Source: Gammaproteobacteria bacterium (lineage in GTDB: Bacteria > Pseudomonadota > Gammaproteobacteria > Burkholderiales > Burkholderiaceae_C). Taken from it: 64,000 bases of DNA. The stretch covers positions 265,704-329,703 of the forward strand of contig JAHIYE010000013.1 of the NCBI GenBank assembly GCA_018815325.1, in the 5' to 3' direction. Both the position numbers and the translations under genes were made by a program. Positions 1 through 64,000 of this stretch are shown here, piece after piece. The notes beneath the pieces are model-generated. The model was not told the origin of the DNA. It made no database searches and worked only from the letters and a program-made list of their open reading frames with translations. The first letter of the stretch is position 1. The number at the start of each line of letters is the position of its first letter.

Positions 1-67
1 CCAGAACGGCATAGCCACGCAATGCATCGAGTCGTTCGGTCTCATTGGGGGGCAAGGGTGCTGGCAT
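1..67 (-). CDS. N-terminus of a GAF-type sensor protein (partial, cut by window edge)
   Basis: Only the first 22 codons lie in the window. Reading leftward from the ATG at 65-67 gives a peptide beginning MPAPLPPNETERLDALRGY. The NETERLDALRGYAVL pattern is the usual opening of GAF-domain histidine kinases and diguanylate cyclases, in which it precedes a short helix and the first GAF strand. The output domain cannot be seen. It is divergent from the universal stress gene, with about 200 bp between the two starts. Family recognition rests on this short N-terminal motif alone. Confidence 0.6.
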   Translation of the reverse strand, partial: MPAPLPPNETERLDALRGYAVL

Positions 68-269
68 GCGGGCGTTTCCTCATGGTGGGGATGTAGGGGA
101 TCATAGCCACATCCCAAGCCTTTTACACCTCAGCCGGCGTTTGAAGCAGCGCGCGGAAATCATGGCTGTGGCTGGCTGTTCATGCGCAGCAAAGTCTGGT
201 AATCTGAACTCGCCGTGCTTAAACAGGCATGGCTCCATGCTTTTATTACCGACAGGAGATCAAAACACA

Positions 270-713
270 ATGTACCAACGAATTCTCGTCGCCACCGACG
301 GCTCACCCTTGTCCAAGAAGGCGGTTACCAGTGCCATCGCACTCGCCGCCTTGACAGGGGCCGAACTGGTTGCACTCAAGGTTGTGCCACGCTACCCGGT
401 CAGCTATTTCGAGGGCAGCCTTCCCCTGCCAGCCAAGGAGATTGCCCGTGTCGAAAAGCAATGGGCAGAAAGTGGGCAAGCCACCGTGGATGCTGTGCAG
501 GCTGCAGCATCGAAAAAAGGCATCAAGGCCCGGGCCGTCACGGCCAAGTCAGACCTCGTGTCCGAGGCCATCATTTCTGCCGCCAAAAAATACAAATGTG
601 ACTTGATTGTCATGGCTTCCCACGGACGCCGCGGCATCAAGCGTGTGTTGCTCGGCAGCGAGACCCAGCATGTGCTGACCCACTCTTCAACTCCCGTGTT
701 GGTCCTCAGATAA
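270..713 (+). CDS. Universal stress protein, UspA family
   Basis: This is a 147-residue single-domain Usp protein, the normal family size. It opens MYQRILVATDGS, giving the first beta strand and the nucleotide-contacting Asp, and ends with the ATP-binding loop ASHGRRGIKRVLLGSE followed by STPVLVLR. The glycine pattern GxxGxxxxxxGS is intact, so it is probably an ATP-binding Usp of the cytoplasm. The start at 270 was preferred to an upstream in-frame start at 45 because it begins exactly at the conserved strand and is preceded by GACAGGAG. Physiological role is not visible; members respond to starvation, oxidative or redox stress. Confidence 0.9.
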   Translation: MYQRILVATDGSPLSKKAVTSAIALAALTGAELVALKVVPRYPVSYFEGSLPLPAKEIARVEKQWAESGQATVDAVQAAASKKGIKARAVTAKSDLVSEAIISAAKKYKCDLIVMASHGRRGIKRVLLGSETQHVLTHSSTPVLVLR

Positions 714-748
714 TTTGACCATCTGGCGATGGCCATTCATCATGCTTC

Positions 749-765
749 GCTATTATTTTCATAGC
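749..765. repeat. GCTA...ATAGC 17-bp palindrome element, copy 1
   Basis: The core GCTATTATTTTCATAGC lies downstream of the Usp gene and is extended by a further CTTC/GAAG, so 745-753 and 761-769 form a perfect 9-bp stem. No T-run follows, so it is not a standard terminator. It has the same 17-bp core length as seven other copies in this window. Confidence 0.75.
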
Positions 766-945
766 GAAGTAGTCCTGCCCTTCTCTTCCGACCCCGACGC
801 CACGAACTTACTGGCTGTTTCATTTTGCTGATGATGGCGTGCATGCTGGCTGCACGCTTGGCAACGTATTTCAAACGCCGTCGGACACCGCCGTTTTATT
901 CATCACAGCCTGTAGACTGGGCAACAAACTACTGCGGGGATTTCC

Positions 946-3090
946 ATGGGATTTGCGAAGCTGCTTGGACGTGTCGCCATGAAGCCTTTTTCGAGGGCCT
1001 TGCCACAAATGGGCGATACCGAGCGTGCCGCACTGGAAGCCGGTACCGTCGGCTTCGAAGGCCAGATTTTTGCCGGCCGGCCTGATTTTGACGCACTCAT
1101 CGCCACCGGCCCCAATGCCCTCACGGAAGAAGAGCAGGCATTTCTCGACAACGAGGTCAAGACCTTGTGCGCGATGCTGGACGACTTCGCCATCGACGAG
1201 GCGCGCGACCTGCCATCCGAGGTCTGGCAGTACATGCGCGAAAAGCGTTTCTTCGGCATGATCATCCCGAAGGTATGGGGGGGCCTCGGCTTCGGCCACC
1301 ATGCCCATGCCACGGTGGTGACGCGTCTGGCCACTGTCAATGTCTCAGCCGCCGTCACCGTGATGGTGCCCAACTCACTGGGGCCGGCCGAACTGCTGCT
1401 GCGCTACGGCACCGATGCCCAGAAAAAATACTACCTGCCGCGTCTGGCCAATGGGACTGACCTGCCCTGCTTTGGCCTGACCGCCCCCTATGCCGGCTCG
1501 GACGCGGCCTCCATCCCCGACCGCGGAATACTCACCGAGCGTGAAATCGATGGCGTGCGCGTGCGTGGCTTCCAGGTCACCTTCTCCAAACGCTATATCA
1601 CCCTGGCACCTGTGGCCACAGTGGTCGGCTTGGCCTTCAACGCCGTCGATGACAGCCGGACCGAGGGGCCCATCAACCTCGGCATTACCTGTGCCCTGAT
1701 CCCAGTGCCGCAATCCGGCATGCAGATCGGGCGGCGCCACCGGCCCATGGACAGCGCCTTCATGAACGGCCCCATCGAAGGCCAGGACGTGTTCGTTCCC
1801 ATGGAATGGGTCATCGGCGGCGAGCAGCAAGTTGGTCAAGGCTGGCGCATGCTGATGGAGTCCCTCGCAGCAGGGCGTGCCATTTCACTGCCAGCCCTGG
1901 GGGCTGCCACACAGCAATCCTCGCTCTTCGTGGCCAACGGCTACGGCAAGATTCGCGAGCAGTTTGGTCTGCCGATCGGCAAGTTCGACGCCATCGCCGG
2001 CATCATTGCCGGCATGTCGGCCGAACTTTATGCCACCGATGCCGCACGGCGTTTCACCGCCGCTGCCCTGGACAAGGGCGAGCAGCCCAGCGTGGCCAGC
2101 GTGGCCAGCGCCATCCTCAAGGTCCACCTGACCGAGGCCGGTCGGCGTTCGGTCAACCATGCGATGGACATTCTGGGCGGCAAGGGCATCATCAACGGCC
2201 CCTCCAACCTGCTGTCCGTCGCGTACCGTCACATGCCAGTCGCCATCACGGTCGAGGGTGCCAACATCCTGACTCGCTCACTTATCATCTTCGGCCAGGG
2301 CGCGGTGCGCTGCCACCCCTATGTGATGGCTGAGATGAACGCAGTTCAGCAACGCGACCCTGAAGCACTTGGCCGAGCCTTGATTGGCCACGCAGGCCAT
2401 ACCATCCGCAACCTCTGGTGCAGCCTGTTCGGTGCGCCAGTCATTGGCACACCGCCCGAGCCACTGCGCAAGGAAGCCCGGCTGCTGGCGCGGCTGAGCG
2501 CCAAATACGCACTCACCAGCGACCTCGCCATGGGCTTGCTCGGCGGGCGCCTCAAGCGCATGGAGTTGCTGTCGGCCCGGCTGGGCGACTGCCTGTCCCA
2601 TCTTTATCTCGCCAGCGCCTGCATCTGGCGCTATACAGTGGAAGCGGACAGCGACATGCTGCCCTTCGCACGTGCTGCACTGCGTGTGCAACTCGATGCG
2701 GCAGAAGAAGTACTCCGCGACCTCTATGCAAACCTGCCCACACCAGGCCGACGCATGATCGGCAAGCTGGTGCTCAGCCGCACCGCCCACCTGGCGCCTA
2801 TGCGTGATGTACAAATGCTGGAGCTGGCCGCACTCTTGCGCCGCCGACGCGATCTTGTCAACCGGCTGTGCCCGGACATCAGCGCGCCGAAACAAGGAGG
2901 CATGCTGGACCTGATGCAGGCGCTGGAATTGTCGGAACAGTTAGGTGACGAGACGACCGAACTCAACAAGCTCGTGCGACGCACACGATCCTTCGAGAAA
3001 GCCGCCAAGGAGACCGCAGACCCGGAGCGCTCACTGGCTTATCTGAAGGCCGCCGACCGGGTCATCCAGGTCGACGATTTCCCCGCATAA
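946..3090 (+). CDS. FadE-like acyl-CoA dehydrogenase (DUF1974-type C-terminus)
   Basis: A 714-residue acyl-CoA dehydrogenase of the large FadE type, which catalyses the first FAD-dependent step of fatty acid beta-oxidation. The N-terminal LPQMGDTERAALEAGTVGFE segment matches the FadE entry motif; the ACAD core (substrate-binding CFGLTAPYAGSD and the region VEGANILTRSLIIFGQG) covers roughly residues 60-460. The last 250 residues form the helical domain specific to FadE. Escherichia coli FadE is about 100 residues longer because it begins with membrane helices; here no such helices precede the core, so the protein looks soluble or peripheral. An alternative ATG is 33 bases downstream. The gene stands alone, convergent with matB. 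Confidence 0.88.
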   Translation: MGFAKLLGRVAMKPFSRALPQMGDTERAALEAGTVGFEGQIFAGRPDFDALIATGPNALTEEEQAFLDNEVKTLCAMLDDFAIDEARDLPSEVWQYMREKRFFGMIIPKVWGGLGFGHHAHATVVTRLATVNVSAAVTVMVPNSLGPAELLLRYGTDAQKKYYLPRLANGTDLPCFGLTAPYAGSDAASIPDRGILTEREIDGVRVRGFQVTFSKRYITLAPVATVVGLAFNAVDDSRTEGPINLGITCALIPVPQSGMQIGRRHRPMDSAFMNGPIEGQDVFVPMEWVIGGEQQVGQGWRMLMESLAAGRAISLPALGAATQQSSLFVANGYGKIREQFGLPIGKFDAIAGIIAGMSAELYATDAARRFTAAALDKGEQPSVASVASAILKVHLTEAGRRSVNHAMDILGGKGIINGPSNLLSVAYRHMPVAITVEGANILTRSLIIFGQGAVRCHPYVMAEMNAVQQRDPEALGRALIGHAGHTIRNLWCSLFGAPVIGTPPEPLRKEARLLARLSAKYALTSDLAMGLLGGRLKRMELLSARLGDCLSHLYLASACIWRYTVEADSDMLPFARAALRVQLDAAEEVLRDLYANLPTPGRRMIGKLVLSRTAHLAPMRDVQMLELAALLRRRRDLVNRLCPDISAPKQGGMLDLMQALELSEQLGDETTELNKLVRRTRSFEKAAKETADPERSLAYLKAADRVIQVDDFPA

Positions 3091-3162
3091 GACCACAAGT
3101 GCAGACACAGGTGTCTGCGCCTGGGCAGCCCGCCAGCTGTATTGCCTCAGCTGGCCCAACGC

Positions 3163-4686
3163 TCAGGATTTGGCGAACAAATCCTTGTACTGCTCCCTCA
3201 ACAGGTTCTTCTGGACTTTGCCCATGGTGTTGCGAGGCAACTCGCCCACGGTAAAGCAGCGCTTGGGAATCTTGAAATTTGCCAGCTTGGACTTGAGTTC
3301 GGCCACGATTCCATCACCATCCAGCTTGACGCCAGGCTTGGGAATGACGACGGCCACCCCTACCTCGCCGAAATCAGGATGGAACACCCCCACTAGTGCG
3401 CTTTCAGCCACCCCGGGCAGTTCGTTGATATAACCTTCGATCTCGGCCGGGTAGACGTTGTAGCCGCCGCTGATGATGAGGTCTTTGCTGCGGCCCACGA
3501 TGCTGACATAACCACGCTCGTCAATCTTGCCCACATCACCAGTCTTGAAGTAGCCGTCAGCGGAGAATTCTTCACGGGTCTTTTCGGGCATGCGCCAATA
3601 GCCCTTGAACACATTGGGGCCCTTGACCTGAATGGCACCGATCTCCCCCACCGGCAGTGACTGCCCTGCTTCGTCCTGCACTCGAAGACTCACACCGGGC
3701 AAAGGAAAACCGACGGTGCCGCCACGCCGCTCACCCAGCGCGGGGTCATAGGGGTTGGAGGTAAGCATCACAGTTTCGCTCATGCCATAGCGCTCCAGGA
3801 TGGTGTGACCGGTACGCGCCTTCCACTCGTTGAAGGTCTCCAGCAGCAAGGGGGCCGAACCCGCCACGAACAGGCGCATGTTGCGCGTGCTCTCCCGGTT
3901 CAGTCCGGGCTCGGCAAGCAGTCGCACATACAGGGTTGGAACCCCCATGAACACAGTCGCCTGAGGCATCTTCTTCAGCACCAATGCGGGATCGAAGCGG
4001 GACAGCCAGATCATCTTGCTGCCATTGATCAGGGCGCCATGGAGGGCCACGAAGAGGCCATGCACATGAAAAATCGGGAGTGCATGGATCAGTACATCGC
4101 CCTTTTTCCATCCCCAGTAGTCCTTCAACACACGCGCATTGCTGAGCAAATTCCCGTGTGTGAGCATGGCCCCCTTGCTACGGCCTGTAGTGCCGCTGGT
4201 ATAGAGAATGGCCGCCAGATCGTCATCAGCCTTGGCCACAGCCTGATGCTGATCAGAACAATGTGCAGCCCGCTCCAGCAGGGAGCCGGTACGGTCTTCA
4301 TTGAGCGTGAACACATGTTGGGTACCTGCCTTGAAAGCAAGCTTGCTCACCCAGCCGAAGTTCTTGCCACTGCACACAACGACACTCGGCTCGGCGTTGC
4401 CGATGAAGTACTCGATTTCCGCGCTTTGGTAGGCTGTGTTGAGCGGAAGGAACACATACCCTGCCCGCAAGGTTGCCAGGTACAGCATCACGGCTTCCAC
4501 GGATTTTTCTACCTGCACCGCAATGCGGGCACCATGGGGTAAGTCAAGCGCTGCGAGCAGATTGGCCAACATGGCTGTAGCCCGATCCAGATCCCGCCAT
4601 GAGTAATTCAGCCCGTTGTCGGTCTCAATCGCTGTGGAGTCCATATCTTCAGGGAACGCTTCGCGCAATGCAGAAAAGAGATTCAT
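3163..4686 (-). CDS. matB: Malonyl-CoA synthetase (malonate-CoA ligase)
   Basis: A 507-residue AMP-forming acyl-CoA ligase that should activate malonate with CoA and ATP. The segment AVQVEKSVEAVMLYLATLRAG followed by FLPLNTAYQSAEIEYFIGNAEP is characteristic of MatB. Adenylation motifs are complete: YTSGTTGRSKGA (P-loop), RYGMSET, YFKTGDVG, GRSKDLIISGGYNVYPAEIE and the C-terminal catalytic lysine in GKVQKN. The start at 4686 (MNLFSALREAFPED) matches the family N-terminus better than the longer frame beginning at 4794, which would overlap an inverted repeat. It is the last gene of a minus-strand set with the Bug receptor and GntR regulator, and matA is divergent, which supports malonate as substrate. 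Confidence 0.9.
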   Translation of the reverse strand: MNLFSALREAFPEDMDSTAIETDNGLNYSWRDLDRATAMLANLLAALDLPHGARIAVQVEKSVEAVMLYLATLRAGYVFLPLNTAYQSAEIEYFIGNAEPSVVVCSGKNFGWVSKLAFKAGTQHVFTLNEDRTGSLLERAAHCSDQHQAVAKADDDLAAILYTSGTTGRSKGAMLTHGNLLSNARVLKDYWGWKKGDVLIHALPIFHVHGLFVALHGALINGSKMIWLSRFDPALVLKKMPQATVFMGVPTLYVRLLAEPGLNRESTRNMRLFVAGSAPLLLETFNEWKARTGHTILERYGMSETVMLTSNPYDPALGERRGGTVGFPLPGVSLRVQDEAGQSLPVGEIGAIQVKGPNVFKGYWRMPEKTREEFSADGYFKTGDVGKIDERGYVSIVGRSKDLIISGGYNVYPAEIEGYINELPGVAESALVGVFHPDFGEVGVAVVIPKPGVKLDGDGIVAELKSKLANFKIPKRCFTVGELPRNTMGKVQKNLLREQYKDLFAKS

Positions 4687-4758
4687 GTATCTTGTGAATT
4701 GAGTAATCAGCAAAAGTGCGGAACTACCGAGTTTTCGATCCGCATCGGGGGCTGGGCC

Positions 4759-4797
4759 GCCATGCATGCCTGCAACTGCAGTGCGGGCATGCATGGC
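4759..4797. repeat. Perfect 12-bp inverted repeat between bug and matB
   Basis: GCCATGCATGCC at 4759-4770 is repeated in inverse at 4786-4797 with a 15-nt spacer that itself contains ACTGCAGT. In the transcript this gives a stable stem-loop between the Bug gene stop and the matB start. No T-run follows, so an RNA-processing or expression-balancing role is more likely than termination; this is inference. Confidence 0.7.
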
Positions 4798-4815
4798 AAC
4801 CCAACCCGTCGGACA

Positions 4816-5814
4816 TCAGTCGAGCTTGGCGCCCGACAGTTTGACCACATTGGCCCAGCGCTTGATCTCGCCATTCACGAAACCGCCGAACTGCTTGGGT
4901 GTCATGTTGCTGAATTCAGCGCCCTGGTTGGCCCAGATGGCCTTGGCTTCATCGGTCAGGGCTGCCTTGCGGATCTCCTCCACCGCACGGGCCTGTATTT
5001 CTGGCGGTGTGCCCTTGGGCGCCCAGATACCGTACCAGGTGGTCACGGTGTAATCTGGCAGGCCGACTTCAGCGGCACTCGGCACATCAGGGAAAGCCGG
5101 GTTGCGCTTGTTGCCCGACACCATGAGCGCCTTGATGCGGCCACCTTTGATATGCCCTGCCGAAGAGCCGAGTCCATCGAACATCATCTCCACATTGCCC
5201 GAAATCAGGTCCTGCAATGCCGGGCCCGCGCCACGGTAGGGAATGTGTGTGATGAAGGTCTTGGTCTGCTGCTTGAACAACTCGCCCGCCAGGTGGTGGG
5301 ACGTGCCACTGCCGGCTGAGCCATAGTTCAGACGCGCCGGGTTTTGACGTACATATTCCAGGAAGGCCTTGAAGTCGGCCTGCGGTACTTTCTTCGGGTT
5401 GACCACGAGCACCTGGGGTACGCTGGCCACGAGAGCCAGAGGAATGAAATCTTTCTCGAGGTCGTAGTCCAGTTTCGGGTACATCGAGGGAGCAATCGTG
5501 TGGTGAACCGCTCCCATGAAAAGGGTGTATCCATCGGGCTGGGCTCGCGAAGCGATACCGGCCCCCAGAGTGCCACCGGCACCGCCACGGTTGTCGATGA
5601 TCAGTTGCTTGCCCGTCAGTTTGGCAAACTGGGCAGCCAATGGGCGTGCAAATGCGTCGGTGCCACCACCCGCGGGGAAGGGAACGATCAGTGTCACCGG
5701 CTTGGTCGGCCAGTTGGCATCTGCCCGCCCCAGCAGGGGGATGCCAGCTGCGCTTATGGCAGCCATGCGCAGCACATCGCGACGCGTGCTCAGTTTCGTG
5801 TCATTGAATGTCAT
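4816..5814 (-). CDS. Bug-family periplasmic solute receptor (tripartite tricarboxylate type)
   Basis: A 332-residue extracytoplasmic binding protein. Residues 1-33 hold a twin-arginine-like export signal (STRRDVLRMAAISAAG), followed by WPTKPVTLIVPFPAGGGTDAFAR, the hallmark Bug opening that forms the ligand-binding loop, and later NRGGAGGTLGA. Bug proteins normally bind small carboxylates for TctAB-type carriers, yet no membrane partners are encoded here. Its position between the GntR regulator and matB suggests malonate as ligand (inference). The spacing to matB is about 130 bp and contains an inverted repeat. Confidence 0.9.
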   Translation of the reverse strand: MTFNDTKLSTRRDVLRMAAISAAGIPLLGRADANWPTKPVTLIVPFPAGGGTDAFARPLAAQFAKLTGKQLIIDNRGGAGGTLGAGIASRAQPDGYTLFMGAVHHTIAPSMYPKLDYDLEKDFIPLALVASVPQVLVVNPKKVPQADFKAFLEYVRQNPARLNYGSAGSGTSHHLAGELFKQQTKTFITHIPYRGAGPALQDLISGNVEMMFDGLGSSAGHIKGGRIKALMVSGNKRNPAFPDVPSAAEVGLPDYTVTTWYGIWAPKGTPPEIQARAVEEIRKAALTDEAKAIWANQGAEFSNMTPKQFGGFVNGEIKRWANVVKLSGAKLD

Positions 5815-5955
5815 TTATCGTCTCCATCGTAAATAAAACCAACACTTCATACTTTTGACCATCGCTCAATATAGTGCTTGAGGCACGCAATTCGCCTCGG
5901 TACAGACCCACCCCATTCAGCATGGCTGGCGCAAGGTTTGCATCAGTCATAACCA

Positions 5956-6639
5956 TCACGTCTGCGCCGTCAAAGAAGCCATCAGATCAGAAAACCGCTG
6001 CCCCTGAATCCTCACATGTTCACGCAACAGATCGGCCGCAAGGTCAGAGTCTCCAAGACAGATGGCCTGCACCACCGCCGCATGCTCGTCGTCCGAAGTC
6101 TGCATCCGGTCCCGAACTCGCAACTGCAAACGCCTGAACGGACGAAGTCTCCGGTGCAGGCTGCTGGCCTGCTCTGCCAGAAAACCGTTTCGACTGGCGG
6201 CATAGATCAGGTGATGAAACGTCTCATTGAGCTTGTAATAGGCATCGGTGTTGCCGGCATCTCGCGCCGTGGCACATGCCTGATGTGCCTGCCTGAGTTC
6301 TTCACATTCTGCCGGCTGCATGTGGCGAGCGGCCAGACGAGCACAGGTCGCTTCAAGCTCCGCCATGACCTCGAACATCTCCCAAAGGCGCTGAAACGGC
6401 ACCGATGCCACAAATGCCCCCTTGCGTGGTTGCATGTCGATCAGGCCGGATGCACTGAGTTGCAGAAAGGCTTCCCGAATGGGTGTTCTCGACACGCCGA
6501 ACTCCTCGGCCAGCTCCACCTCGTCCAGATGCCTCCCCGGGGCGTAGAACCCCATGGCGATGCGCTCCTCGATCTGCTCCCGCAAGGCCTCTGAGCGACG
6601 TACAGGTGAACGAACCGGCTTTTCCCTTACGGCATTCAT
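5956..6639 (-). CDS. matR: GntR-family regulator (FadR/FCD type), probable MatR
   Basis: A 227-residue transcription factor. Residues about 15-80 form the winged helix-turn-helix (LREQIEERIAMGFYAPG, then LAEEFGVSRTPIREAFLQL), and residues about 90-220 are the all-helical FCD effector domain with histidines in TFHHLIYAA and LREHVRIQG able to hold a metal. The gene is divergent from matA and upstream of bug and matB, the arrangement of the MatR-regulated malonate genes known from Rhizobium. The symbol is assigned from context and from the MatR-like dyad at 6700-6713. Confidence 0.8.
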   Translation of the reverse strand: MNAVREKPVRSPVRRSEALREQIEERIAMGFYAPGRHLDEVELAEEFGVSRTPIREAFLQLSASGLIDMQPRKGAFVASVPFQRLWEMFEVMAELEATCARLAARHMQPAECEELRQAHQACATARDAGNTDAYYKLNETFHHLIYAASRNGFLAEQASSLHRRLRPFRRLQLRVRDRMQTSDDEHAAVVQAICLGDSDLAADLLREHVRIQGQRFSDLMASLTAQT

Positions 6640-6699
6640 GAAAATTTCAGTTCATCCCGTTAAAAATTTGCCCCATGGCAGGGCAGATTACGATATATT

Positions 6700-6713
6700 T
6701 CATGTATACAAGA
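6700..6713. promoter_or_regulatory. MatR-like operator dyad
   Basis: Read on the minus strand the 14 bases are TCTTGTATACATGA. The operator reported for Rhizobium MatR, as I recall it, is TCTTGTA-TACACGA, so 13 of 14 bases agree. It sits in the 193-bp region between the divergent GntR regulator and matA starts, where a repressor could control both directions. Binding is inferred. Confidence 0.65.
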
Positions 6714-6832
6714 GTTGTTTTTAAAAATATCCGAATAGATTAAGCGAATGCATGATACGTGAAAAATGCCAATTCAAGCAGTTTTTCATCGTTTCCGCCT
6801 AGCGCCAGTCCTGCAACCTAAGGAGTAGCAAC

Positions 6833-8143
6833 ATGCTTGACGGACTCAAAACAGTCGCCCGCAAGGCTAGCCAGACACGGGCACTCAAGGCCTTGCTGGA
6901 GGACTGCAACGTGCTGATGTCCGAGCGCGGAGAAGCCAACAGCGTGACTATCGGGAATCAGCTGATCGCGCATTTCGAACGCCTGCCCGAGGACAAGCTG
7001 ATCAGTTTTTTCGAGCATCTGGCAAACGACTTCAGTCCTGATCCCAAAGAGGTGCTTGCTGCCGCACAGGACTATGCAACACAACAGTCTGCCGGGCATC
7101 TGAAGCGGCTAATGCAAGTCTCCGAACCACCACGCCAGGAACTGTTTCGCAGGATCAACCGCACCCCCGGTGGCACAGCCACCATCGTGGGTATGCGACG
7201 TACCCTGCTGCGCAACCTGCGCGCGCACCCCGAACTGCAAGTACTTGAAGACGATTTGCTGCATTTGCTGTCGAGCTGGTTCAACCCTGGCTTTCTGGAA
7301 ATGCAAAAAGTGGATTGGGGATCCCCTGCCCGTTTGCTGGAAAAATTGATCGAGCATGAGGCTGTGCACGAAATAGATGGCTGGGACGATCTTCGTCGCA
7401 GGCTTGCCCCTGACCGGCGCTGCTTTGCCTTCTTTCACCCTCAATTGCCCGATGAACCACTGATCTTTGTGGAAGTCGCACTGGTGCCGGACATTCCAGC
7501 AGCCATCGCACCGCTGATCGATAAAAAATCACCCCCCCTGACAACTGACCAGTTCAAGGCAGCCATCTTTTACTCCATCAGCAATTGCCAGCCCGGCTTG
7601 CGTGGCGTCTCGATGGGCAATTTCCTGATCAAGCGCGTGGCCGAACAACTGCATCGTGAGCTGCCCCAGATCAAGACGTTTTGCACCCTGTCGCCGATTC
7701 CTGGTTTTGCGGCGTGGCTGCAGGGAACCACGGATTTCCGGCATATCCACGGCAAAAAGCGTGGCTTGGGCTTGCGACTGAGCGAGGCCAAAGATGTGTT
7801 GCTGGAAGCCAGCAAAGGCGACCTGTCCGCCTTGGCCAGTGCCAACGCGCAACGCAGCCTCACCCCTGTTCAGGTTGCAGCCCAAATGCGGCTGTGCAGC
7901 GCCTACCTGGCACACCAGTCGGTGGCGACGTCAGGTGCAGATCCCGTCGCCCGCTTCCACCTCGACAACGGCGCGCGACTGGAACGCATCAACTTCCTTG
8001 GCGACTTGTCGCGCAAGGGCCTCAAGCAGGCTTGCGGCATGATGGTCAACTACCTGTATGACTTGCAACAGGTGGAAGCCAATCACGAAAAATTCGTGCA
8101 TGGCGAAGTGGTCCATGCACGCGGCGTAGCCGCCTTGCTTTGA
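6833..8143 (+). CDS. matA: Malonyl-CoA decarboxylase
   Basis: A 436-residue enzyme converting malonyl-CoA to acetyl-CoA and CO2. It has the helical N-terminal domain (about residues 1-165) and the GNAT-like catalytic domain with the signatures VEVALVPDIP, SISNCQPGLRGVSMGNFLIK, FCTLSPIPGFAAWLQG and a C-terminal YDLQQVEANHEKFVHGE; the conserved Ser of the TLSPIPGF loop and the His of NHEKF are both present. The start is preceded by CTAAGGAG at a good distance. Together with MatB it completes malonate to acetyl-CoA, and the divergent GntR gene likely controls it. Confidence 0.93.
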   Translation: MLDGLKTVARKASQTRALKALLEDCNVLMSERGEANSVTIGNQLIAHFERLPEDKLISFFEHLANDFSPDPKEVLAAAQDYATQQSAGHLKRLMQVSEPPRQELFRRINRTPGGTATIVGMRRTLLRNLRAHPELQVLEDDLLHLLSSWFNPGFLEMQKVDWGSPARLLEKLIEHEAVHEIDGWDDLRRRLAPDRRCFAFFHPQLPDEPLIFVEVALVPDIPAAIAPLIDKKSPPLTTDQFKAAIFYSISNCQPGLRGVSMGNFLIKRVAEQLHRELPQIKTFCTLSPIPGFAAWLQGTTDFRHIHGKKRGLGLRLSEAKDVLLEASKGDLSALASANAQRSLTPVQVAAQMRLCSAYLAHQSVATSGADPVARFHLDNGARLERINFLGDLSRKGLKQACGMMVNYLYDLQQVEANHEKFVHGEVVHARGVAALL

Positions 8144-8180
8144 GCACTCGCCCTGAGTGCTTGACGCCTCCGCTGCCCCC

Positions 8181-9017
8181 TCAGGACGACTTGCGAGATA
8201 GACGGCTGTTCGAGTTGCCTCTGCCCGCCCATAGCCACAGCAGCGCGCCGCCAGCAATCATGGGCACGCACAGCCACTGGCCCATGCTCATGTTCAGCGC
8301 CAGCAGTCCGAGAAAATTGTCAGGCTCGCGGAAAAACTCCGCGATGAAACGAAAAACACCATAGCCCACGAGAAAGGCTGCGGCTACCTGCCCTTGCTGC
8401 CTGGGTTTGCGTGCATACAACCAGAGCAGGATGAAAAGCAGCAGGCCCTCCAGCAGGAACTGGTAAACCTGCGAAGGATGACGCGGCAAGGGCGAACCAC
8501 TGCCAGGAAACACCATGCCCCAGGGCAATGACGGATCGCTGAAACGCCCCCACAACTCGCCGTTGATGAAATTGCCTACCCGTCCGGCAGCCAGACCGGT
8601 GGGCACGCAGGGCGCCACGAAATCAGCTACCTGCAGCCATGGCTTGCGCCTTGTATGGGCAAACCAGAGCATGGCAGCCACAACACCCAGCATGCCGCCA
8701 TGGAAACTCATGCCTCCTTGCCAGACTGCAAAGATTTCCAGCGGATGCGAGAGGTAATAGCCGGGCTTGTAGAACAGGCAGTAGCCCAGTCGCCCCCCGA
8801 TAACCACCCCCACGACGCCAAGAAAAAGGATGTCCTCCACATCGCGACGTGTCCAGGCTGACACCCCTTGGATTGACGCAAAAGGCTCATGCCGCAGGCG
8901 CAGCGTGCCCAGCAGCATGAACAGGGCAAATGCCACCAGGTAGGTCAGACCATACCAATGAATGGCCAAGGGTCCCAGTTGCAGGGCAACCGGGTCGATT
9001 TGAGGGTGAATCAGCAT
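8181..9017 (-). CDS. lgt: Prolipoprotein diacylglyceryl transferase
   Basis: A 278-residue polytopic inner-membrane enzyme that transfers diacylglyceryl from phosphatidylglycerol to the lipobox cysteine of prolipoproteins. The signatures are [11 protein letters not shown] near the N-terminus, [10 protein letters not shown], the Lgt motif around [14 protein letters not shown] (residues about 145-160) and [13 protein letters not shown] with the catalytic His region. About seven hydrophobic segments are evident. The start at 9017 ([16 protein letters not shown]) is the usual Lgt N-terminus. The gene is divergent from ilvD, with about 80 bp between starts. Confidence 0.96.
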
Positions 9018-9098
9018 GCCCGCATTGTGCCGCAGAGCGCCCCCCCTCTTCACGGCTTACACTTGTGGTTTACTGATTTTTTCTTCCCCGACCACGCC

Positions 9099-10793
9099 AT
9101 GGAAACCAAAGTCATCAAGATCAACCGTCGTTCTGCCAACATCACCGAGGGCAAGTCACGCGCGCCCAACCGCTCCATGTACTACGCCATGGGCTACGAA
9201 GAGAGCGATTTCAAGAAGCCCATGGTGGGCGTCGCCAACGGCCATAGCACCATCACCCCTTGTAATTCAGGCCTGCAAAAGCTCGCTGATGCTGCCATTG
9301 CCGGCATCGAGGAGGCCGGCGGTAACGCGCAGGTATTCGGCACCCCCACCATATCAGACGGCATGGCCATGGGCACCGAAGGCATGAAGTACAGCCTGGT
9401 GAGCCGCGAGGTGATCTCCGATTGCGTGGAAACCTGTGTACAGGGCCAGTGGATGGATGGTGTCGTCGTCGTCGGTGGCTGCGACAAGAACATGCCCGGC
9501 GGCATGATGGGCATGCTGCGCGCCAATGTGCCTGCCATCTATGTCTACGGTGGCACCATCCTGCCTGGCCACTACAAGGGACAGGACCTCAACATCGTGA
9601 GCGTGTTCGAAGCTGTGGGCGAGAACGCGGCCGGCAAGATGAGTGACTTTGATCTGCACGAAATCGAGAAGCGTGCCATCCCTGGCACCGGCTCCTGCGG
9701 CGGCATGTACACCGCCAACACCATGTCCAGCGCATTCGAAGCCCTCGGCATGAGCCTGCCCTACTCTTCCACCATGGCCAACCCGCATGATGAGAAGATG
9801 AACTCGGCCAAGGAGTCGGCCAAGGTGCTGATCGAGGCCATCAAGAAGGACCTCAAGCCACGCGACATCGTGACCCGCAAATCGATCGAAAACGCTGTTG
9901 CCGTGATCATGGCCACTGGCGGCTCCACCAATGCCGTGTTGCACTTCCTGGCCATTGCCCACGCAGCTGAGGTTGAGTGGACCATCGATGATTTTGAGCG
10001 TGTGCGCAAGAAAACACCCGTGCTGTGCGACCTCAAGCCCAGCGGCAAGTACCTTGCAGTGGACCTGCACAGGGCTGGAGGCATCCCGCAGGTCATGAAG
10101 GTCCTGCTCAATGCAGGCCTGCTGCACGGCGACTGCGTCACCATCACCGGTCAAACGATTGCAGAAGTACTCAAGGACATTCCGGATCAGCCTGGTGCAG
10201 ACCAGGATGTGATCCGCCCCATCAACAAGCCAATGTACAAAGAGGGCCACCTGGCCATTCTCAAAGGCAATCTCAGCCCCGAGGGCGCGGTCGCCAAGAT
10301 CACCGGCCTGAAAAACCCGGTCATCACCGGCCCGGCACGCGTGTTCGACGACGAGCAGTCTGCCCTGCAAGCCATTCTGGCCGGCAAGATCAAGGCGGGC
10401 GACGTGATGGTGCTGCGCTACCTGGGCCCCAAGGGTGGGCCCGGCATGCCCGAAATGCTGGCCCCCACTGGCGCGCTGATTGGCGCTGGCCTGGGCGAAA
10501 GCGTGGGTCTGATCACCGACGGCCGCTTCTCGGGCGGCACCTGGGGCATGGTGGTCGGCCATGTGGCACCGGAAGCTGCAGCAGGTGGCACGATTGCCTT
10601 TGTGAACGAGGGCGACAGCATCACGATTGACGCCCTCCAGCTCAAGTTGGAGCTCAACGTGCCTGAAGCCGAGATTGCCAAGCGCCGCGCTGCCTGGAAG
10701 GCTCCAGCCCCTCGTTACACGCGTGGCGTCCAAGCCAAGTTTGCCTTCAACGCGTCTACCGCCAGCAAAGGCGCCGTACTCGACAACTATTAA
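9099..10793 (+). CDS. ilvD: Dihydroxy-acid dehydratase
   Basis: A 564-residue IlvD/Edd dehydratase acting late in valine, leucine and isoleucine biosynthesis, forming 2-oxo acids from 2,3-dihydroxy acids. The cluster-ligating cysteines are seen in [19 protein letters not shown] and [14 protein letters not shown], and the C-terminal [18 protein letters not shown] and [22 protein letters not shown] are canonical. The start at 9099 ([18 protein letters not shown]) matches the family; an in-frame extension upstream would overlap lgt. It is monocistronic as far as can be seen. Confidence 0.97.
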
Positions 10794-10820
10794 CCGGTAT
10801 CACCGGCATATTCAGTTGTA

Positions 10821-10844
10821 CGCCAGATCCTTGTGGGTCTGGCG
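10821..10844. other. Short hairpin downstream of ilvD
   Basis: CGCCAGA at 10821-10827 pairs with TCTGGCG at 10838-10844 around a 10-nt spacer. No T-run follows on either strand, so it is at most a weak or Rho-assisted end for the ilvD transcript or for the convergent small gene. Confidence 0.35.
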
Positions 10845-10891
10845 CATCGTGATGGTGGGATAAACCCCAGCTCTGGGTGGGCGAAGAAAAT

Positions 10892-11137
10892 TTATGAACG
10901 CCCTTTGCGGGTCGGCCGTCCTGTGGCCGCCCTGTTCTTGTCAAGTCGGGCCTGCTTTCGGGCGTTTTCACGTTCTACCGCCTTCGTTTTGGTATAGCCG
11001 GACCCATCTGCCCATGCCCACCAAAGCACGGCCAACGCAAAGGGGGACAGCACAATCCACCAGGACCAGGCAGACACCGGGTCGATGGCGAGGTACTTCA
11101 ACACCAGCAGCACGAGTCCAATTCCCAGAAAGTACAT
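10892..11137 (-). CDS. Small Trp-rich membrane protein (TIGR04438-type)
   Basis: An 81-residue protein starting MYFLGIGLVLLVLKYL, with two hydrophobic stretches, the Trp-rich core AWSWWIVLSPFALAVLWWAWAD and the basic tail SGYTKTKAVERENARKQAR. This pattern is typical of a small family widespread in Burkholderiales whose function is unknown. The start at 11137 is chosen over an upstream in-frame start at 11176 because it matches the family opening. It is convergent with ilvD and divergent from the cytochrome gene. Confidence 0.8.
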   Translation of the reverse strand: MYFLGIGLVLLVLKYLAIDPVSAWSWWIVLSPFALAVLWWAWADGSGYTKTKAVERENARKQARLDKNRAATGRPTRKGRS

Positions 11138-11237
11138 CTCTACTCCGATAACGGGTCTTTGACTGTTGAACCACATAGGTCAACCGCAGTCACTACAATA
11201 ACGTTGATTGAATGTAACCCAAACCATGAGGATCCAG

Positions 11238-11543
11238 ATGAACCGCTCCCTCTTTGCATTGATGGCTGCTGTCTCACTCAGCGCACCGGCATTTGCCGAT
11301 CAGGCTCTCGCCACCTCCAAGAACTGCATGGCCTGCCATGCAGTCGACAAAAAGCTCGTTGGCCCGGCATTCAAGGATGTCGCCGCCAAATATGCGGGCG
11401 ACAAATCCGCTGCCGACAAACTGGCTGCCAAGGTTATCAAAGGCGGCTCGGGTGTCTGGGGTGCCATCCCCATGCCCGCCAATACCCAAGTAAGTGAGGC
11501 CGAATCCAAAAAACTGGTTGCTTGGGTCCTATCGCTCAAATAA
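11238..11543 (+). CDS. Monohaem c-type cytochrome (c551/c552 class)
   Basis: A 101-residue periplasmic cytochrome. Residues 1-20 form a Sec signal peptide (MNRSLFALMAAVSLSAPAFA). The haem motif CMACH follows early in the mature protein, and the Met ligand lies in the IPMPANTQVSE loop; VGPAFKDVAAKYAG and LVAWVLSLK are family features. It probably shuttles electrons between cytochrome bc1 and terminal oxidases or reductases. The start at 11238 is preceded by GAGGATCC; an in-frame TTG 30 bases upstream would spoil the signal peptide. Confidence 0.92.
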   Translation: MNRSLFALMAAVSLSAPAFADQALATSKNCMACHAVDKKLVGPAFKDVAAKYAGDKSAADKLAAKVIKGGSGVWGAIPMPANTQVSEAESKKLVAWVLSLK

Positions 11544-11561
11544 GCGCATTTTTCGCTGTAT

Positions 11562-11596
11562 AAAAAGCCCGTCAGGTGTAAGCCGACGGGCTTTTT
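11562..11596 (+). terminator. Rho-independent terminator after the cytochrome gene
   Basis: AAAAAGCCCGTC at 11562-11573 pairs with GACGGGCTTTTT at 11585-11596. The A-run and T-run flank a GC-rich stem, so it may work in both directions, also ending transcripts coming from the decayed minus-strand gene. Confidence 0.88.
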
Positions 11597-11621
11597 CAAT
11601 GGTCAGCGCATCGAGGGCAGA

Positions 11622-12230
11622 TCAAAACAACTCGACATCGCCTACCTTGGTTTCGGTAAGCAGCAAGCCCAGATTCATCAGGTCATGGTAATTGCACACC
11701 CTGTTGCGGCCGTTACCCTTGGCGTAATACAAGGCCTTGTCAGCTCGTGCTCGCGCTGTTTCTGGCGAATCCCCACTCTGGACACTCGTTAAGCCAACAC
11801 TGGCCGTGATGTGCCCAACTTGGGGGAAACCGAAGTCCTCCATATGGCTGCGGAATCGTCCGGTAGACGGACTGCAGCCGGCTGACGGTATTCAAGGCCG
11901 ACGCAGAGAGTTTCTCCTCCATGTGAATCTCGATCACCCCTGTGCAATCGGCGCCGGCTTTTGCCCGCCTGTCCTGGTGCGCCAGCGGCATCCAATGAGT
12001 CTTGTTATTTTCTGAGACAACGCCAGAAATTGTGACTTTCATCGGCTCAAGCTAATCCATTAACGCTTTCGTCAGCGTGATATTCATCTAGTCCCTGTCA
12101 CGATGCTCAGTCAGCTTGACGACATGGTCAACCAGACGGGAAGCGTCTGCGCTCATATGCCTTGCAATATTCCTGAAATTTGCTGGGGACAGAAAGGCCC
12201 CAGCCATGCTTGTTTACTTCAACCTCGAAA
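11622..12230 (-). pseudogene. Decayed GGDEF diguanylate cyclase
   Basis: The frame at 11622-11843 encodes FPQVGHITASVGLTS, then ARADKALYYAKGNGRNRVCN, the C-terminal half of a GGDEF domain. The GGEEF active-site motif that should lie 40-50 residues earlier is absent. Upstream, fragments in other frames (SADASRLVDHVVKLTEHRDRD; then MKVTISGVVSENNKTHWMP) resemble the GAF-like N-terminus of Comamonadaceae cyclases but are interrupted by stops near 12045-12075 and by frame changes. The likeliest history is an internal deletion plus point decay. The upstream limit is approximate. Confidence 0.65.
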
Positions 12231-12251
12231 ACCAATTCATTATCTTTTTCG

Positions 12252-13220
12252 TCATAAGAGATCGAGCATCAAAGCCACCCTGGCTTTGACTGGCGACAAG
12301 CCCCTTGTGTGTTCGAGACTGTCTCCTGGCTTCATCAGCACCCGGCCCTCGCAGCAACGAGAGGCACGCACCACCCTGACACCGGCCTGCTGAGCCCGGC
12401 TTGCTGCGGCTTCCAGCGTCGCATGCAGGCTGCCGTTACCGGTACCCGCAAGCACCAGCCCCTTCAGTCGCAAGTCACCCGGGGAGTCTGACGCAGACTG
12501 CGCCAGCAGCGCATCCACCACCAGACCATCTGCCCCGGCATAGCTCATCAGGATTTCAACTCTTGGCCAAAAAGCCGAGTTTGCTACTTTTTCGATAGCT
12601 GTTAAGCAAATATTTGCAGGGGGTTCTGGCCACTGTTTCACAAGCCTCACCACGCCCTCTTCCACAAAACCCAAGGGGCCGGCATCACCGGAACTGAAGG
12701 CATCGAGCCGGTAAGTATGGATTTTTTGCACGTCTGTGGCGCCATGCACGGTTCCGGCACAGACGGCAACAACCCCTTGCGCGCCCGGCAAACTCGCGAC
12801 AGCCAATGCATCCAGCATGTTTTGTGGGCCATCCGCATGCACTGACGTGGCCGGACGCATGGCACAAGTCAACACCACTGGCTTGTCCGGCCCCAGCACG
12901 GCATGCAGAAAGTAGGCGGTCTCTTCCAGGGTGTCCGTACCATGGGTAATGACGAGCCCCTGGACATCCTGCTGAGCCAGCCAGTGCGCGCAACGCAGCG
13001 CAAGTTGCCGCCAGACCTGGAAACTCATGTCCTTGCTGTCGAGCTGGGCGACCTGCTCAGTCACCAATTCAAATGAAGATGCCGCCTGCCCTGGCAGAGC
13101 CTGGAGCAATTGCGCCACCCCGAGTTGGGCCGCCGTGTAGCCTATGCCATCGCCCGGATCAGCGGCTGTCCCGGCAATTGTGCCCCCCGTGCCCAAAACC
13201 ACTATTTTTTTACGCACCAC
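12252..13220 (-). CDS. L-asparaginase (cytoplasmic type I/II family)
   Basis: A 322-residue asparaginase converting asparagine to aspartate and ammonia. The first catalytic threonine lies in VLGTGGTIAGTA and the second in VITHGTDTLEETAYF; the Lys/Asp-bearing TCAMRPATSVHADGPQN is present. No signal peptide is seen, so it is cytoplasmic. Between residues about 195 and 213 the protein contains ANICLTAIEKVANS, encoded by an inserted 17-bp-core repeat element; the reading frame stays open. Divergent from lexA with the LexA box in the 85-bp gap, so it might be partly SOS-affected. Confidence 0.88.
   Translation of the reverse strand: MVRKKIVVLGTGGTIAGTAADPGDGIGYTAAQLGVAQLLQALPGQAASSFELVTEQVAQLDSKDMSFQVWRQLALRCAHWLAQQDVQGLVITHGTDTLEETAYFLHAVLGPDKPVVLTCAMRPATSVHADGPQNMLDALAVASLPGAQGVVAVCAGTVHGATDVQKIHTYRLDAFSSGDAGPLGFVEEGVVRLVKQWPEPPANICLTAIEKVANSAFWPRVEILMSYAGADGLVVDALLAQSASDSPGDLRLKGLVLAGTGNGSLHATLEAAASRAQQAGVRVVRASRCCEGRVLMKPGDSLEHTRGLSPVKARVALMLDLL
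12583..12631. repeat. GCTA...ATAGC element inside the asparaginase gene
   Basis: The core GCTACTTTTTCGATAGC at 12583-12599 is followed by a less conserved arm ending in TTCTGGCCA. It lies within the coding sequence and adds residues between two conserved regions. Confidence 0.7.
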
Positions 13221-13254
13221 TTGCCAATCCCCAAAAACTGGTTAAAAATACAGT

Positions 13255-13274
13255 TACTGGATATTAAGACAGTA
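13255..13274. promoter_or_regulatory. LexA box (SOS operator)
   Basis: TACTG...CAGTA with the exact CTG-N10-CAG spacing (CTG at 13257-13259, CAG at 13270-13272) lies 31 bp before the lexA start. This is the self-repression site expected for lexA and is shared with the divergent asparaginase promoter region. Confidence 0.88.
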
Positions 13275-13305
13275 AATTGTCTTGACCAGCTACCAAGGAG
13301 TCATC

Positions 13306-13992
13306 ATGATCGACTTGCCCGAATTCCAGGTGAAACTCACCGCCCGCCAGCAACAGATTCTGGAACTGATCCAGAGCGCGATTGCACGTACCGGCGCGCC
13401 CCCTACCCGTGCCGAGATCGCGGCCGAACTTGGCTTCAAGTCTGCCAATGCGGCTGAAGAGCACTTGCAGGCACTGGCCCGTAAAGGCGTCATTGAACTG
13501 GTCAGTGGCACCTCCCGCGGCATCCGCCTCAAAAGTGATGCGCTGCGCTCTATCAATGAATCCCGCATCAAGCAATATTCGCTCCCCCTGCAAAGTCTGG
13601 CCCAGCTCGCCTTGCCGCTGATAGGCCGTGTTGCGGCGGGCTCGCCTATTCTCGCGCAAGAGCACGTCGATCAAACCTATTACGTCGAAAACAGCCTGTT
13701 CCAGCGCAAACCGGACTACCTGCTCAAGGTCAGGGGCATGTCCATGCGCGACGCCGGCATCATGGACGGGGACCTGCTTGCTGTACAAGCCACCAAGGAT
13801 GCCAAGAACGGGCAAATTGTGGTGGCCCGTCTGGGAGATGAAGTCACGGTCAAGCGGTTTCGCCGCAACAAGCACCAAATCGAGCTGCACCCCGAAAACC
13901 CCGACTACCAGACGATTGTGGTCGAGCCCGGTGAGCCGTTTGAGATTGAAGGTCTGGCCGTTGGACTGATCCGTAACACCATGCTGATGTGA
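13306..13992 (+). CDS. lexA: LexA repressor of the SOS response
   Basis: A 228-residue repressor-protease. The winged helix DNA-binding domain is at residues 1-70 ([12 protein letters not shown], then [22 protein letters not shown]). The self-cleavage Ala-Gly bond is in [10 protein letters not shown], the catalytic Ser in [15 protein letters not shown] and the catalytic Lys in EVTVKRFRR. RecA-stimulated cleavage would relieve repression of SOS genes. The start at 13306 has an AAGGAG site 11 bases upstream, and a LexA box lies in the promoter. A small gene follows 22 bp downstream, probably in the same transcript. Confidence 0.97.
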
Positions 13993-14014
13993 TCAGCAAC
14001 ACGAAAGGCAACAC

Positions 14015-14362
14015 ATGAGCTTGATGTTATTGGCCATACCGCAAGCATGGCACCCCTTGCAAAACCTGCTGCGCTGGCTGACACCCCGTCAAACGGCGAT
14101 ACCAAAGCCGGCATCCATCCCATCGAATTGTGAGACCTCACACGCTATCAACTCAATAGCTACATGTGCTCATCGCATAAGGGCTGAAGGCATAAATCAC
14201 AAGAAACCTGTCCGGCATGGCGTGTTGCGCGTCGTCCGCGTCATGGAAGCCGGGCAGTCCCCTGCCCAAGTTGGCCGCATGGTGATCTCTGGCCGCATGG
14301 CAGATGTCTGTGCGGAGCTGGATCGGCTAGCAGCCTGCGAAGCTGCCCAACACAGGCATTAA
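14015..14362 (+). CDS. Small conserved hypothetical protein downstream of lexA
   Basis: A 115-residue protein of unknown function, preceded by GAAAGG and 22 bp after lexA, so probably SOS-controlled. The C-terminal third (VRVMEAGQSPAQVGRMVISG, then RMADVCAELDRLAACEA) looks like a conserved small protein seen beside lexA in related genomes. The central part, TSHAINSIATCAHRIRAEG, is encoded by an inserted 17-bp-core repeat element and is probably not part of the ancestral protein. Whether the inserted form is still functional cannot be told. Confidence 0.6.
   Translation: MSLMLLAIPQAWHPLQNLLRWLTPRQTAIPKPASIPSNCETSHAINSIATCAHRIRAEGINHKKPVRHGVLRVVRVMEAGQSPAQVGRMVISGRMADVCAELDRLAACEAAQHRH
14144..14196. 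repeat. GCTA...ATAGC element inside the small lexA-linked gene
   Basis: The core GCTATCAACTCAATAGC at 14144-14160 is followed by the usual second half with GTGCT...AAGGGCT and AAGGC. The frame of the host gene stays open through it. Confidence 0.75.
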
Positions 14363-14392
14363 TGGCCATCCAAGCTGTAGCCGCAAGCGCCA

Positions 14393-14428
14393 CCTTTGCA
14401 GCCTTTGCAGCCTTTGCAGCCTTTGCAG
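14393..14428. repeat. Four perfect tandem copies of a 9-bp unit
   Basis: CCTTTGCAG is repeated four times without change between the convergent small gene and the DUF1993 gene. A short non-coding microsatellite-like array; copy number could vary between isolates. Confidence 0.9.
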
Positions 14429-14459
14429 CGCGTGCAGCGTAAAAGTGTCTCAGCGCCTC

Positions 14460-14975
14460 TCAGGCTTCCGCACCCAACAGGTAATCCCGTTTCCCCAACT
14501 CCACGCCGTTATGGCGAAGGATCAGGTAGGCGGTGGTCACATGAAAAAATACATTGGGCAGCATCCAGTGCTTCAGATAGGCCTCACCAGCCATGGTGCG
14601 CGTGTTGTCCCGTCCGACCGGAAATGTAATGGGTTTGTCTTCACTGCCATCGATTTTTTCGGGCGGCACCGAGCCCAAAAAGTCCAGCGTCTTGTGAATG
14701 CGTGCCTTGAGCTCCGCCAGCGTCACTTCCGTGTCATCAAACCTGGGGGCTTCAAGCCCTGAAAGCCGGGCCACACCGTTCTTGGCTGCGTCACACGCAA
14801 TCAGGATTTGTCGACTGAAGGGCAGCATGTCAGGGGCCAGCCGAAATTGCGTCAGGGCTTGTGGATCACACTGTTTGATTTCCACGAAAGCCTGTGCCTT
14901 GTCCAGCAGGTGGTTCAGATTCTCCAGCATTTTGATGCAGACCGACAGACTGGCGGACGACATGGATAGGGACAT
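14460..14975 (-). CDS. DUF1993 family protein
   Basis: A 171-residue protein beginning MSLSMSSASLSVCIKMLENL. The segments LLDKAQAFVE, LAPDMLPFSRQILIACDAAK and the C-terminal LPNVFFHVTTAYLILRHNGVE with GKRDYLLG are features of DUF1993, a helical bundle related to the DinB/YfiT fold. Function is unknown. The start at 14975 has an AGGAG site at the right distance; a longer in-frame start at 15125 would overlap the divergent dehydrogenase gene. Confidence 0.82.
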   Translation of the reverse strand: MSLSMSSASLSVCIKMLENLNHLLDKAQAFVEIKQCDPQALTQFRLAPDMLPFSRQILIACDAAKNGVARLSGLEAPRFDDTEVTLAELKARIHKTLDFLGSVPPEKIDGSEDKPITFPVGRDNTRTMAGEAYLKHWMLPNVFFHVTTAYLILRHNGVELGKRDYLLGAEA

Positions 14976-15073
14976 GGAAACTCCTGATGTAATCAATTGA
15001 AACACCGTGATGCTAACGGTCTTCGGAGAAACATGCAGGCCATAAATGGCGAATCCCGAGGCACAATGTTGGC

Positions 15074-16081
15074 ATGAATATCGTGATTCTCGATGACTAT
15101 CAGGACGCTGTGCGCAAGCTCGCATGTGCGGCCAAGATTGAGCCCTATTCAGTCAAGGTGTACACCAATACGGTCAAGGGCATGGGCCAGCTATCCGTGC
15201 GCCTCAAGGATGCGGATGCCATTGTTCTGATTCGTGAGCGTACGCCCCTGCCTCGCCAATTGCTGGACAAACTGCCTCGACTCAAACTGATTGCCCAGAC
15301 GGGTCGCGCGGGCAACCACATCGATATGTCAGCTTGCACGGAACTGGGCATTGCCGTTGCCGAGGGTACGGGCTCCCCGGTTGCCCCCGCCGAGCTTACC
15401 TGGGCGCTGATCATGGCAGCCATGCGAAGGTTGCCCCAGTACATCGGCAACCTCAAGCACGGCGCATGGCAACAGTCCGGACTCAAAACCAGCTCCATGC
15501 CAGACAATTTTGGACTGGGCAATGTGCTCAAAGGAAAAACCCTCGGCATCTGGGGCTACGGCAAGATTGGTCAGTTACTGGCCGGTTATGGCAAAGCCTT
15601 TGGCATGCAGATGCTAGTCTGGGGACGGGAGCCATCGCGTATCAAAGCCGTAGAAGATGGCCTCGAGGTTGCTCAGAGCAAGGAAGATTTTTTTGCCCGC
15701 AGCGACGTTCTCACCCTGCACTTGCGGCTCAATGAGGCTACCCGAGGAATAGTCCAGGCGCAGGATCTCGCGCTCATGAAGCCAACGGCTCTCATTGTCA
15801 ATACGTCGCGAGCGGAACTCATCGAGACCGATGCCTTGCTCAATGCACTGAACCTCGGCCGGCCCGGACTGGCTGCCATCGATGTGTTCGAGTCTGAGCC
15901 GATCCTGCAAGGCCATGCCTTGCTAAGACTGGAGAATTGCATCTGCACACCCCACATAGGCTATGTGGAGCTCGACAGCTACGAGATGTACTTTGGCGCA
16001 GCCTTCGACAACGTGGTCAGCTTCTTCAATGGCAAGCCCGCCAACATTGCCAACCCTGAGGCCCTCAAGGTACATCGCTGA
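15074..16081 (+). CDS. D-2-hydroxyacid dehydrogenase family protein
   Basis: A 335-residue NAD(P)-dependent oxidoreductase of the phosphoglycerate dehydrogenase/formate dehydrogenase-like superfamily. The Rossmann motif is GIWGYGKIGQLLAGYGKAFG at about residue 160; the substrate-binding segment IAQTGRAGNHIDM, the catalytic region VNTSRAELIET, and the Glu-His pair in FESEPILQGHAL and CTPHIGYVE are present. The substrate is not evident. It stands alone, 54 bp before the PaaH-like gene on the same strand, so cotranscription is possible. Confidence 0.85.
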   Translation: MNIVILDDYQDAVRKLACAAKIEPYSVKVYTNTVKGMGQLSVRLKDADAIVLIRERTPLPRQLLDKLPRLKLIAQTGRAGNHIDMSACTELGIAVAEGTGSPVAPAELTWALIMAAMRRLPQYIGNLKHGAWQQSGLKTSSMPDNFGLGNVLKGKTLGIWGYGKIGQLLAGYGKAFGMQMLVWGREPSRIKAVEDGLEVAQSKEDFFARSDVLTLHLRLNEATRGIVQAQDLALMKPTALIVNTSRAELIETDALLNALNLGRPGLAAIDVFESEPILQGHALLRLENCICTPHIGYVELDSYEMYFGAAFDNVVSFFNGKPANIANPEALKVHR

Positions 16082-16134
16082 AACAGCGCCCCACGTGACA
16101 GCCGCTGCGCCTTGAGCGGGCGATAATCGGGGTC

Positions 16135-17655
16135 ATGAAACCTCAATTTACCAATGTAGGCATCGTGGGCACCGGCGCCATGGGCCGGGGCATCGCCCAA
16201 ATCGCAGCGCAGGCTGGCAGCCAGGTTCAACTGTTTGACACACAAGCTGACGCTTCGTCTGCTGCACAGAAATCCATCTTCAGCCAATGGGACCGGCTAG
16301 GTGAGAAGGGCCGACTCGACAGTACGCAAATCACCGAGAACAAGGCGCGTCTGAACTGTGCCCACACGCTGCAGGATCTCGCTGGCTGCGATCTCGTGAT
16401 CGAAGCCATCGTCGAACGGCTGGATGTCAAGGCCAAGCTGTTCGCCGAGCTGGAAGACATCGTGGCACCGCTTGCCGTCCTTGCCACCAATACATCTTCA
16501 CTGTCGGTCACGGCTATTGCTGCCAAGCTTAAACACCCAGGCCGCTTCGCCGGCTACCACTTCTTCAACCCGGTACCACTGATGAAGGTGGTCGAGGTCA
16601 TTGCTGGACTCAAGACAGACGCCAGCGCCTGCACCCGACTGGCCGATTACGCCAAACAGATGGGGCACACGCCAGTCGCTGCGCAGGACACACCTGGCTT
16701 CATCGTCAACCACGCGGGACGGGGCTATGGCACCGAAGCACTGCGCATCGTCAGCGAAGGCGTAGCGGATTTTGCCACCATTGATCGGATTCTCAAGGAC
16801 CAGATCGGTTTCAAGCTTGGTCCCTTTGAGTTGATGGATCTGACAGCGCTCGATGTCTCCCACCCCGTCATGGAGTCCGTCTATCACCAGTATTATGAAG
16901 AGCCCCGCTACCGCCCCAGCGTCATCACGGCGCAAAGGCTGGCCGGTGGCATGCTGGGTCGCAAGACGGGCGAAGGCTTCTACCGCTATGTCGACGGCGC
17001 CGCACAAATCACCCCTGAGCCCCCCGTTCCCGAGGTGGCGGACATGCCTCCAGTCTGGGTGTCGCCGCGCGCGGCACGCCGTGCCGAGTTGCTGATACTG
17101 CTCAAAAATCTGGGGGCAAAAATCGAAACCGGTGCCTCTCCCTCTCCCACCGCGCTCACGCTGGTGGCGCCGCTGGGCTTTGACATCACCACGGTCGCGG
17201 TAGTGGAGCGTCTCGACCCCGCACGCACCGTCGGCATCGACATGCTGGTCGATGACGCCGCCAGCAAACGCCGCGTGCTGGCTACCAACCCGGCCACACG
17301 GCCGGACATGCGAGCAGCAGCCCATTCCCTGATGGCGCGAGACGGCAAGGCCGTGAGCGTGATCCGTGACAGCGGGGGCTTCGTCAGCCAGCGCGTGGTC
17401 TCCACCATCGTGAACATCGCCTCCGACATCTGCCAGCAGGGCATCTGCTCGCCGGCTGATCTGGAGACCGCCGTGACCCTGGGCCTGGGCTACCCGCTCG
17501 GCCCGCTGGCCATGGGCAACCTGTATGGCCCCACCAATGTGCTGGAGGTGCTGTTCAACATGCAGACCGTCTATGGCGACCCGCGCTATCGCCCCAGCCC
17601 CTGGCTGCGCAGGCGTGGGGCTATCGGCCTGAGCCTGTTGCACGTCGAAGAATAA
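16135..17655 (+). CDS. paaH: 3-hydroxyacyl-CoA dehydrogenase, PaaH type
   Basis: A 506-residue NAD-dependent 3-hydroxyacyl-CoA dehydrogenase with one Rossmann domain (VGIVGTGAMGRGIAQIAAQAG) and two C-terminal dimerisation domains (around residues 185-285 and 405-500). The catalytic His is in YHFFNPVPLMKVVEVI. This size and duplicated C-terminus fit PaaH/PaaC, which oxidises 3-hydroxyadipyl-CoA in phenylacetate catabolism, but the other paa genes are not in the window, so general beta-oxidation is also possible. The enoyl-CoA hydratase gene follows after 25 bp. Confidence 0.82.
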   Translation: MKPQFTNVGIVGTGAMGRGIAQIAAQAGSQVQLFDTQADASSAAQKSIFSQWDRLGEKGRLDSTQITENKARLNCAHTLQDLAGCDLVIEAIVERLDVKAKLFAELEDIVAPLAVLATNTSSLSVTAIAAKLKHPGRFAGYHFFNPVPLMKVVEVIAGLKTDASACTRLADYAKQMGHTPVAAQDTPGFIVNHAGRGYGTEALRIVSEGVADFATIDRILKDQIGFKLGPFELMDLTALDVSHPVMESVYHQYYEEPRYRPSVITAQRLAGGMLGRKTGEGFYRYVDGAAQITPEPPVPEVADMPPVWVSPRAARRAELLILLKNLGAKIETGASPSPTALTLVAPLGFDITTVAVVERLDPARTVGIDMLVDDAASKRRVLATNPATRPDMRAAAHSLMARDGKAVSVIRDSGGFVSQRVVSTIVNIASDICQQGICSPADLETAVTLGLGYPLGPLAMGNLYGPTNVLEVLFNMQTVYGDPRYRPSPWLRRRGAIGLSLLHVEE

Positions 17656-17680
17656 GCCAAACACCTGAGCCTTCACAACC

Positions 17681-18460
17681 ATGCCCGCACAACTCATCAG
17701 CACCAGCCATGGACAGACCATGGTACTTACGCTCTCCAACCCAGGTCACCGCAATGCGCTGGGCCCGGAAATGTATGCCGCAGGTGTCGAGGCCCTGAAT
17801 GCAACCGAAAGCAGCGCCGACGTTCGCAGTGTGGTGATCGCCGGCGAAGGCACGCTGTTCAGTGCCGGCGGCAACCTGCAACGCCTGCAAGCCAACCGCG
17901 AACTGCCCCCAGAGATCCAGGCGCAAAGCATCGAGGGACTGCATAACTGGATTGAAGCGATCCGCACGTTTCCCAAACCCGTGATTGCCGCTGTCGAAGG
18001 CGCTGCGGCAGGCGCCGGCTTTTCGCTCGCACTGGCATGTGATTTCATTGTGGCGGCCAGTGACGCCGTGTTCGTGATGGCCTACAGCAACATTGCCCTG
18101 TCGCCCGATGGTGGCGGCAGCTGGAGTCTGAGCCAGACATTACCCCGCCAGTTGGCCAGCGAGTTGCTGATGTGCGGCGAGCGCATCGATGCCCAGCGCC
18201 TCCATGGTTTTGGCATCGTCAACCAGATCGCCAAACCGGGCAATGCGCTGGATGATGCGCTCACACTGGCGGAGCGTCTCAATGCCCGCGCGCCCAATGC
18301 GCTGGCCAGCATCAAGGAGTTACTCAACGAGGCCCCACACGCCACGCTAGGCAAGCACCTTGCTGAAGAACGCACACATTTCGTTCGCAACCTGCATCAC
18401 AAGAACGCGGGCATCGGCATCGCCGCTTTTCTGTCCAAGCAGCCTCCTCGCTTCGAATAA
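17681..18460 (+). CDS. Enoyl-CoA hydratase/isomerase family protein
   Basis: A 259-residue crotonase-fold protein. The oxyanion-hole segments are GTLFSAGGNLQ and GAAAGAGFSLALACDFIVAA. The usual hydratase Glu position carries Asp in ALSPDGGGSWSL, a pattern seen in isomerase- and ring-opening-type members, including the group annotated as alternative oxepin-CoA hydrolase. Together with the preceding PaaH-like gene this hints at aromatic acyl-CoA breakdown, but the exact reaction is uncertain. Confidence 0.85.
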   Translation: MPAQLISTSHGQTMVLTLSNPGHRNALGPEMYAAGVEALNATESSADVRSVVIAGEGTLFSAGGNLQRLQANRELPPEIQAQSIEGLHNWIEAIRTFPKPVIAAVEGAAAGAGFSLALACDFIVAASDAVFVMAYSNIALSPDGGGSWSLSQTLPRQLASELLMCGERIDAQRLHGFGIVNQIAKPGNALDDALTLAERLNARAPNALASIKELLNEAPHATLGKHLAEERTHFVRNLHHKNAGIGIAAFLSKQPPRFE

Positions 18461-18584
18461 CTCGCCGATTTGCACCAGCGCTCCTCAGCGAGAGCGTCAC
18501 TGACGCGCAGGGGACAACCCTGAGCCGCAATGCGCGTCACTCGGGTGACAATGGGGCTGGTAACAGTCACACACACGACAGGAC

Positions 18585-19304
18585 ATGGACGAGCCCATTC
18601 TTAATATCGATGAACGCGAGGCGATCAACTCAGGTCGCTGGTTTTCAACCCTCTCCCCTTCACTGCGGCACGATATCCTGCGATGCGCTTATGTCAAACG
18701 GTACAAGGATGGCGAACTGATCGCCGCCCGCGGCGAACCCCCGGAAGAGTGGATCGCCGTAGCCAAGGGCGCAGTAAGGGTCAGCTCCACCTCGATCACC
18801 GGCAAGCAGATCACGCTGACCTACGTCGAGCCCGGCATCTGGCTTGGCGATGTGGCGATCTTCGACGGCAACAGCCGGACCCACGATGCCTATGCACATG
18901 GGGACACCACCATCCTGTGTGTAGCCAAGGCGGATTTCAAGAAAGTCCTCTCCACCCACGTCGAACTCTACGAAGCCATGTTGCGCCTGCATGCAAGGCG
19001 CATCCGCCAGCTCTACGGTCTGGTCGAAGACCTCAACACACTGCCGCTGCGCGCACGGCTTGCCAAGCAGTTGCTGCACTTGGTGCGAAGCTACGGTGTA
19101 CCGTCCCTGAGCGACGGGCGCGAGGTCCGCATCGGCCTGCATCTGGCGCAGGAGGAACTGGCTCAGTTGCTGGGGGCCTCACGTCAACGCGTCAACCAGG
19201 AGCTCAAGGCCATGGAGCGCGACGATGCCATTCGCATCGAGCCCGGTGGTCTGGTAATCCGCGACCGCGATGCGCTCATGACCATCATTGAATCCGACAA
19301 ATAG
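18585..19304 (+). CDS. Crp/Fnr family transcriptional regulator
   Basis: A 239-residue regulator with a cyclic-nucleotide-binding type beta-roll (about residues 20-130, YKDGELIAARGEPPEEW and GIWLGDVAIFDG) and a C-terminal winged helix (LAQEELAQLLGASRQRVNQELKAMERD). The N-terminus lacks the cysteine cluster of oxygen-sensing Fnr, so it does not bind an iron-sulphur cluster in that way. It sits between acyl-CoA genes, 12 bp before the phosphotransferase gene, so it may control or be cotranscribed with them. Confidence 0.88.
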   Translation: MDEPILNIDEREAINSGRWFSTLSPSLRHDILRCAYVKRYKDGELIAARGEPPEEWIAVAKGAVRVSSTSITGKQITLTYVEPGIWLGDVAIFDGNSRTHDAYAHGDTTILCVAKADFKKVLSTHVELYEAMLRLHARRIRQLYGLVEDLNTLPLRARLAKQLLHLVRSYGVPSLSDGREVRIGLHLAQEELAQLLGASRQRVNQELKAMERDDAIRIEPGGLVIRDRDALMTIIESDK

Positions 19305-19315
19305 CACAACAGCGC

Positions 19316-20401
19316 ATGAGCAATTACGATCATTTCACCGGCACCCGCCCTGTTTCAGACACCCATGCTGTCGACGAGGCCGCCCTGTGCCAATGGCTCG
19401 AGAAAAACCTGCCCGGTTTTGCAGGCCCCTTGCAGCTTGAAATGTTCAAGGGTGGCCAGTCCAATCCGACATACAAACTGATCACACCGCAGCAAAGCTA
19501 TGTGATGCGTGCCAAGCCTGGTCCCGTGGCCAAGCTGCTGCCCTCCGCACATGCGGTAGAGCGTGAGTTTGCCGTGATGAGTGGTCTCCACGGCACCGCG
19601 GTGCCCGTGGCACGCATGTATTGCCTGTGCGAGGATGAATCCGTCATTGGGCGTGCGTTCTACGTCATGGAGTTTGTTCAGGGACGTGTTCTGTGGGATC
19701 AGGCCCTGCCCGACATGAACAAGGCCGAGAGGGGTGAGATATACGACGAGATGAACCGCGTCATCGCAGCCCTGCACAGCGTGAAGTTTGCTGACCGGGG
19801 GCTGGCCGGCTACGGCAAACCAGGCAATTATTTCGAGCGCCAGATTGGCCGCTGGAGCAAGCAGTACAGCGCCTCCATCACCCAGCCGATCGAGGAGATG
19901 GACAAGCTCATGGCCTGGTTGCCCGCCCATATCCCGGCTGCGGCCCGCGACGAATCCATGGTCAGCATCGTGCATGGTGACTACCGCCTCGATAACCTGA
20001 TATTCCACCCCACCGAGCCGCGTGTCCTGGCCGTGCTGGACTGGGAACTCTCCACGCTGGGCCACCCCCTGGCGGATTTCAGCTACCACTGCATGGCATG
20101 GCACATTCCGCCCGGCGCCTTTCGCGGCATCGGCGGCCTGGATGTGGCCAGTCTGGGCATTCCCACCGAAGAGGCATACATCCGCCGCTATTGCGAGCGC
20201 ACGGGCCTGACCACGCCAGAGGCACTGAAGACTGACTGGAATTTCTACATGGCCTACAACATGTTTCGCATTGCTGCGATTTTGCAGGGCATCGCCAAGC
20301 GCGTGGAGATGGGAACTGCCAGCAGTGCGCAGGCCGTCAAGTCTGCCGCTGGTGCCCGGCCCCTCGCCCAGATGGCCTGGCAGTTTGCCTGCAAGGCCTG
20401 A
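19316..20401 (+). CDS. Aminoglycoside-phosphotransferase-fold kinase, ACAD10/11-associated
   Basis: A 361-residue protein of the APH/choline kinase fold. Near the N-terminus FKGGQSNPTYKLIT is the phosphate-loop region, VMRAKPGPVAKLLPSAHAVEREF holds the ATP-binding lysine area, IVHGDYRLDNLIFHP is the catalytic Brenner motif (Asp and Asn present) and AVLDWELSTLGHPLAD the metal-binding motif. Such proteins are encoded next to, or fused with, acyl-CoA dehydrogenases in eukaryotic ACAD10/11, where they phosphorylate 4-hydroxyacyl-CoA. The next gene here is exactly such a dehydrogenase, which supports a role in 4-hydroxy acid catabolism. Confidence 0.85.
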   Translation: MSNYDHFTGTRPVSDTHAVDEAALCQWLEKNLPGFAGPLQLEMFKGGQSNPTYKLITPQQSYVMRAKPGPVAKLLPSAHAVEREFAVMSGLHGTAVPVARMYCLCEDESVIGRAFYVMEFVQGRVLWDQALPDMNKAERGEIYDEMNRVIAALHSVKFADRGLAGYGKPGNYFERQIGRWSKQYSASITQPIEEMDKLMAWLPAHIPAAARDESMVSIVHGDYRLDNLIFHPTEPRVLAVLDWELSTLGHPLADFSYHCMAWHIPPGAFRGIGGLDVASLGIPTEEAYIRRYCERTGLTTPEALKTDWNFYMAYNMFRIAAILQGIAKRVEMGTASSAQAVKSAAGARPLAQMAWQFACKA

Positions 20402-20449
20402 GCCCCATTCAATTTTTTGCGATAGCGCGCCATTCACAGGAGACCCCAG

Positions 20450-21724
20450 ATGGACTTTGACTACTCCCCCAAAACCAAAGAGCTGCAAGGCCGTTTGCTG
20501 AAATTCATGGACGAGTTCATTTACCCGTCCGAGCAGGCTTACCACGACGAAATCGCTGCGAACACGGCTGCTGGCAAGCGCTGGACGCCCCTGCAAACCA
20601 TTGAGAATCTCAAACCCAAGGCGCACGCCGCCGGACTGTGGAACCTGTTTCTGCCGGTGGACAGCGCCCAGGCTTCCGGCTACACAGGTGCAGGCCTGAC
20701 CAACCTCGAATACGCACCCCTGGCCGAGATCATGGGCCGTGTGCCATGGGCCAGCGAAGTCTTCAACTGCTCCGCTCCCGACACCGGCAACATGGAAACC
20801 ATCGCCCGCTACGGCTCAGAGGAAAACAAGCAGCGCTGGCTCAAGCCCCTGCTCGAAGGCAAGATCCGTTCAGCCTTTGCCATGACCGAACCAGAAGTCG
20901 CCTCGTCCGACGCCACCAACATCATGACCCGCATCGAGCGACAGGGCGATGAATACGTCATCAACGGTCGCAAGTGGTGGACCTCCGGCGCGGGTGACCC
21001 CCGCTGCGCCATCTACATCACCATGGGCAAGACCGACCCCGATGCGCCCCGCCACTCACAGCAGAGCATGGTGCTGGTGCCGGCCAACACGCCTGGTCTC
21101 AAAGTGGTGCGTCCGCTTGATGTCTTCGGCTACGACGATGCGCCCCATGGCCACATGGAGGTGCTCTTCGAGAACGTGCGGGTGCCCACCTCCAACATCC
21201 TGCTCGGCGAGGGCCGTGGCTTTGAGATAGCCCAGGGTCGCCTGGGCCCGGGACGCATTCACCATTGCATGCGCCTCATCGGCCTGGCAGAGCGTGCCCT
21301 GGAGCTGATGTGCAAGCGAGCCTCCTCGCGTGTAGCCTTTGGCAAGCCCGTGGCAGCACAGACCGTGACGCAGGAACGCATTGCCGAAGCACGCTGCAAG
21401 ATCGACATGGCGCGGCTGCTGACACTGAAAGCCGCCTGGACCATGGACATGGCTGGCAACAAGGTAGCCAAAGCCGAGATTGCCATGATCAAGGTGGTAG
21501 CACCCAGCATGGCCTGCCAGGTGATCGACTGGGCGATCCAGGTCCACGGTGGCGGGGGCGTGAGCGGCGATTTTCCCTTGGCCTATGCCTATACGGCCGC
21601 ACGGACGCTGCGCTTTGCGGATGGTCCGGATGAGGTACACCGCAATGCCATTGCGAAGCTTGAACTCGGAAAATATGCCGCTTCACCGCGCGAAGTGGAG
21701 ATGCCGATCACTCGAGGCTGCTGA
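20450..21724 (+). CDS. Acyl-CoA dehydrogenase, ACAD10/11 type
   Basis: A 424-residue flavin-dependent acyl-CoA dehydrogenase. Features: [17 protein letters not shown] (flavin and substrate region), [37 protein letters not shown], and the C-terminal [34 protein letters not shown] containing the flavin contact. It follows the phosphotransferase gene after 48 bp. Together they match the two activities of ACAD10/11, which turn 4-phosphoacyl-CoA into an enoyl-CoA feeding beta-oxidation; this pairing is established for the eukaryotic proteins and inferred here. Confidence 0.9.
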
Positions 21725-21740
21725 GACAAGAAACCTGTTT

Positions 21741-21793
21741 GCTCCTTTTTTTATAGCTATATGCGCTGATTCAAAAAGGGCTACAGGCCAAAA
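21741..21793. repeat. GCTA...ATAGC element, intergenic copy
   Basis: The core GCTCCTTTTTTTATAGC at 21741-21757 is followed by TATGCGCTGATTC and a second arm ending AGGCCAAAA. This is one of the most complete copies in the window and lies just after the acyl-CoA dehydrogenase stop. Confidence 0.8.
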
Positions 21794-22116
21794 GCATCAC
21801 TCATTTCTGGCGAATGCCAGTGTTGAAACTGCTGAGCGGAGCGGCATGCTTCGCTCAGTAGCCACGCGGTCTTTGAGCAGCGTCAGGCCAAAAATCAGGA
21901 TGGCAATCTCCGGCGGCAAGTCCAGGTCAGCACAGGCACGTCATTCTTCGCCCAGGATGAAGCGCCAGTAAGGCGGCCCCATGACCATGCGCCCCACCAC
22001 CGAGAACCGGCGTACCGGCATGGGTCCGGTGCAGGCCAAGCCAAGACAGTCAGCCCATGCCGACACACAGCCATCCTGCACACCGGAGTCCAGATCCTGC
22101 CGCTCCTCATGCTGGT
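21794..22116. other. Intergenic stretch with a possible decayed open frame
   Basis: No convincing gene. On the minus strand a frame stays open from 22144 to a stop at 21941-21943 and would end PMPVRRFSVVGRMV, MGPPYWRFILGEE, which looks protein-like, but it lacks a sensible start or ribosome site and was not recognised. It may be a remnant. Confidence 0.3.
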
Positions 22117-22141
22117 GACTCTTATTGCAAAAGAGTCTTTT
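22117..22141 (+). terminator. Terminator-like hairpin before the GST gene
   Basis: GACTCTT at 22117-22123 pairs with AAGAGTC at 22131-22137 around a 7-nt loop, followed by TTTT. It could end readthrough from the acyl-CoA dehydrogenase operon before the GST gene. Confidence 0.55.
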
Positions 22142-22214
22142 CAGCTACGCCAGCATGAAAATGCAAACTCTCCTAAAGTTCAGCTCATCATTTAACCCCA
22201 TGACAAGGACTGCC

Positions 22215-22910
22215 ATGATTGACGTTTACTCCTGGGCCACGCCCAATGGGCACAAAGTGCACATCATGCTGGAAGAATGCGGCCTGCCCTACCGCGCCAT
22301 TCCCGTGAACATCGGCACCGGGGATCAATTCAAGGCCGAGTTTCTCAAGATCAGCCCCAACAACAAGATCCCCGCCATTGTCGACCCACAGGGCCCCGAT
22401 GGCCGTCCCATCAGCTTGTTTGAGTCGGGCGCAATCCTGCTCTACCTGGCTGCCAAAACCGGCAAGTTCCTGCCCCGCTCGGACAGGGACAAATTTGAGG
22501 TGCTCCAATGGCTCATGTTCCAGATGGGGGGCGTGGGCCCCATGCTGGGCCAGGCCCATCATTTCCGCATCTATGCCCCTGAAAAGATTGACTACGCGGT
22601 CAATCGATATACCAATGAAGCGAAGCGCCTGTATGGCGTGATGGAACGGCAACTGGCCAGGCACCCCTACATCGCCGGCGCAGACTACAGCATTGCAGAC
22701 ATTGCGATCTTTCCCTGGCTGCGAAGCTGGCAGAACCAGGGCATCGACTGGTCAGACTACCCCAGACTCAAGACCTGGTTCGACACCCTCTCGGAGCGGC
22801 CCGCCGTCAAGCGGGGGGTGGAGGTGCTGACCGCATTGCGCAAGCCCATCACGGACGAAAAAGCGAGAGAGGTATTGTTTGGGCTGACGCAGTATCAGCA
22901 GCGATCGTAA
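22215..22910 (+). CDS. Glutathione S-transferase, YfcG/YghU-like (Nu class)
   Basis: A 231-residue GST. The N-terminal thioredoxin-fold domain starts MIDVYSWATPNGHKVHIMLEE and includes ISPNNKIPAIVD with the cis-proline and LFESGAILLYLAAKTG, the glutathione gamma-glutamyl contact. The C-terminal helical domain holds GADYSIADIAIFPW, the N-capping motif. The TPNGHKV segment is typical of the disulphide-bond reductase group (YfcG, YghU) that works with two glutathiones. The start at 22215 matches the family; an in-frame start 90 bases upstream would overlap the hairpin region. Confidence 0.9.
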   Translation: MIDVYSWATPNGHKVHIMLEECGLPYRAIPVNIGTGDQFKAEFLKISPNNKIPAIVDPQGPDGRPISLFESGAILLYLAAKTGKFLPRSDRDKFEVLQWLMFQMGGVGPMLGQAHHFRIYAPEKIDYAVNRYTNEAKRLYGVMERQLARHPYIAGADYSIADIAIFPWLRSWQNQGIDWSDYPRLKTWFDTLSERPAVKRGVEVLTALRKPITDEKAREVLFGLTQYQQRS

Positions 22911-22947
22911 GCCCTGGGTGATGAATGCAGGCCTGTTGCCTCGCGCT

Positions 22948-24204
22948 TCACACAGGCATGATGTCAAGCCCTGACCATAATTCATTCAGATCAGGGAAAT
23001 GCCACTTCGCCGGATCTTCCCGTGCCTCAATCTTTTCCGTGGCATCAGGCTGCGACAAATCCACCAGCTCCGGTGGTATCCGCATACCGGCCTTGATGGA
23101 ATAGAACACCTTGACACACGGCGTCACGAGTTTCTCGGTCTGATCGACCACCACGCCAATGCGCCCGGAACTCAGGCGCACGAGTGAGCCCACCGGGTAG
23201 ATGCCCAGGCATTTGACGAAGGCCTGAAACACCTCCACATCGAAGTGGCCATTCTTCGACCACTTGGCCATATTCCGCAAGGATTCGGAAGGGTCCCAAC
23301 CTGCCTTGTAGGGGCGGTTCGAGGTGATGGCGTCATAGACGTCACAGACAGCGCCCATCTTGGCGTAGATGCTGATCGCATCGCCGGAAAGCCTGTCGGG
23401 ATACCCCGAGCCATCCACCTTCTCATGGTGATGCAAACAGACGTCGAGTACAACCGCATCCACGCTGCCGCTCTGGAGCAGCAGCCGGTGTCCTTCGCGG
23501 GGATGACGCTTGATAATGGCGAATTCGTCGTCGGTCAACTTGCCCGGCTTGTTGAGCACCTCCATGGGCATCATTGCCTTGCCCAGGTCGTGCATCAGAC
23601 CGGCAACGCCAGCCACTCGCGCCTGCTCCTCCACAAACCCCAGTTGCCGCCCGAGTGCCACCATCATCGCGCAGACCGCTACCGAGTGCATGTAGGTATA
23701 GTCGTCCGCCGTCTTGAGCCGAGCCAGGCTAATCAGCGCATTGGCGTTGCGCATGACCGAATCCGATATCTCCATAACCAGCTTATTGACCCCCTCGGCA
23801 TCCACCGAATTCCCCATGCGGGCCTCGTTGAACATGGACACCACAGCGTCCTTGGCCTGGGCGCAAATTTGGGCTGCCCGGTGCACTTCCACGCTCATGG
23901 CGACACGTCTATTCACGACAGGAGGGGAAAGCGGAACGTCTGCTCCCTCCCTGGATTCAACAGGTGCCGCCGCCGGGGGCTGGGAGACATTGTCGCGCTG
24001 TGACGAGCCATCGGACACACAGTCCAGACCTTTGGAAGAATCGATCCAGACTTCCTTGATGGGGCTGGCCTGTACGGCATCAATTTCTTTTTGGCTCTGG
24101 ATCACGAAACCGCTGCGCCAGAAAGGGTGATCCATCCAGGAGCCACAGAACTGCTTCAGGTACATCCCGATGACAAGTTGGTCAACGTTGATCTTTTTTT
24201 CCAT
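22948..24204 (-). CDS. HD-GYP c-di-GMP phosphodiesterase with DUF3391 N-terminus
   Basis: A 418-residue protein. Residues about 1-130 (MEKKINVDQLVIGMYLKQ) form the DUF3391 module. The HD-GYP domain follows, with the HD pair in LMHDLGKAMMP near residue 205, LHHHEKVDGSGYPDRLSG near residue 268 and YDAITSNRPYKAG; all catalytic residues are present, so it should hydrolyse c-di-GMP. It lies 66 bp after mshN on the same strand, at the end of the mshI-N operon. A phosphodiesterase here would oppose c-di-GMP activation of the pilus ATPase MshE (inference). Vibrio msh loci carry a different regulatory gene, mshH. Confidence 0.92.
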   Translation of the reverse strand: MEKKINVDQLVIGMYLKQFCGSWMDHPFWRSGFVIQSQKEIDAVQASPIKEVWIDSSKGLDCVSDGSSQRDNVSQPPAAAPVESREGADVPLSPPVVNRRVAMSVEVHRAAQICAQAKDAVVSMFNEARMGNSVDAEGVNKLVMEISDSVMRNANALISLARLKTADDYTYMHSVAVCAMMVALGRQLGFVEEQARVAGVAGLMHDLGKAMMPMEVLNKPGKLTDDEFAIIKRHPREGHRLLLQSGSVDAVVLDVCLHHHEKVDGSGYPDRLSGDAISIYAKMGAVCDVYDAITSNRPYKAGWDPSESLRNMAKWSKNGHFDVEVFQAFVKCLGIYPVGSLVRLSSGRIGVVVDQTEKLVTPCVKVFYSIKAGMRIPPELVDLSQPDATEKIEAREDPAKWHFPDLNELWSGLDIMPV

Positions 24205-24270
24205 AGGTCAGGCCGGCTCGGTGGAGCCTGAGCGAGTCAATATGCTGTCCGTGCCCAGCATGCCACCAGT

Positions 24271-25509
24271 TCAGCGTTCGAGCAGCGGTACGCCCAATTG
24301 GCGCAAATACGCCACCACCTCGGGATTGACCACGCCAGAAGACCTCGCCTTCTCCGCCAGCTCAGCCGCCGCACCGGTTTGCCCCTGCACAGCCAACGAT
24401 ACAGCTGCACCCAGCATCCAGCGCGGCTCACCTGGACGCAGCTTCAAGGCATTCTGGTAGGAACTGGCCGAGTCCTGGTGTTTGGCAAGCCGTTGTGCGG
24501 CATTGCCGCGAACTGCCCACAGGTCAGCCTGACCTGCAACCACGGGCTCCAGATGCACCAACAGGTCCCACACATCCTTGACATGCCCTTGCAGCAGCTC
24601 CATGCGTGTCAATTCACGAACCAGGGATGCAAATACCGACAAGGCAGCTGGCTCAGACGCTGGGCTGATTGAGCGCTCAGCAAGCGCGACCGCCTTGCGC
24701 ATCAAATCGATGGCGGCATCGCGGCCACCTGAACTCCACAGACTCTGCGCCTGCGCCAATACCTGCAGTGCAGCCACCTGATCCGACGGCGGTGGCACAC
24801 CCGCAGAAGCGCTCTCAGCCGGTTTCGCAGCCCCCTTCAATCTGGATGCGCGAGGGGCTGCGGAGCTGACCGGTGAACGAATTGGCACCGGTGCAGCGAC
24901 ACCGGCAGAAGCCGGCATCTCAGCCAATTCGACAGGGGCTTGCGGTGCTTTGGCAGGCTCCGCAGCCGGGGGCTTGCTGTTCGCGCTTGGCTTAGTCTTG
25001 GCTGTCGCAGCGGGAACCACCTTGGATGGCACCACAGGCATGGGTGTCATTTCCTCCACAACCAGGGAACTTTCAACCTTGCTCACGGCAGGCATAGGCA
25101 AAGCTTCGGTCTTGCTCCCTGGCGCTGGAGCTGCGCTATCTGCAAGGCTGACGGATGCTGGCTCGACAGAAGGCGCAGGGCTTTCGGAGGCTACTTCCTG
25201 CGGGACTGGCACACTGATGGGCGCAGCTACCGGCCCTGATACAGGATTCGCCACGGGCATCGTTCTGGAGGGAAGAAACATGCTCACATCTGCCCCCAAG
25301 TACCACCAGCCCGCCACCAGCAGACCGATTGCCAGGAACAAGGTCAAAGGCAAAAACCGCCACATCTTCGACATGCGCCCGTCCTCAGGCGGGTTTCGTT
25401 CCTTCACGCTCGACACACCGGCCATGCCAGATTGCTGCCCCGTGATCGCACCCGCAGCGCCGGAGCGCCTGCTGTCCAAATCCCGCAGCATCTTGTTGAT
25501 CACACTCAC
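24271..25509 (-). CDS. mshN: MSHA biogenesis protein MshN (TPR protein)
   Basis: A 412-residue inner-membrane anchored TPR protein. It begins VINKMLRDLDSRRSG, the characteristic MshN/ExeB-like N-terminus, followed by one membrane helix (WRFLPLTLFLAIGLLVAGWW, residues about 50-70). A long Ala/Pro/Val-rich linker spans residues 75-240, and TPR repeats occupy the C-terminus. The start is GTG, overlapping the mshM stop by four bases, so translation is coupled. Its role would be to support secretin or pilus assembly in the periplasm. Confidence 0.88.
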   Translation of the reverse strand: MSVINKMLRDLDSRRSGAAGAITGQQSGMAGVSSVKERNPPEDGRMSKMWRFLPLTLFLAIGLLVAGWWYLGADVSMFLPSRTMPVANPVSGPVAAPISVPVPQEVASESPAPSVEPASVSLADSAAPAPGSKTEALPMPAVSKVESSLVVEEMTPMPVVPSKVVPAATAKTKPSANSKPPAAEPAKAPQAPVELAEMPASAGVAAPVPIRSPVSSAAPRASRLKGAAKPAESASAGVPPPSDQVAALQVLAQAQSLWSSGGRDAAIDLMRKAVALAERSISPASEPAALSVFASLVRELTRMELLQGHVKDVWDLLVHLEPVVAGQADLWAVRGNAAQRLAKHQDSASSYQNALKLRPGEPRWMLGAAVSLAVQGQTGAAAELAEKARSSGVVNPEVVAYLRQLGVPLLER

Positions 25510-26501
25510 ACCACTCTCCCCGTCTGAGTGTCATGGCTCTCCTCAATGGGCAGCGTGTCCGACCAGACAGAATCATTCTGCAAATCGCGTACGCTTTCCT
25601 TGTAAACATCCCGTATCGCATCCTTACCCGCAGCAGACGCCGCAGTTCGCCCCCTGAACCAACTGAACAAGGAGGCAGACTGACGAATGCCAGGCGTATC
25701 GGATGCTGCCAGTCGAATGTGGCGCTTCTTCACCTGGCGCCCATTCTCGCCATAGACCAGCATCAGGCTTTTGTTCGCCAGTACATTGATCAGCCGTGGC
25801 ACACCCCCACTGTATTTGTGCAGGGCCACTGCGGCACTTTTGTCAAACAGGCGGATATCCGTCAACTCGTCCATCGCAGCAGTCGCCAGTCGATGCTCAA
25901 GATAGGCCGGCACAGAATGAGGTGCCAAGGGCCCAAGGCGTTCACTGAAGGTGATGCGCTGCAATAACTGTCTGATCTCGGGACGGGACAGACGCTGATC
26001 CAGTTCAGGTTGCCCCAGCAAAACCAGTTGAAGAAGTTTCTGCTTTTCCGTCTCCAGGTTGGAGAGCAAGCGCAGGCTCTCAATTGTTCGCAAGGGAATG
26101 GCCTGCGCCTCGTCAATGCAGACCACCACGCGACGGCCTTCTGCCGCATGATTGAGCAGACACTCCCGCAATGCGTTGAGCAGCATGTGGCGGCTCAATG
26201 GCACAGGCAGCTCGACCTGCAGTTCAATCGCCAGGGCCATCAGCAAATCGTCAGGTCCCATGTCCGGATTGGGGATATAGGCTGTCACACATTCATCCTG
26301 GAGAATTTGCAGCAACTGGCGACACAGTACCGTTTTGCCACAGCCCACTTCACCCACAATTTTCAGAAATCCCTCGCCATTGCGCAAGGAGACAAGCAAG
26401 GTGTTCAGCGCAGCCTGTATGCCCTGGTGCGGGTAAAAGAATACGGAGTCCGGCGTGATCGAAAACGGCGCTTCACGCAAGGAAAAATGCCTCAGGTACA
26501 T
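25506..26501 (-). CDS. mshM: MSHA biogenesis ATPase MshM (ExeA-like AAA)
   Basis: A 331-residue AAA ATPase beginning MYLRHFSLREAPFSITPD, the standard ExeA/MshM opening. Walker A is VGEVGCGKTVLCRQ at about residue 45-58, Walker B VVVCIDEAQAIP at about 125. The ATG at 26501 overlaps the mshL stop as TGATG and is chosen over the GTG codon just before it. A C-terminal segment after residue 260 is rich in basic and Ser residues. It likely helps insert or organise the secretin. Confidence 0.9.
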   Translation of the reverse strand: MYLRHFSLREAPFSITPDSVFFYPHQGIQAALNTLLVSLRNGEGFLKIVGEVGCGKTVLCRQLLQILQDECVTAYIPNPDMGPDDLLMALAIELQVELPVPLSRHMLLNALRECLLNHAAEGRRVVVCIDEAQAIPLRTIESLRLLSNLETEKQKLLQLVLLGQPELDQRLSRPEIRQLLQRITFSERLGPLAPHSVPAYLEHRLATAAMDELTDIRLFDKSAAVALHKYSGGVPRLINVLANKSLMLVYGENGRQVKKRHIRLAASDTPGIRQSASLFSWFRGRTAASAAGKDAIRDVYKESVRDLQNDSVWSDTLPIEESHDTQTGRVV

Positions 26502-28282
26502 CACTGCGTCAAAGTACCCTGATTCGTGCTGAGCACGCTGCCATCAATGCGGATCACGCGGCTACGAGCGGCATCCATGTCGTCCAGTGCGGTACGCACC
26601 TGGCGTGTCTGCTCCTCCCAGTCCTGTTGGGTGCGGATGATGGTGGGTTTGATCAGCACCACCAACTCTTTTTTCCGCCCCGTATTGGCACGGTTGCCAA
26701 ACAGGGCAGAAAAGCCACCAAGCGCATTGGCACCTGGCAGCCCTGAAGCCAAGCGACTCGACTCCATCTGCATCAGGCCACCAATGGCCACGATATTGCC
26801 ATCCTGAATGCGTACCAGCGTATCCGTCTCATTCACACTGCTGGAAGCCAAGGGCAGGCGATAGTTGCCTTGTGAGCCGAGATCAATCTGTTTGGTCTTT
26901 TCGGTGACCACCGTGACCGAAGGGTGCACATGCAGCATGACGCTGGTGCCCGCATCGATCTGTGGCGTCACATCCAGCGCAATACCGGAAAAGAAAGGCA
27001 TAAGTGTCACCGTCGGCAACGTAGTCGTGGCGGCACTGCCCGTAACGGCCGTGGTAGTAGAGGTGCCGCTCGTGATATTGGTCACATAAAACTCATCTCC
27101 CCCCACCTTGAGCACGGCCTTCTGGTTGTTGAGCGTGGCGATACGCGGGCTCGACAATGTCTGTACATCGCCTTGAGTTTCCAGAAAACCCATAACAGCC
27201 GCAAATTTGCTCGTCGACAGTGCCAAGCCGAACAGTCCTCCGCCTGTGGCGAAAGACGGTGCTGGAACAGTTCCTGCAATCGTCACTCCATTCGGACTGG
27301 AACTTGAAATCGTGCTGCTACCCACAATACCCAGCGCAGCCGAAGCGGAGTTCTGTGCGCTGAATGCAGACCAGTTCACACCACTCTGGTAGCCATCGCG
27401 AAGATCAATTTCAAGGATTTTGGCCTCCAGCATGACCTGGCGCTCCACGGCAATCTGGGCCGCCTTGAGGAATTTATCGACCTGACGCAACTCGTCAGGC
27501 ATGGCGCGCACCGACATGATGCCGGCCTGGGGACTGATGATCACGCTGCGCCCAGCACCTGTCCCAATCAGCCCTCGCACGGCATCAGCCAGTTCTGTCC
27601 ATAGATCTGTACTGGAATTGGTGGAAACACGGCTGCTGTAGCTTTGCGTAGCCGCGCCAGCAGTTCCGCCGCCTGTGTTACCTGTAGTGCCCGCAGTACC
27701 TGTAGTGCCCGTCGATCCTGGCGTTCTGGCTGGTGCCGTACTGATTCCAGAGGCGGATACGCGTACTTCACTCGTCCCCACACGCTGGGAATTCGGGTAG
27801 TTCACCACAAACATCCGTGTTTGCAGTGTTGGGGCATAGACGGTGATACGCCGGCCATCTATCTTGAAATCGTAGCCATACACATCGCGTATGGCTTCCA
27901 GCGCTTCTTCTACCGTAACACCCCGCAAGGTGACCGACAGGGTGCCCGAGACATCCGGGTGCATCAACATGCTGTAACGCGTGTCGGCCACGATGGCCAG
28001 AAACACTTCGCGAGCCTGTGCGTTATTCACCAACAAATCCAGTCGGGGCTCGGGAATTCGCGGTGCAATCGGCTGGGCAGGTTCAGCCAGCGCCTCGCTG
28101 ATACGGGCTGGAACAAGCAACGGCTTGGGCGCAGCGCTCGCCAGTTCTGCACGAATCGCCTCGCTCACATCCGGCGTTCTAAGCGGACGTTGCGCCGCAC
28201 ACCCTCCGAGTAGCCCCGCCGTGGTGAGCATCAGCACGACAAGCACACGCCAAGAAACCATCGAGACGCACTTTGCCGGCAT
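26501..28282 (-). CDS. mshL: MSHA secretin MshL
   Basis: An outer-membrane secretin of about 593 residues. The N-terminus carries a lipoprotein signal ending LLGGC. A secretin N domain follows (LVNNAQAREVFLAIVADTRYS and GTLSVTLRGVTVEEALEAIRD), then a Gly/Thr-rich linker encoded by short tandem DNA repeats (27650-27720), and the secretin barrel with QTLSSPRIATLNNQKAVLKVGG and VNETDTLVRIQDGNIVAIGG. The chosen start at 28282 (MPAKCVS) has AGAGAAG upstream; an in-frame ATG at 28360 overlaps the mshK stop as ATGA and cannot be excluded, but would give an unusually long signal. Confidence 0.93.
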   Translation of the reverse strand: MPAKCVSMVSWRVLVVLMLTTAGLLGGCAAQRPLRTPDVSEAIRAELASAAPKPLLVPARISEALAEPAQPIAPRIPEPRLDLLVNNAQAREVFLAIVADTRYSMLMHPDVSGTLSVTLRGVTVEEALEAIRDVYGYDFKIDGRRITVYAPTLQTRMFVVNYPNSQRVGTSEVRVSASGISTAPARTPGSTGTTGTAGTTGNTGGGTAGAATQSYSSRVSTNSSTDLWTELADAVRGLIGTGAGRSVIISPQAGIMSVRAMPDELRQVDKFLKAAQIAVERQVMLEAKILEIDLRDGYQSGVNWSAFSAQNSASAALGIVGSSTISSSSPNGVTIAGTVPAPSFATGGGLFGLALSTSKFAAVMGFLETQGDVQTLSSPRIATLNNQKAVLKVGGDEFYVTNITSGTSTTTAVTGSAATTTLPTVTLMPFFSGIALDVTPQIDAGTSVMLHVHPSVTVVTEKTKQIDLGSQGNYRLPLASSSVNETDTLVRIQDGNIVAIGGLMQMESSRLASGLPGANALGGFSALFGNRANTGRKKELVVLIKPTIIRTQQDWEEQTRQVRTALDDMDAARSRVIRIDGSVLSTNQGTLTQ

Positions 28283-28356
28283 CCACTTCTCTGGATGACT
28301 GGGGGGCCAATACGCACTCATGCGCTCACACTCTGAATTCATAACCGCTTGGCTTC

Positions 28357-28854
28357 TCATGGTTTGGGTTTTGCGCAGGATGTACCCCCAAGCGAGATAC
28401 CGGAAGAACCGGATGATTTTGCCATCCTGCTCTTGGACGTACCTGAAACACAGTCGGTATCGGCAGCAGGCAACACATTGCTGCGCTCGATGCCCGCATA
28501 CATGGGTACCTTGCGCAATTGCCCGCCCTCTCGCAGCCAGACTTCAGTTTCGCTGATACGCTCAATGACCGCTTGGCCAAACTTCTGCCCTTGCGCATAC
28601 AGACGCGTCTGAATTATCACATGGGGATGCCCATCGATCACAATGACCGAGAATCCGCCCTTGAAAGCTTCGTCTGGACCTGGACCACTTGGGCGCACCG
28701 TCTCGGGCGAACGAGGCTCCATGGTCGGATCACGCAGGCTCTCCATCGCCTCCGCCCCATGTGCCTGCTCAGCCGCCCATTGGACAGGACCCAGCACGAT
28801 GGTCAGGGTCAGCAAACGGATCAGGTATTTCAAATCTGCCAGCGTCCAACTCAT
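28357..28854 (-). CDS. mshK: MSHA biogenesis protein MshK (likely)
   Basis: A 165-residue periplasmic protein with an N-terminal hydrophobic signal (LIRLLTLTIVLGPVQWAAEQAHG). The central RDPTMEPR motif and the GFSVIVIDGHPHVIIQTRLYAQG...VWLREGGQLRKVPMY beta-rich region correspond to the small GspC/PilP-like domain of MshK. The C-terminus is longer than usual and Ser/Gly/Lys-rich. It overlaps mshJ and possibly mshL by ATGA, so it is within one operon. Assignment rests partly on position. Confidence 0.78.
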   Translation of the reverse strand: MSWTLADLKYLIRLLTLTIVLGPVQWAAEQAHGAEAMESLRDPTMEPRSPETVRPSGPGPDEAFKGGFSVIVIDGHPHVIIQTRLYAQGQKFGQAVIERISETEVWLREGGQLRKVPMYAGIERSNVLPAADTDCVSGTSKSRMAKSSGSSGISLGGTSCAKPKP

Positions 28855-29753
28855 GGCGACAACTCCACGAGAAAGACTTGCAAAGTCAGGCGTGAGGTCG
28901 CTTTATCGCTGACCAGCTTCATCTGTCCCCAGCGAAGCGCCGGCAGCGCCTTCTCTAGCGTCTGCACATACCGCATCAGCTCCAGATAGGGGCCGGACAC
29001 GGTCAACTCCATGCCTCTGCGCGATAGGTTGCCGGTCTCAGCCCTCGTGGGTTCCATCAAGGAAGACTTCCCATCCTGCACAGCAGTTGGCTGGGCCGTA
29101 CCGGCCACATTCAAATTCTTCAACTGCTGCGCAATACTGCCGCTGGCCGCCTTCTGCGTGGCCAGGGGCAGGACCTTCTCAACAAGGGCCGCCGCCTCCC
29201 TGAAAGGGCCAGAATCTTTGCCCGGAGCAACCTGCGGGGAGACCATGTTCAAGGAGTTCAAGGCCATCTCCGGCGACTGCAAACCGGCAGCAGTACCCAC
29301 ACTACTTACTGCCAAAAAACCAGCCCCGGCCTTGGGATTCGCGAAATCCAGGGTCGCTGCACGTTCCAAGGTGAGCCCCTCTTGCCTGCGCAAAAACTGC
29401 ACCAGCACTTTAGGCAGATCGATGGCTGGCGCAGCCGTCATGCTGGCAATCTCGCTGTTCACGGTCTCGAGCTGTCGCACGAGCCCCATGCGTTCTGAAG
29501 TGGCAGAGAGCTCAGATCCTGCTGAAGGTTTGACTGGCATGCTCAATAGCAACTGCTTTCTGAGTTCTGACAATTCGCCACTTTGTTTCTTGAAGCTGAG
29601 CTCCAGCTGTTTTTGACGCAGCTGAGCTGGCGACAGCCAAAGGCTGTCGGCCAGCACCAGAAAAGTACCCAGGACAGTCACGAATATCATGGCCCGCTCG
29701 CGCATGCTCAGCGCATCAATGCGGGCCAACCGGGTTTTCCACCAATTTCTCAT
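28851..29753 (-). CDS. mshJ: MSHA biogenesis protein MshJ (GspM/PilO-like)
   Basis: A 300-residue protein with one N-terminal membrane helix (RAMIFVTVLGTFLVLADSLWL, residues about 20-40), a coiled-coil stretch (RQKQLELSFKKQSGELSELR) and a C-terminal ferredoxin-like periplasmic domain ending TVSGPYLELMRYVQTLEKAL...RLTLQVFLVELSP. This is the architecture of MshJ, which with MshI and the PilN-like protein makes the inner-membrane alignment complex. It overlaps both neighbours by four bases. Confidence 0.85.
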   Translation of the reverse strand: MRNWWKTRLARIDALSMRERAMIFVTVLGTFLVLADSLWLSPAQLRQKQLELSFKKQSGELSELRKQLLLSMPVKPSAGSELSATSERMGLVRQLETVNSEIASMTAAPAIDLPKVLVQFLRRQEGLTLERAATLDFANPKAGAGFLAVSSVGTAAGLQSPEMALNSLNMVSPQVAPGKDSGPFREAAALVEKVLPLATQKAASGSIAQQLKNLNVAGTAQPTAVQDGKSSLMEPTRAETGNLSRRGMELTVSGPYLELMRYVQTLEKALPALRWGQMKLVSDKATSRLTLQVFLVELSP

Positions 29754-30409
29754 GACTTGCCTCCCGGCAACATCACCGGCGGATTCGATCGGGCGCTGAC
29801 CAGCGTAAACGACCAGGCAGGCAGTGCATTTTCGCCCCCTGTGGTCGTGCTTGGTGCTGGGGTGTTGACGCGCGCCACATTGATCGCAGACAGTGTTTGC
29901 CCCTCCAGCACAGGATTGATCGCCAGTCGGGCCACCCAGTCATTGAGCGCCGAGGGAACAAAGGTGTAGCCGCGTACCTCCATCTGATACTCATCGGCCA
30001 CCAGGTCGGTCACCCATACCTGGGAGGGAATGGTCTCCGCCACCAGTCTCAGCCGCGCCGCATGGCCCTGTCCCTCTATCAACAAGCCCCGTCGCATCTC
30101 TGTCAGCAGGCGTTCGCGCTGCAGCAGCTGCGCCTGCAACTGCTCCACTTCCTGGTTCGGGTCCACTTTGCCGCCCGTTACGGCTTGTTGAGACTTGATG
30201 ACCGCCACCAGGCTCTCCCGATCCCTGTTCAGCGAATTCAAATTGGTTTGCAGGCTCTGGCTGGATGAATTCAGACTCGACACCCAATAGGCGCACAGCC
30301 CTCCTCCCACGATCAAAAATGCAGCCAATGCCATCACCATGGTATTGGCTGCAAATGGCCGCTTTTGCGGCAGCAACATCGGAGTACAGAGGTTGATTTG
30401 TTGCGGCAT
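29750..30409 (-). CDS. PilN-like MSHA alignment protein (MshI2)
   Basis: A 219-residue PilN-type protein. It starts MPQQINLCTPMLLPQKRPF, the PilN opening that contacts the PilM/MshI partner, followed by a membrane helix (NTMVMALAAFLIVGGGLCAY), a coiled coil and a C-terminal fold containing VWVTDLVADEYQMEVRGY. The start at 30409 is preferred because it places this INL motif at the N-terminus; the spacing to mshI is 8 bp. In some msh loci this gene is called mshI2. Confidence 0.85.
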   Translation of the reverse strand: MPQQINLCTPMLLPQKRPFAANTMVMALAAFLIVGGGLCAYWVSSLNSSSQSLQTNLNSLNRDRESLVAVIKSQQAVTGGKVDPNQEVEQLQAQLLQRERLLTEMRRGLLIEGQGHAARLRLVAETIPSQVWVTDLVADEYQMEVRGYTFVPSALNDWVARLAINPVLEGQTLSAINVARVNTPAPSTTTGGENALPAWSFTLVSARSNPPVMLPGGKS

Positions 30410-30417
30410 GGCGGCTC

Positions 30418-31446
30418 TCAGGGCTTGCTGCTCTCTGTACGCAACAGGGCTCCGAGCAAAGGCCAGCAAAGCCTTTGCTCCTGAACCGTGCCCCCCTCGA
30501 AGCCAGGAAACAAGGCGGCCACATCCAGCACCCCCACGTTCATCCTCAGCTCCTGGCTCAACCAGTTGGCCAATTCTTCGCTGCGCTCACCTGCCTGCAC
30601 CCGCAGCCCTTCCAGCGGCAATTGGGTCCAGGTACGGTCCCACACATCGAACGAGCGCTGCAACTCCACCACTACCCGTTGTGTCGGATCATCTCCGTCC
30701 TGGGCGGGTGTCGTCACACGTCCCGGAACATACTCCGGCACCTCCGTCATCAAGTCTTGGGGAGCCGCCTGAACGCTCACCGCCTGGCTCCAGCTTGCAC
30801 TCATGAAGCCCTCGCCCAGGTCAATCCGACGGACCTCAAACAATTCTTCATTGGCGGAGATCGTCAACAAGGCCTGTCGCTCATCGACAATGACCAAGGC
30901 AGCGTCAGCCCGCTCCAGCCGCCCCTCACGGCGGGCCAGTGCCGATTGCAGGTTGCGCTGTGCAGTTTCCTGAATATCAATCACCCGCAGCTTCCACTGC
31001 ATGGCCTGTCCCAGGCGCAAGGCCTCTTGCACGACCGATTGACTGGCCACGACAGCAAACAGCTGTCCTTTGGATCTTGCGGACTCGTCACCCACACGCA
31101 TCACGTCGAGCGTGATGTCATCCGCGGAGCCACCTGTAATCTCCAGAATTTTCCAGCGTGCAGCGGAACGGAGTTCCGCGTTGGGCACCATGGGAGCATC
31201 AATCTGCTGCAACTGGTACTGATGGGGGCGAAGCATGCAGCTTGCCTGCAAGCCCTTTAGCCCCAGATCATGCAAGCGACGGATGAACTCCTCATCACTT
31301 GCGTCCCCTTGGTGCTCCAAGCCAAAACGCAGGATCTCATACGAGCCATCTTTTTGAAGTGATGCTTGAACATACGCAAAAGATAGATCTGCCCAGGACA
31401 CCACCAATGCGTCATTTGACTGAGGACTTTGCCACGGCCAGCGCAT
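30418..31446 (-). CDS. mshI: MSHA biogenesis protein MshI (PilM-like)
   Basis: A 342-residue cytoplasmic PilM/GspL-like protein, first gene of the mshI-N operon. Features are VVSWADLSFAYVQASLQKDG, CMLRPHQYQLQQIDAPMVPN and the actin-like fold segments LVIVDERQALLTISANEELF. The start at 31446 (MRWPWQSP) is preferred to a longer in-frame start at 31491. The 394-bp region before it separates the operon from the end of mshQ. Confidence 0.85.
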   Translation of the reverse strand: MRWPWQSPQSNDALVVSWADLSFAYVQASLQKDGSYEILRFGLEHQGDASDEEFIRRLHDLGLKGLQASCMLRPHQYQLQQIDAPMVPNAELRSAARWKILEITGGSADDITLDVMRVGDESARSKGQLFAVVASQSVVQEALRLGQAMQWKLRVIDIQETAQRNLQSALARREGRLERADAALVIVDERQALLTISANEELFEVRRIDLGEGFMSASWSQAVSVQAAPQDLMTEVPEYVPGRVTTPAQDGDDPTQRVVVELQRSFDVWDRTWTQLPLEGLRVQAGERSEELANWLSQELRMNVGVLDVAALFPGFEGGTVQEQRLCWPLLGALLRTESSKP

Positions 31447-31840
31447 TACCGAACGAAACTTATTTGAATTTTCATCATGACTTCTACCCATACCGCCTTG
31501 TTCATATCATCGACAAATACAGGTATTTCCAACAGAGAACGATTCCTGTTACAAATTGTCTTCGACAACCCGTGTCGAAGTGGCTTTTCTCGTCATTTCC
31601 TGCGCATGAATTTGCCTATCTGTGACAAATGCCCCACATCATTTGTGGTTGCCATCACAGATAGCGCATGCTCCGAAATCAGGTGAATCCTACCCAGCAC
31701 GAGCCGGCTTGCAGGGGACCGATCATTTGTTCAAGTTTATTTTTTATCCCGCGACATGAACACACGGGGTTCGACGATATTTTTGTAGGTTTACACCTAC
31801 ATGCGCCGCATCGCCCCATGGAGTACCCGCCCCAAAGGCT
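31447..31840. other. Intergenic region between mshQ and mshI with several inverted repeats
   Basis: No gene is seen. It holds CTTCGACA/TGTCGAAG (31560-31567 and 31573-31580), a 10-bp dyad at 31616-31664 and TGTAGGT/ACCTACA (31784-31790 and 31795-31801). None has a T-run on the minus strand. The region must contain the promoter of the mshI-N operon, so the dyads may be regulator sites or the 3' structure of the mshQ transcript. Confidence 0.6.
31616..31664. repeat. 10-bp inverted repeat upstream of mshI, with a nested 7-bp stem
   Basis: CTATCTGTGA at 31616-31625 and TCACAGATAG at 31655-31664 are perfect inverse copies. Inside, ACAAATG (31625-31631) pairs with CATTTGT (31640-31646). It lies about 170 bp before the mshI start. 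Confidence 0.75.
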
Positions 31841-34800
31841 TCAGTAGTTCTCCCTGCGATAGATCAGCGGAGATTTGAATACGCCAAAGCTAGCGCGGGC
31901 AAGGGGATCCTGGTCGTAATTGGCGCCACACCATCTGCCGTTCAAGTAGGGCAATGCGCTTCCGGCGGGCGTAGGTGTCAACGAGGTCATGGCATTGACC
32001 GTGGGTGGGTTGGCAAGCAAGGACGTGCAATTCCCCCCGCCGCTGGGGCCCACCACATCCGAAGTCGAGCGGCTCCCCAGATTTGCCAGCACGGTCACAC
32101 TGCCTGTTGCCGTACCCGTGGGTGCCAATGTCAAGGTGCCCAGGCCCGCATTGAGGGCATTCACGGTCACGCCGCCTGTCGTTAAATTTGAGCCACTCAG
32201 CAATGGGGCTGTAGCCCCGGGCGGTGCCGTGAACATGCCCAGGCTGATATTGTCAGACGATAAACTCGTGCAACTGTCCAGCGTATTGCGAACGAAAACC
32301 TGCCCACTCCAGTACTGAGTCTCCCATTGCATGGGCAGGGACATGCGCTCCGAGCCAAAAGCATTGAGCAGGCGCAAGCGGCCAAACCGCATTTTCAAGG
32401 GGCTGCCGCTGAACTTCTTGTAACTCAGGGTGCCGCCCACTGCAGAAGGGTTCATGTCGGCCCCCTCCACTTGAGGAGAGGTTGAGACAGAGGCATCCGT
32501 GACTGTCAAGCCGATATCCAGTGCGTCGAAAGGTCCGGATGGGTTGGCTGCGGGCCGGGCAAAAGTCACGGCAGTCCCATTGCTCAAGGAGAAGGTTCCA
32601 TTGGACCAACTTCCGCTCAGGCTCGTCAAGGAAGGAAAGGCCACGACAGAGGCTGCCAGATTGCTGCCGTTATCGGCATTTTCGGCACCAAATGTCACCG
32701 TACCCGAAGCATAGGCACCGCTGTAATTGCTCGTCACACCATTCAATTTGTTGCGGGCTTGAACCACCCCCGTCGGCGCCAGCGCAAAGGCTTGGCCCAT
32801 GTAAGTGAAGCCCCCCGCCGTGCAGGCATTGCTCACAGTCCCGGTTACCGTGAAGTGATGTGGCACAAAGCGACCGAAGGCCCCGGCCGCCGATGAACCG
32901 AATTGGCAGGAATACTTGCCATTGCCATCCAGGGTGTTGCTGAAGCCTGGCGTACATTCACCATTGACTGAATCCACAGCAGCAAAGTTGTCGTCATAGA
33001 TCGCGTACTGCCCGAGGTTGAAATTACCCACCTCATCATAGGTAAAGCTGGCGGTCGATACACCGCTTGTTGCTGCCGGGAAGCTTGAACCCCCAAAGTT
33101 GCCCAGCACCTGAGGTGCAGGCGCAGTGATCAGGCTGGCATTGAGCCGGGGGATACCGTTGTATCCGGTCGTTGTTGCAGCACCCCCATAAACAGCCGTG
33201 GCCGTCAAATTGAAAGCGTCTTCGCCAGCCCTGAAAACGGGAGCGCCGGAACTGCCTGAATTGGTGGCAGTACTCGTGACGTTATAACTTTGTGGGCGGA
33301 TCGCGAAGTTGTCGTTGGAGCATGACTTCACTCCCCCCGAATTGGTCAGGCGTACCCGCACATTGGGGGCCGCGTTGTTGTAGGTGAAATTGAAGGTTTT
33401 TGTCGTGGTACCGCCGTTGAAGGTCGAGGGAAGACCGGGTGTGATGGTGACGCCCGAGAGCGCAGCGTAGCTGCTGCAGGTACCGCTGCTGGCATCGACC
33501 AACTCAAGTGTGCTGAGTGTCTGATTCCCCCCGAGACGCTTGGCATCCAGATTAAAGGCCACGTTCGCCAGTTTGGTAAAGATCGGCGACCCCGCAGCAG
33601 CACCCGACTCGACGGCATCGAAGGTACAGGCACTGAAAACCAGGGCACAGGTCTCGGTCGCGCCATTGAAGCAGCGGGTGGCATTACCCACCACGGGAGA
33701 GCTTGCCCCCCCCCCCAGCGTCACGGTGCCCGCCGCCGTGATGGTCAGCGCCATGTCTACAGACCCGCCCGTGAAAGTCACCGGCTCGGTGGGCGACCAG
33801 CTCACCCCAACTGCAGCATTCGGCGTCAGGTCGACCGTCACACTGCCTGCATACAGGGCCGTACATGCCGCATCGGCACAGGCTTTCACCGTCACGGTAT
33901 TCGGCGTTGAGGTACAGGCGGAGCCGCCATGGTCAATCTGGATGTGGTGCAAGGAAGGGGCCGCTAGCGGCTGGGCGGTACAGATACTCAAATAACCGAT
34001 TTCGTGGGCGTTGGTGAAGGTGCCACTGGAACCCGTAAAAGACAGATTGAAGTTGGTAGGTATCGTGCTTTGGCCATAACCCGGCAACTTGACATCGAAT
34101 GGCGCAATCAGGGGGGTGTAAGCCGTGCCTGCCCCTGAAGTGGTATCGCGCTCCACCGATACATAGGTGTTCGCGGCAACGGTGTTGTCAATGATGATGC
34201 GATAACGGTGCGGAACCGTACCCGGTGGCACGTTATTGCCATCGACGCCCGGCGTCAGCCCAGGCGTCCCCTTGAGAAAGGCATAACCGTTCACCCCCAC
34301 GCCCGACCCTCGTACCGCAATTGAATCCACCACTTGCCCCGTGCCCCCATATCGCCCCTCGGTCGGGTTGGAGAAGTTGCCATATTCATCCAGCGCAATG
34401 CCCAGCCAGCCCCCCGCAAAACCCGGGCAGCCACCTGACACCGTGCAATCCGACCCAGGGTTACTTTTCTGTGCATAGCCCATGGAACCGCCAAAAGCAC
34501 CGGCTGTCGGAGTGACCGAAGCGTTGGAGAGGACCACGGCAATACCGTCGCCTCCCCCGCCCCCGTAGGCGTAATGGTCAAACTCCACCGTCACCTTGTT
34601 CGATGCTGCGGGGATTAAGCGATTCAAAGTCGCCCACGTGGACACACCCGCGCTGGCGTCGGTCAAGCGCAAGCGGTTGCCAAAAATGACCGGACTGCCA
34701 AATGCCCCTGATCCTGACCCCACCGACCAGTTGGCGCTGGGCGCTGAGCCATCAGCCCCCGTGAAGGAAGCCGTGAAACACAAATTCTGTTCGCCTACTG

Positions 34801-37375
34801 CAAACTCGCCAAATCCGTTTGCACTTGTAATGCCTGTGGCCTGGGTCGAATACACGTTTCGGGTGCCATAGGCAGGTGTCGTCCAGGCGCCGGCACTCTT
34901 CCTCGCTACGACGAAGTTGGCCGTGTTGGCGGCGGCATCGACACCGCTGCCGGGACAAGCAATCGCCGTGCTGCAAAACTGGAAGCTTGCCGAGTAGCTG
35001 GTAAAGGCAGTGAGTGTCCCTGTGGTGAGTTTCCAGTAATGGTTGGCGCTCTTGGTCGAATCGATGCCGGAACTGGAGGCCACGGTGTCGGGGTGATCCC
35101 CTGCATCCGCACGCCCGGTCAAGGTGCCGGCTGTTGCGCCCACCATATCCACGGTAACGGGTGCATAGCTTGCGCTATCGCCCACATGGTAAACACAGCT
35201 GCTGCTCCCTGCCAGAAAGGTCAATTGCAGATTGCCCAGGACATAACCACTGGTACGGCTCAGGCTGCCATTGCCACTATTGGTCGAGCAGTTGGTAGCG
35301 AGGCTGAGGGTGTTCGTCAGTGTTGTCAGTTGATTCGCACCGAGTGTCAGCGTGCCGTTCAACACCGTGGTCACCGCACTGCCCCCCAGGCTGATGCCAT
35401 TGCCGTTGTTCACCGTCAGGTTGTTGAGTGCTGTCACGCTGCCTGGCAAACTTACCCCGGCGGCACTGCCGCCAAAGACGAGGCTGGAAGAGGCCGTCGT
35501 TGTCAGGTTGGCAGGTGTTCCGGCAATGGCCGGGCCATTGAGGGTGAGTGTGTTCGAGCCGACCACCAGGGTGGCGGTGTTCAATGTGAGCGTGCCAGCG
35601 ACCGTCACGCTGCCGGCAAGGGACTTCGCCCCGCTGCCGCTCAAGCTCAGGTTGTAATAAGCCGTGGTTTTGACGGTTTGGGCTCCCGCCAGTGTGTAGT
35701 TCACCGAGTTACCAGTGGCAGTAGCAGTCAGCGTGGTAACCCCAGCCGTGCCACCAATATTCAGGCTACCTCCGGCACCGTTGCTCAATTCACCCGTGCC
35801 CGACAAGGCCGTACCGACGGTCAGCGTACCGTTATTCGTTAACGTCACACCGGTGATGGTCAGGTTGTTGATGGTGAGCGCGCTCGCCCCCCCGATCGAC
35901 TGGGCATTGGTGTCAAAAGTGTAGATGCCCGTACCCGAGGTAAAGGTGCTGCCGTTGTGCGTGAGCCCGCCGCGGAAGTTCACGAGGGCATTGCCAGCAT
36001 TGGTCCAGACGCCCCCTGTATTCATCGTCACAGCACCGACATAGGTCTTCGCTGCCGCGCCCGTATGGGCCAGGGTACCGCTGACCGAGGTGGTGCCCGT
36101 GACGCTGTTGGTGAAGTTGGCTGAGCTGAAGGTCGAGCCCGCCCCGACCACGAGGTTGCCGCCAATGCTGAAGGCACTGGCTGTGGTGGCGCTCACCGTC
36201 CCGCTCAGGCTCAGGTTGCCGTTGACGGTTGACACACCAGTGAGGGTCTTGGTGCCACTGCCACTCAAACCCAGGTGATGGTAGGTCGCCGCCTTGACGG
36301 TTTGCGCGGCGCCGGTGTAATTCACCGTGTTGCCAGCGGCGGATGTCGTCAGCGTGGTGATGGCAGAGCTGCCGCCAATATTCAGGCTGCCACTTGCACT
36401 GTTGGTCAAACCGCCCGTGCCCGACAAGGCGGTGGCGACGGTCAGCGTACCGCTGTTCGTTAACGTCACGCCGGTGACGGTCAGACTCGGAATCGCAATG
36501 GCGCTGCTGCCGCCTATGGCCTGGGCATTGGTATCAAATGTGTAGAGACCAGTCCCTGCATTGAAGGCTGCACCGTTGTGCGTCAGCCCACCCCTTAAAG
36601 TAACCGTCGCGTTCGCCGTCGTGTTGCTCCAGGTGCCACCGCTATTCAGCGTGACGGCGCCGGTAAACGTCCGAGTCCCGGTGGTTGACGCCATGTTGAG
36701 GGTGCCCGTGCTGCCAATGCCCGTGCTGCCCGTGATGGTCGTGGTGTCGTACAGGCTGAGCATCCCAGCCTGAATCGTGAGGTTGCCAGTCACCGCCAGA
36801 GTGCCTGTCTGGGTGACCTCAGCGCCAGTCTTGTTGATGGTGAGGCTGTTGGTTGCGGTGACGTTGTAGAACTCGGTGACACCAGCGCTGGAGCCGTCAA
36901 TGGTCTGCGCCGCCGCACCCGTGAAATTGGCAACGCAAAGACTGTTGCTATCTCGTCTCAGATCGAAGACACCATTGTTTGTGATGTTTCCCGTAACATT
37001 GAGCGTGTATGTGGCATTACGATTATTGACAATCAACGAGGCGCCGGATGCCACAGTTATGTTGCCGTTCACGTTTACTGTCCAGGCAGTGCTGTTATTG
37101 GTGGTACCTATGGCAACTGTGCCGCCATTGACCGTAATACCAGTTACCGTGGCATTGGTGTTGATGTTGACCGTGCCCGAATTGACCACCACGGTATCCG
37201 TCGCCTGGGGGGTAGTGCTGTTGCAGTTTGTCCAGGTATTGGTGGTCGTCCAGTTGCCGCCGGTCGAAGTACAGGTAAACCCCCAGGCGCCTTGGCTGCT
37301 TATCAGCAGCCCCACCAAGGCACCGGCCCCCAGCTCTAACAGTCGTCGCAACATAATCAATACAGAATTTTTCAT
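31841..37375 (-). CDS. mshQ: Giant MSHA-locus surface protein MshQ (DUF6701 C-terminus)
   Basis: An 1844-residue exported protein. After a signal peptide (ELGAGALVGLLISSQGAWG) residues about 25-800 form repetitive Gly/Thr/Ser/Asn-rich beta-solenoid-like sequence, including two copies of a 207-residue block. Residues about 865-1130 (FTGADGSAPSANWSVGSG, VTVEFDHYAYGGGGGDGIAV, GGWLGIALDEYGNF) resemble an L-type lectin/concanavalin-like domain, and the last 600 residues fit the DUF6701 module of MshQ, ending KSPLIYRRENY. The coding strand contains an 11-G tract (plus strand 33706-33716). The start at 37375 follows mshP by 5 bp. Probable pilus-linked adhesin; adhesion is inferred. Confidence 0.88.
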   Translation of the reverse strand: MKNSVLIMLRRLLELGAGALVGLLISSQGAWGFTCTSTGGNWTTTNTWTNCNSTTPQATDTVVVNSGTVNINTNATVTGITVNGGTVAIGTTNNSTAWTVNVNGNITVASGASLIVNNRNATYTLNVTGNITNNGVFDLRRDSNSLCVANFTGAAAQTIDGSSAGVTEFYNVTATNSLTINKTGAEVTQTGTLAVTGNLTIQAGMLSLYDTTTITGSTGIGSTGTLNMASTTGTRTFTGAVTLNSGGTWSNTTANATVTLRGGLTHNGAAFNAGTGLYTFDTNAQAIGGSSAIAIPSLTVTGVTLTNSGTLTVATALSGTGGLTNSASGSLNIGGSSAITTLTTSAAGNTVNYTGAAQTVKAATYHHLGLSGSGTKTLTGVSTVNGNLSLSGTVSATTASAFSIGGNLVVGAGSTFSSANFTNSVTGTTSVSGTLAHTGAAAKTYVGAVTMNTGGVWTNAGNALVNFRGGLTHNGSTFTSGTGIYTFDTNAQSIGGASALTINNLTITGVTLTNNGTLTVGTALSGTGELSNGAGGSLNIGGTAGVTTLTATATGNSVNYTLAGAQTVKTTAYYNLSLSGSGAKSLAGSVTVAGTLTLNTATLVVGSNTLTLNGPAIAGTPANLTTTASSSLVFGGSAAGVSLPGSVTALNNLTVNNGNGISLGGSAVTTVLNGTLTLGANQLTTLTNTLSLATNCSTNSGNGSLSRTSGYVLGNLQLTFLAGSSSCVYHVGDSASYAPVTVDMVGATAGTLTGRADAGDHPDTVASSSGIDSTKSANHYWKLTTGTLTAFTSYSASFQFCSTAIACPGSGVDAAANTANFVVARKSAGAWTTPAYGTRNVYSTQATGITSANGFGEFAVGEQNLCFTASFTGADGSAPSANWSVGSGSGAFGSPVIFGNRLRLTDASAGVSTWATLNRLIPAASNKVTVEFDHYAYGGGGGDGIAVVLSNASVTPTAGAFGGSMGYAQKSNPGSDCTVSGGCPGFAGGWLGIALDEYGNFSNPTEGRYGGTGQVVDSIAVRGSGVGVNGYAFLKGTPGLTPGVDGNNVPPGTVPHRYRIIIDNTVAANTYVSVERDTTSGAGTAYTPLIAPFDVKLPGYGQSTIPTNFNLSFTGSSGTFTNAHEIGYLSICTAQPLAAPSLHHIQIDHGGSACTSTPNTVTVKACADAACTALYAGSVTVDLTPNAAVGVSWSPTEPVTFTGGSVDMALTITAAGTVTLGGGASSPVVGNATRCFNGATETCALVFSACTFDAVESGAAAGSPIFTKLANVAFNLDAKRLGGNQTLSTLELVDASSGTCSSYAALSGVTITPGLPSTFNGGTTTKTFNFTYNNAAPNVRVRLTNSGGVKSCSNDNFAIRPQSYNVTSTATNSGSSGAPVFRAGEDAFNLTATAVYGGAATTTGYNGIPRLNASLITAPAPQVLGNFGGSSFPAATSGVSTASFTYDEVGNFNLGQYAIYDDNFAAVDSVNGECTPGFSNTLDGNGKYSCQFGSSAAGAFGRFVPHHFTVTGTVSNACTAGGFTYMGQAFALAPTGVVQARNKLNGVTSNYSGAYASGTVTFGAENADNGSNLAASVVAFPSLTSLSGSWSNGTFSLSNGTAVTFARPAANPSGPFDALDIGLTVTDASVSTSPQVEGADMNPSAVGGTLSYKKFSGSPLKMRFGRLRLLNAFGSERMSLPMQWETQYWSGQVFVRNTLDSCTSLSSDNISLGMFTAPPGATAPLLSGSNLTTGGVTVNALNAGLGTLTLAPTGTATGSVTVLANLGSRSTSDVVGPSGGGNCTSLLANPPTVNAMTSLTPTPAGSALPYLNGRWCGANYDQDPLARASFGVFKSPLIYRRENY
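33706..33716. repeat. Homopolymeric C11 (G11 in the mshQ coding strand)
   Basis: Eleven consecutive C on the plus strand lie inside mshQ and encode part of TVTLGGGASSP. Change by one base would shift frame at about residue 1220 and remove the DUF6701 module. Confidence 0.95.
35640..36610. repeat. Direct 621-bp-period repeat within mshQ
   Basis: The sequence CCCGTGCCCGACAAGGC at about 35793 recurs 621 bp later at about 36414, and similar flanks extend over roughly 340 bp (35650-35990 versus 36270-36610). In the protein this is a duplicated 207-residue block with SGSGTKTLTG/SGSGAKSLAG and YTFDTNAQ repeats. Confidence 0.75.
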
Positions 37376-37380
37376 GGCTA

Positions 37381-37788
37381 TCACGGCTCGATCGAAGCCG
37401 ACACGCTGCGCTCCAGATAGCCGATCTTGCCAACCCCAGAACCACACGGACTTTGGGTACAGGCAACCGACGTCATCCGGATGATGGTCACTGTGTCCCC
37501 TTCATCAAACGTGCTGGCAACACAAGAAATTTCGAGGTTGAAAGAATCCAGCGTGAACGAAGAGCTTGCCGCCGGACAACTGCTGGAAGCCGCCACCTGC
37601 TGTATCTCCCAATCCAGCCCGGCACGCGCCGCCCAGTAGACACGTGAGCCCAGCACATCCTGCGCCGAAGTGATCTGCTGGGTGTTGGAAAAAGTCAGCA
37701 TCGCAGCGCCCAGCACCGCCAGCGTCACCAGTAAAAACACGGCGGCGATGACCGCAAAACCCCGCTGCAAGGATGCGGTCTGTTTCAT
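37381..37788 (-). CDS. mshP: Minor pilin-like protein MshP
   Basis: A 135-residue protein with a prepilin-type N-terminus: QRG before FAVIAAVFLLVTLAVLGAAM. The residue at position +5 of the mature protein is Ala instead of the usual Glu, as in GspK/PilX-like tip or accessory pilins. Two cysteine pairs are visible (ASSSCPAA, EISCVAS, SVACTQSPCG). It overlaps mshO by four bases and is followed by mshQ. Confidence 0.86.
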   Translation of the reverse strand: MKQTASLQRGFAVIAAVFLLVTLAVLGAAMLTFSNTQQITSAQDVLGSRVYWAARAGLDWEIQQVAASSSCPAASSSFTLDSFNLEISCVASTFDEGDTVTIIRMTSVACTQSPCGSGVGKIGYLERSVSASIEP

Positions 37789-38627
37789 GGCGCGTTGTCC
37801 ACATGGACCTCGTGGTAGAGCCGCACCGACTCACCTGTGCCGGGGTCGGATGCCGTGAGGTTCATCTGGATCAAGCCGTTGCGCTGCAGATCGGTACCAC
37901 TGTAGACCAGCGAACAGGTGACATTGCTTGCCATGAGGGTTCCGCCCGTGGTCGGGCATGCCGTTGCCGCATCCATCGAAGCCGGGTAGGTGTAATTGGC
38001 ATTACGGAAGAGATTGCCATTGGTACAAACAAAGGAAACAATTCTTTCATTGCCCGGAATGACATGAAAACGGCTGCTCCCCGATGGCAGCGGGAACTGC
38101 CGGCTGGCGATGCTGATCGTGGCCTCGTTCGCGCCGTCCACAACACCGGTCACGGTCGAGGTATTGCTCCCCGCGTACGCGTCTGAGCCGGGTATGCCGA
38201 GGTTGTACACCGCAATCACATCACCTGTGGCAATTTGCTGCTCTGTGGGCAAGGCACTGTTGAGCCCCAGCATGTTGAAGCTGATGTCGGCTGCAGCAAA
38301 GTTCAAAAAATCAGCCCCCCCCGTGCTGCCAGCCGTGGAGCGATACCGCCCCCCTGTCTTGGTTGGGATGAACTCTATGCACTGGTTGCTGGGATTGCGC
38401 ACGCTATTGGGCAGGGCTTTGCGAATATCGCGTGCCATGCGGCGTACCGCAGTGTCGGCGGTATCGGTCAACCCTGCTCGCTGCACCGAATCGAAATAAG
38501 CATCCACGGGAGACCTCATGAATACAGAAACCGCAGTACCAATGACGCCCATCGTGACGATCACCAGAATCATCTCGATCAGGGTGAAGCCGCGCTGAGA
38601 ATTAGGAATGGGGATACGCATGGTCAA
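37785..38627 (-). CDS. mshO: MSHA minor pilin MshO
   Basis: A 280-residue prepilin-like protein. The N-terminus NSQRG then FTLIEMILVIVTMGVIG is a type IV prepilin signal with Glu+5. The body contains RMARDIRKALPNSVR, typical of MshO/GspJ-type pseudopilins, and a C-terminal WT-like beta region ending VRLYHEVHVDNAP. An 8-G run in the coding strand (38315-38322) is noted. ATGA overlaps link it to mshD and mshP. Start could be 6 bases downstream at the second ATG. Confidence 0.88.
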   Translation of the reverse strand: MTMRIPIPNSQRGFTLIEMILVIVTMGVIGTAVSVFMRSPVDAYFDSVQRAGLTDTADTAVRRMARDIRKALPNSVRNPSNQCIEFIPTKTGGRYRSTAGSTGGADFLNFAAADISFNMLGLNSALPTEQQIATGDVIAVYNLGIPGSDAYAGSNTSTVTGVVDGANEATISIASRQFPLPSGSSRFHVIPGNERIVSFVCTNGNLFRNANYTYPASMDAATACPTTGGTLMASNVTCSLVYSGTDLQRNGLIQMNLTASDPGTGESVRLYHEVHVDNAP

Positions 38628-39070
38628 TAGTCCCCCCGATAACCGGTAGCCGTGATGCTCTCCCCCCCGCCTGTCACGGTGACACGGACACGCTTCATGG
38701 CTTGTCCATTCACTGTCGCAGGAGGGTCGACAACGATGGCAATGACATATCTCGCTGACACCTCAGCAGGCAAGTCCGTAAAGGCCGCATTGGATATTCC
38801 GTTGTAGTCATCCACATCGTCATAAGTGCTGCGCCCACTCTCCACAACATTGGGCAGACCATCCGGGTCTTCATATTCCTTTTGAAGAACCTCCTCCATG
38901 ATGGAGTCTGCCAGTGCGATGGCCTGCTTGCGCAACATGGGGTCAGCGCTGGATTGGACGACCGTGTTCACCACCAACACGATGCCAGCCACCCCGATCG
39001 AGACCACCACGATAAAGATGATCAACTCGACCAGGGTAAACCCGAGCTGGCGGCGCGAATATCTACTCAT
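38624..39070 (-). CDS. mshD: MSHA minor pilin MshD
   Basis: A 148-residue prepilin-like protein with SRRQLG then FTLVELIIFIVVVSIGVAG, followed by RKQAIALADSIMEEVLQKEYEDP, characteristic of MshD/GspI-type pseudopilins. The ATG at 39070 overlaps the mshC stop as ATGAGTAG; another ATG two codons upstream is also possible, while longer forms would disturb the leader peptide. Confidence 0.88.
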   Translation of the reverse strand: MSRYSRRQLGFTLVELIIFIVVVSIGVAGIVLVVNTVVQSSADPMLRKQAIALADSIMEEVLQKEYEDPDGLPNVVESGRSTYDDVDDYNGISNAAFTDLPAEVSARYVIAIVVDPPATVNGQAMKRVRVTVTGGGESITATGYRGDY

Positions 39071-39572
39071 GAACATATCCGGTTGCCAACTCAACCGTGA
39101 TGCTGTTGGCCGCACCAGCAACCGAGAAGGTCTGAGCTGCACTGGCCTGCCCCAGGGCGTCGAAGCGGAAGGCTGCGGGCACACCGACATACGTGACCGT
39201 ACCTCGTGCAGTGACCATACCGGGCGTATTGCCATCTGGGCCTGTCAAGTTGCTTTCACACCCGCTAGAGCCGGTCACCGAACTCCGATCCGCATCCACC
39301 GTCAGCGTGGCCTGTGTGCTGGTAAAGGTGACGCAGACAGTGCGGCGCTGCGCGACCGCAGACTTTTGCGCGTAACGCAACAGCGAGCGTGTTTGGTCAT
39401 GAAATGCACGCACATTGAAGTCTGTGGGGTTGAAACGGGGGGCAACAAACACCGCCAGAATCCCGACCAGCAGCATCACCATGACCAACTCGATCACCGT
39501 AAAGCCAGCTTGCTCTTTGCCAAGACACAGACCGAGGCGCTTGGCGCGGAACCTTGAAAACTCAATAGGCAT
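39063..39572 (-). CDS. mshC: MSHA minor pilin MshC
   Basis: A 169-residue prepilin-like protein. The leader KEQAG precedes FTVIELVMVMLLVGILAVFVAPRF; the 18-24 residue pre-leader is longer than in MshA. RTVCVTFTSTQATLTVD and SGCESN suggest a disulphide in the globular domain (GspH-like). First gene of the mshC-D-O-P-Q unit, with overlapping reading frames downstream. Confidence 0.87.
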   Translation of the reverse strand: MPIEFSRFRAKRLGLCLGKEQAGFTVIELVMVMLLVGILAVFVAPRFNPTDFNVRAFHDQTRSLLRYAQKSAVAQRRTVCVTFTSTQATLTVDADRSSVTGSSGCESNLTGPDGNTPGMVTARGTVTYVGVPAAFRFDALGQASAAQTFSVAGAANSITVELATGYVHE

Positions 39573-39879
39573 GGATTTTAACGCAGTTTGCTATATTTTT
39601 AATAGCTACATGCACAGCATACAAGCGGGTTAACGCCAGATATTATCATCAATTTCCTGCAGAAATCCATATCAAAAAGCAAGCGCCGTGATTTATACAC
39701 TTTAGATGCATCCATCATTACGCCAGTATGCCAGCCAGGGTGTGAGCAGATGCCTCGGGATTTCCATCTGGTCAAGTCAGATTGGCTTGGGGTAAACTGA
39801 ACCCGTCAGACTGAAATCAATCGAGTTATGCCCAGCACACTCGGCTCCATCCATACTCATCACGGAGTAAAAAATCAAA
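39573..39879. other. Divergent intergenic region upstream of mshC and the 39880 gene
   Basis: This holds a GCTA...ATAGC element whose core GCTATATTTTTAATAGC lies at 39590-39606, 18 bp from the mshC start, plus AT-rich sequence with no open gene. It must contain promoters for both directions, but no motif could be placed with confidence. Confidence 0.55.
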
Positions 39880-40491
39880 ATGCTTCAGTTATCCCAAACC
39901 GATATGATTTTGTGGCGCACGCTGCTGATTTTCCTGCTGTCGGGCGGCTTGTTAGGTGTTGCAGTTTCCCTGCTGCTGATCTTCAAGCCTCACCTGCTTC
40001 CCCCTGTCAACCAAGTCGCCAATCAATGGGTCTCAACCAGCAAGGTTGGTCACTGGCTTGATCAAAGCATCAGCATGGAGCAATGGTTCTATCGACACCA
40101 TCGCCCCTTCGGTATTTTTCTGAGCCTGGCCGGTGGCTACATCCTGATTTATTTTGGCTTGCTGCTCAACAAGACAGCGGTCCTGCAAAGCCTGGCGCCA
40201 CATACCTCTCAATCACTGGCCTCTGGATCGCTGGACGCATTCCAAATCGCGGCGATGATAGGTTCCATCCTCTCACTGACCGTAGGCCTCCTCCTCTGGT
40301 TACGTCCCCATGTATTGCGTGGCATTGACCATGTTGCCAATCGGTGGGTATCCTCCCGCAGTGCTGCTGACATCATGGACATTCCGCACAGCCAAGTCGA
40401 GAACTTTGTCAGCCGCCACGCACGCCCCGTAGGCGTGCTCCTGCTACTGGGAAACCTCTACATGCTTTTTGTATTGGCCCGATTGTTCTGA
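39880..40491 (+). CDS. Four-helix membrane protein with internal duplication
   Basis: A 203-residue membrane protein of unknown function. It contains two related halves: residues about 15-85 (LLLIFKPHLLPPVNQVANQW, then HRPFGIFLSLAGGYILIYF) and about 130-203 (LLLWLRPHVLRGIDHVANRW, then HARPVGVLLLLGNLYMLFV). Each half has hydrophobic helix, P-H-x-L-x-x-x-x-x-V-A-N-x-W-V motif, amphipathic linker and second helix. A CGGAG site precedes the ATG. It is the only plus-strand gene inside the MSHA region. Similar proteins with this duplication were not identified by name. Confidence 0.75.
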   Translation: MLQLSQTDMILWRTLLIFLLSGGLLGVAVSLLLIFKPHLLPPVNQVANQWVSTSKVGHWLDQSISMEQWFYRHHRPFGIFLSLAGGYILIYFGLLLNKTAVLQSLAPHTSQSLASGSLDAFQIAAMIGSILSLTVGLLLWLRPHVLRGIDHVANRWVSSRSAADIMDIPHSQVENFVSRHARPVGVLLLLGNLYMLFVLARLF

Positions 40492-40555
40492 AACAAGCAA
40501 AATGGCCAGGGTTGCCCTCCGCACTAAAAGCCATGCGGCAATAAGTCATATTTAG

Positions 40556-42736
40556 TCAGTTCTCAAGCTTTTCACCACGACACCACGCCGTCCACATCCG
40601 CCGCAATAATGCCTCCAAATCCCGGGTAAACGGCTCGGCTTGGCACAAGGGGCTGGCTGCCATGCGTGACCGGATATCTTTTCTCAGCTCAGCGAGTCTG
40701 GCCGGGTTATTGGCCAGCGCAATGGCACCCTCGACATAGGCATCCACATCCGGAAAAGCCAACTCTTCAGCCAACCCAATATTGGCCAATGCAGAGATCG
40801 TTTGACGCGAAACGACAGAGTCCCCGCTGATAGTCACCACGGGGACGCCCATCCACAGAGCCTCCAATGTGGTCATGCCGCCATTGAATGGGAATGGATC
40901 CAGCGCAATATCGATTTCCCGATATTCTGCAAGCATCTCTTGGTGTGGGGATGCCCACTCTAAATCGAGACGGGTTGCATCGACACCCCGCGTGGAGAAT
41001 TGCTCGATAAGCCGTTCACATACCCGCTCATCTTCTAGCGCCGCGTTTTTCAACAGCAGACGACTATCAGGTACGGTCAGAAGAATTTGCGCCCATGCAT
41101 CAAGCACTTGTGTGTTTAACTTTGCCAGGCGGTTGAAAGATCCGAAGGTTATAAAACCTTTGCCACCTTCTGGTCGTAAACACACCTCATCTGCATACAG
41201 CGGTGCAACATAACAAAAGCGGCTATGCGGTAGATACACCGGCGTTTCAGAAAATAGCTGGCCGCTTTGGAAGGGGCTGGTATGAGGGTCGGTAATATAG
41301 TAATCAATCGACGACATGCCAGTCGAATGAAAATAACCAATCCAGGTGGCCTGAACTGGCGCTGGACGACGGGCAAAAACGAGCAATCTATGAAACCCCG
41401 TGTGTCCCGAAAGATCAATCAATACATCAATTTCTGCCTCTCGGATTCTGGTGGCCAGTTCTTCCTCGCTCAGGTAAGGAACATTTTCCCAGACATCCGC
41501 CGCAGCCTCTATTTCAGCCGTAACGTGGTCAGACTGCATATTGACAGAAAAGCAATATATTGTGTAATGCGCCCGGTCATGGTTTCTCAATACATCCAAT
41601 ATCAGCCCACCCACGGGATGACTGCGAAAATCACCTGACACATATCCAATTCGTAATTTTCGCCGTGGATCACGGTCACGATCATCAAATGATGCCACCG
41701 CTTGCAGAGGAACCGCATACTTATCAGCCCATGCCTTATGGCGGAGAAACTTCTCCTCACGGGATAAATCAGTTAAGTAGTTCAGCTCAAAGAGAACTGG
41801 CGAAGCCAATGACAATTGATTTCGACTCAGCTCGGCAATTTGCGCATAAATCGGATGTGCAGCTTGCGCATCTCCGCCGTCACTAATGCATGCCGCCAGG
41901 GTCATGTGAGCACTCAGGCAATCGGGCTGGCGATCGATAACACGGCGGCAAATCTCTTCGGCTTTTGCAAGATGGCCCACGGCCTTATGTGCTCCGGCAA
42001 GATAACAAAGCAGGTTAACCGACTCTCCTCGCTGCTTGATCTGACGCTCAAGATAGTCGATTGAATTCATCAAATCGACTGTAGACCCCAGCAAAATTCC
42101 CAGATTGAAATGCGCCTCTGCATAGCCCGGTCGTAATTCCACGGCCCTCCTGTAGTGCTTGATGGCATCAGTAATCTGGCCCGAATGCATTAGCAGATTG
42201 CCGAGAGTTCCATGGGATTCGGGGCGCTCAGGTTCATCGGATACCAGTTGCTCAGCAAGTTTCCGCGCCTCCTCAAAACGTCTCTGCTCGAATAAAGCCG
42301 TCGCTTTATTGACCCTGGCATCGAAAAAATCAGGCTCTAAAGTCAGCGCCTTGTCAAACCAGCCGATCGCCTCGTCGCTTTGCCCCTTGGCGATGCACCA
42401 TTCGCCCAAATTACTGAGTACCCGTGGGTCATCTGGCTTCAAGACAAGAGCCTTTTCATAGGCTTGGCGGGCTGCATCTAGTTGTCCTGCATTGCGATAA
42501 GCAACGCCCAGACTGCATCGAAGGCTGGCATCCATGGGCTTAAGAGTCACCGCTTTTTCAAGTTGAGCGATCGCCTGCTCATCCTCGCCGCGCTGCATTG
42601 CTCGCCGCGCGAATTCATGCATGGCCCTTACATCCCCCGTCGCCGCCGCATGTCGATCGAGGGTATCGGCCACACTGCCTAGTCCACGCTTCTCAAGCCA
42701 GCGTGCCACCCAGTACATGATTCGACTAACAACCAT
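40556..42736 (-). CDS. TPR protein with GT41 O-GlcNAc-transferase-like catalytic domain
   Basis: A 726-residue protein. Residues about 35-290 contain six or more TPR repeats (SLGVAYRNAGQLDAARQAYE, NLGEWCIAKGQSDEAIGWFD). Residues about 350-720 form the GT41 domain: RIGYVSGDFRSHPVGGLI with the catalytic-region His, DVLIDLSGHTG, PAPVQATWIGYFHSTGM, FGSFNRLAKLN, the nucleotide-contacting Lys in LLLKNAA, and LDPFPFNGGMTTLEALWMGV. Such enzymes transfer GlcNAc or related sugars to Ser/Thr. It closes a tight three-gene set after mshA (6 bp after the methyltransferase), so pilin or flagellin modification is a reasonable inference. Confidence 0.9.
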   Translation of the reverse strand: MVVSRIMYWVARWLEKRGLGSVADTLDRHAAATGDVRAMHEFARRAMQRGEDEQAIAQLEKAVTLKPMDASLRCSLGVAYRNAGQLDAARQAYEKALVLKPDDPRVLSNLGEWCIAKGQSDEAIGWFDKALTLEPDFFDARVNKATALFEQRRFEEARKLAEQLVSDEPERPESHGTLGNLLMHSGQITDAIKHYRRAVELRPGYAEAHFNLGILLGSTVDLMNSIDYLERQIKQRGESVNLLCYLAGAHKAVGHLAKAEEICRRVIDRQPDCLSAHMTLAACISDGGDAQAAHPIYAQIAELSRNQLSLASPVLFELNYLTDLSREEKFLRHKAWADKYAVPLQAVASFDDRDRDPRRKLRIGYVSGDFRSHPVGGLILDVLRNHDRAHYTIYCFSVNMQSDHVTAEIEAAADVWENVPYLSEEELATRIREAEIDVLIDLSGHTGFHRLLVFARRPAPVQATWIGYFHSTGMSSIDYYITDPHTSPFQSGQLFSETPVYLPHSRFCYVAPLYADEVCLRPEGGKGFITFGSFNRLAKLNTQVLDAWAQILLTVPDSRLLLKNAALEDERVCERLIEQFSTRGVDATRLDLEWASPHQEMLAEYREIDIALDPFPFNGGMTTLEALWMGVPVVTISGDSVVSRQTISALANIGLAEELAFPDVDAYVEGAIALANNPARLAELRKDIRSRMAASPLCQAEPFTRDLEALLRRMWTAWCRGEKLEN

Positions 42737-42742
42737 TAACGC

Positions 42743-43468
42743 TCAAGGGATTGCCACCAGATACTCTTTGGCCAAATCCGACATTTCGTTATGGCTGCGA
42801 GGTGACTTGCTCGCCAACGCCCAAAGATCAAGATTTTCTGAGCGCTGAAACCCCTCCACGGCCGCAAAGCCCGCCTCAACGAGTGAGGACTTCAGTGTCT
42901 TCAGGGTAAACCCATTATGGTGTGCCATGAAGAGATTACCGGCTGCCATCGCTTGACGGTGCCCATAAAGCACATCGATGGGGGCGATCGGCCCCATAGC
43001 TGACAAATAGGCCATCTCATCCAGTTTATCCTCGACCACCAAGCGGCACAAAGACTGCAGATCGGGACATGTCACGACCAGAAAACCTGCCGGTTTCAGC
43101 ACACGGTAGAACTCGGCCAAAGCAACTGGCACTTCATGAGGATATAAGTGCTCAATGTTATGTGAGGAATAGATGGCGTCAGCAAAACTATCGGGAATAG
43201 CCGACAAGTCCGTCATCGTGCCAGTGATGTCTGGAGCAACAGCCGCGTCAGCATCAAACCGAACTTCGTGCCATGCCAACGACTGAAACCCGGCAACAGG
43301 GATGTTTCTGATAGTGGCAGGCCCGCAACCGACATGCAATAAAAACAGCGTGTTTTTTGATGCGGTCCTTGCCAGATCGTTGGCCAGGCTACGCCGACCC
43401 AGCCCATAACGGACTTTTATCCAATCAGAACAACGGCCAATCCAGCGATCAACGAGTCCATGCAACAT
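42743..43468 (-). CDS. SAM-dependent methyltransferase, class I
   Basis: A 241-residue methyltransferase of the UbiE/Methyltransf_11 type. The SAM-binding motif is LFLLHVGCGPATIRN; the later acidic and aromatic motifs DSFADAIYSSHNIEHLYPHEV and EFYRVLKPAGFLVVTCPDLQ are typical of enzymes acting on glycans or small molecules. It lies 5 bp after a small gene and 6 bp before the GT41 gene, so it likely acts on the sugar or on the pilin-modifying pathway. The substrate is unknown. Confidence 0.87.
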   Translation of the reverse strand: MLHGLVDRWIGRCSDWIKVRYGLGRRSLANDLARTASKNTLFLLHVGCGPATIRNIPVAGFQSLAWHEVRFDADAAVAPDITGTMTDLSAIPDSFADAIYSSHNIEHLYPHEVPVALAEFYRVLKPAGFLVVTCPDLQSLCRLVVEDKLDEMAYLSAMGPIAPIDVLYGHRQAMAAGNLFMAHHNGFTLKTLKSSLVEAGFAAVEGFQRSENLDLWALASKSPRSHNEMSDLAKEYLVAIP

Positions 43469-43473
43469 GGAAA

Positions 43474-43752
43474 TTAGCCGATGAACGCATTGAGCAACAT
43501 GGAGAAAAGTAGCTGCCGCACCACATCTGGAGGATAACCACTTGCGATCAGTCGTCGCTGAAGGCGATAGGCAACCATGGCCCTTCCAATAATTCCCAGC
43601 TTGTAATGGGTACGAACCGCTCTTGCTTCGGCATTGAATTGACCCAAGGCATTGGTCCAGTCAGCCTTTGTCTGTTTTTTCTTCTTTGCCGCAGGGATGG
43701 CTCGGGAAAAAGCCTCCTCAAGCTTGATGGTTGCTTCTGAATATCGCCCCAC
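43474..43752 (-). CDS. Small hypothetical protein of the glycosylation cassette
   Basis: A basic protein of about 92 residues with unknown function, rich in Lys/Arg and Ala (RAIPAAKKKKQTKADWTNAL, GRAMVAYRLQRRLIASGYPP). It has a weak helical pattern and ends LLFSMLLNAFIG. The reading frame runs on through the mshA terminator stem to a TTG at 43791, so a GTG start at 43752 is preferred. It precedes the methyltransferase by 5 bp and would share its transcript. Confidence 0.5.
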   Translation of the reverse strand: MGRYSEATIKLEEAFSRAIPAAKKKKQTKADWTNALGQFNAEARAVRTHYKLGIIGRAMVAYRLQRRLIASGYPPDVVRQLLFSMLLNAFIG

Positions 43753-43761
43753 ATTGACTCT

Positions 43762-43793
43762 CAAAAAAAAAGGTTGCTGAAAGTTCAGCAACC
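43762..43793 (-). terminator. Rho-independent terminator of mshA
   Basis: On the minus strand GGTTGCTGAA (43793-43784) pairs with TTCAGCAACC (43781-43772), followed by nine T (43771-43763). It lies about 60 bp after the mshA stop, so the downstream small gene, methyltransferase and GT41 enzyme receive only readthrough or use their own promoter. Confidence 0.92.
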
Positions 43794-43851
43794 CTGATTA
43801 CAGTAGCACCCAATACTGACGCATCAGGTCGACATCTAAACCCTACAAGAA

Positions 43852-44232
43852 TTAGCTAATTCCAATTGCAGTAAAGGTGGCCGTTGTGGTATTCGGTCCT
43901 GATAGGGTACAACTTACATTGGCCCCAGCAGCGACGGCCGCTGCACCGATCGTATACCCACTTGGCATGCTCCCCAGCAGGCCCGAGACCAAAGAACAGT
44001 CTGTAATTGCAGAACCCTTGGTCGAAGCTGCAGTACGTGCGGCATAGTTGACTGCCGATGCACTGGACAAAGCACCTGCCACGCCATCGGTAGCCGCTTG
44101 GCTTGCTTCGGATTTCAAGTCCACAAACTTGGGAACAGCAACAGCAGCCAGAATACCCAGAATGGCGATCACCATCACAATTTCAATCAGGGTAAAGCCA
44201 CCCTGTTTTTGTTTTTGCATACGCTTCATCAT
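43852..44232 (-). CDS. mshA: MSHA major pilin MshA
   Basis: A 126-residue type IV pilin. The leader MMKRMQKQKQGG precedes FTLIEIVMVIAILGILAAVAVPKF with Glu+5, then LKSEASQAATDGVAGALSSASAVNYAARTA, a typical MshA alpha-1 extension. Two cysteines (TDCSLV and VSCTLSG) can form the D-region disulphide. The ATG codons at 44232 and 44229 both follow AAAGGAA. The mature pilin is Ser/Thr-rich, giving several possible O-glycan sites. Confidence 0.92.
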   Translation of the reverse strand: MMKRMQKQKQGGFTLIEIVMVIAILGILAAVAVPKFVDLKSEASQAATDGVAGALSSASAVNYAARTAASTKGSAITDCSLVSGLLGSMPSGYTIGAAAVAAGANVSCTLSGPNTTTATFTAIGIS

Positions 44233-44422
44233 GTTGTTTTCCTTTGCCTGATTACTCAGTTGAATACTTGCTTGGGTTGCCTCTACTTAAGGCGTTTAGC
44301 ACACTTACAATTACATGAATATGATAGCAGCACAAGCCCATAGATTTCCAACGTATAAGTGACCAAACAAAAATATCACTCCAAACGCTGTGTTTTTTGC
44401 AACATCAGGAATCCGGCCCAGG

Positions 44423-44965
44423 CTAATCCAGCACATCCCCATTCCACATGTACCGTTCACGTTGCATCAGCATAAAGGGAGTTGGAGACCGGCTGACGGC
44501 AAACCAGATCATGCGATCCCCACTAGGGCTACTGAGCCACTCTGCTTTTAGCGGCAGGTAGCCAATACAGACACAGTCCGGATCAAAAATCCATTTGCCC
44601 CGCAGGAGTTGGGCTGTCTGGTTTTCCCTCATGACACCGGCATAGTTGGTCGGGTATTCCTCCAGAAGCTCAAAGGGGTTGCGTTGTACAGCTCGCCGCT
44701 CAGGCTCGATGGTCGCCGGGGCCGACACCTGCATCTGCAGGTGGTGCAACACAAACGTGGTGCGCAAGGCTCCCAGCGTACTTTTGATCGCCGCGGCTTC
44801 GGCGAGTCCGTCCACCTCATTGCTGGCCTTCTTCTGCATCACGACATCCACCGTGGTAAGCCCGATGACCACCCCGCCGACCAGGGTCCACTCCACCATG
44901 CGCCGGCTCAGGCTCAGCAATATGCGGGCTTGCAGCCCGGTGGTGGAGGCAGCAGAGGTGGCCAT
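44423..44965 (-). CDS. mshF: MshF-like MSHA protein
   Basis: A 180-residue protein with one N-terminal membrane helix (RMVEWTLVGGVVIGLTTVDVV, residues about 20-45) preceding a soluble domain with EPERRAVQRNPFELLEEYPTNYAGV and a C-terminal WFAVSRSPTPFMLMQRERY. Position between mshG and mshA is that of MshF in Vibrio; the sequence fits but is not highly conserved. ATG at 44965 is one base from the mshG stop. Confidence 0.72.
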   Translation of the reverse strand: MATSAASTTGLQARILLSLSRRMVEWTLVGGVVIGLTTVDVVMQKKASNEVDGLAEAAAIKSTLGALRTTFVLHHLQMQVSAPATIEPERRAVQRNPFELLEEYPTNYAGVMRENQTAQLLRGKWIFDPDCVCIGYLPLKAEWLSSPSGDRMIWFAVSRSPTPFMLMQRERYMWNGDVLD

Positions 44966-44966
44966 G

Positions 44967-46208
44967 CTATATGCCCCCGCCTTTGCCTGTGGCCGCCTGC
45001 CCCATGCTCCACAGGGGCAGGAAAACACCCAGCGCCATGATCAACACCAGCCCAGCCATGATAACCAGAAGCACGGGCTCGATGGTCGCAGTAAGCCGCT
45101 TGATCTTGTAATCCGTGTCGCGCTCGTACATCTCGGCGATGTCAAACAAGAGCGCGTCAAGCTCACCCGTTTCTTCTCCCACTGCCAGCATCTGCAACAC
45201 CAACGGCGTAAACACCCCGGCGGCTGCGGCACAGTTGGTGATGCTCTCACCGCGCTCGATGCCATCACGCATTTGCTCTATCTGGCTGCCAAGGTAGGTG
45301 TTTTCCACCGACTGCGCAACCACCGTCAAACCCTGTACCAATGGCACCCCGCTCTGACTGGACAAGGCAAAGCTGCGGGCAAAGCGTGCAAGCGAGGCAT
45401 TGAGAATGATGCCACCTATGATGGGCAAAGTCAGCTTGCGACGATCCCATTGGTAGCGCCCCTCAGGTGTTCCGAGGTACACGCGGATGGCCATGACCCC
45501 GACTATCGCAGCCATCAGCAGCAGAGGCCACCAGGCCACCATAAAGCCAGAAAACCCCAGAATGATGCGGGTATAGATTGGCAACTCCGCATGGAAATTG
45601 GCGAACATCTTGGCAAACACCGGGATCACAAAGATGTTGATGACGACGAGGCCGATGATCAATGCCGAAAAAACAAACGTGGGGTACCGAAGCACTTGCT
45701 TGATGCGTTCTCGCACTTCGCGCTCAAACTCCAGATGACTCGACAAGCGGGAGAACACTTCGGTGAGCCGCCCAGTGATCTCGCCCACCCGAATCATGGA
45801 GATATAGAAAATACTGAAGTTTTTCGGGTGCCGGGCCAGTGCGCTTGACAACTCCAGCCCTTGATCAAGGCTGGAACGGATGTCCTTGATCAACTCCACC
45901 ACGGCGGGCTTGTTCGCGGACCCCTGAAGACCTGCAAATGCACGCAAGATAGGTACCCCAGCCTTGTTGAGCGTAAACATCTGGCGCGAAAAAATCAGGA
46001 TGTCTTCCATCGTGACCTTCTCTCGGTTCAGGCGTGCCCACCAACCCGAACCCTCTGTATCAGCTTTGGAAGGTGCTGGAGAAATATCGACCGGTGTGAC
46101 CCCAATAGCCAACAATTGCTCTGCCACACCGCTTTCACTCAACGCGTCAAGCTTGCCCTGGGCAAGTTCACCCCGAGCATTTCGTCCGCGCCAAGCATAG
46201 ACCGTCAT
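44967..46208 (-). CDS. mshG: MSHA inner-membrane platform protein MshG
   Basis: A 413-residue GspF/PilC-family protein. It opens MTVYAWRGRNARGELAQGKLDA and has duplicated T2SSF domains: ILIFSRQMFTLNKAGVPILRAF...LSSALARHPKNFSIFYISMIRVGE and RFARSFALSSQSGVPLVQGL...LVLQMLAVGEETGELDALL, each followed by membrane helices. It would form the platform that couples MshE to pilin polymerisation. It follows mshE by 7 bp. Confidence 0.95.
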   Translation of the reverse strand: MTVYAWRGRNARGELAQGKLDALSESGVAEQLLAIGVTPVDISPAPSKADTEGSGWWARLNREKVTMEDILIFSRQMFTLNKAGVPILRAFAGLQGSANKPAVVELIKDIRSSLDQGLELSSALARHPKNFSIFYISMIRVGEITGRLTEVFSRLSSHLEFEREVRERIKQVLRYPTFVFSALIIGLVVINIFVIPVFAKMFANFHAELPIYTRIILGFSGFMVAWWPLLLMAAIVGVMAIRVYLGTPEGRYQWDRRKLTLPIIGGIILNASLARFARSFALSSQSGVPLVQGLTVVAQSVENTYLGSQIEQMRDGIERGESITNCAAAAGVFTPLVLQMLAVGEETGELDALLFDIAEMYERDTDYKIKRLTATIEPVLLVIMAGLVLIMALGVFLPLWSMGQAATGKGGGI

Positions 46209-46215
46209 GGCGAGC

Positions 46216-47970
46216 TTATTCCCGATCGTCCACGTCGAAGCCTATTCGCAAAGCCTCGGTGAGTGAGGTTCGGCCCTGACGGACGAGCTCAAGCGCCTGG
46301 TGCGCCAGCGTTTGACCGTGCATCCGTTCGCGAGCAGCCCGCATGAAGGCTGCGGGATCCGATCGCGTCGCAGCCTGCGTCAGCTCGACGTCCATTTCAA
46401 GCAACTCATAGATGCCCTGCCGACCTGCATAGCCGGTGCCATTGCAGGCAGAGCAACCCAGGCCGAGCATAGGCGTGATGGACTCCCCTTTCTCAAGAAT
46501 GCTGCTCAGCCAGGCCTGTTCTGCCGGGCTGGGTTCATGGGGCTCCGAACACACCTGACAGTTGAGCCTGACCAGCCGCTGAGCAATTACCGCCTGCAAG
46601 GAGGTTGCGACCATGAATGGAGGCGCCCCCATGTCCAGCAGGCGAAAAGGCGTGCTCATGGCATCACGCGTATGCAGGGTCGACAGTACCATGTGGCCGG
46701 TGATGGCCGCCCGCAAACCGATCTCGGCCGTTTCGACGTCACGCATCTCACCCACCAGGATGACATCCGGATCCTGACGCAAGGTGGAACGCAACACGCG
46801 CGCGAATGACAGGTCAATCTTTTCGTTTACCTGTACTTGAGTGAGGCCCGGCAACCTGTACTCCACCGGATCCTCCACCGTAATGACCTTGAGTTCATCG
46901 GAGTTGATTTCGGACAGTGCAGCATAAAGCGTGGTGGTTTTGCCGGAGCCGGTTGGACCGGTCACCAGCACCATCCCCGAGGTACGTCCAAGCACCTCGC
47001 GAAAGCGGCGCATGATGGCGTCGGGCATGCCCAGATGATCCAGGCGCCGGACCACGGCGCCGTGATTGAGCAAACGCATCACCACAGACTCACCGTAGGT
47101 GGACGGCATGGTGGATAAACGCACATCGATCGTCTGCTCCCTCAGCCGAACGCTGAAGCGCCCATCCTGTGGCAGTCGTTTCTCGGCAATATCCAGGCCC
47201 GCCATCAGCTTGAGCCGCTGGGCAAGCGCTCCCGCAATGCGTTTGTCCGTCTGGGTCTGGGTTTGCAAGACACCATCCACACGCACGCGCACCAGCAAAA
47301 TGGACTCCTGTGGTTCGATGTGCACGTCCGATGCCCCAAGCTGCATCGCATCCTCAAACAGGGATTGAAGCAGCCGCACCACCGGTGCGCCCTCGGCACC
47401 TGCGCTGGCGGTGAGCTCGCCAAAATCAACCGCCTCGCTCAAATCCTTTTCAAGGGCACGGGCAAAGCCACTGATTTCCTCAGTACGCCGGTACATGCGG
47501 TCCAGGGCGGCAACCAGATGACTCTCGGGGGTGACAGCCACCTTCACCTTGCGCTTGAGCATGCGCGCAATTTCGTCATATGCAAACAGATCCAACGGGT
47601 CGCTCATGGCGATCAGCAAGCTCTCGCCCTTGTCTTCCAGCACCATGGCGCGAAACCGCCGGGCTGCCGACTCGGGTAGCTGTTTGATCACATCTGCGCG
47701 CAGGGGGAATGTCTTGAGGTTGACAAACGGGATGCGCAACTGCCGGGCCAGCGCATTGGCCAGACCTTCCTCGGTAATGACGCCGCTCTCAATGAGCAAA
47801 CGCCCAACCTTCTTGCCACTCTTGCGTTGCAGTTCAAGGGTTTGCTTCAATTGCTCCTCAGAGACCAACCTCTGCTGAAGCAACACATCACCCAATCGCA
47901 ATTTTTCAGCTTGCCCCGAAGGTGGGCGTGGTCCATCCTGTGCTGGAGGCGCCATGGCAGCTGTGTTCAT
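46216..47970 (-). CDS. mshE: MSHA extension ATPase MshE with c-di-GMP-binding N-terminus
   Basis: A 584-residue secretion ATPase. Residues about 20-90 form an MshEN region: RLGDVLLQQRLVSEEQLKQT and GRLLIESGVITEEGLANALA match the paired RLGxxL...V...L...AL..Q motif that binds c-di-GMP; the second repeat lacks the leading RLG. The ATPase domain has [19 protein letters not shown] (Walker A, near residue 342), ITVEDPVEYRL, VGEMRDVETAEI and a zinc-binding region LNCQVC...GLGCSACNGTGYAG. First gene of the mshE-G-F-A unit. Confidence 0.95.
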   Translation of the reverse strand: MNTAAMAPPAQDGPRPPSGQAEKLRLGDVLLQQRLVSEEQLKQTLELQRKSGKKVGRLLIESGVITEEGLANALARQLRIPFVNLKTFPLRADVIKQLPESAARRFRAMVLEDKGESLLIAMSDPLDLFAYDEIARMLKRKVKVAVTPESHLVAALDRMYRRTEEISGFARALEKDLSEAVDFGELTASAGAEGAPVVRLLQSLFEDAMQLGASDVHIEPQESILLVRVRVDGVLQTQTQTDKRIAGALAQRLKLMAGLDIAEKRLPQDGRFSVRLREQTIDVRLSTMPSTYGESVVMRLLNHGAVVRRLDHLGMPDAIMRRFREVLGRTSGMVLVTGPTGSGKTTTLYAALSEINSDELKVITVEDPVEYRLPGLTQVQVNEKIDLSFARVLRSTLRQDPDVILVGEMRDVETAEIGLRAAITGHMVLSTLHTRDAMSTPFRLLDMGAPPFMVATSLQAVIAQRLVRLNCQVCSEPHEPSPAEQAWLSSILEKGESITPMLGLGCSACNGTGYAGRQGIYELLEMDVELTQAATRSDPAAFMRAARERMHGQTLAHQALELVRQGRTSLTEALRIGFDVDDRE

Positions 47971-48036
47971 GCGAGGGTCCTTGAACTGAAGACTTCAAAA
48001 ATGATAGCTGAGCCCGAACGCACGCTGACAGTCAGC

Positions 48037-48666
48037 TCAGTGAAGGTGCCGGGGCTTGCGGCCGCCCCCGTGTCCCCCGCCATGCCCACCGCCCGAACCA
48101 CGCGGAGGACGCCCGATCTCCAGGGAGTTCACCATGGCATCGAAGCGCATGCTGAAAAGTTTGTCGATTTCAGCGACTACGCCGCCTAATTCGGCACCAT
48201 CAAAATGACGCTCCATCATGTTCACGACGTCCTGGACCAGCAAGTCACGCTGGACTTGCATGATGGCCGCCGGGTTGGGGCCGACAAAAAGCATCATGAA
48301 GTCATCACGCGATTCAGCGTCGGATTGTTCATCCTCTTCATCGAATTCAGCATCGTAGAAGGTGACCTCAATCGATGCACCCGTTTCAGCCAGTTCATTC
48401 AGACTCATGCACATCTCATCGAGCGCCTGACGGAAATCGTCGTTGCCGGTCACGGTCCAGCAGAGCAGCAGCATGTGCTGCTTGGCATCGAAACGGATAC
48501 CGGGCTCTTCTTCATAGAAGCTGCTTGCGCCGTCGGCCAGTGACTTGGCGCCTGTGTATTTCCACAAGGGTTTCAGCGCTTCCTGCAACTGGTCAAAAGT
48601 GACTGCTGGGCGCAGGAGCACCTGGCCATGGACATGGATTTCAAAGGGCGCGTTGGAACTGGACAT
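48037..48666 (-). CDS. Hypothetical protein with acidic centre and Gly/His-rich tail
   Basis: A 209-residue protein of unknown function, perhaps the DUF6806 family of Comamonadaceae. It starts MSSSNAPFEIHVHGQVLLRPAV, has an alpha/beta body (FDQLQEALKPLWKYTGAKSL), an acidic stretch EEDEQSDAESRDD and the tail RGSGGGHGGGHGGGRKPRHLH, which could bind metal. The start at 48666 is chosen at the conserved-looking opening. It lies upstream of mshE by 66 bp on the same strand, so readthrough is possible. Confidence 0.75.
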   Translation of the reverse strand: MSSSNAPFEIHVHGQVLLRPAVTFDQLQEALKPLWKYTGAKSLADGASSFYEEEPGIRFDAKQHMLLLCWTVTGNDDFRQALDEMCMSLNELAETGASIEVTFYDAEFDEEDEQSDAESRDDFMMLFVGPNPAAIMQVQRDLLVQDVVNMMERHFDGAELGGVVAEIDKLFSMRFDAMVNSLEIGRPPRGSGGGHGGGHGGGRKPRHLH

Positions 48667-48770
48667 ATTTCTGCAAGTGTACTGTTGCTGGGGCATGGAT
48701 GCCATCGTCGTGACCGGATCTGCAGTTCCTGGGCAAATCCCATCCATCAAGATGCATCTGCCAAGCTAAT

Positions 48771-48864
48771 TGGTGCCCGGGACCGGAATCGAACCGGTAC
48801 GCCCCTTATTCAGGGAAGCGGCGGATTTTAAGTCCGCTGTGTCTACCAATTTCACCACCCGGGC
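48771..48864 (-). tRNA. tRNA-Leu (UAA)
   Basis: A 94-nt type II tRNA including an encoded CCA. The acceptor stem is GCCCGGG/CCCGGGC, the anticodon loop around ACTTAAAATC gives UAA, and a long variable arm fits Leu. Third gene of the Gly-Cys-Leu set. Confidence 0.95.
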
Positions 48865-48883
48865 AGATCAGCCATTGTGGAAC

Positions 48884-48915
48884 AAAAAAGCCTCGTCAAC
48901 CAGGGCTGACGAGGC
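48884..48915 (-). terminator. Intrinsic terminator between tRNA-Cys and tRNA-Leu
   Basis: On the minus strand GCCTCGTCA (48915-48907) pairs with TGACGAGGC (48898-48890), followed by six T (48889-48884). It lies only 17 bp after tRNA-Cys and 19 bp before tRNA-Leu. Confidence 0.85.
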
Positions 48916-48932
48916 AGTTTGACCAGGCATGC

Positions 48933-49006
48933 TGGAGGCGCGGGCCGGAGTCGAACCGACCTACACGGATTTGCAATCCGGTGCATAACCGCTTTGCTAC
49001 CGCGCC
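48933..49006 (-). tRNA. tRNA-Cys (GCA)
   Basis: A 74-nt tRNA with encoded CCA. Acceptor stem GGCGCGG/CCGCGCC; anticodon loop GATTGCAAATC gives GCA. Confidence 0.95.
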
Positions 49007-49024
49007 GGTATATTTTTCTGCGAC

Positions 49025-49053
49025 AAAAAAGGGAAGCCTGGGCTTCCCTTTTT
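49025..49053. terminator. Bidirectional terminator between tRNA-Gly and tRNA-Cys
   Basis: AAAAAGGGAAGCC and GGCTTCCCTTTTT form a 13-bp stem with A- and T-runs on both sides. Only about 18 bp separate it from the tRNA-Cys 5' end, leaving little room for a separate promoter. Confidence 0.85.
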
Positions 49054-49059
49054 GGAATT

Positions 49060-49135
49060 TGGAGCGGGAAAAGAGTCTCGAACTCTCGACCTCAACCTTG
49101 GCAAGGTTGCGCTCTACCAACTGAGCTATTCCCGC
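49060..49135 (-). tRNA. tRNA-Gly (GCC)
   Basis: A 76-nt tRNA with encoded CCA. Acceptor stem GCGGGAA/TTCCCGC; anticodon loop CTTGCCAAG gives GCC. First gene of the Gly-Cys-Leu set. Confidence 0.95.
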
Positions 49136-49139
49136 GTTT

Positions 49140-49179
49140 CAAGCCTCAAATTATAACGTATTTTTTTGAGGCTTGTGAA
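49140..49179 (-). promoter_or_regulatory. Promoter of the tRNA set, embedded in an 11-bp inverted repeat
   Basis: On the minus strand TTCACA (49179-49174) and TATAAT (49155-49150) are spaced 18 bp, about 14 bp before tRNA-Gly, a good sigma-70 promoter. CAAGCCTCAAA (49140-49150) and TTTGAGGCTTG (49165-49175) form a perfect 11-bp dyad overlapping both boxes. Confidence 0.72.
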
Positions 49180-49197
49180 ATGGTCCTGCAAAAATTT

Positions 49198-51654
49198 TTA
49201 ATGTTTTACCGACGCACTCAACTCTGAACCCTCTTTAGCCACCGGAGGTGTCGCAACCTCTGTTGCGCCGGCTGCCGCAGGCTCTTCATCCGGCAAAGGC
49301 GTAGGGTTTCTTTCCAGCGCGATTTCAAGCACTTTGTCGATCCAGCGAACCGGCACGATCTCCAGTCCGGCCTTGACGTTGTCAGGAATTTCTTGCAGAT
49401 CCTTGGCATTCTCTTCCGGGATGATCACCGTCTTGATTCCACCGCGCAAAGCCGCAAGCAGCTTTTCCTTGAGCCCGCCAATGGCCGTCACTTCACCGCG
49501 CAGAGTGATCTCCCCCGTCATGGCCACATCGCTGCGCACCGGAATACCGGTCAGCGCCGACACAAAGGCCGTGGTCATCGCGGCACCTGCGCTCGGTCCA
49601 TCCTTGGGCGTTGCACCATCGGGCACATGGATATGGATATCTTTTTTCTCGAAGACTTCGTCCTTGATGCCCAGGCGACGAGACCGGCTTCGCACCACCG
49701 TGCGCGCGGCTTCCACCGACTCCTTCATGACATCGCCCAGCGAACCCGTGCGCGTGATGATGCCCTTGCCTGGCATGATGGCTGCCTCGATCGTGAGGAG
49801 ATCGCCTCCCACTTCGGTCCAGGCCAAGCCCACCACCTGACCAATCTGGTTCTGTTGCTCGGCGCGTCCATAGGTAAATTTCTGGACTCCCAGAAAATCC
49901 TTCAGGTTATCGGCATTGACGGTAACCAGCGGCGTCATTTTCTTGAGCTGCAGTCCCTTGATGACCTTGCGGCAAATCTTGGACAGCTCCCGTTCCAGCG
50001 ATCTGACGCCAGCCTCGCGTGTGTAATAGCGCACGATGTCGCGCACGGCATCTTCCGTTACCAGCAACTCCCCCTCCTTCACGCCGTTATTCTTCAACTG
50101 CTTGGGCAGCAGGTACCGCAATGCAATATTGGTTTTCTCGTCTTCGGTATAGCCCGACAAACGAATCACCTCCATGCGATCCAGCAGAGCCGAAGGGATA
50201 TTCATCGAGTTCGACGTTGCCACAAACATCACATCGCTGAGATCGAAATCAACCTCGACATAGTGGTCACCGAACTTATGGTTCTGCTCGGGATCCAGCA
50301 CCTCCAGCAAGGCGCTCGAGGGATCGCCACGAAAGTCCGTGCCGAGCTTGTCGATCTCGTCAAGCAGGAACAGCGGATTGCGCGTACCCACCTTGGACAG
50401 GCTTTGCAGCACCTTGCCAGGCATCGCACCGATATAGGTGCGGCGATGGCCGCGAATTTCGGCCTCGTCGCGCATGCCGCCCAGCGCCATGCGCACGTAC
50501 TTGCGCCCCGTGGCCTTGGCAATGGATTGCCCCAGCGAGGTTTTACCCACGCCCGGAGGGCCTACCAGACACAGGATGGGGGCCTTGACCTTGTCCACCC
50601 GCTGCTGCACCGCAAGGTATTCCACAATGCGGTCTTTGACCTTGTCCAGACCGAAATGGTCTTCGTTGAGTACATCCTCGGCATTGGCCAGGTTGTGCTT
50701 GATCTTGGTCTTGGCTGCCCAAGGCAGGCCCGTGAGCACGTCGATGTAGTTACGCACCACGGTAGCCTCGGCCGACATGGGTGACATCAGCTTGAGCTTC
50801 TTGAGTTCGCTCTCCGCTTTCTTGAGGGCTTCCTTGGGCATCTTGGCGGACTTGATCTTCTTCTCAACTTCCTCCAGGTCAGCGCCCTCTTCACCCTCGC
50901 CGAGCTCCTTCTGGATGGCCTTGACCTGCTCGTTCAGATAGAAATCGCGCTGGTTCTTCTCCATCTGGCGTTTGACACGGCCACGGATTTTCTTGTCGAC
51001 GTTGAGGATGTCGACTTCACGCTCGATCTGTTCGAACAGATTCTCCAGGCGCTCCTTCACGCCAGACAGGCTCAGCACGGCCTGCTTGCTGTCGAGCTTG
51101 AGCGGCAGGTGTGCCGCAATGGTGTCGGCCAGACGGCCAGCATCATCGATGCTGGAGATTGAGGTCAGGATTTCCGGCGGAATTTTCTTGTTGAGCTTGA
51201 CGTACTGGTCAAACTGCTGCATCACGGCACGGCGCAAGGCCTCGACTTCGCTGGTGGCGTCACGCTCTTTCTCTGCATCCTCGCTCACCACCTCGATAGG
51301 CGTGACGGTGGCAGAGAAATGCTCTTCGCCTTCTTCGATTTTGTCGACCTTGGCCCGCTGCTGACCTTCGACGAGTACCTTGACGGTGCCATCCGGCAAC
51401 TTGAGCATCTGCAGGATGGTGGAGACACAGCCGACATCGAACATGTCGGAGACCTGGGGCTCGTCCTTGGCGGCGGCCTTTTGCGCCACCAGCATGATGC
51501 GGCGCTCGGACTCCATGGCGGACTCAAGTGCCTTGATGCTTTTGGGGCGGCCGACGAAGAGCGGGATCACCATATGCGGGAAAACCACCACGTCGCGCAA
51601 AGGCAACAGGGGCAGTTCCAACGGTGTGGCAGGGAGAGGGGTATGACCAGACAT
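49198..51654 (-). CDS. lon: ATP-dependent protease Lon
   Basis: An 818-residue Lon protease. The N-terminal substrate domain is PLPATPLELPLLPLRDVVVF; AAA+ Walker A is GPPGVGKTSLGQSIAKATG near residue 368 and the sensor/arginine region follows. The peptidase domain has the catalytic Ser in DGPSAGAAMTTAFVSAL (near 687) and Lys in IGGLKEKLLAALRGG (near 727). It degrades misfolded and regulatory proteins. Followed on the minus strand by the tRNA-Gly gene and preceded by clpX. Confidence 0.98.
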   Translation of the reverse strand: MSGHTPLPATPLELPLLPLRDVVVFPHMVIPLFVGRPKSIKALESAMESERRIMLVAQKAAAKDEPQVSDMFDVGCVSTILQMLKLPDGTVKVLVEGQQRAKVDKIEEGEEHFSATVTPIEVVSEDAEKERDATSEVEALRRAVMQQFDQYVKLNKKIPPEILTSISSIDDAGRLADTIAAHLPLKLDSKQAVLSLSGVKERLENLFEQIEREVDILNVDKKIRGRVKRQMEKNQRDFYLNEQVKAIQKELGEGEEGADLEEVEKKIKSAKMPKEALKKAESELKKLKLMSPMSAEATVVRNYIDVLTGLPWAAKTKIKHNLANAEDVLNEDHFGLDKVKDRIVEYLAVQQRVDKVKAPILCLVGPPGVGKTSLGQSIAKATGRKYVRMALGGMRDEAEIRGHRRTYIGAMPGKVLQSLSKVGTRNPLFLLDEIDKLGTDFRGDPSSALLEVLDPEQNHKFGDHYVEVDFDLSDVMFVATSNSMNIPSALLDRMEVIRLSGYTEDEKTNIALRYLLPKQLKNNGVKEGELLVTEDAVRDIVRYYTREAGVRSLERELSKICRKVIKGLQLKKMTPLVTVNADNLKDFLGVQKFTYGRAEQQNQIGQVVGLAWTEVGGDLLTIEAAIMPGKGIITRTGSLGDVMKESVEAARTVVRSRSRRLGIKDEVFEKKDIHIHVPDGATPKDGPSAGAAMTTAFVSALTGIPVRSDVAMTGEITLRGEVTAIGGLKEKLLAALRGGIKTVIIPEENAKDLQEIPDNVKAGLEIVPVRWIDKVLEIALERNPTPLPDEEPAAAGATEVATPPVAKEGSELSASVKH

Positions 51655-51776
51655 GGGGAACCTTTACGTGTTACCAGATGAATATGGACTGCAAAGCCGA
51701 AATTTCAACCCGCCGGTCATTATTGACCGGGTGGGCGCCATGAATCATGCAAATAGTGGCACAAATGCCAGCCGAA

Positions 51777-53042
51777 TCAAGCCTTCTTGGCCGCTTCGCG
51801 GTAAACAAGCAAGGGAGGCTTGTTCTCGTCGATGGTGGACTCATCCAGCACCACCTTGTCGACGTTGGGTGTATGGGGCAACTCATACATGGTATCGATG
51901 AGTGCCAGCTCCAGGATGGAACGCAGGCCGCGAGCACCGGTCTTGCGGGCCAGCGCCTTTCGGGCAATGGCCATAAGCGCGGCAGGGCGAATTTCCAGAT
52001 CCACGCCTTCCATCGCCAACAGCTTGCCGTACTGCTTGACAAGCGCATTCTTGGGCTCAGTCAGAATCTGCACGAGCGCATCCGCACTAAGTTCAGCCAG
52101 CGTGGCCACCACGGGCATACGACCGACAAGTTCGGGTATGAGACCAAACTTGATCAGGTCTTCGGGCTCGACGTCCTTGAACACCTCGGTGATGCTGCGT
52201 TGCGCCTTGCTCTTCACCGAAGCGCCGAAACCAATGCCTGAGGCCTCGGTGCGGTTGTCGATGACTTTTTCAAGCCCCGAGAAGGCGCCGCCACAGATGA
52301 ACAGGATGTTGGTGGTGTCGACCTGCACAAAATCCTGGTTCGGGTGCTTGCGTCCGCCCTGCGGTGGCACGCTGGCCATGGTGCCTTCGATCAGCTTGAG
52401 CAATGCCTGCTGCACGCCCTCGCCCGATACATCTCGGGTAATGGAGGGGTTGTCTGACTTGCGTGAAATCTTGTCGATCTCGTCGATATAGACGATCCCG
52501 CGTTGCGCCCGCTCGACCTCGTAATTACAGCTCTGCAGCAGCTTGAGCACGATGTTCTCGACATCCTCGCCCACGTAGCCCGCTTCCGTCAACGTGGTGG
52601 CATCCGCCATCACAAACGGCACATTGAGCATGCGCGCGAGCGTCTGGGCCAGCAGGGTCTTTCCGGAGCCGGTGGGACCAATCAGCAGAATGTTGCTCTT
52701 GGCCAGTTCGACATCGTCTTTCTTGGCCTTGTCTTTGTGCTGGAGCCGCTTGTAATGGTTGTAGACCGCCACCGCAAGCGTGCGCTTGGCGTGTTCCTGG
52801 CCAATCACATAGTTGTCGAGGTTCGCCTTGATCTCGGACGGCGTGGGAAGTTCGCTACGGCCCTCGCGGGCTTCTTCGGCCGCAGGCAACTCATCACGAA
52901 TGATTTCGTTGCACAGGTCAATGCACTCATCGCACACAAAAACGGAAGGACCAGCAATCAGCTTCTTGACTTCATGCTGGCTCTTGCCGCAAAAAGAGCA
53001 ATAAAGTGTTTTCTCGGTGGAAGAGCCTTTTTTATCGGCCAT
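51777..53042 (-). CDS. clpX: ClpX unfoldase subunit of ClpXP
   Basis: A 421-residue AAA+ unfoldase. The N-terminal C4 zinc domain is [18 protein letters not shown] with [12 protein letters not shown]; Walker A is [17 protein letters not shown], the pore loop [13 protein letters not shown] and the RKH loop [10 protein letters not shown] are present, and the IGF-type loop contact with ClpP is in the GIGFGAS region. Follows clpP with a 106-bp gap. Confidence 0.98.
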
Positions 53043-53148
53043 GTGAACAATGCCTTTTCGGGGGTTACCGAATGATACTCATAAAAAAACGGTGTGTCCG
53101 TGACAGATCGCATCGTTATGTCGCCTCCTGGGCGCCGGCAGAACCCTC

Positions 53149-53769
53149 TCAGGCCCGCTTTGAAATCACCTTGTCGATAAGACCATATTCCTTGGACTCG
53201 TCAGCCGACATGTAATAGTCGCGCTCGGTGTCACGCGCAATGCGCTCCAGCGGCTGACCGGTGCACTCGGCCAGTATCTTGTTGAGTTGCTCGCGGGTCT
53301 TGAGGATCTCGCGGGCCTGGATCTCGATCTCGGTGGCCTGCCCCTGGCTGCCGCCCGAAGGCTGGTGGATCATGATTTTCGAGTTGGGCAGGGAAAAACG
53401 CTTGCCCTTGGCACCCGCTGCCAGCAGGAATGCGCCCATGCTGGCGGCAAAGCCCGTGCACAGCGTGGAGACCTCAGGCTTGATGAAGTTCATGGTGTCA
53501 TAAATCGCCATGCCGGCGCTGACAGAGCCACCAGGCGAGTTGATGTAGAAGGAGATGTCCTTGTCCGGGTTCTCGCTCTCCAGGAACAGCAGCTGAGCCA
53601 CGATCAGGTTGGCCGACTGGTCGTTGACAGGGCCGACCAGAAAAATCACGCGTTCCTTGAGCAGGCGCGAGTAAATGTCATACGAGCGCTCTCCGCGACC
53701 CGATTGCTCAATCACCATCGGAATCATGCCGAGGGATTGGGTTTCCATTGCACTGTTTTGAAAGCTCAT
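53149..53769 (-). CDS. clpP: ClpP protease subunit
   Basis: A 206-residue serine peptidase. The catalytic Ser lies in [17 protein letters not shown], His in [13 protein letters not shown], and Asp in [13 protein letters not shown]. The N-terminal [17 protein letters not shown] region precedes the mature start; some processing is expected. It forms the ClpXP complex with clpX and follows tig. Confidence 0.97.
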
Positions 53770-53823
53770 ATTTTCTCCAGAGATACCGGTACTTTACCGA
53801 AAAATGCAGGCCTTAAAGCAAAT

Positions 53824-53862
53824 GGGGCTTGGCAGCCGGACTGCAAGTCCGGCGCAAGCCCC
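53824..53862. other. Long GC-rich hairpin between tig and clpP
   Basis: GGGGCTTG and GCCGGACT (53824-53842) pair with AGTCCGGC and CAAGCCCC (53846-53862) with a 3-nt loop and one small bulge. No clean T-run follows on the minus strand. It probably partly terminates or processes the tig transcript ahead of clpP. Confidence 0.7.
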
Positions 53863-53887
53863 AAAACCTCAGTCACCGGTAAAAAGA

Positions 53888-55198
53888 TCAGTTCTGACCC
53901 ATCAGCTCGTCAAAGCTGATGGCCTTGTCCGTGCTCTTGGCCTTGGACAGGACAAACTCGGTCACGTTGTTCTCGATCACCACGGCCTCAACCTCAGCCA
54001 GACGCTGGCGGTCGCTTTGGTACCAACGCACCACATCGGCCGGCTTTTCGTAGCTGGCGGCGAGTTCTTCGATATGGGCCTTGATCTGCTCAGGCGTGGC
54101 TGCCAGGTTACTGGAACGCACCAGTTCGGCCACCACCAGGCCCAAACGCACACGGCGCTCGGCTTGCGGACGGAACATTTCTTCGGGGATCGGCGCCTTG
54201 TCGGCATCCTTGATGCCACGCTGCTTGAGATCGGCGCGGGCGCCCTCCACCATGCGGTCCACCTCGGACTGTACGATGGACTTGGGCAAATCGAGCTCAG
54301 CCTTGCCCACCAGGGCATCCATCACGGCCTGCTTGTTGCGGGCCATCAGACGGGATTTGACTTCGCGCTCGAGATTTTTCTTGATGTCGGCACGCAGACC
54401 CTCCACGCCACCCTCGGTAATGCCCAGCGACTTCGCCAGTGCATCGTTGACTTCAGGCAGATGGGCTGCCTCAATTTTCTTCAAGGTCACCATGAAATCA
54501 GCCGTCTTGCCGGCAACGTCCTTGCCATGGTAATCCTCGGGAAACGCCAGCTGGAAGGTCTTGCTTTCGCCCGATTTCAGGCCGCGCACGGCATCTTCAA
54601 ACTCCTTGAGCATCTGGCCCTCACCCACCAGGAACTGGTAGGCATCTGCCTTGCCGCCGGCAAAGGGTTCGCCATCGATCTTGCCTTCGAAGTCCACTGT
54701 AGCGCGGTCGCCATCCTGGGCCGCGGCATCCATGGCACGCTGGGCAAAGGTACGGCGCTGCTTGCGCAGAATCTCGATGGTCTTGTCGATCGCCGCATCG
54801 GTCACTTCGGCAGAGAGTTTCTCGACTTCGGCCGTGGCCAAGTCCCCGATCTTGACTTCCGGGTACACCTCGAACACGGCATCAAAAGCCATCTCGCCTT
54901 CGGGGGACTCTTCCTTCTCAGTGATGCGCGGTTGGCCAGCCACACGCAGCTTGGCCTCGTTGGCGGCGCTGGCAAATGCCTCGCCCACCTTGTCGTTCAT
55001 TACTTCGTAGTGCACGGAATAGCCGTAGCGCTGGGCCACCACGTTCATCGGCACCTTGCCGGGACGGAAACCGTCCATCTTCACGGTACGCGCAAGGCGC
55101 TTGAGGCGCGAGTCAACTTCAGACTGGATAACTGTGACCGGCAAGGTCAGGGTCATTTTGCGTTCCAGCTTTTCCAGGGTCTCAACAGTAACGGCCAT
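53888..55198 (-). CDS. tig: Trigger factor chaperone
   Basis: A 436-residue ribosome-bound chaperone. It opens MAVTVETLEKLERKMTLTLP with the ribosome-docking signature GFRPGKVPMNVV; the peptidyl-prolyl isomerase domain is around residues 160-240 (DRATVDFEGKIDGEPFAGGK) and the C-terminal chaperone arms end DELMGQN. It is the first gene of the tig-clpP-clpX-lon quality-control run, a common betaproteobacterial order. Confidence 0.97.
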   Translation of the reverse strand: MAVTVETLEKLERKMTLTLPVTVIQSEVDSRLKRLARTVKMDGFRPGKVPMNVVAQRYGYSVHYEVMNDKVGEAFASAANEAKLRVAGQPRITEKEESPEGEMAFDAVFEVYPEVKIGDLATAEVEKLSAEVTDAAIDKTIEILRKQRRTFAQRAMDAAAQDGDRATVDFEGKIDGEPFAGGKADAYQFLVGEGQMLKEFEDAVRGLKSGESKTFQLAFPEDYHGKDVAGKTADFMVTLKKIEAAHLPEVNDALAKSLGITEGGVEGLRADIKKNLEREVKSRLMARNKQAVMDALVGKAELDLPKSIVQSEVDRMVEGARADLKQRGIKDADKAPIPEEMFRPQAERRVRLGLVVAELVRSSNLAATPEQIKAHIEELAASYEKPADVVRWYQSDRQRLAEVEAVVIENNVTEFVLSKAKSTDKAISFDELMGQN

Positions 55199-55279
55199 GA
55201 TTCACTCACTCCTAAAATTAAAAAGGCAGGACTTTTACCTGCTGCACTGCGGCCTGATCCGATTGATCGCCGCATGGTC

Positions 55280-55366
55280 TGGTGCGCGGGGGGGGACTCG
55301 AACCCCCACAGTGTTGCCACCGTCAGGACCTAAACCTGGTGCGTCTACCAATTTCGCCACCCGCGC
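55280..55366 (-). tRNA. tRNA-Leu (UAG)
   Basis: An 87-nt type II tRNA with encoded CCA. Acceptor stem GCGCGGG/CCCGCGC; anticodon loop GGTTTAGGTC gives UAG; a long variable arm is present. It lies upstream of tig. Confidence 0.94.
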
Positions 55367-55378
55367 AATAAATACAAA

Positions 55379-55404
55379 TGGGGAGGCCTGTACAGACCTC
55401 CCCA
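55379..55404. other. GC-rich hairpin between the RND operon end and tRNA-Leu
   Basis: TGGGGAGG (55379-55386) pairs with CCTCCCCA (55397-55404) around a CCTGTACAGAC spacer. On the minus strand it is followed by ATTTGTATTTATT, so it may end the RND transcript before the tRNA. Confidence 0.55.
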
Positions 55405-55448
55405 TGAAATCGGTCAACTTTATATTTTAACCTGCCTGAGAATCGCTG

Positions 55449-55652
55449 GCGAACTTAAGGGAACCCCGGTGTTTCACGTTTGACGCGAAACCAGTCGGGT
55501 CTGGTGCTGCCGCACTGACCCGCTGGCGGGTTTAAGGAGACGCCGGTGTTTCGCGCTTCACGCGAAACCATGCGGGTCTGGTGCTGGCGCACTGACCCGC
55601 GAGCGGACTTAAGGAGACGCCGGTGTTTCGCGCTTCACGCGAAACCATGCGG
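55449..55652. repeat. 77-bp direct repeats at the 3' end of the RND gene
   Basis: Two full copies (about 55449-55525 and 55526-55602) and a partial third (55603-55652) share exact 77-bp spacing, for example TTAAGG at 55455, 55532 and 55609. Each contains GTTTCGCG-CTTCA-CGCGAAAC, a near-perfect hairpin (copy 1 has one mismatch). The third copy encodes the C-terminus and stop of the RND permease. Confidence 0.92.
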
Positions 55653-58600
55653 CGTACATCGCAGGCAGTGCCAGCAAGGTCAGTACCGTAGCCACAATCA
55701 GGCCGCCCATGATGGCGACGGCCATGGGCCCCCAGAACACCGATCGCGACAGCGGAATCATGGCCAGCACGGCGGCCGCCGCGGTCAGCACGATGGGGCG
55801 CAAACGCCGCACGGCACTCTCCACGATGGCATCCCAGGCGGGTATCCCTTTGGCCCTGTCCTGCTCGATCTGGTCGATCAGGATGACCGAGTTGCGCTGG
55901 ATCATGCCCATGAGCGCGATTACACCCAGCAGCGCCACAAAGCCGAAGGGCCGATTCAAGAGCAACAAGGCTCCCGCCACACCCGCGATACCCAGCGGGC
56001 CAGTCAGAAACACCAGCATGGCACGGCTGAAACTGTGCAGTTGCAGCATGAGCAGCGTGAAGGTGATGAACAGCATGATGGGCACCCCTGCCGCAATCGA
56101 ACTCGACCCCTTGCTGCTCTCCTCCACGGCACCAGCCACCTCGATGCGGTAGTTGCCATAGCCTTGCTGTGCCCATTGCTTCTCCAGCGCGCGCAGCTTG
56201 GGCAACAGCTCTGCCGTGACCGTGGCGCCCTGCAGGCCTTCGATGATGTCGCTCTGCACCGTGATCGCATAGTCTCGGTTCTCGCGCCACATGACGCCTG
56301 GCTCCCAGATGAAGACCGGCTTGGCGATTTGGGTGAGCGGAATCGAGCGGCCCGATGCAGTCGGCAGATAGGCGTTGCCAATGTCCGAGATGGCACTGCG
56401 TTCATCCAGCGGCTGGCGCAGCACGATGTCGATGAGCTTGTCGCCTTCGCGGAACTGGCCCACCGTTGTACCGGTCAGAATGGTGCGTGAAGCCTGGGCG
56501 ATCGACTGGCTGGTCACGCCGAGCGCACGCGCCTTGGCTTGGTCCACCTCCAGACGCAGCACCTTGACCGATTCGTTCCAGTTGTCGTTCACGCCGCGCG
56601 TATTGGGGCTCTCGCGCATGATGACCTTGACCTCATCGGCCCGGGCGCGCAGCGCTACCGGGTCGACCCCCACCACGCGGAACTGTACGGGGAAGGGGAC
56701 TGGCGGCCCATTGGGCAGCAGTTTGACGCGGCCTCGCACCTCCGGGAACTCCTGCGCCAAAATGGCCGGCAGCTTGATGCGCAAGGACTCACGAATCTTC
56801 AGGTCCTTAGGCACGATGATGAATTGCGACACATTGGTCTGGGGAAACACCTGGTCCAGCGGCAGATAGAAGCGTGGCACGCCTGAGCCCACCCAGGTAC
56901 TGACGGTGTTCACGCCCTGCTCGGCCATGAAACGCTGCTCGACGCGACGCGTGGTCTCCTCGTTCGCGGCAAATGAGGTGCCTTCAGGGAACCAGATATC
57001 CACCAGCACTTCGGGGCGGCTGGAGTCGGGGAAAAACTGCTGCTGCACCTTGCCCATGCCGGCGATTCCGAGCGCAAAGGTCAGCAAGGTAGCGCCAATC
57101 GTGATCCAGCGGTGCTCGACACACCAGTTCACCGCCTTGCGGAAGGTGTTGTAGAAAGGGCTGTCAAACAGCTCGTGGGGTTGGTCGCCGTCGGCATGGG
57201 GCTTGGTTTTGAGCAGGCGCGTACCCAGGTAGGGCACGAAATACACGGACACCAGCCAGCTCAGCACCAGCGCCAACACGGTCACGCCAAAAATCGCGAA
57301 AGTATATTCACCTACGGATGACTTGGCCATGCCGATCGGCAGGAAACCCGCAGCCGTGATGAGAGTGCCGGTCAGCATCGGCATGGCGGTAATTTCATAG
57401 GCAAAGGTGGCAGCACGCACCTTGTCGTAGCCCTCCTCCATCTTGCGCACCATCATCTCTACCGAGATGATGGCGTCGTCCACCAGCAGGCCCAGCGCGA
57501 TGATGAGCGAGCCCAGCGAAATCTTGTGCAGCCCGATGCCCCAGTACCACATGCCCAGAAAAGTCATGGCCAGCACCAGCGGAATGGTGATGCCCACCAC
57601 CAGGCCGGGACGCATGTCGATGTAGTAGCGCTGGTACCAGCGCACCGCGCCCTGGCGCTTGTGCATGCCCAGGCTGATGAAGCTCACTGCCAGCACGATC
57701 ACCACGGCCTCGATCAGCACCTTCACGAATTCATTGACCGAGGTGGCCACGGCCTTGGGCTGGTCCTGCAGGCTTTGCAGCTTGACGCCGGCCGGCAAGG
57801 TGGCCTCGATCGTGTGGGTCACCGACTTGAGTGCCTTGCCCAGCGCGATGATGTCACCGCCCTTGGCCATGGACACACCCAGCGCTATGACGTCCTGCCC
57901 CTGATGCCGCACCTTGATGGAGGGCGGGTCAATATAGCCGCGCTTGATCTCGGCAATGTCGCCCAGTCGGAGCTGGTTGCCCGAGCTGCCACGGATCGGC
58001 ATGGCACGCAGCTGCTCGACTGCCTCGAACTGCCCTCCCACACGCACCTGCACCACGTCCAGCGGGGTCTGCATGGTGCCCGCACTTTCCACCGCATTTT
58101 GCTGCCCCAGCTGCGACAGCACCTGCGACATGTCCAGCCCGAGCTGGGCCAGGCGGCGCTGTGAAATCTCGATGTAGAGTTTTTCATCCTGTACACCGAA
58201 GAGCTCAACCTTGCTCACATCGGGCACGCGCAGCAGTTTCTGGCGCACATCCTCGGCAAAGGTCTTGAGCTCGGCCGGCGAAAAGCCGTCAGACTCCAGC
58301 GCATAGATCACGCCATAAACATCACCAAACTCGTCGTTGAAGAAGGGGCCCTGCACGCCTGCCGGCAGCGTGCCCCGGATGTCGCCGATCTTCTTGCGCA
58401 CCGTGTACCAGACGTTGGCCACGTCGGCGGCCTTGGTCGAGTCCTTTACCTGGAAGATGATCTGCGACTCACCGGGCTTGGAATAGCTGCGGATCTTGTC
58501 GGCAAAAGGGGCCTCCTGCAGCGTGCGCTCGATCCTGCTCGTAACCTGTTCGGCCACCTGCTGTGCCGTGGCACCAGGCCAATAGGTGCGCACCACCATG

Positions 58601-58758
58601 GCTCGAAACGTGAACGGCGGGTCTTCATCCTGCCCTAGCTGGAAATAGGCGGCAAAGCCCAGCAGCATCAACACCACCATGAGGTAGCGTGTCAGAGCGA
58701 CGTGTTCGAGCGCCCAGCGGGAAAGATTGAAACCTTCTTTGGGTTGTTCCTGTGTCAT
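55609..58758 (-). CDS. RND efflux transporter permease subunit
   Basis: A 1049-residue RND pump of the AcrB/MexB superfamily. The N-terminal helix is ALTRYLMVVLMLLGFAAYFQLG, with the periplasmic porter and docking domains between helices 1-2 and 7-8; the proton-relay aspartates are in LGLLVDDAIISVEMMVRK. Twelve helices are expected. The last dozen residues (AWFRVKRETPASP) are encoded by a repeated element, so the natural C-terminus may have been altered. The adaptor gene precedes it by 7 bp. Substrate and outer-membrane partner are not in the window. Confidence 0.93.
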   Translation of the reverse strand: MTQEQPKEGFNLSRWALEHVALTRYLMVVLMLLGFAAYFQLGQDEDPPFTFRAMVVRTYWPGATAQQVAEQVTSRIERTLQEAPFADKIRSYSKPGESQIIFQVKDSTKAADVANVWYTVRKKIGDIRGTLPAGVQGPFFNDEFGDVYGVIYALESDGFSPAELKTFAEDVRQKLLRVPDVSKVELFGVQDEKLYIEISQRRLAQLGLDMSQVLSQLGQQNAVESAGTMQTPLDVVQVRVGGQFEAVEQLRAMPIRGSSGNQLRLGDIAEIKRGYIDPPSIKVRHQGQDVIALGVSMAKGGDIIALGKALKSVTHTIEATLPAGVKLQSLQDQPKAVATSVNEFVKVLIEAVVIVLAVSFISLGMHKRQGAVRWYQRYYIDMRPGLVVGITIPLVLAMTFLGMWYWGIGLHKISLGSLIIALGLLVDDAIISVEMMVRKMEEGYDKVRAATFAYEITAMPMLTGTLITAAGFLPIGMAKSSVGEYTFAIFGVTVLALVLSWLVSVYFVPYLGTRLLKTKPHADGDQPHELFDSPFYNTFRKAVNWCVEHRWITIGATLLTFALGIAGMGKVQQQFFPDSSRPEVLVDIWFPEGTSFAANEETTRRVEQRFMAEQGVNTVSTWVGSGVPRFYLPLDQVFPQTNVSQFIIVPKDLKIRESLRIKLPAILAQEFPEVRGRVKLLPNGPPVPFPVQFRVVGVDPVALRARADEVKVIMRESPNTRGVNDNWNESVKVLRLEVDQAKARALGVTSQSIAQASRTILTGTTVGQFREGDKLIDIVLRQPLDERSAISDIGNAYLPTASGRSIPLTQIAKPVFIWEPGVMWRENRDYAITVQSDIIEGLQGATVTAELLPKLRALEKQWAQQGYGNYRIEVAGAVEESSKGSSSIAAGVPIMLFITFTLLMLQLHSFSRAMLVFLTGPLGIAGVAGALLLLNRPFGFVALLGVIALMGMIQRNSVILIDQIEQDRAKGIPAWDAIVESAVRRLRPIVLTAAAAVLAMIPLSRSVFWGPMAVAIMGGLIVATVLTLLALPAMYAAWFRVKRETPASP

Positions 58759-58765
58759 GACAAGC

Positions 58766-59938
58766 TCACTTTGCCGAAGCTGCTGCCTGCGGCACAGGCG
58801 AACTTGCTACTGAATTGATAGCTTCTGGCGCTTTTAAATCCCGGGCTACAGCACCATTTTGATGGTAAACACTGACCTTTTGCCCGGGCGACAGCACATG
58901 CACCCCGGTGGCCACGACCTGCATGCCCGGCTGCAAACCGCCCGAGATGACGACCTCATTGCCATCAGCGGTGGCAATCTGCACCGGCTGCAGTTTCACC
59001 GTCATGCTGGCCGTATCCAGAACCCACACGGCCGTCGCCTGCCCGTCCTGTCGCAGCGCGCTGGTCGGCAGCTTGATGACAGATGCGCCGGTACGCTGCA
59101 CAGACTGCGGTTTCACATACACCGTCGAACCCAGTGGCGGCGGCTCCTGGCTGTCCAGCGCCACCTTGACAAGGTAGGTGCGGGTGACCGGATCGGCACT
59201 GGCACCCACCTCGCGCACTCGGCCCTTGAATGACGCTTCCGTGGACCAGAGACGCACCTCCACCGGACTGCCCGGCTGGATGTCAGCCAGCTTGTCCTCC
59301 GGCAGTGAGAACACCACATCGCGCGGGCCATCCTGGGCAATGCGCACCACCGGCGTGCCGGCCGCGACCACCTGGCCAACCTCGGCCTCCACGGCAGTGA
59401 CCACACCCGACACATCAGCCACCAGGCTCGTGTAGGAGGCCTGATTGCCCTGTGACGTCAGTTGCGCCTTGGCCTGGTCCAGTTGGGCCTGTGCGGCCTT
59501 GAGCGTGGCCTCGCGGCGCTCAAGCTCGGCGCCGCTGATGAAGTTCTGCTCCTTGAGTTCCTTGAAGCGCTTGTAGTCAGCCTGCGCCAGATCGCGCTGG
59601 GTCAGCGCGGCAGTCACCTGCGCACGTGCCGCATCAGCGGCCAGACGGTAGTCCTGTGGATCGAGCTGCGCAAGCAACTGCCCTGCCTTCACGCGTTGGC
59701 CTGGCTCGGCCTGTCGCTTCAAAATCTTGCCCGCCACGCGAAAGCCCAGACGCGACTCCACGCGTGGCCGCACCTCGCCTGAAAACTCGGCACTGGACGA
59801 TATGCCGTCCACTCCGATAGTCATCACCTTCACGGCACGAATTGGTTCTTCGGTCGGCGCTGGCTTGGAACAAGCCGCTAACAGGAATACAGCCCCCAGG
59901 AGCGCGGCCCCTGTGCGTAGCGAGGTGGTGGTATGCAT
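58766..59938 (-). CDS. RND efflux periplasmic adaptor (HlyD/MdtA family)
   Basis: A 390-residue lipoprotein adaptor. The signal ends LLAAC at the lipobox. It contains a biotinyl-lipoyl-like domain (EVRPRVESRLGFRVAGKILK), a long helical hairpin (AALTQRDLAQADYKRFKELKEQN) and beta-barrel segments. It would bridge the RND permease to an outer-membrane channel. Its C-terminal tail (NGAVARDLKAPEAINSVASS) is encoded by an inserted repeat element (58806-58856). A TetR-type dyad lies in its promoter. Confidence 0.92.
   Translation of the reverse strand: MHTTTSLRTGAALLGAVFLLAACSKPAPTEEPIRAVKVMTIGVDGISSSAEFSGEVRPRVESRLGFRVAGKILKRQAEPGQRVKAGQLLAQLDPQDYRLAADAARAQVTAALTQRDLAQADYKRFKELKEQNFISGAELERREATLKAAQAQLDQAKAQLTSQGNQASYTSLVADVSGVVTAVEAEVGQVVAAGTPVVRIAQDGPRDVVFSLPEDKLADIQPGSPVEVRLWSTEASFKGRVREVGASADPVTRTYLVKVALDSQEPPPLGSTVYVKPQSVQRTGASVIKLPTSALRQDGQATAVWVLDTASMTVKLQPVQIATADGNEVVISGGLQPGMQVVATGVHVLSPGQKVSVYHQNGAVARDLKAPEAINSVASSPVPQAAASAK
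58806..58856. repeat. GCTA...ATAGC element in the adaptor gene 3' end
   Basis: The core GCTACTGAATTGATAGC at 58806-58822 is followed by TTCTGGCGCTTTTAAATC and GGGCTACAGCACCAT, a rather complete copy. It lies in the tail-coding part of the adaptor gene. Confidence 0.8.
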
Positions 59939-59968
59939 GGCGAATGGCCCTGAAAAGCGTGAAAAATG

Positions 59969-59992
59969 ATTAATGACCGAATGGTTATTAAT
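59969..59992. promoter_or_regulatory. TetR-type operator dyad upstream of the RND genes
   Basis: ATTAATGACC and GGTTATTAAT flank GAAT as a 24-bp dyad with one mismatched pair, centred 43 bp upstream of the adaptor start and 84 bp before hpnC. The GACCGAATGGTT centre resembles operators of AcrR-type TetR repressors. No TetR gene is in the window. Confidence 0.6.
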
Positions 59993-60063
59993 TTATGCCA
60001 ATTGAGAATCCTTGTCAAGCGACAATCAGCAGCGTGAAGCCCTCCCAGCCCTCCCAGCCCGCC

Positions 60064-60906
60064 ATGCCCACCCCCAAGCCCGCCCACCACTACGAGAATT
60101 TCCCGGTCGCCTCCTTCCTGTGCCCGCCCCACCTGCGAGCCCCCATCGCCGCAATCTACTGGTTCGCCAGAACCGCTGACGACCTGGCTGACGAAGGTGA
60201 TGCCCCAGCCCAGCAAAGGCTGGACGAGCTGGCCGCCTACCGGGCCGACCTGCAGGCCGTGGCCGCCGGCCAGCCCCATGGCGGGCGCTGGCCACAGGTC
60301 TTCGCGCCACTGACCAAGGTCATCGCCGCCTTCAAACTGCCCACGCGCTTGCTGGAAGACCTGCTGGACGCTTTTGTGCAGGACGTCATCAAAACCCGTG
60401 ACCACGCAGGCTACGACACCCAGGCCGAGTTGCTGGACTACTGCCGTCGTTCGGCCAACCCGGTGGGGCGCCTGTTGCTGCACCTCTATGGTGTGCAGGA
60501 TGCAGCGTCTTTATGCAGGAGTGATGACATCTGCACGGCCCTGCAGTTGATCAACTTCTGGCAGGACCTGAGCGTGGACATCCCGCGCGGGCGCTACTAC
60601 CTGCCGGTGCAGGACTGTGCCGCACACCAAGTCGACCTGCAGGACATCAAGGCTTTACAGCAAACGCCGGAAGCTACTAAATTAATAGCACATCAGGCAA
60701 ACACAGCAAGGGCCATGATGCAAAAAGGTGCCCCTCTGGTGCATCAAATACCGGGCCGTGCCGGTTGGGAACTGCGCCTGGTGGTGCAAGGCGGCCTGCG
60801 CATTCTGGACAAGATCGAGGCCATGCAATTCGCCACGCTCAAGCTGCGGCCCCGCGTGCGCGCATGGGAGGCCCCGCTGATGCTGTGGCGCAGCATCTGG
60901 ATGTGA
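60064..60906 (+). CDS. hpnC: Squalene synthase HpnC (hydroxysqualene synthase type)
   Basis: A 280-residue prenyl synthase. The aspartate-rich motifs are RTADDLADEGDAP and INFWQDLSVDIPRGRYYLP. HpnC converts presqualene diphosphate to hydroxysqualene in the three-step HpnCDE route. The start at 60064 is preferred; longer frames to 59995 would begin beside the operator. Near residue 204 the sequence EATKLIAHQANTARA is encoded by an inserted repeat element, a region between conserved helices. Confidence 0.9.
   Translation: MPTPKPAHHYENFPVASFLCPPHLRAPIAAIYWFARTADDLADEGDAPAQQRLDELAAYRADLQAVAAGQPHGGRWPQVFAPLTKVIAAFKLPTRLLEDLLDAFVQDVIKTRDHAGYDTQAELLDYCRRSANPVGRLLLHLYGVQDAASLCRSDDICTALQLINFWQDLSVDIPRGRYYLPVQDCAAHQVDLQDIKALQQTPEATKLIAHQANTARAMMQKGAPLVHQIPGRAGWELRLVVQGGLRILDKIEAMQFATLKLRPRVRAWEAPLMLWRSIWM
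60673..60720. repeat. GCTA...ATAGC element in hpnC
   Basis: The core GCTACTAAATTAATAGC at 60673-60689 and a degraded second arm ending AAGGGCCATGAT lie within hpnC without breaking its frame. Confidence 0.72.
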
Positions 60907-60972
60907 CGCCAGGCATCGTGTGAATGTGACTCGCAAGCTCAAGTTGCCTGTTTTGGGTGTAACAATCACGCC

Positions 60973-61812
60973 ATGACGCCTGAGCAATACGTACAGCAAA
61001 AAGCCGCCGCCTCGGGCAGCAGTTTCTATTACGCCTTCCTGTTTCTGCCCCCGCAACGCCGCGCCGCCATCACGGCCTTCTATGCGTTTTGCCGCGAAGT
61101 GGATGATGTGGTGGACGAGATGGTCGACCCCAGCGTGGCGGCCACCAAGCTGGCCTGGTGGCAGTCCGAAGTGGCCAAATCGTTCGCGGGAACGCCCAGC
61201 CACCCGGTGATGAAAGCCCTCATGCCGCTGGCCACCGACTACCAGATTGAGCCGCGCCATCTGCAGGCCGTGATTGACGGCTGCCAGATGGACCTGGAGC
61301 AGACCCGCTACCTTGATTTTGCCGGCCTGCAGCGCTACTGCCACTTGGTGGCCGGCATCGTGGGCGAAGTGGCTGCGCAGATCTTCGGCCAGACCGATGC
61401 ACAGACCACCGCCTACGCACACAAGCTGGGCCAGGCCTTTCAGCTCACCAACATCATCCGTGACGTGGGCGAAGACGCGCTGCGCGGGCGCATCTACCTG
61501 CCGGTGAGCGAGTTGCAGCAGTTCGATGTCAAGGCGAACGAGCTTCTCAAACGCAGCTACTCAGAGCGCTTCACCGCGCTCATGAAATTCCAGGCAGACC
61601 GCGCCCACCAGCTTTATGACGAAGCCTTTGCGTTGCTCCCTGCCGCCGATCGCCGCTCGCAAAAACCTGGTCTCATGATGGCCAGCATCTACCGCACCCT
61701 GCTGCGCGAGATTGAGCGCGACAACTTCCAGGTCCTGCACCAGCGCGTGCGCCTCACACCGCTGCGCAAGTTCTGGCTGGCGTGGAAAGTGCAGGCTCTG
61801 GGGCGTGTCTAG
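60973..61812 (+). CDS. hpnD: Presqualene diphosphate synthase HpnD
   Basis: A 279-residue prenyl synthase condensing two farnesyl diphosphates to presqualene diphosphate. The metal-binding motifs are CREVDDVVDEMVD and NIIRDVGEDALRGRIYLP; SGSSFYYAFLFLPP is the typical HpnD/CrtB opening. It follows hpnC by 66 bp and precedes hpnE. Confidence 0.93.
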   Translation: MTPEQYVQQKAAASGSSFYYAFLFLPPQRRAAITAFYAFCREVDDVVDEMVDPSVAATKLAWWQSEVAKSFAGTPSHPVMKALMPLATDYQIEPRHLQAVIDGCQMDLEQTRYLDFAGLQRYCHLVAGIVGEVAAQIFGQTDAQTTAYAHKLGQAFQLTNIIRDVGEDALRGRIYLPVSELQQFDVKANELLKRSYSERFTALMKFQADRAHQLYDEAFALLPAADRRSQKPGLMMASIYRTLLREIERDNFQVLHQRVRLTPLRKFWLAWKVQALGRV

Positions 61813-61827
61813 CATGGTGGCCATGGC

Positions 61828-63126
61828 ATGAGAGTCGCCGTCATCGGCGCTGGCTGGGCCGGCATGGCCTGTGCCGTCGAGCTCAGCCAGGCAGGTCACA
61901 CCGCTACAGTTTTTGAAGCATCTCGCGCAGTGGGGGGAAGAGCCAGAGCCCTCATCTCCACGCTTCCCAATGGGGATCAGGTTACGCTGGACAACGGCCA
62001 GCACATCCTGATTGGCGCCTACACCGACACCCTGCGCCTGATGCAACGCGTCGGTGTTGACCCACAGACTGCGCTCTTGCGCCTGCCCCTGACGCTGAAG
62101 TTTCCCGACAACCTGGGCCTGCAATTGCCGCGCTGGCCTACACCGCTAGACGCCTTCGCCGGCATCCTGGCCGCACGTGGCTGGCGCATGGGCGACAAAT
62201 GGTCACTGCTTCGCGCTGCGATCGGCTGGCAGCTCGCGGGTTTTCGATGCCAGCCACAGCGCTCCGTGGCCGAGTTGTGTGAGCGAGTAAGCCCCCGCGT
62301 GATGACTGAGCTGATCGAACCCCTGTGCGTATCCGCCCTCAACACACCGGCAGATGAAGCCAGCGGCCAGGTGTTTCTGCGCGTGCTGCATGACGCGCTG
62401 TTTGGCCTGCAAGGCGGCTCGCACCTGCTGCTGCCTCGCGTCGATCTGTCTGCCCTGTTTCCCCATGCCGCCGCGCGATGGCTGACATCACGTGGCTCGG
62501 AGGTCCGCCTGGGCGAGCGGGTGGACATGCTGCGCCCCGAAGGAACTCAGTGGCGCGTGCAAGGTGAGTTGTTCGATGCGGTGATGCTTGCCACTTCACC
62601 CTCAGAATCGATTCGGGCCCTTGATAAATCTGCGCAATACGCTACGGAATCCATAGCAAATCCAATGCAGCAATGGGCCCGGCGTGCCGAGCTTCTGCGC
62701 TTCGAGGCCATCGCCACCGTTTATGCCTGGGCCAGCGGCGCTGCCCTGCCTCACCCCATGCTGACGCTGCGGAGCAGTCCCACGGCCCCCGCCCAGTTCG
62801 TGTTCGACCGTGGCCAGCTCGGTGGGCCGGCCGGCCTGCTGGCTTTTGTGGTCAGCGCCAGTACGGGCGAGCGCGAGGCCTTGCAGGCACAGGTGCTGGT
62901 GCAGGCGAAGGAACAGTTGGGCCTGGAACTGGAGGCCGTACAGACCGTGGTCGAAAAGCGCGCCACCTTTGCCTGTACACCGGGCCTGCAGCGCCCAGGC
63001 ATGCACCTCGCCCCGGGTCTGCTGGCTTGCGGTGATTACGTGGAGGGTCCCTACCCGGCCACGCTGGAGGGCGCGGTGCGCAGTGCCATCGCGGCTGCGG
63101 CAGCCCTCACCAGTGCACAGGCTTAG
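61828..63126 (+). CDS. hpnE: Hydroxysqualene dehydroxylase HpnE
   Basis: A 432-residue FAD-dependent amine-oxidase-fold protein. The dinucleotide-binding N-terminus is AVIGAGWAGMACAVELSQAG followed by EASRAVGGRARAL. It removes the hydroxyl from hydroxysqualene to give squalene. Near residue 262 the segment IRALDKSAQYATESIANPM is encoded by an inverted repeat element. The C-terminus GLLACGDYVEGPYPATLEGAVRS is the FAD cap motif. A squalene-hopene cyclase is not in the window. Confidence 0.92.
   Translation: MRVAVIGAGWAGMACAVELSQAGHTATVFEASRAVGGRARALISTLPNGDQVTLDNGQHILIGAYTDTLRLMQRVGVDPQTALLRLPLTLKFPDNLGLQLPRWPTPLDAFAGILAARGWRMGDKWSLLRAAIGWQLAGFRCQPQRSVAELCERVSPRVMTELIEPLCVSALNTPADEASGQVFLRVLHDALFGLQGGSHLLLPRVDLSALFPHAAARWLTSRGSEVRLGERVDMLRPEGTQWRVQGELFDAVMLATSPSESIRALDKSAQYATESIANPMQQWARRAELLRFEAIATVYAWASGAALPHPMLTLRSSPTAPAQFVFDRGQLGGPAGLLAFVVSASTGEREALQAQVLVQAKEQLGLELEAVQTVVEKRATFACTPGLQRPGMHLAPGLLACGDYVEGPYPATLEGAVRSAIAAAAALTSAQA
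62610..62657. repeat. GCTA...ATAGC element in hpnE (reverse orientation)
   Basis: Core GCTACGGAATCCATAGC at 62641-62657; the second arm (GGGCCCTTGATAAATCTGCGC) lies to its left, so the element is in the opposite orientation to other copies. The hpnE frame reads through it. Confidence 0.72.
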
Positions 63127-63132
63127 GCCACG

Positions 63133-63825
63133 CTAGGCCAGCAAGGCGCACAGCTGCGCCAGATCGCTCACCGTGTGATGCGGCTCTTCGTCGTGACGCC
63201 AGACATGCGCGCTCCGGTTCACCCACACCGTCTGCATGCCTGCGCCCAGGCCTCCCAGCACATCGAGTGCCGCATCGTCACCGACATGCAGCACCTCATG
63301 CGAAGCCACACCCGCAGCCTGCGCCGCCGCATGAAAGATGCGGGCATCGGGTTTGCCAATGCCGAACTGCTGCGCGCTCAGGCCGGTCTTGAAAAATTCA
63401 CCCAAGCCCACCCGGGTGACATCGGCATTGCCATTGGACAGAGCCACCACCGGAAAGCGCTGCGCCAGAAACGCCAGCGCTGGCCGCGCATCGGCATACA
63501 GCTCCACGCGCTGGCGTTCTGCAAAGAAGACTTCAAAAGCCTGCTCGGCCAGCAAGGTGTCTTCGCCAGCTTGATGCAAGGCCAGTCGAATGCACTCGCG
63601 CCGCAGCGCGCTCAGGTTATGGCCCCAGTCCGGCCGGCTTTGCAGCACCTGCTGTCGCAAGGCCAGACGCACTTGTGGGTCTGCAAACAGCTGCGCAGTT
63701 TGCGGGGCCTGCAGCTGCAGCCAGCCCGAGAGAGCTTGCTCGGCCCGCTCGATGGTGGGCCAGATGGGCCACAGGGTGTCGTCGAGGTCCAGGGTTATTG
63801 CCCTGATTTTTGAAATATCCAGCAT
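63133..63825 (-). CDS. HAD-family phosphatase
   Basis: A 230-residue haloacid dehalogenase-like hydrolase. The nucleophile motif is [14 protein letters not shown], motif [12 protein letters not shown], the lysine in [10 protein letters not shown] and motif [16 protein letters not shown] helical cap lies between motifs I and II, as in phosphoglycolate phosphatase-like enzymes. Start at 63825 ([10 protein letters not shown]) preferred over longer frames that overlap hemH. It is convergent with hpnE and divergent from hemH. Confidence 0.87.
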
Positions 63826-63844
63826 AGGTGCGGGAGAATACCGC

Positions 63845-64000
63845 ATGACCTTCGCTAAAGAACCCCCGTTTACCCATGGCAAGCCCGAGGGCACTGCCGT
63901 GCTGTTCTGCAACCTCGGCACACCCGACGCTCCCACCGCACCCGCGCTGCGGCGTTATCTGGGTGAGTTTTTGAGCGACCACCGCGTGGTGGAAATCCCC
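63845..64000 (+). CDS. hemH: Ferrochelatase N-terminus (partial, cut by window edge)
   Basis: The first 52 codons begin [20 protein letters not shown], with [20 protein letters not shown] and [12 protein letters not shown], the standard ferrochelatase opening. It inserts iron into protoporphyrin IX. The rest lies beyond the window. Confidence 0.93.

Follow-up and report, generated by a model that had tools for sequence, protein, structure and literature searches.

A run of eleven C, longer than every other homopolymer in the 64-kb window (the whole stretch of DNA analysed here, 64,000 nucleotides), forms a G11 tract on the opposite strand, within the reading frame of mshQ. We lean towards the view that this tract is an incidental, slippage-prone and apparently lineage-specific hotspot, which would be able to generate reversible ON/OFF heterogeneity in a pilus adhesin and is not demonstrably a selected switch. 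The tract resembles a contingency locus in that it is an in-frame G/C repeat of at least nine bases, nine being the published screening cut-off for slippage-prone tracts (PMC5953494), and in that a change of a single unit ends the full-length product, at codon 1255 or 1367 of 1868. Recurrence or enrichment, which is supportive of a contingency locus and not strictly defining, is not seen among the relatives searched, and the distribution of run lengths across the genome fits chance, although a run this long is improbable within mshQ itself.

The G11 tract within MshQ and the msh cluster

In frame, the tract reads CTG GGG GGG GGG GCA, encoding L-G-G-G-A, and lies about two-thirds into mshQ, starting at codon 1244 from the GTG or at about codon 1220 from the internal ATG (Table 1). 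The sequence-only reading had located G11 near residue 1220, before a conserved C-terminal module, and both its coordinates and this placement are borne out, with DUF6701 beginning at residue 1255, just past the tract. The gene product is recognised as MshQ by this C-terminal DUF6701 (PF20419), which is preceded by N-terminal repeats, an L-type lectin-like domain and a small β-sandwich, the strand TVTLGGGASS of the latter holding the three glycines encoded by the tract. A structure model of residues 885-1275 (mean pLDDT 70) places this strand at model positions 356-366, in a block with a pLDDT of ~83. When compared with the PDB using Foldseek, the model matches legume/L-type lectins, with pea lectin as the best match (1.9e-9), and the lectin-like region additionally gives a sequence profile match to the legume lectin 7elv (E 8e-4). 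From the predicted fold and the profile match, MshQ appears to bear an L-type (legume) lectin-like domain, which is of interest given the term "mannose-sensitive" in the name of the MSHA pilus. For DUF6701, a 919-residue model was too poor for use, a sequence search returned no solved relative, and our literature search found no work on DUF6701 or on tracts in Comamonadaceae. In V. cholerae, the absence of mshQ reduces surface MSHA and does not stop retraction (PMC7096442).

Table 1. Coordinates of mshQ, its domains, its tract and the related features discussed in the text (window positions unless stated otherwise)
Feature	Position	Strand	Remarks
mshQ	31841..37447	-	1868 aa, counted from the GTG start; an internal ATG lies near residue 25
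L-type (legume) lectin-like domain of MshQ	33971..34795	-	~aa 885-1159, upstream of the tract
Small β-sandwich of MshQ	33686..33952	-	~aa 1166-1254; strand TVTLGGGASS
DUF6701 (PF20419)	31850..33685	-	aa 1255-1866, E 4.3e-69
G11 homopolymer in mshQ	33706..33716	-	codons 1244-1248; C11 on the + strand
Stop in the +1 allele (G12)	33684..33686	-	codon 1255; derived coordinate
Stop in the -1 allele (G10)	33346..33348	-	codon 1367; derived coordinate
G7 in mshQ	35887..35893	-	codon 519; slip would end the frame at codon 529 or 539
G8 in mshO (37785-38627)	38315..38322	-	codon 102; slip would end the frame at codon 106 or 108
G7 in mshD (38624-39235)	38662..38668	-	codon 190 of 203, 14 codons before the end
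mshI-like gene	30418..31491	-	downstream of mshQ; first gene of the densely packed mshI-M cluster
C18 run	G000:C14:513229-513246 (L004:1501-1518), outside the window		end of TetR-family gene / start of RND efflux periplasmic adaptor (TIGR01730)

The deposited G11 allele corresponds to the open-frame (ON) state of mshQ, and when G counts from 7 to 15 were checked, the frame remained open through DUF6701 only at 8, 11 or 14 G. In both the G10 and the G12 allele, the DUF6701 sequence is lost from the frameshift onward, such that most or essentially all of the domain is gone, while the repeats and the lectin-like domain are kept.

By its operon context, the locus is an MSHA type IV pilus cluster that includes mshQ: mshC, mshD, mshO and mshP precede mshQ with short overlaps between the genes, and genes for a secretin, a GspF-like protein (T2SSF), a PilN-like protein, an AAA ATPase and pilins (N-methylation pilins) lie nearby. 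A second block, extending from the mshI-like to the mshM-like gene, is encoded on the same strand as mshQ after a gap of 349 bp, and a simple scan of that strand between 31200 and 32200 detected no promoter-like or terminator-like site. Polarity arising from truncation of mshQ could affect the mshI-like gene. We also note that genes for a TPR/glycosyltransferase family 41 (O-GlcNAc transferase-like) protein and a methyltransferase reside within the msh cluster (40556-43468), between a pilin-like gene and mshC, which suggests glycosylation of the pilin.

The sequence-only reading had additionally listed runs of 8 G in mshO and 7 G in mshD as tracts of the same operon. Their coordinates are right, and a slip would indeed disrupt mshO, but its G8 is of ordinary length, being one among 50 genomic runs of exactly 8, and a shift in the mshD tract leads to a product of 210 aa or to fusion of MshD with MshO rather than to an off state. 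Both tracts have ordinary lengths and add little to the case for a switch. A G7 run at codon 519 of mshQ was absent from that reading.

Run lengths across the genome and among DUF6701 genes

The whole genome (3.86 Mb) contains 66 G/C runs of 8 bases or more, comprising 50 of 8, 13 of 9 and one each of 10, 11 and 18. Under a second-order Markov model, with parameters drawn from the window and scaled to 3.86 Mb, ~67, 16, 3.7 and 0.9 runs of at least 8, 9, 10 and 11 bases are expected genome-wide, compared with the 66, 16, 3 and 2 observed. Depending on the model, ~0.01-0.06 runs of at least 11 are expected per 64 kb and ~0.9-3.9 per genome, where two are found (11 and 18). Within the gene, a run of 11 bases or more arises in 3% of synonymous-codon shuffles of mshQ, irrespective of position, and at the site of the tract in 0.9%. 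G11 is locally unusual, yet it sits on the ordinary tail of the genome-wide lengths. There are also eight 6-base G/C runs in mshQ against 3.2 expected, and we leave room for some local process or selection for G runs in this gene. The idea that the genome is simply rich in G runs can be set aside, given that the census agrees with the Markov model and that genomes of the family commonly hold 0-2 runs of at least 11; at least one such run is present in 79 of 121 family genomes, mostly as one or two.

The other long runs are found mostly in housekeeping genes. Those of 9-10 bases lie within, or at one end of, surA, fabH, a polA-type exonuclease gene, ptsI and argS, the run in argS being located mid-gene, as well as genes for an ABC transporter, a radical-SAM methylthiotransferase-like protein, an AcrB-type pump, a glycosyltransferase and an aldehyde dehydrogenase, among others. 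In one family genome (G012, L129:1502-1512), mreB carries a G11 that reads ACG GGG GGG GGG GCG and shares its codon register with the mshQ tract. An in-frame G11 is thus compatible with an essential gene and is not, on its own, the mark of a switch.

In this genome, the C18 tract (Table 1) alone stands clearly outside chance expectation. It encodes a tail of prolines on a TetR-family regulator, and the TGA of the regulator gene overlaps the ATG of the RND adaptor. Depending on the length of this tract, the regulator has its normal end, gains an extension or runs on into the adaptor: C16 or C19 would join the two proteins in frame, and C17 would yield a 313-aa protein. The tract is present at none of the TetR/RND junctions of 29 family relatives. 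As a candidate for slippage, C18 ranks above the G11 of mshQ.

At the site homologous to G11, the aligned relatives have TVTLG- or TVTLGG-like strands that are encoded by mixed Gly, Thr, Ser or Ala codons and contain no run, which rules out conservation of the tract in these relatives. Among the genomes searched, where the genus is represented by a single genome, the tract is private to this one; the scan of named genomes contributed only four mshQ relatives, all distant. A run of 11 or more on the mshQ contig of a further family genome (G027, C281:157789) was set aside; it falls within a short ORF of unknown kind, 18 kb away from the mshQ of that genome. DUF6701 genes are likewise not enriched in G/C runs, and depletion is seen instead. 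For 95 other such genes, totalling 304 kb (L017-L050, L146-L210) and in many cases partial (the match plus 1.5 kb), synonymous shuffles predict 152 runs of at least 6 bases and 75 are present; for runs of at least 8, 14.8 are predicted and 6 are present, and runs of at least 10 are absent from this set. Per Mb, runs of at least 8 number 20 in the DUF6701 genes, equal to the background of 17 in this genome. The occurrence of G/C runs of at least 6 at about half the expected frequency suggests that slippery runs are selected against in long DUF6701 genes.

Predicted consequences of slippage and alternative readings

In the reading that we favour, polymerase slippage would add or drop a G in the mshQ tract at an elevated rate, and a minority of cells would produce an MshQ that ends at codon 1255 or 1367, retaining the repeats and the lectin domain and lacking a working DUF6701. 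The untranslated mRNA downstream of the new stop may in turn reduce expression of mshI-M through polarity. The tract itself would most likely persist as a mutational hotspot that is tolerated in a dispensable surface adhesin. Missing mismatch repair as the cause was rejected on finding a MutS_V protein (mutS family) encoded in the genome. Because a mutS-family gene is present, slippage may be slow. By analogy with V. cholerae mshQ, fhaB and pilC, the rate at which G11 slips is probably low but still elevated, mismatch repair notwithstanding. What speaks against an incidental hotspot is the low chance of such a run within mshQ, the surplus of 6-base G/C runs in this gene, the presence of the mutS-family gene and the suggestive placement of the tract in a pilus adhesin rather than in any other gene.

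The first alternative to be weighed is a selected phase-variation (contingency) switch, in which G11 is maintained because reversible frameshifts switch production of the MSHA adhesin, as with fhaB of Bordetella pertussis and pilC of Neisseria, and which we consider unlikely. It is favoured by the gene class (an adhesin of the cell surface, encoded within a type IV pilus operon), by a tract length above the cut-off of 9 with truncation by either single-base shift, by the precedents of V. cholerae mshQ, fhaB and pilC, and by the low chance of such a run within the gene. The sequence-only reading had proposed a phase-variation switch, and of that proposal the slippable length, the truncation at or within DUF6701 by a single-base slip and the V. 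cholerae mshQ C8 precedent stand. Its element of selection is opposed by the genome-wide run lengths, which fit chance, by the restriction of the tract to this genome among those searched, by the depletion rather than enrichment of runs in DUF6701 genes, by the presence of long runs in essential genes, by the position of the tract two-thirds into the gene instead of near its start, and by the ordinary nature of the mshO and mshD tracts. A fuller version of this scenario, in which the selected switch acts on a lectin-bearing MSHA adhesin, a slip sheds DUF6701, polarity on mshI-M could cut pilus assembly overall and part of the population becomes non-adherent, is in our estimation somewhat less likely still. 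As it stands, the case mainly illustrates that long G runs, even in plausible genes, carry little weight as evidence, comparable runs being present in argS here and in mreB of a relative.

Plain chance, by which the tract would amount to three GGG codons after a CTG in a glycine-rich strand, effectively stable and with no phenotype, appears improbable to us. Each genome is expected to contain about one run of 11 bases or more, GGG accounts for 23% of the Gly codons of mshQ, similar runs occur in mreB and argS, and the mutS family is present, all of which agree with such an origin. However, the indel rate in bacteria climbs with homopolymer length (PMC5854121) and the G10 of fhaB is polymorphic within isolates (PMC7446907), and full stability of G11 is unlikely on account of both. 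A miscounted tract in the draft assembly (27 contigs) seems very improbable, since, although 11-base homopolymers are error-prone in some sequencing chemistries, only 8, 11 or 14 G keep the frame through DUF6701, the C-terminus of MshQ aligns with its relatives to the end, and an error of one or two bases is unlikely with this conserved C-terminus following in frame.

Comparison with known slippage systems

The closest precedent by gene is the C8 tract in mshQ of V. cholerae, which mutation-accumulation experiments, chiefly those with mutS lines, place among the mutagenic repeats (PMC5854121). As in the present case, it is a G/C homopolymer within the coding sequence of mshQ, and it has been linked to biofilm transitions (PMC5854121). 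It differs in being C8 rather than G11 and in being clearest in mismatch-repair-defective lines, and Vibrio is no close relative. The likeness is one at the level of the gene.

FhaB is a two-partner secretion adhesin and not a pilus protein, and the PilC/PilY1 family differs from the MshQ family. The G10 tract of B. pertussis fhaB is nevertheless similar in that it is an in-frame poly-G within a giant surface adhesin, where both single-base shifts truncate the product (PMC7446907). In contrast to the mshQ tract, it lies near the 5' end of its gene (nt 1078 of 10,773), and mixtures of G10 with G9 or G11 alleles were shown in 49 of 49 isolates (PMC7446907). Neisseria pilC switches through tracts of 9-20 G that recur across strains (PMC5953494), whereas the mshQ tract is known from one genome only; the two share an in-frame poly-G/C tract in a type IV pilus-associated protein (PMC5953494). 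Should the mshQ tract switch, it could explain adherent/non-adherent heterogeneity in this bacterium, and the poly-G switching of adhesins seen for fhaB and pilC would extend to the MSHA pilus outside Vibrio.
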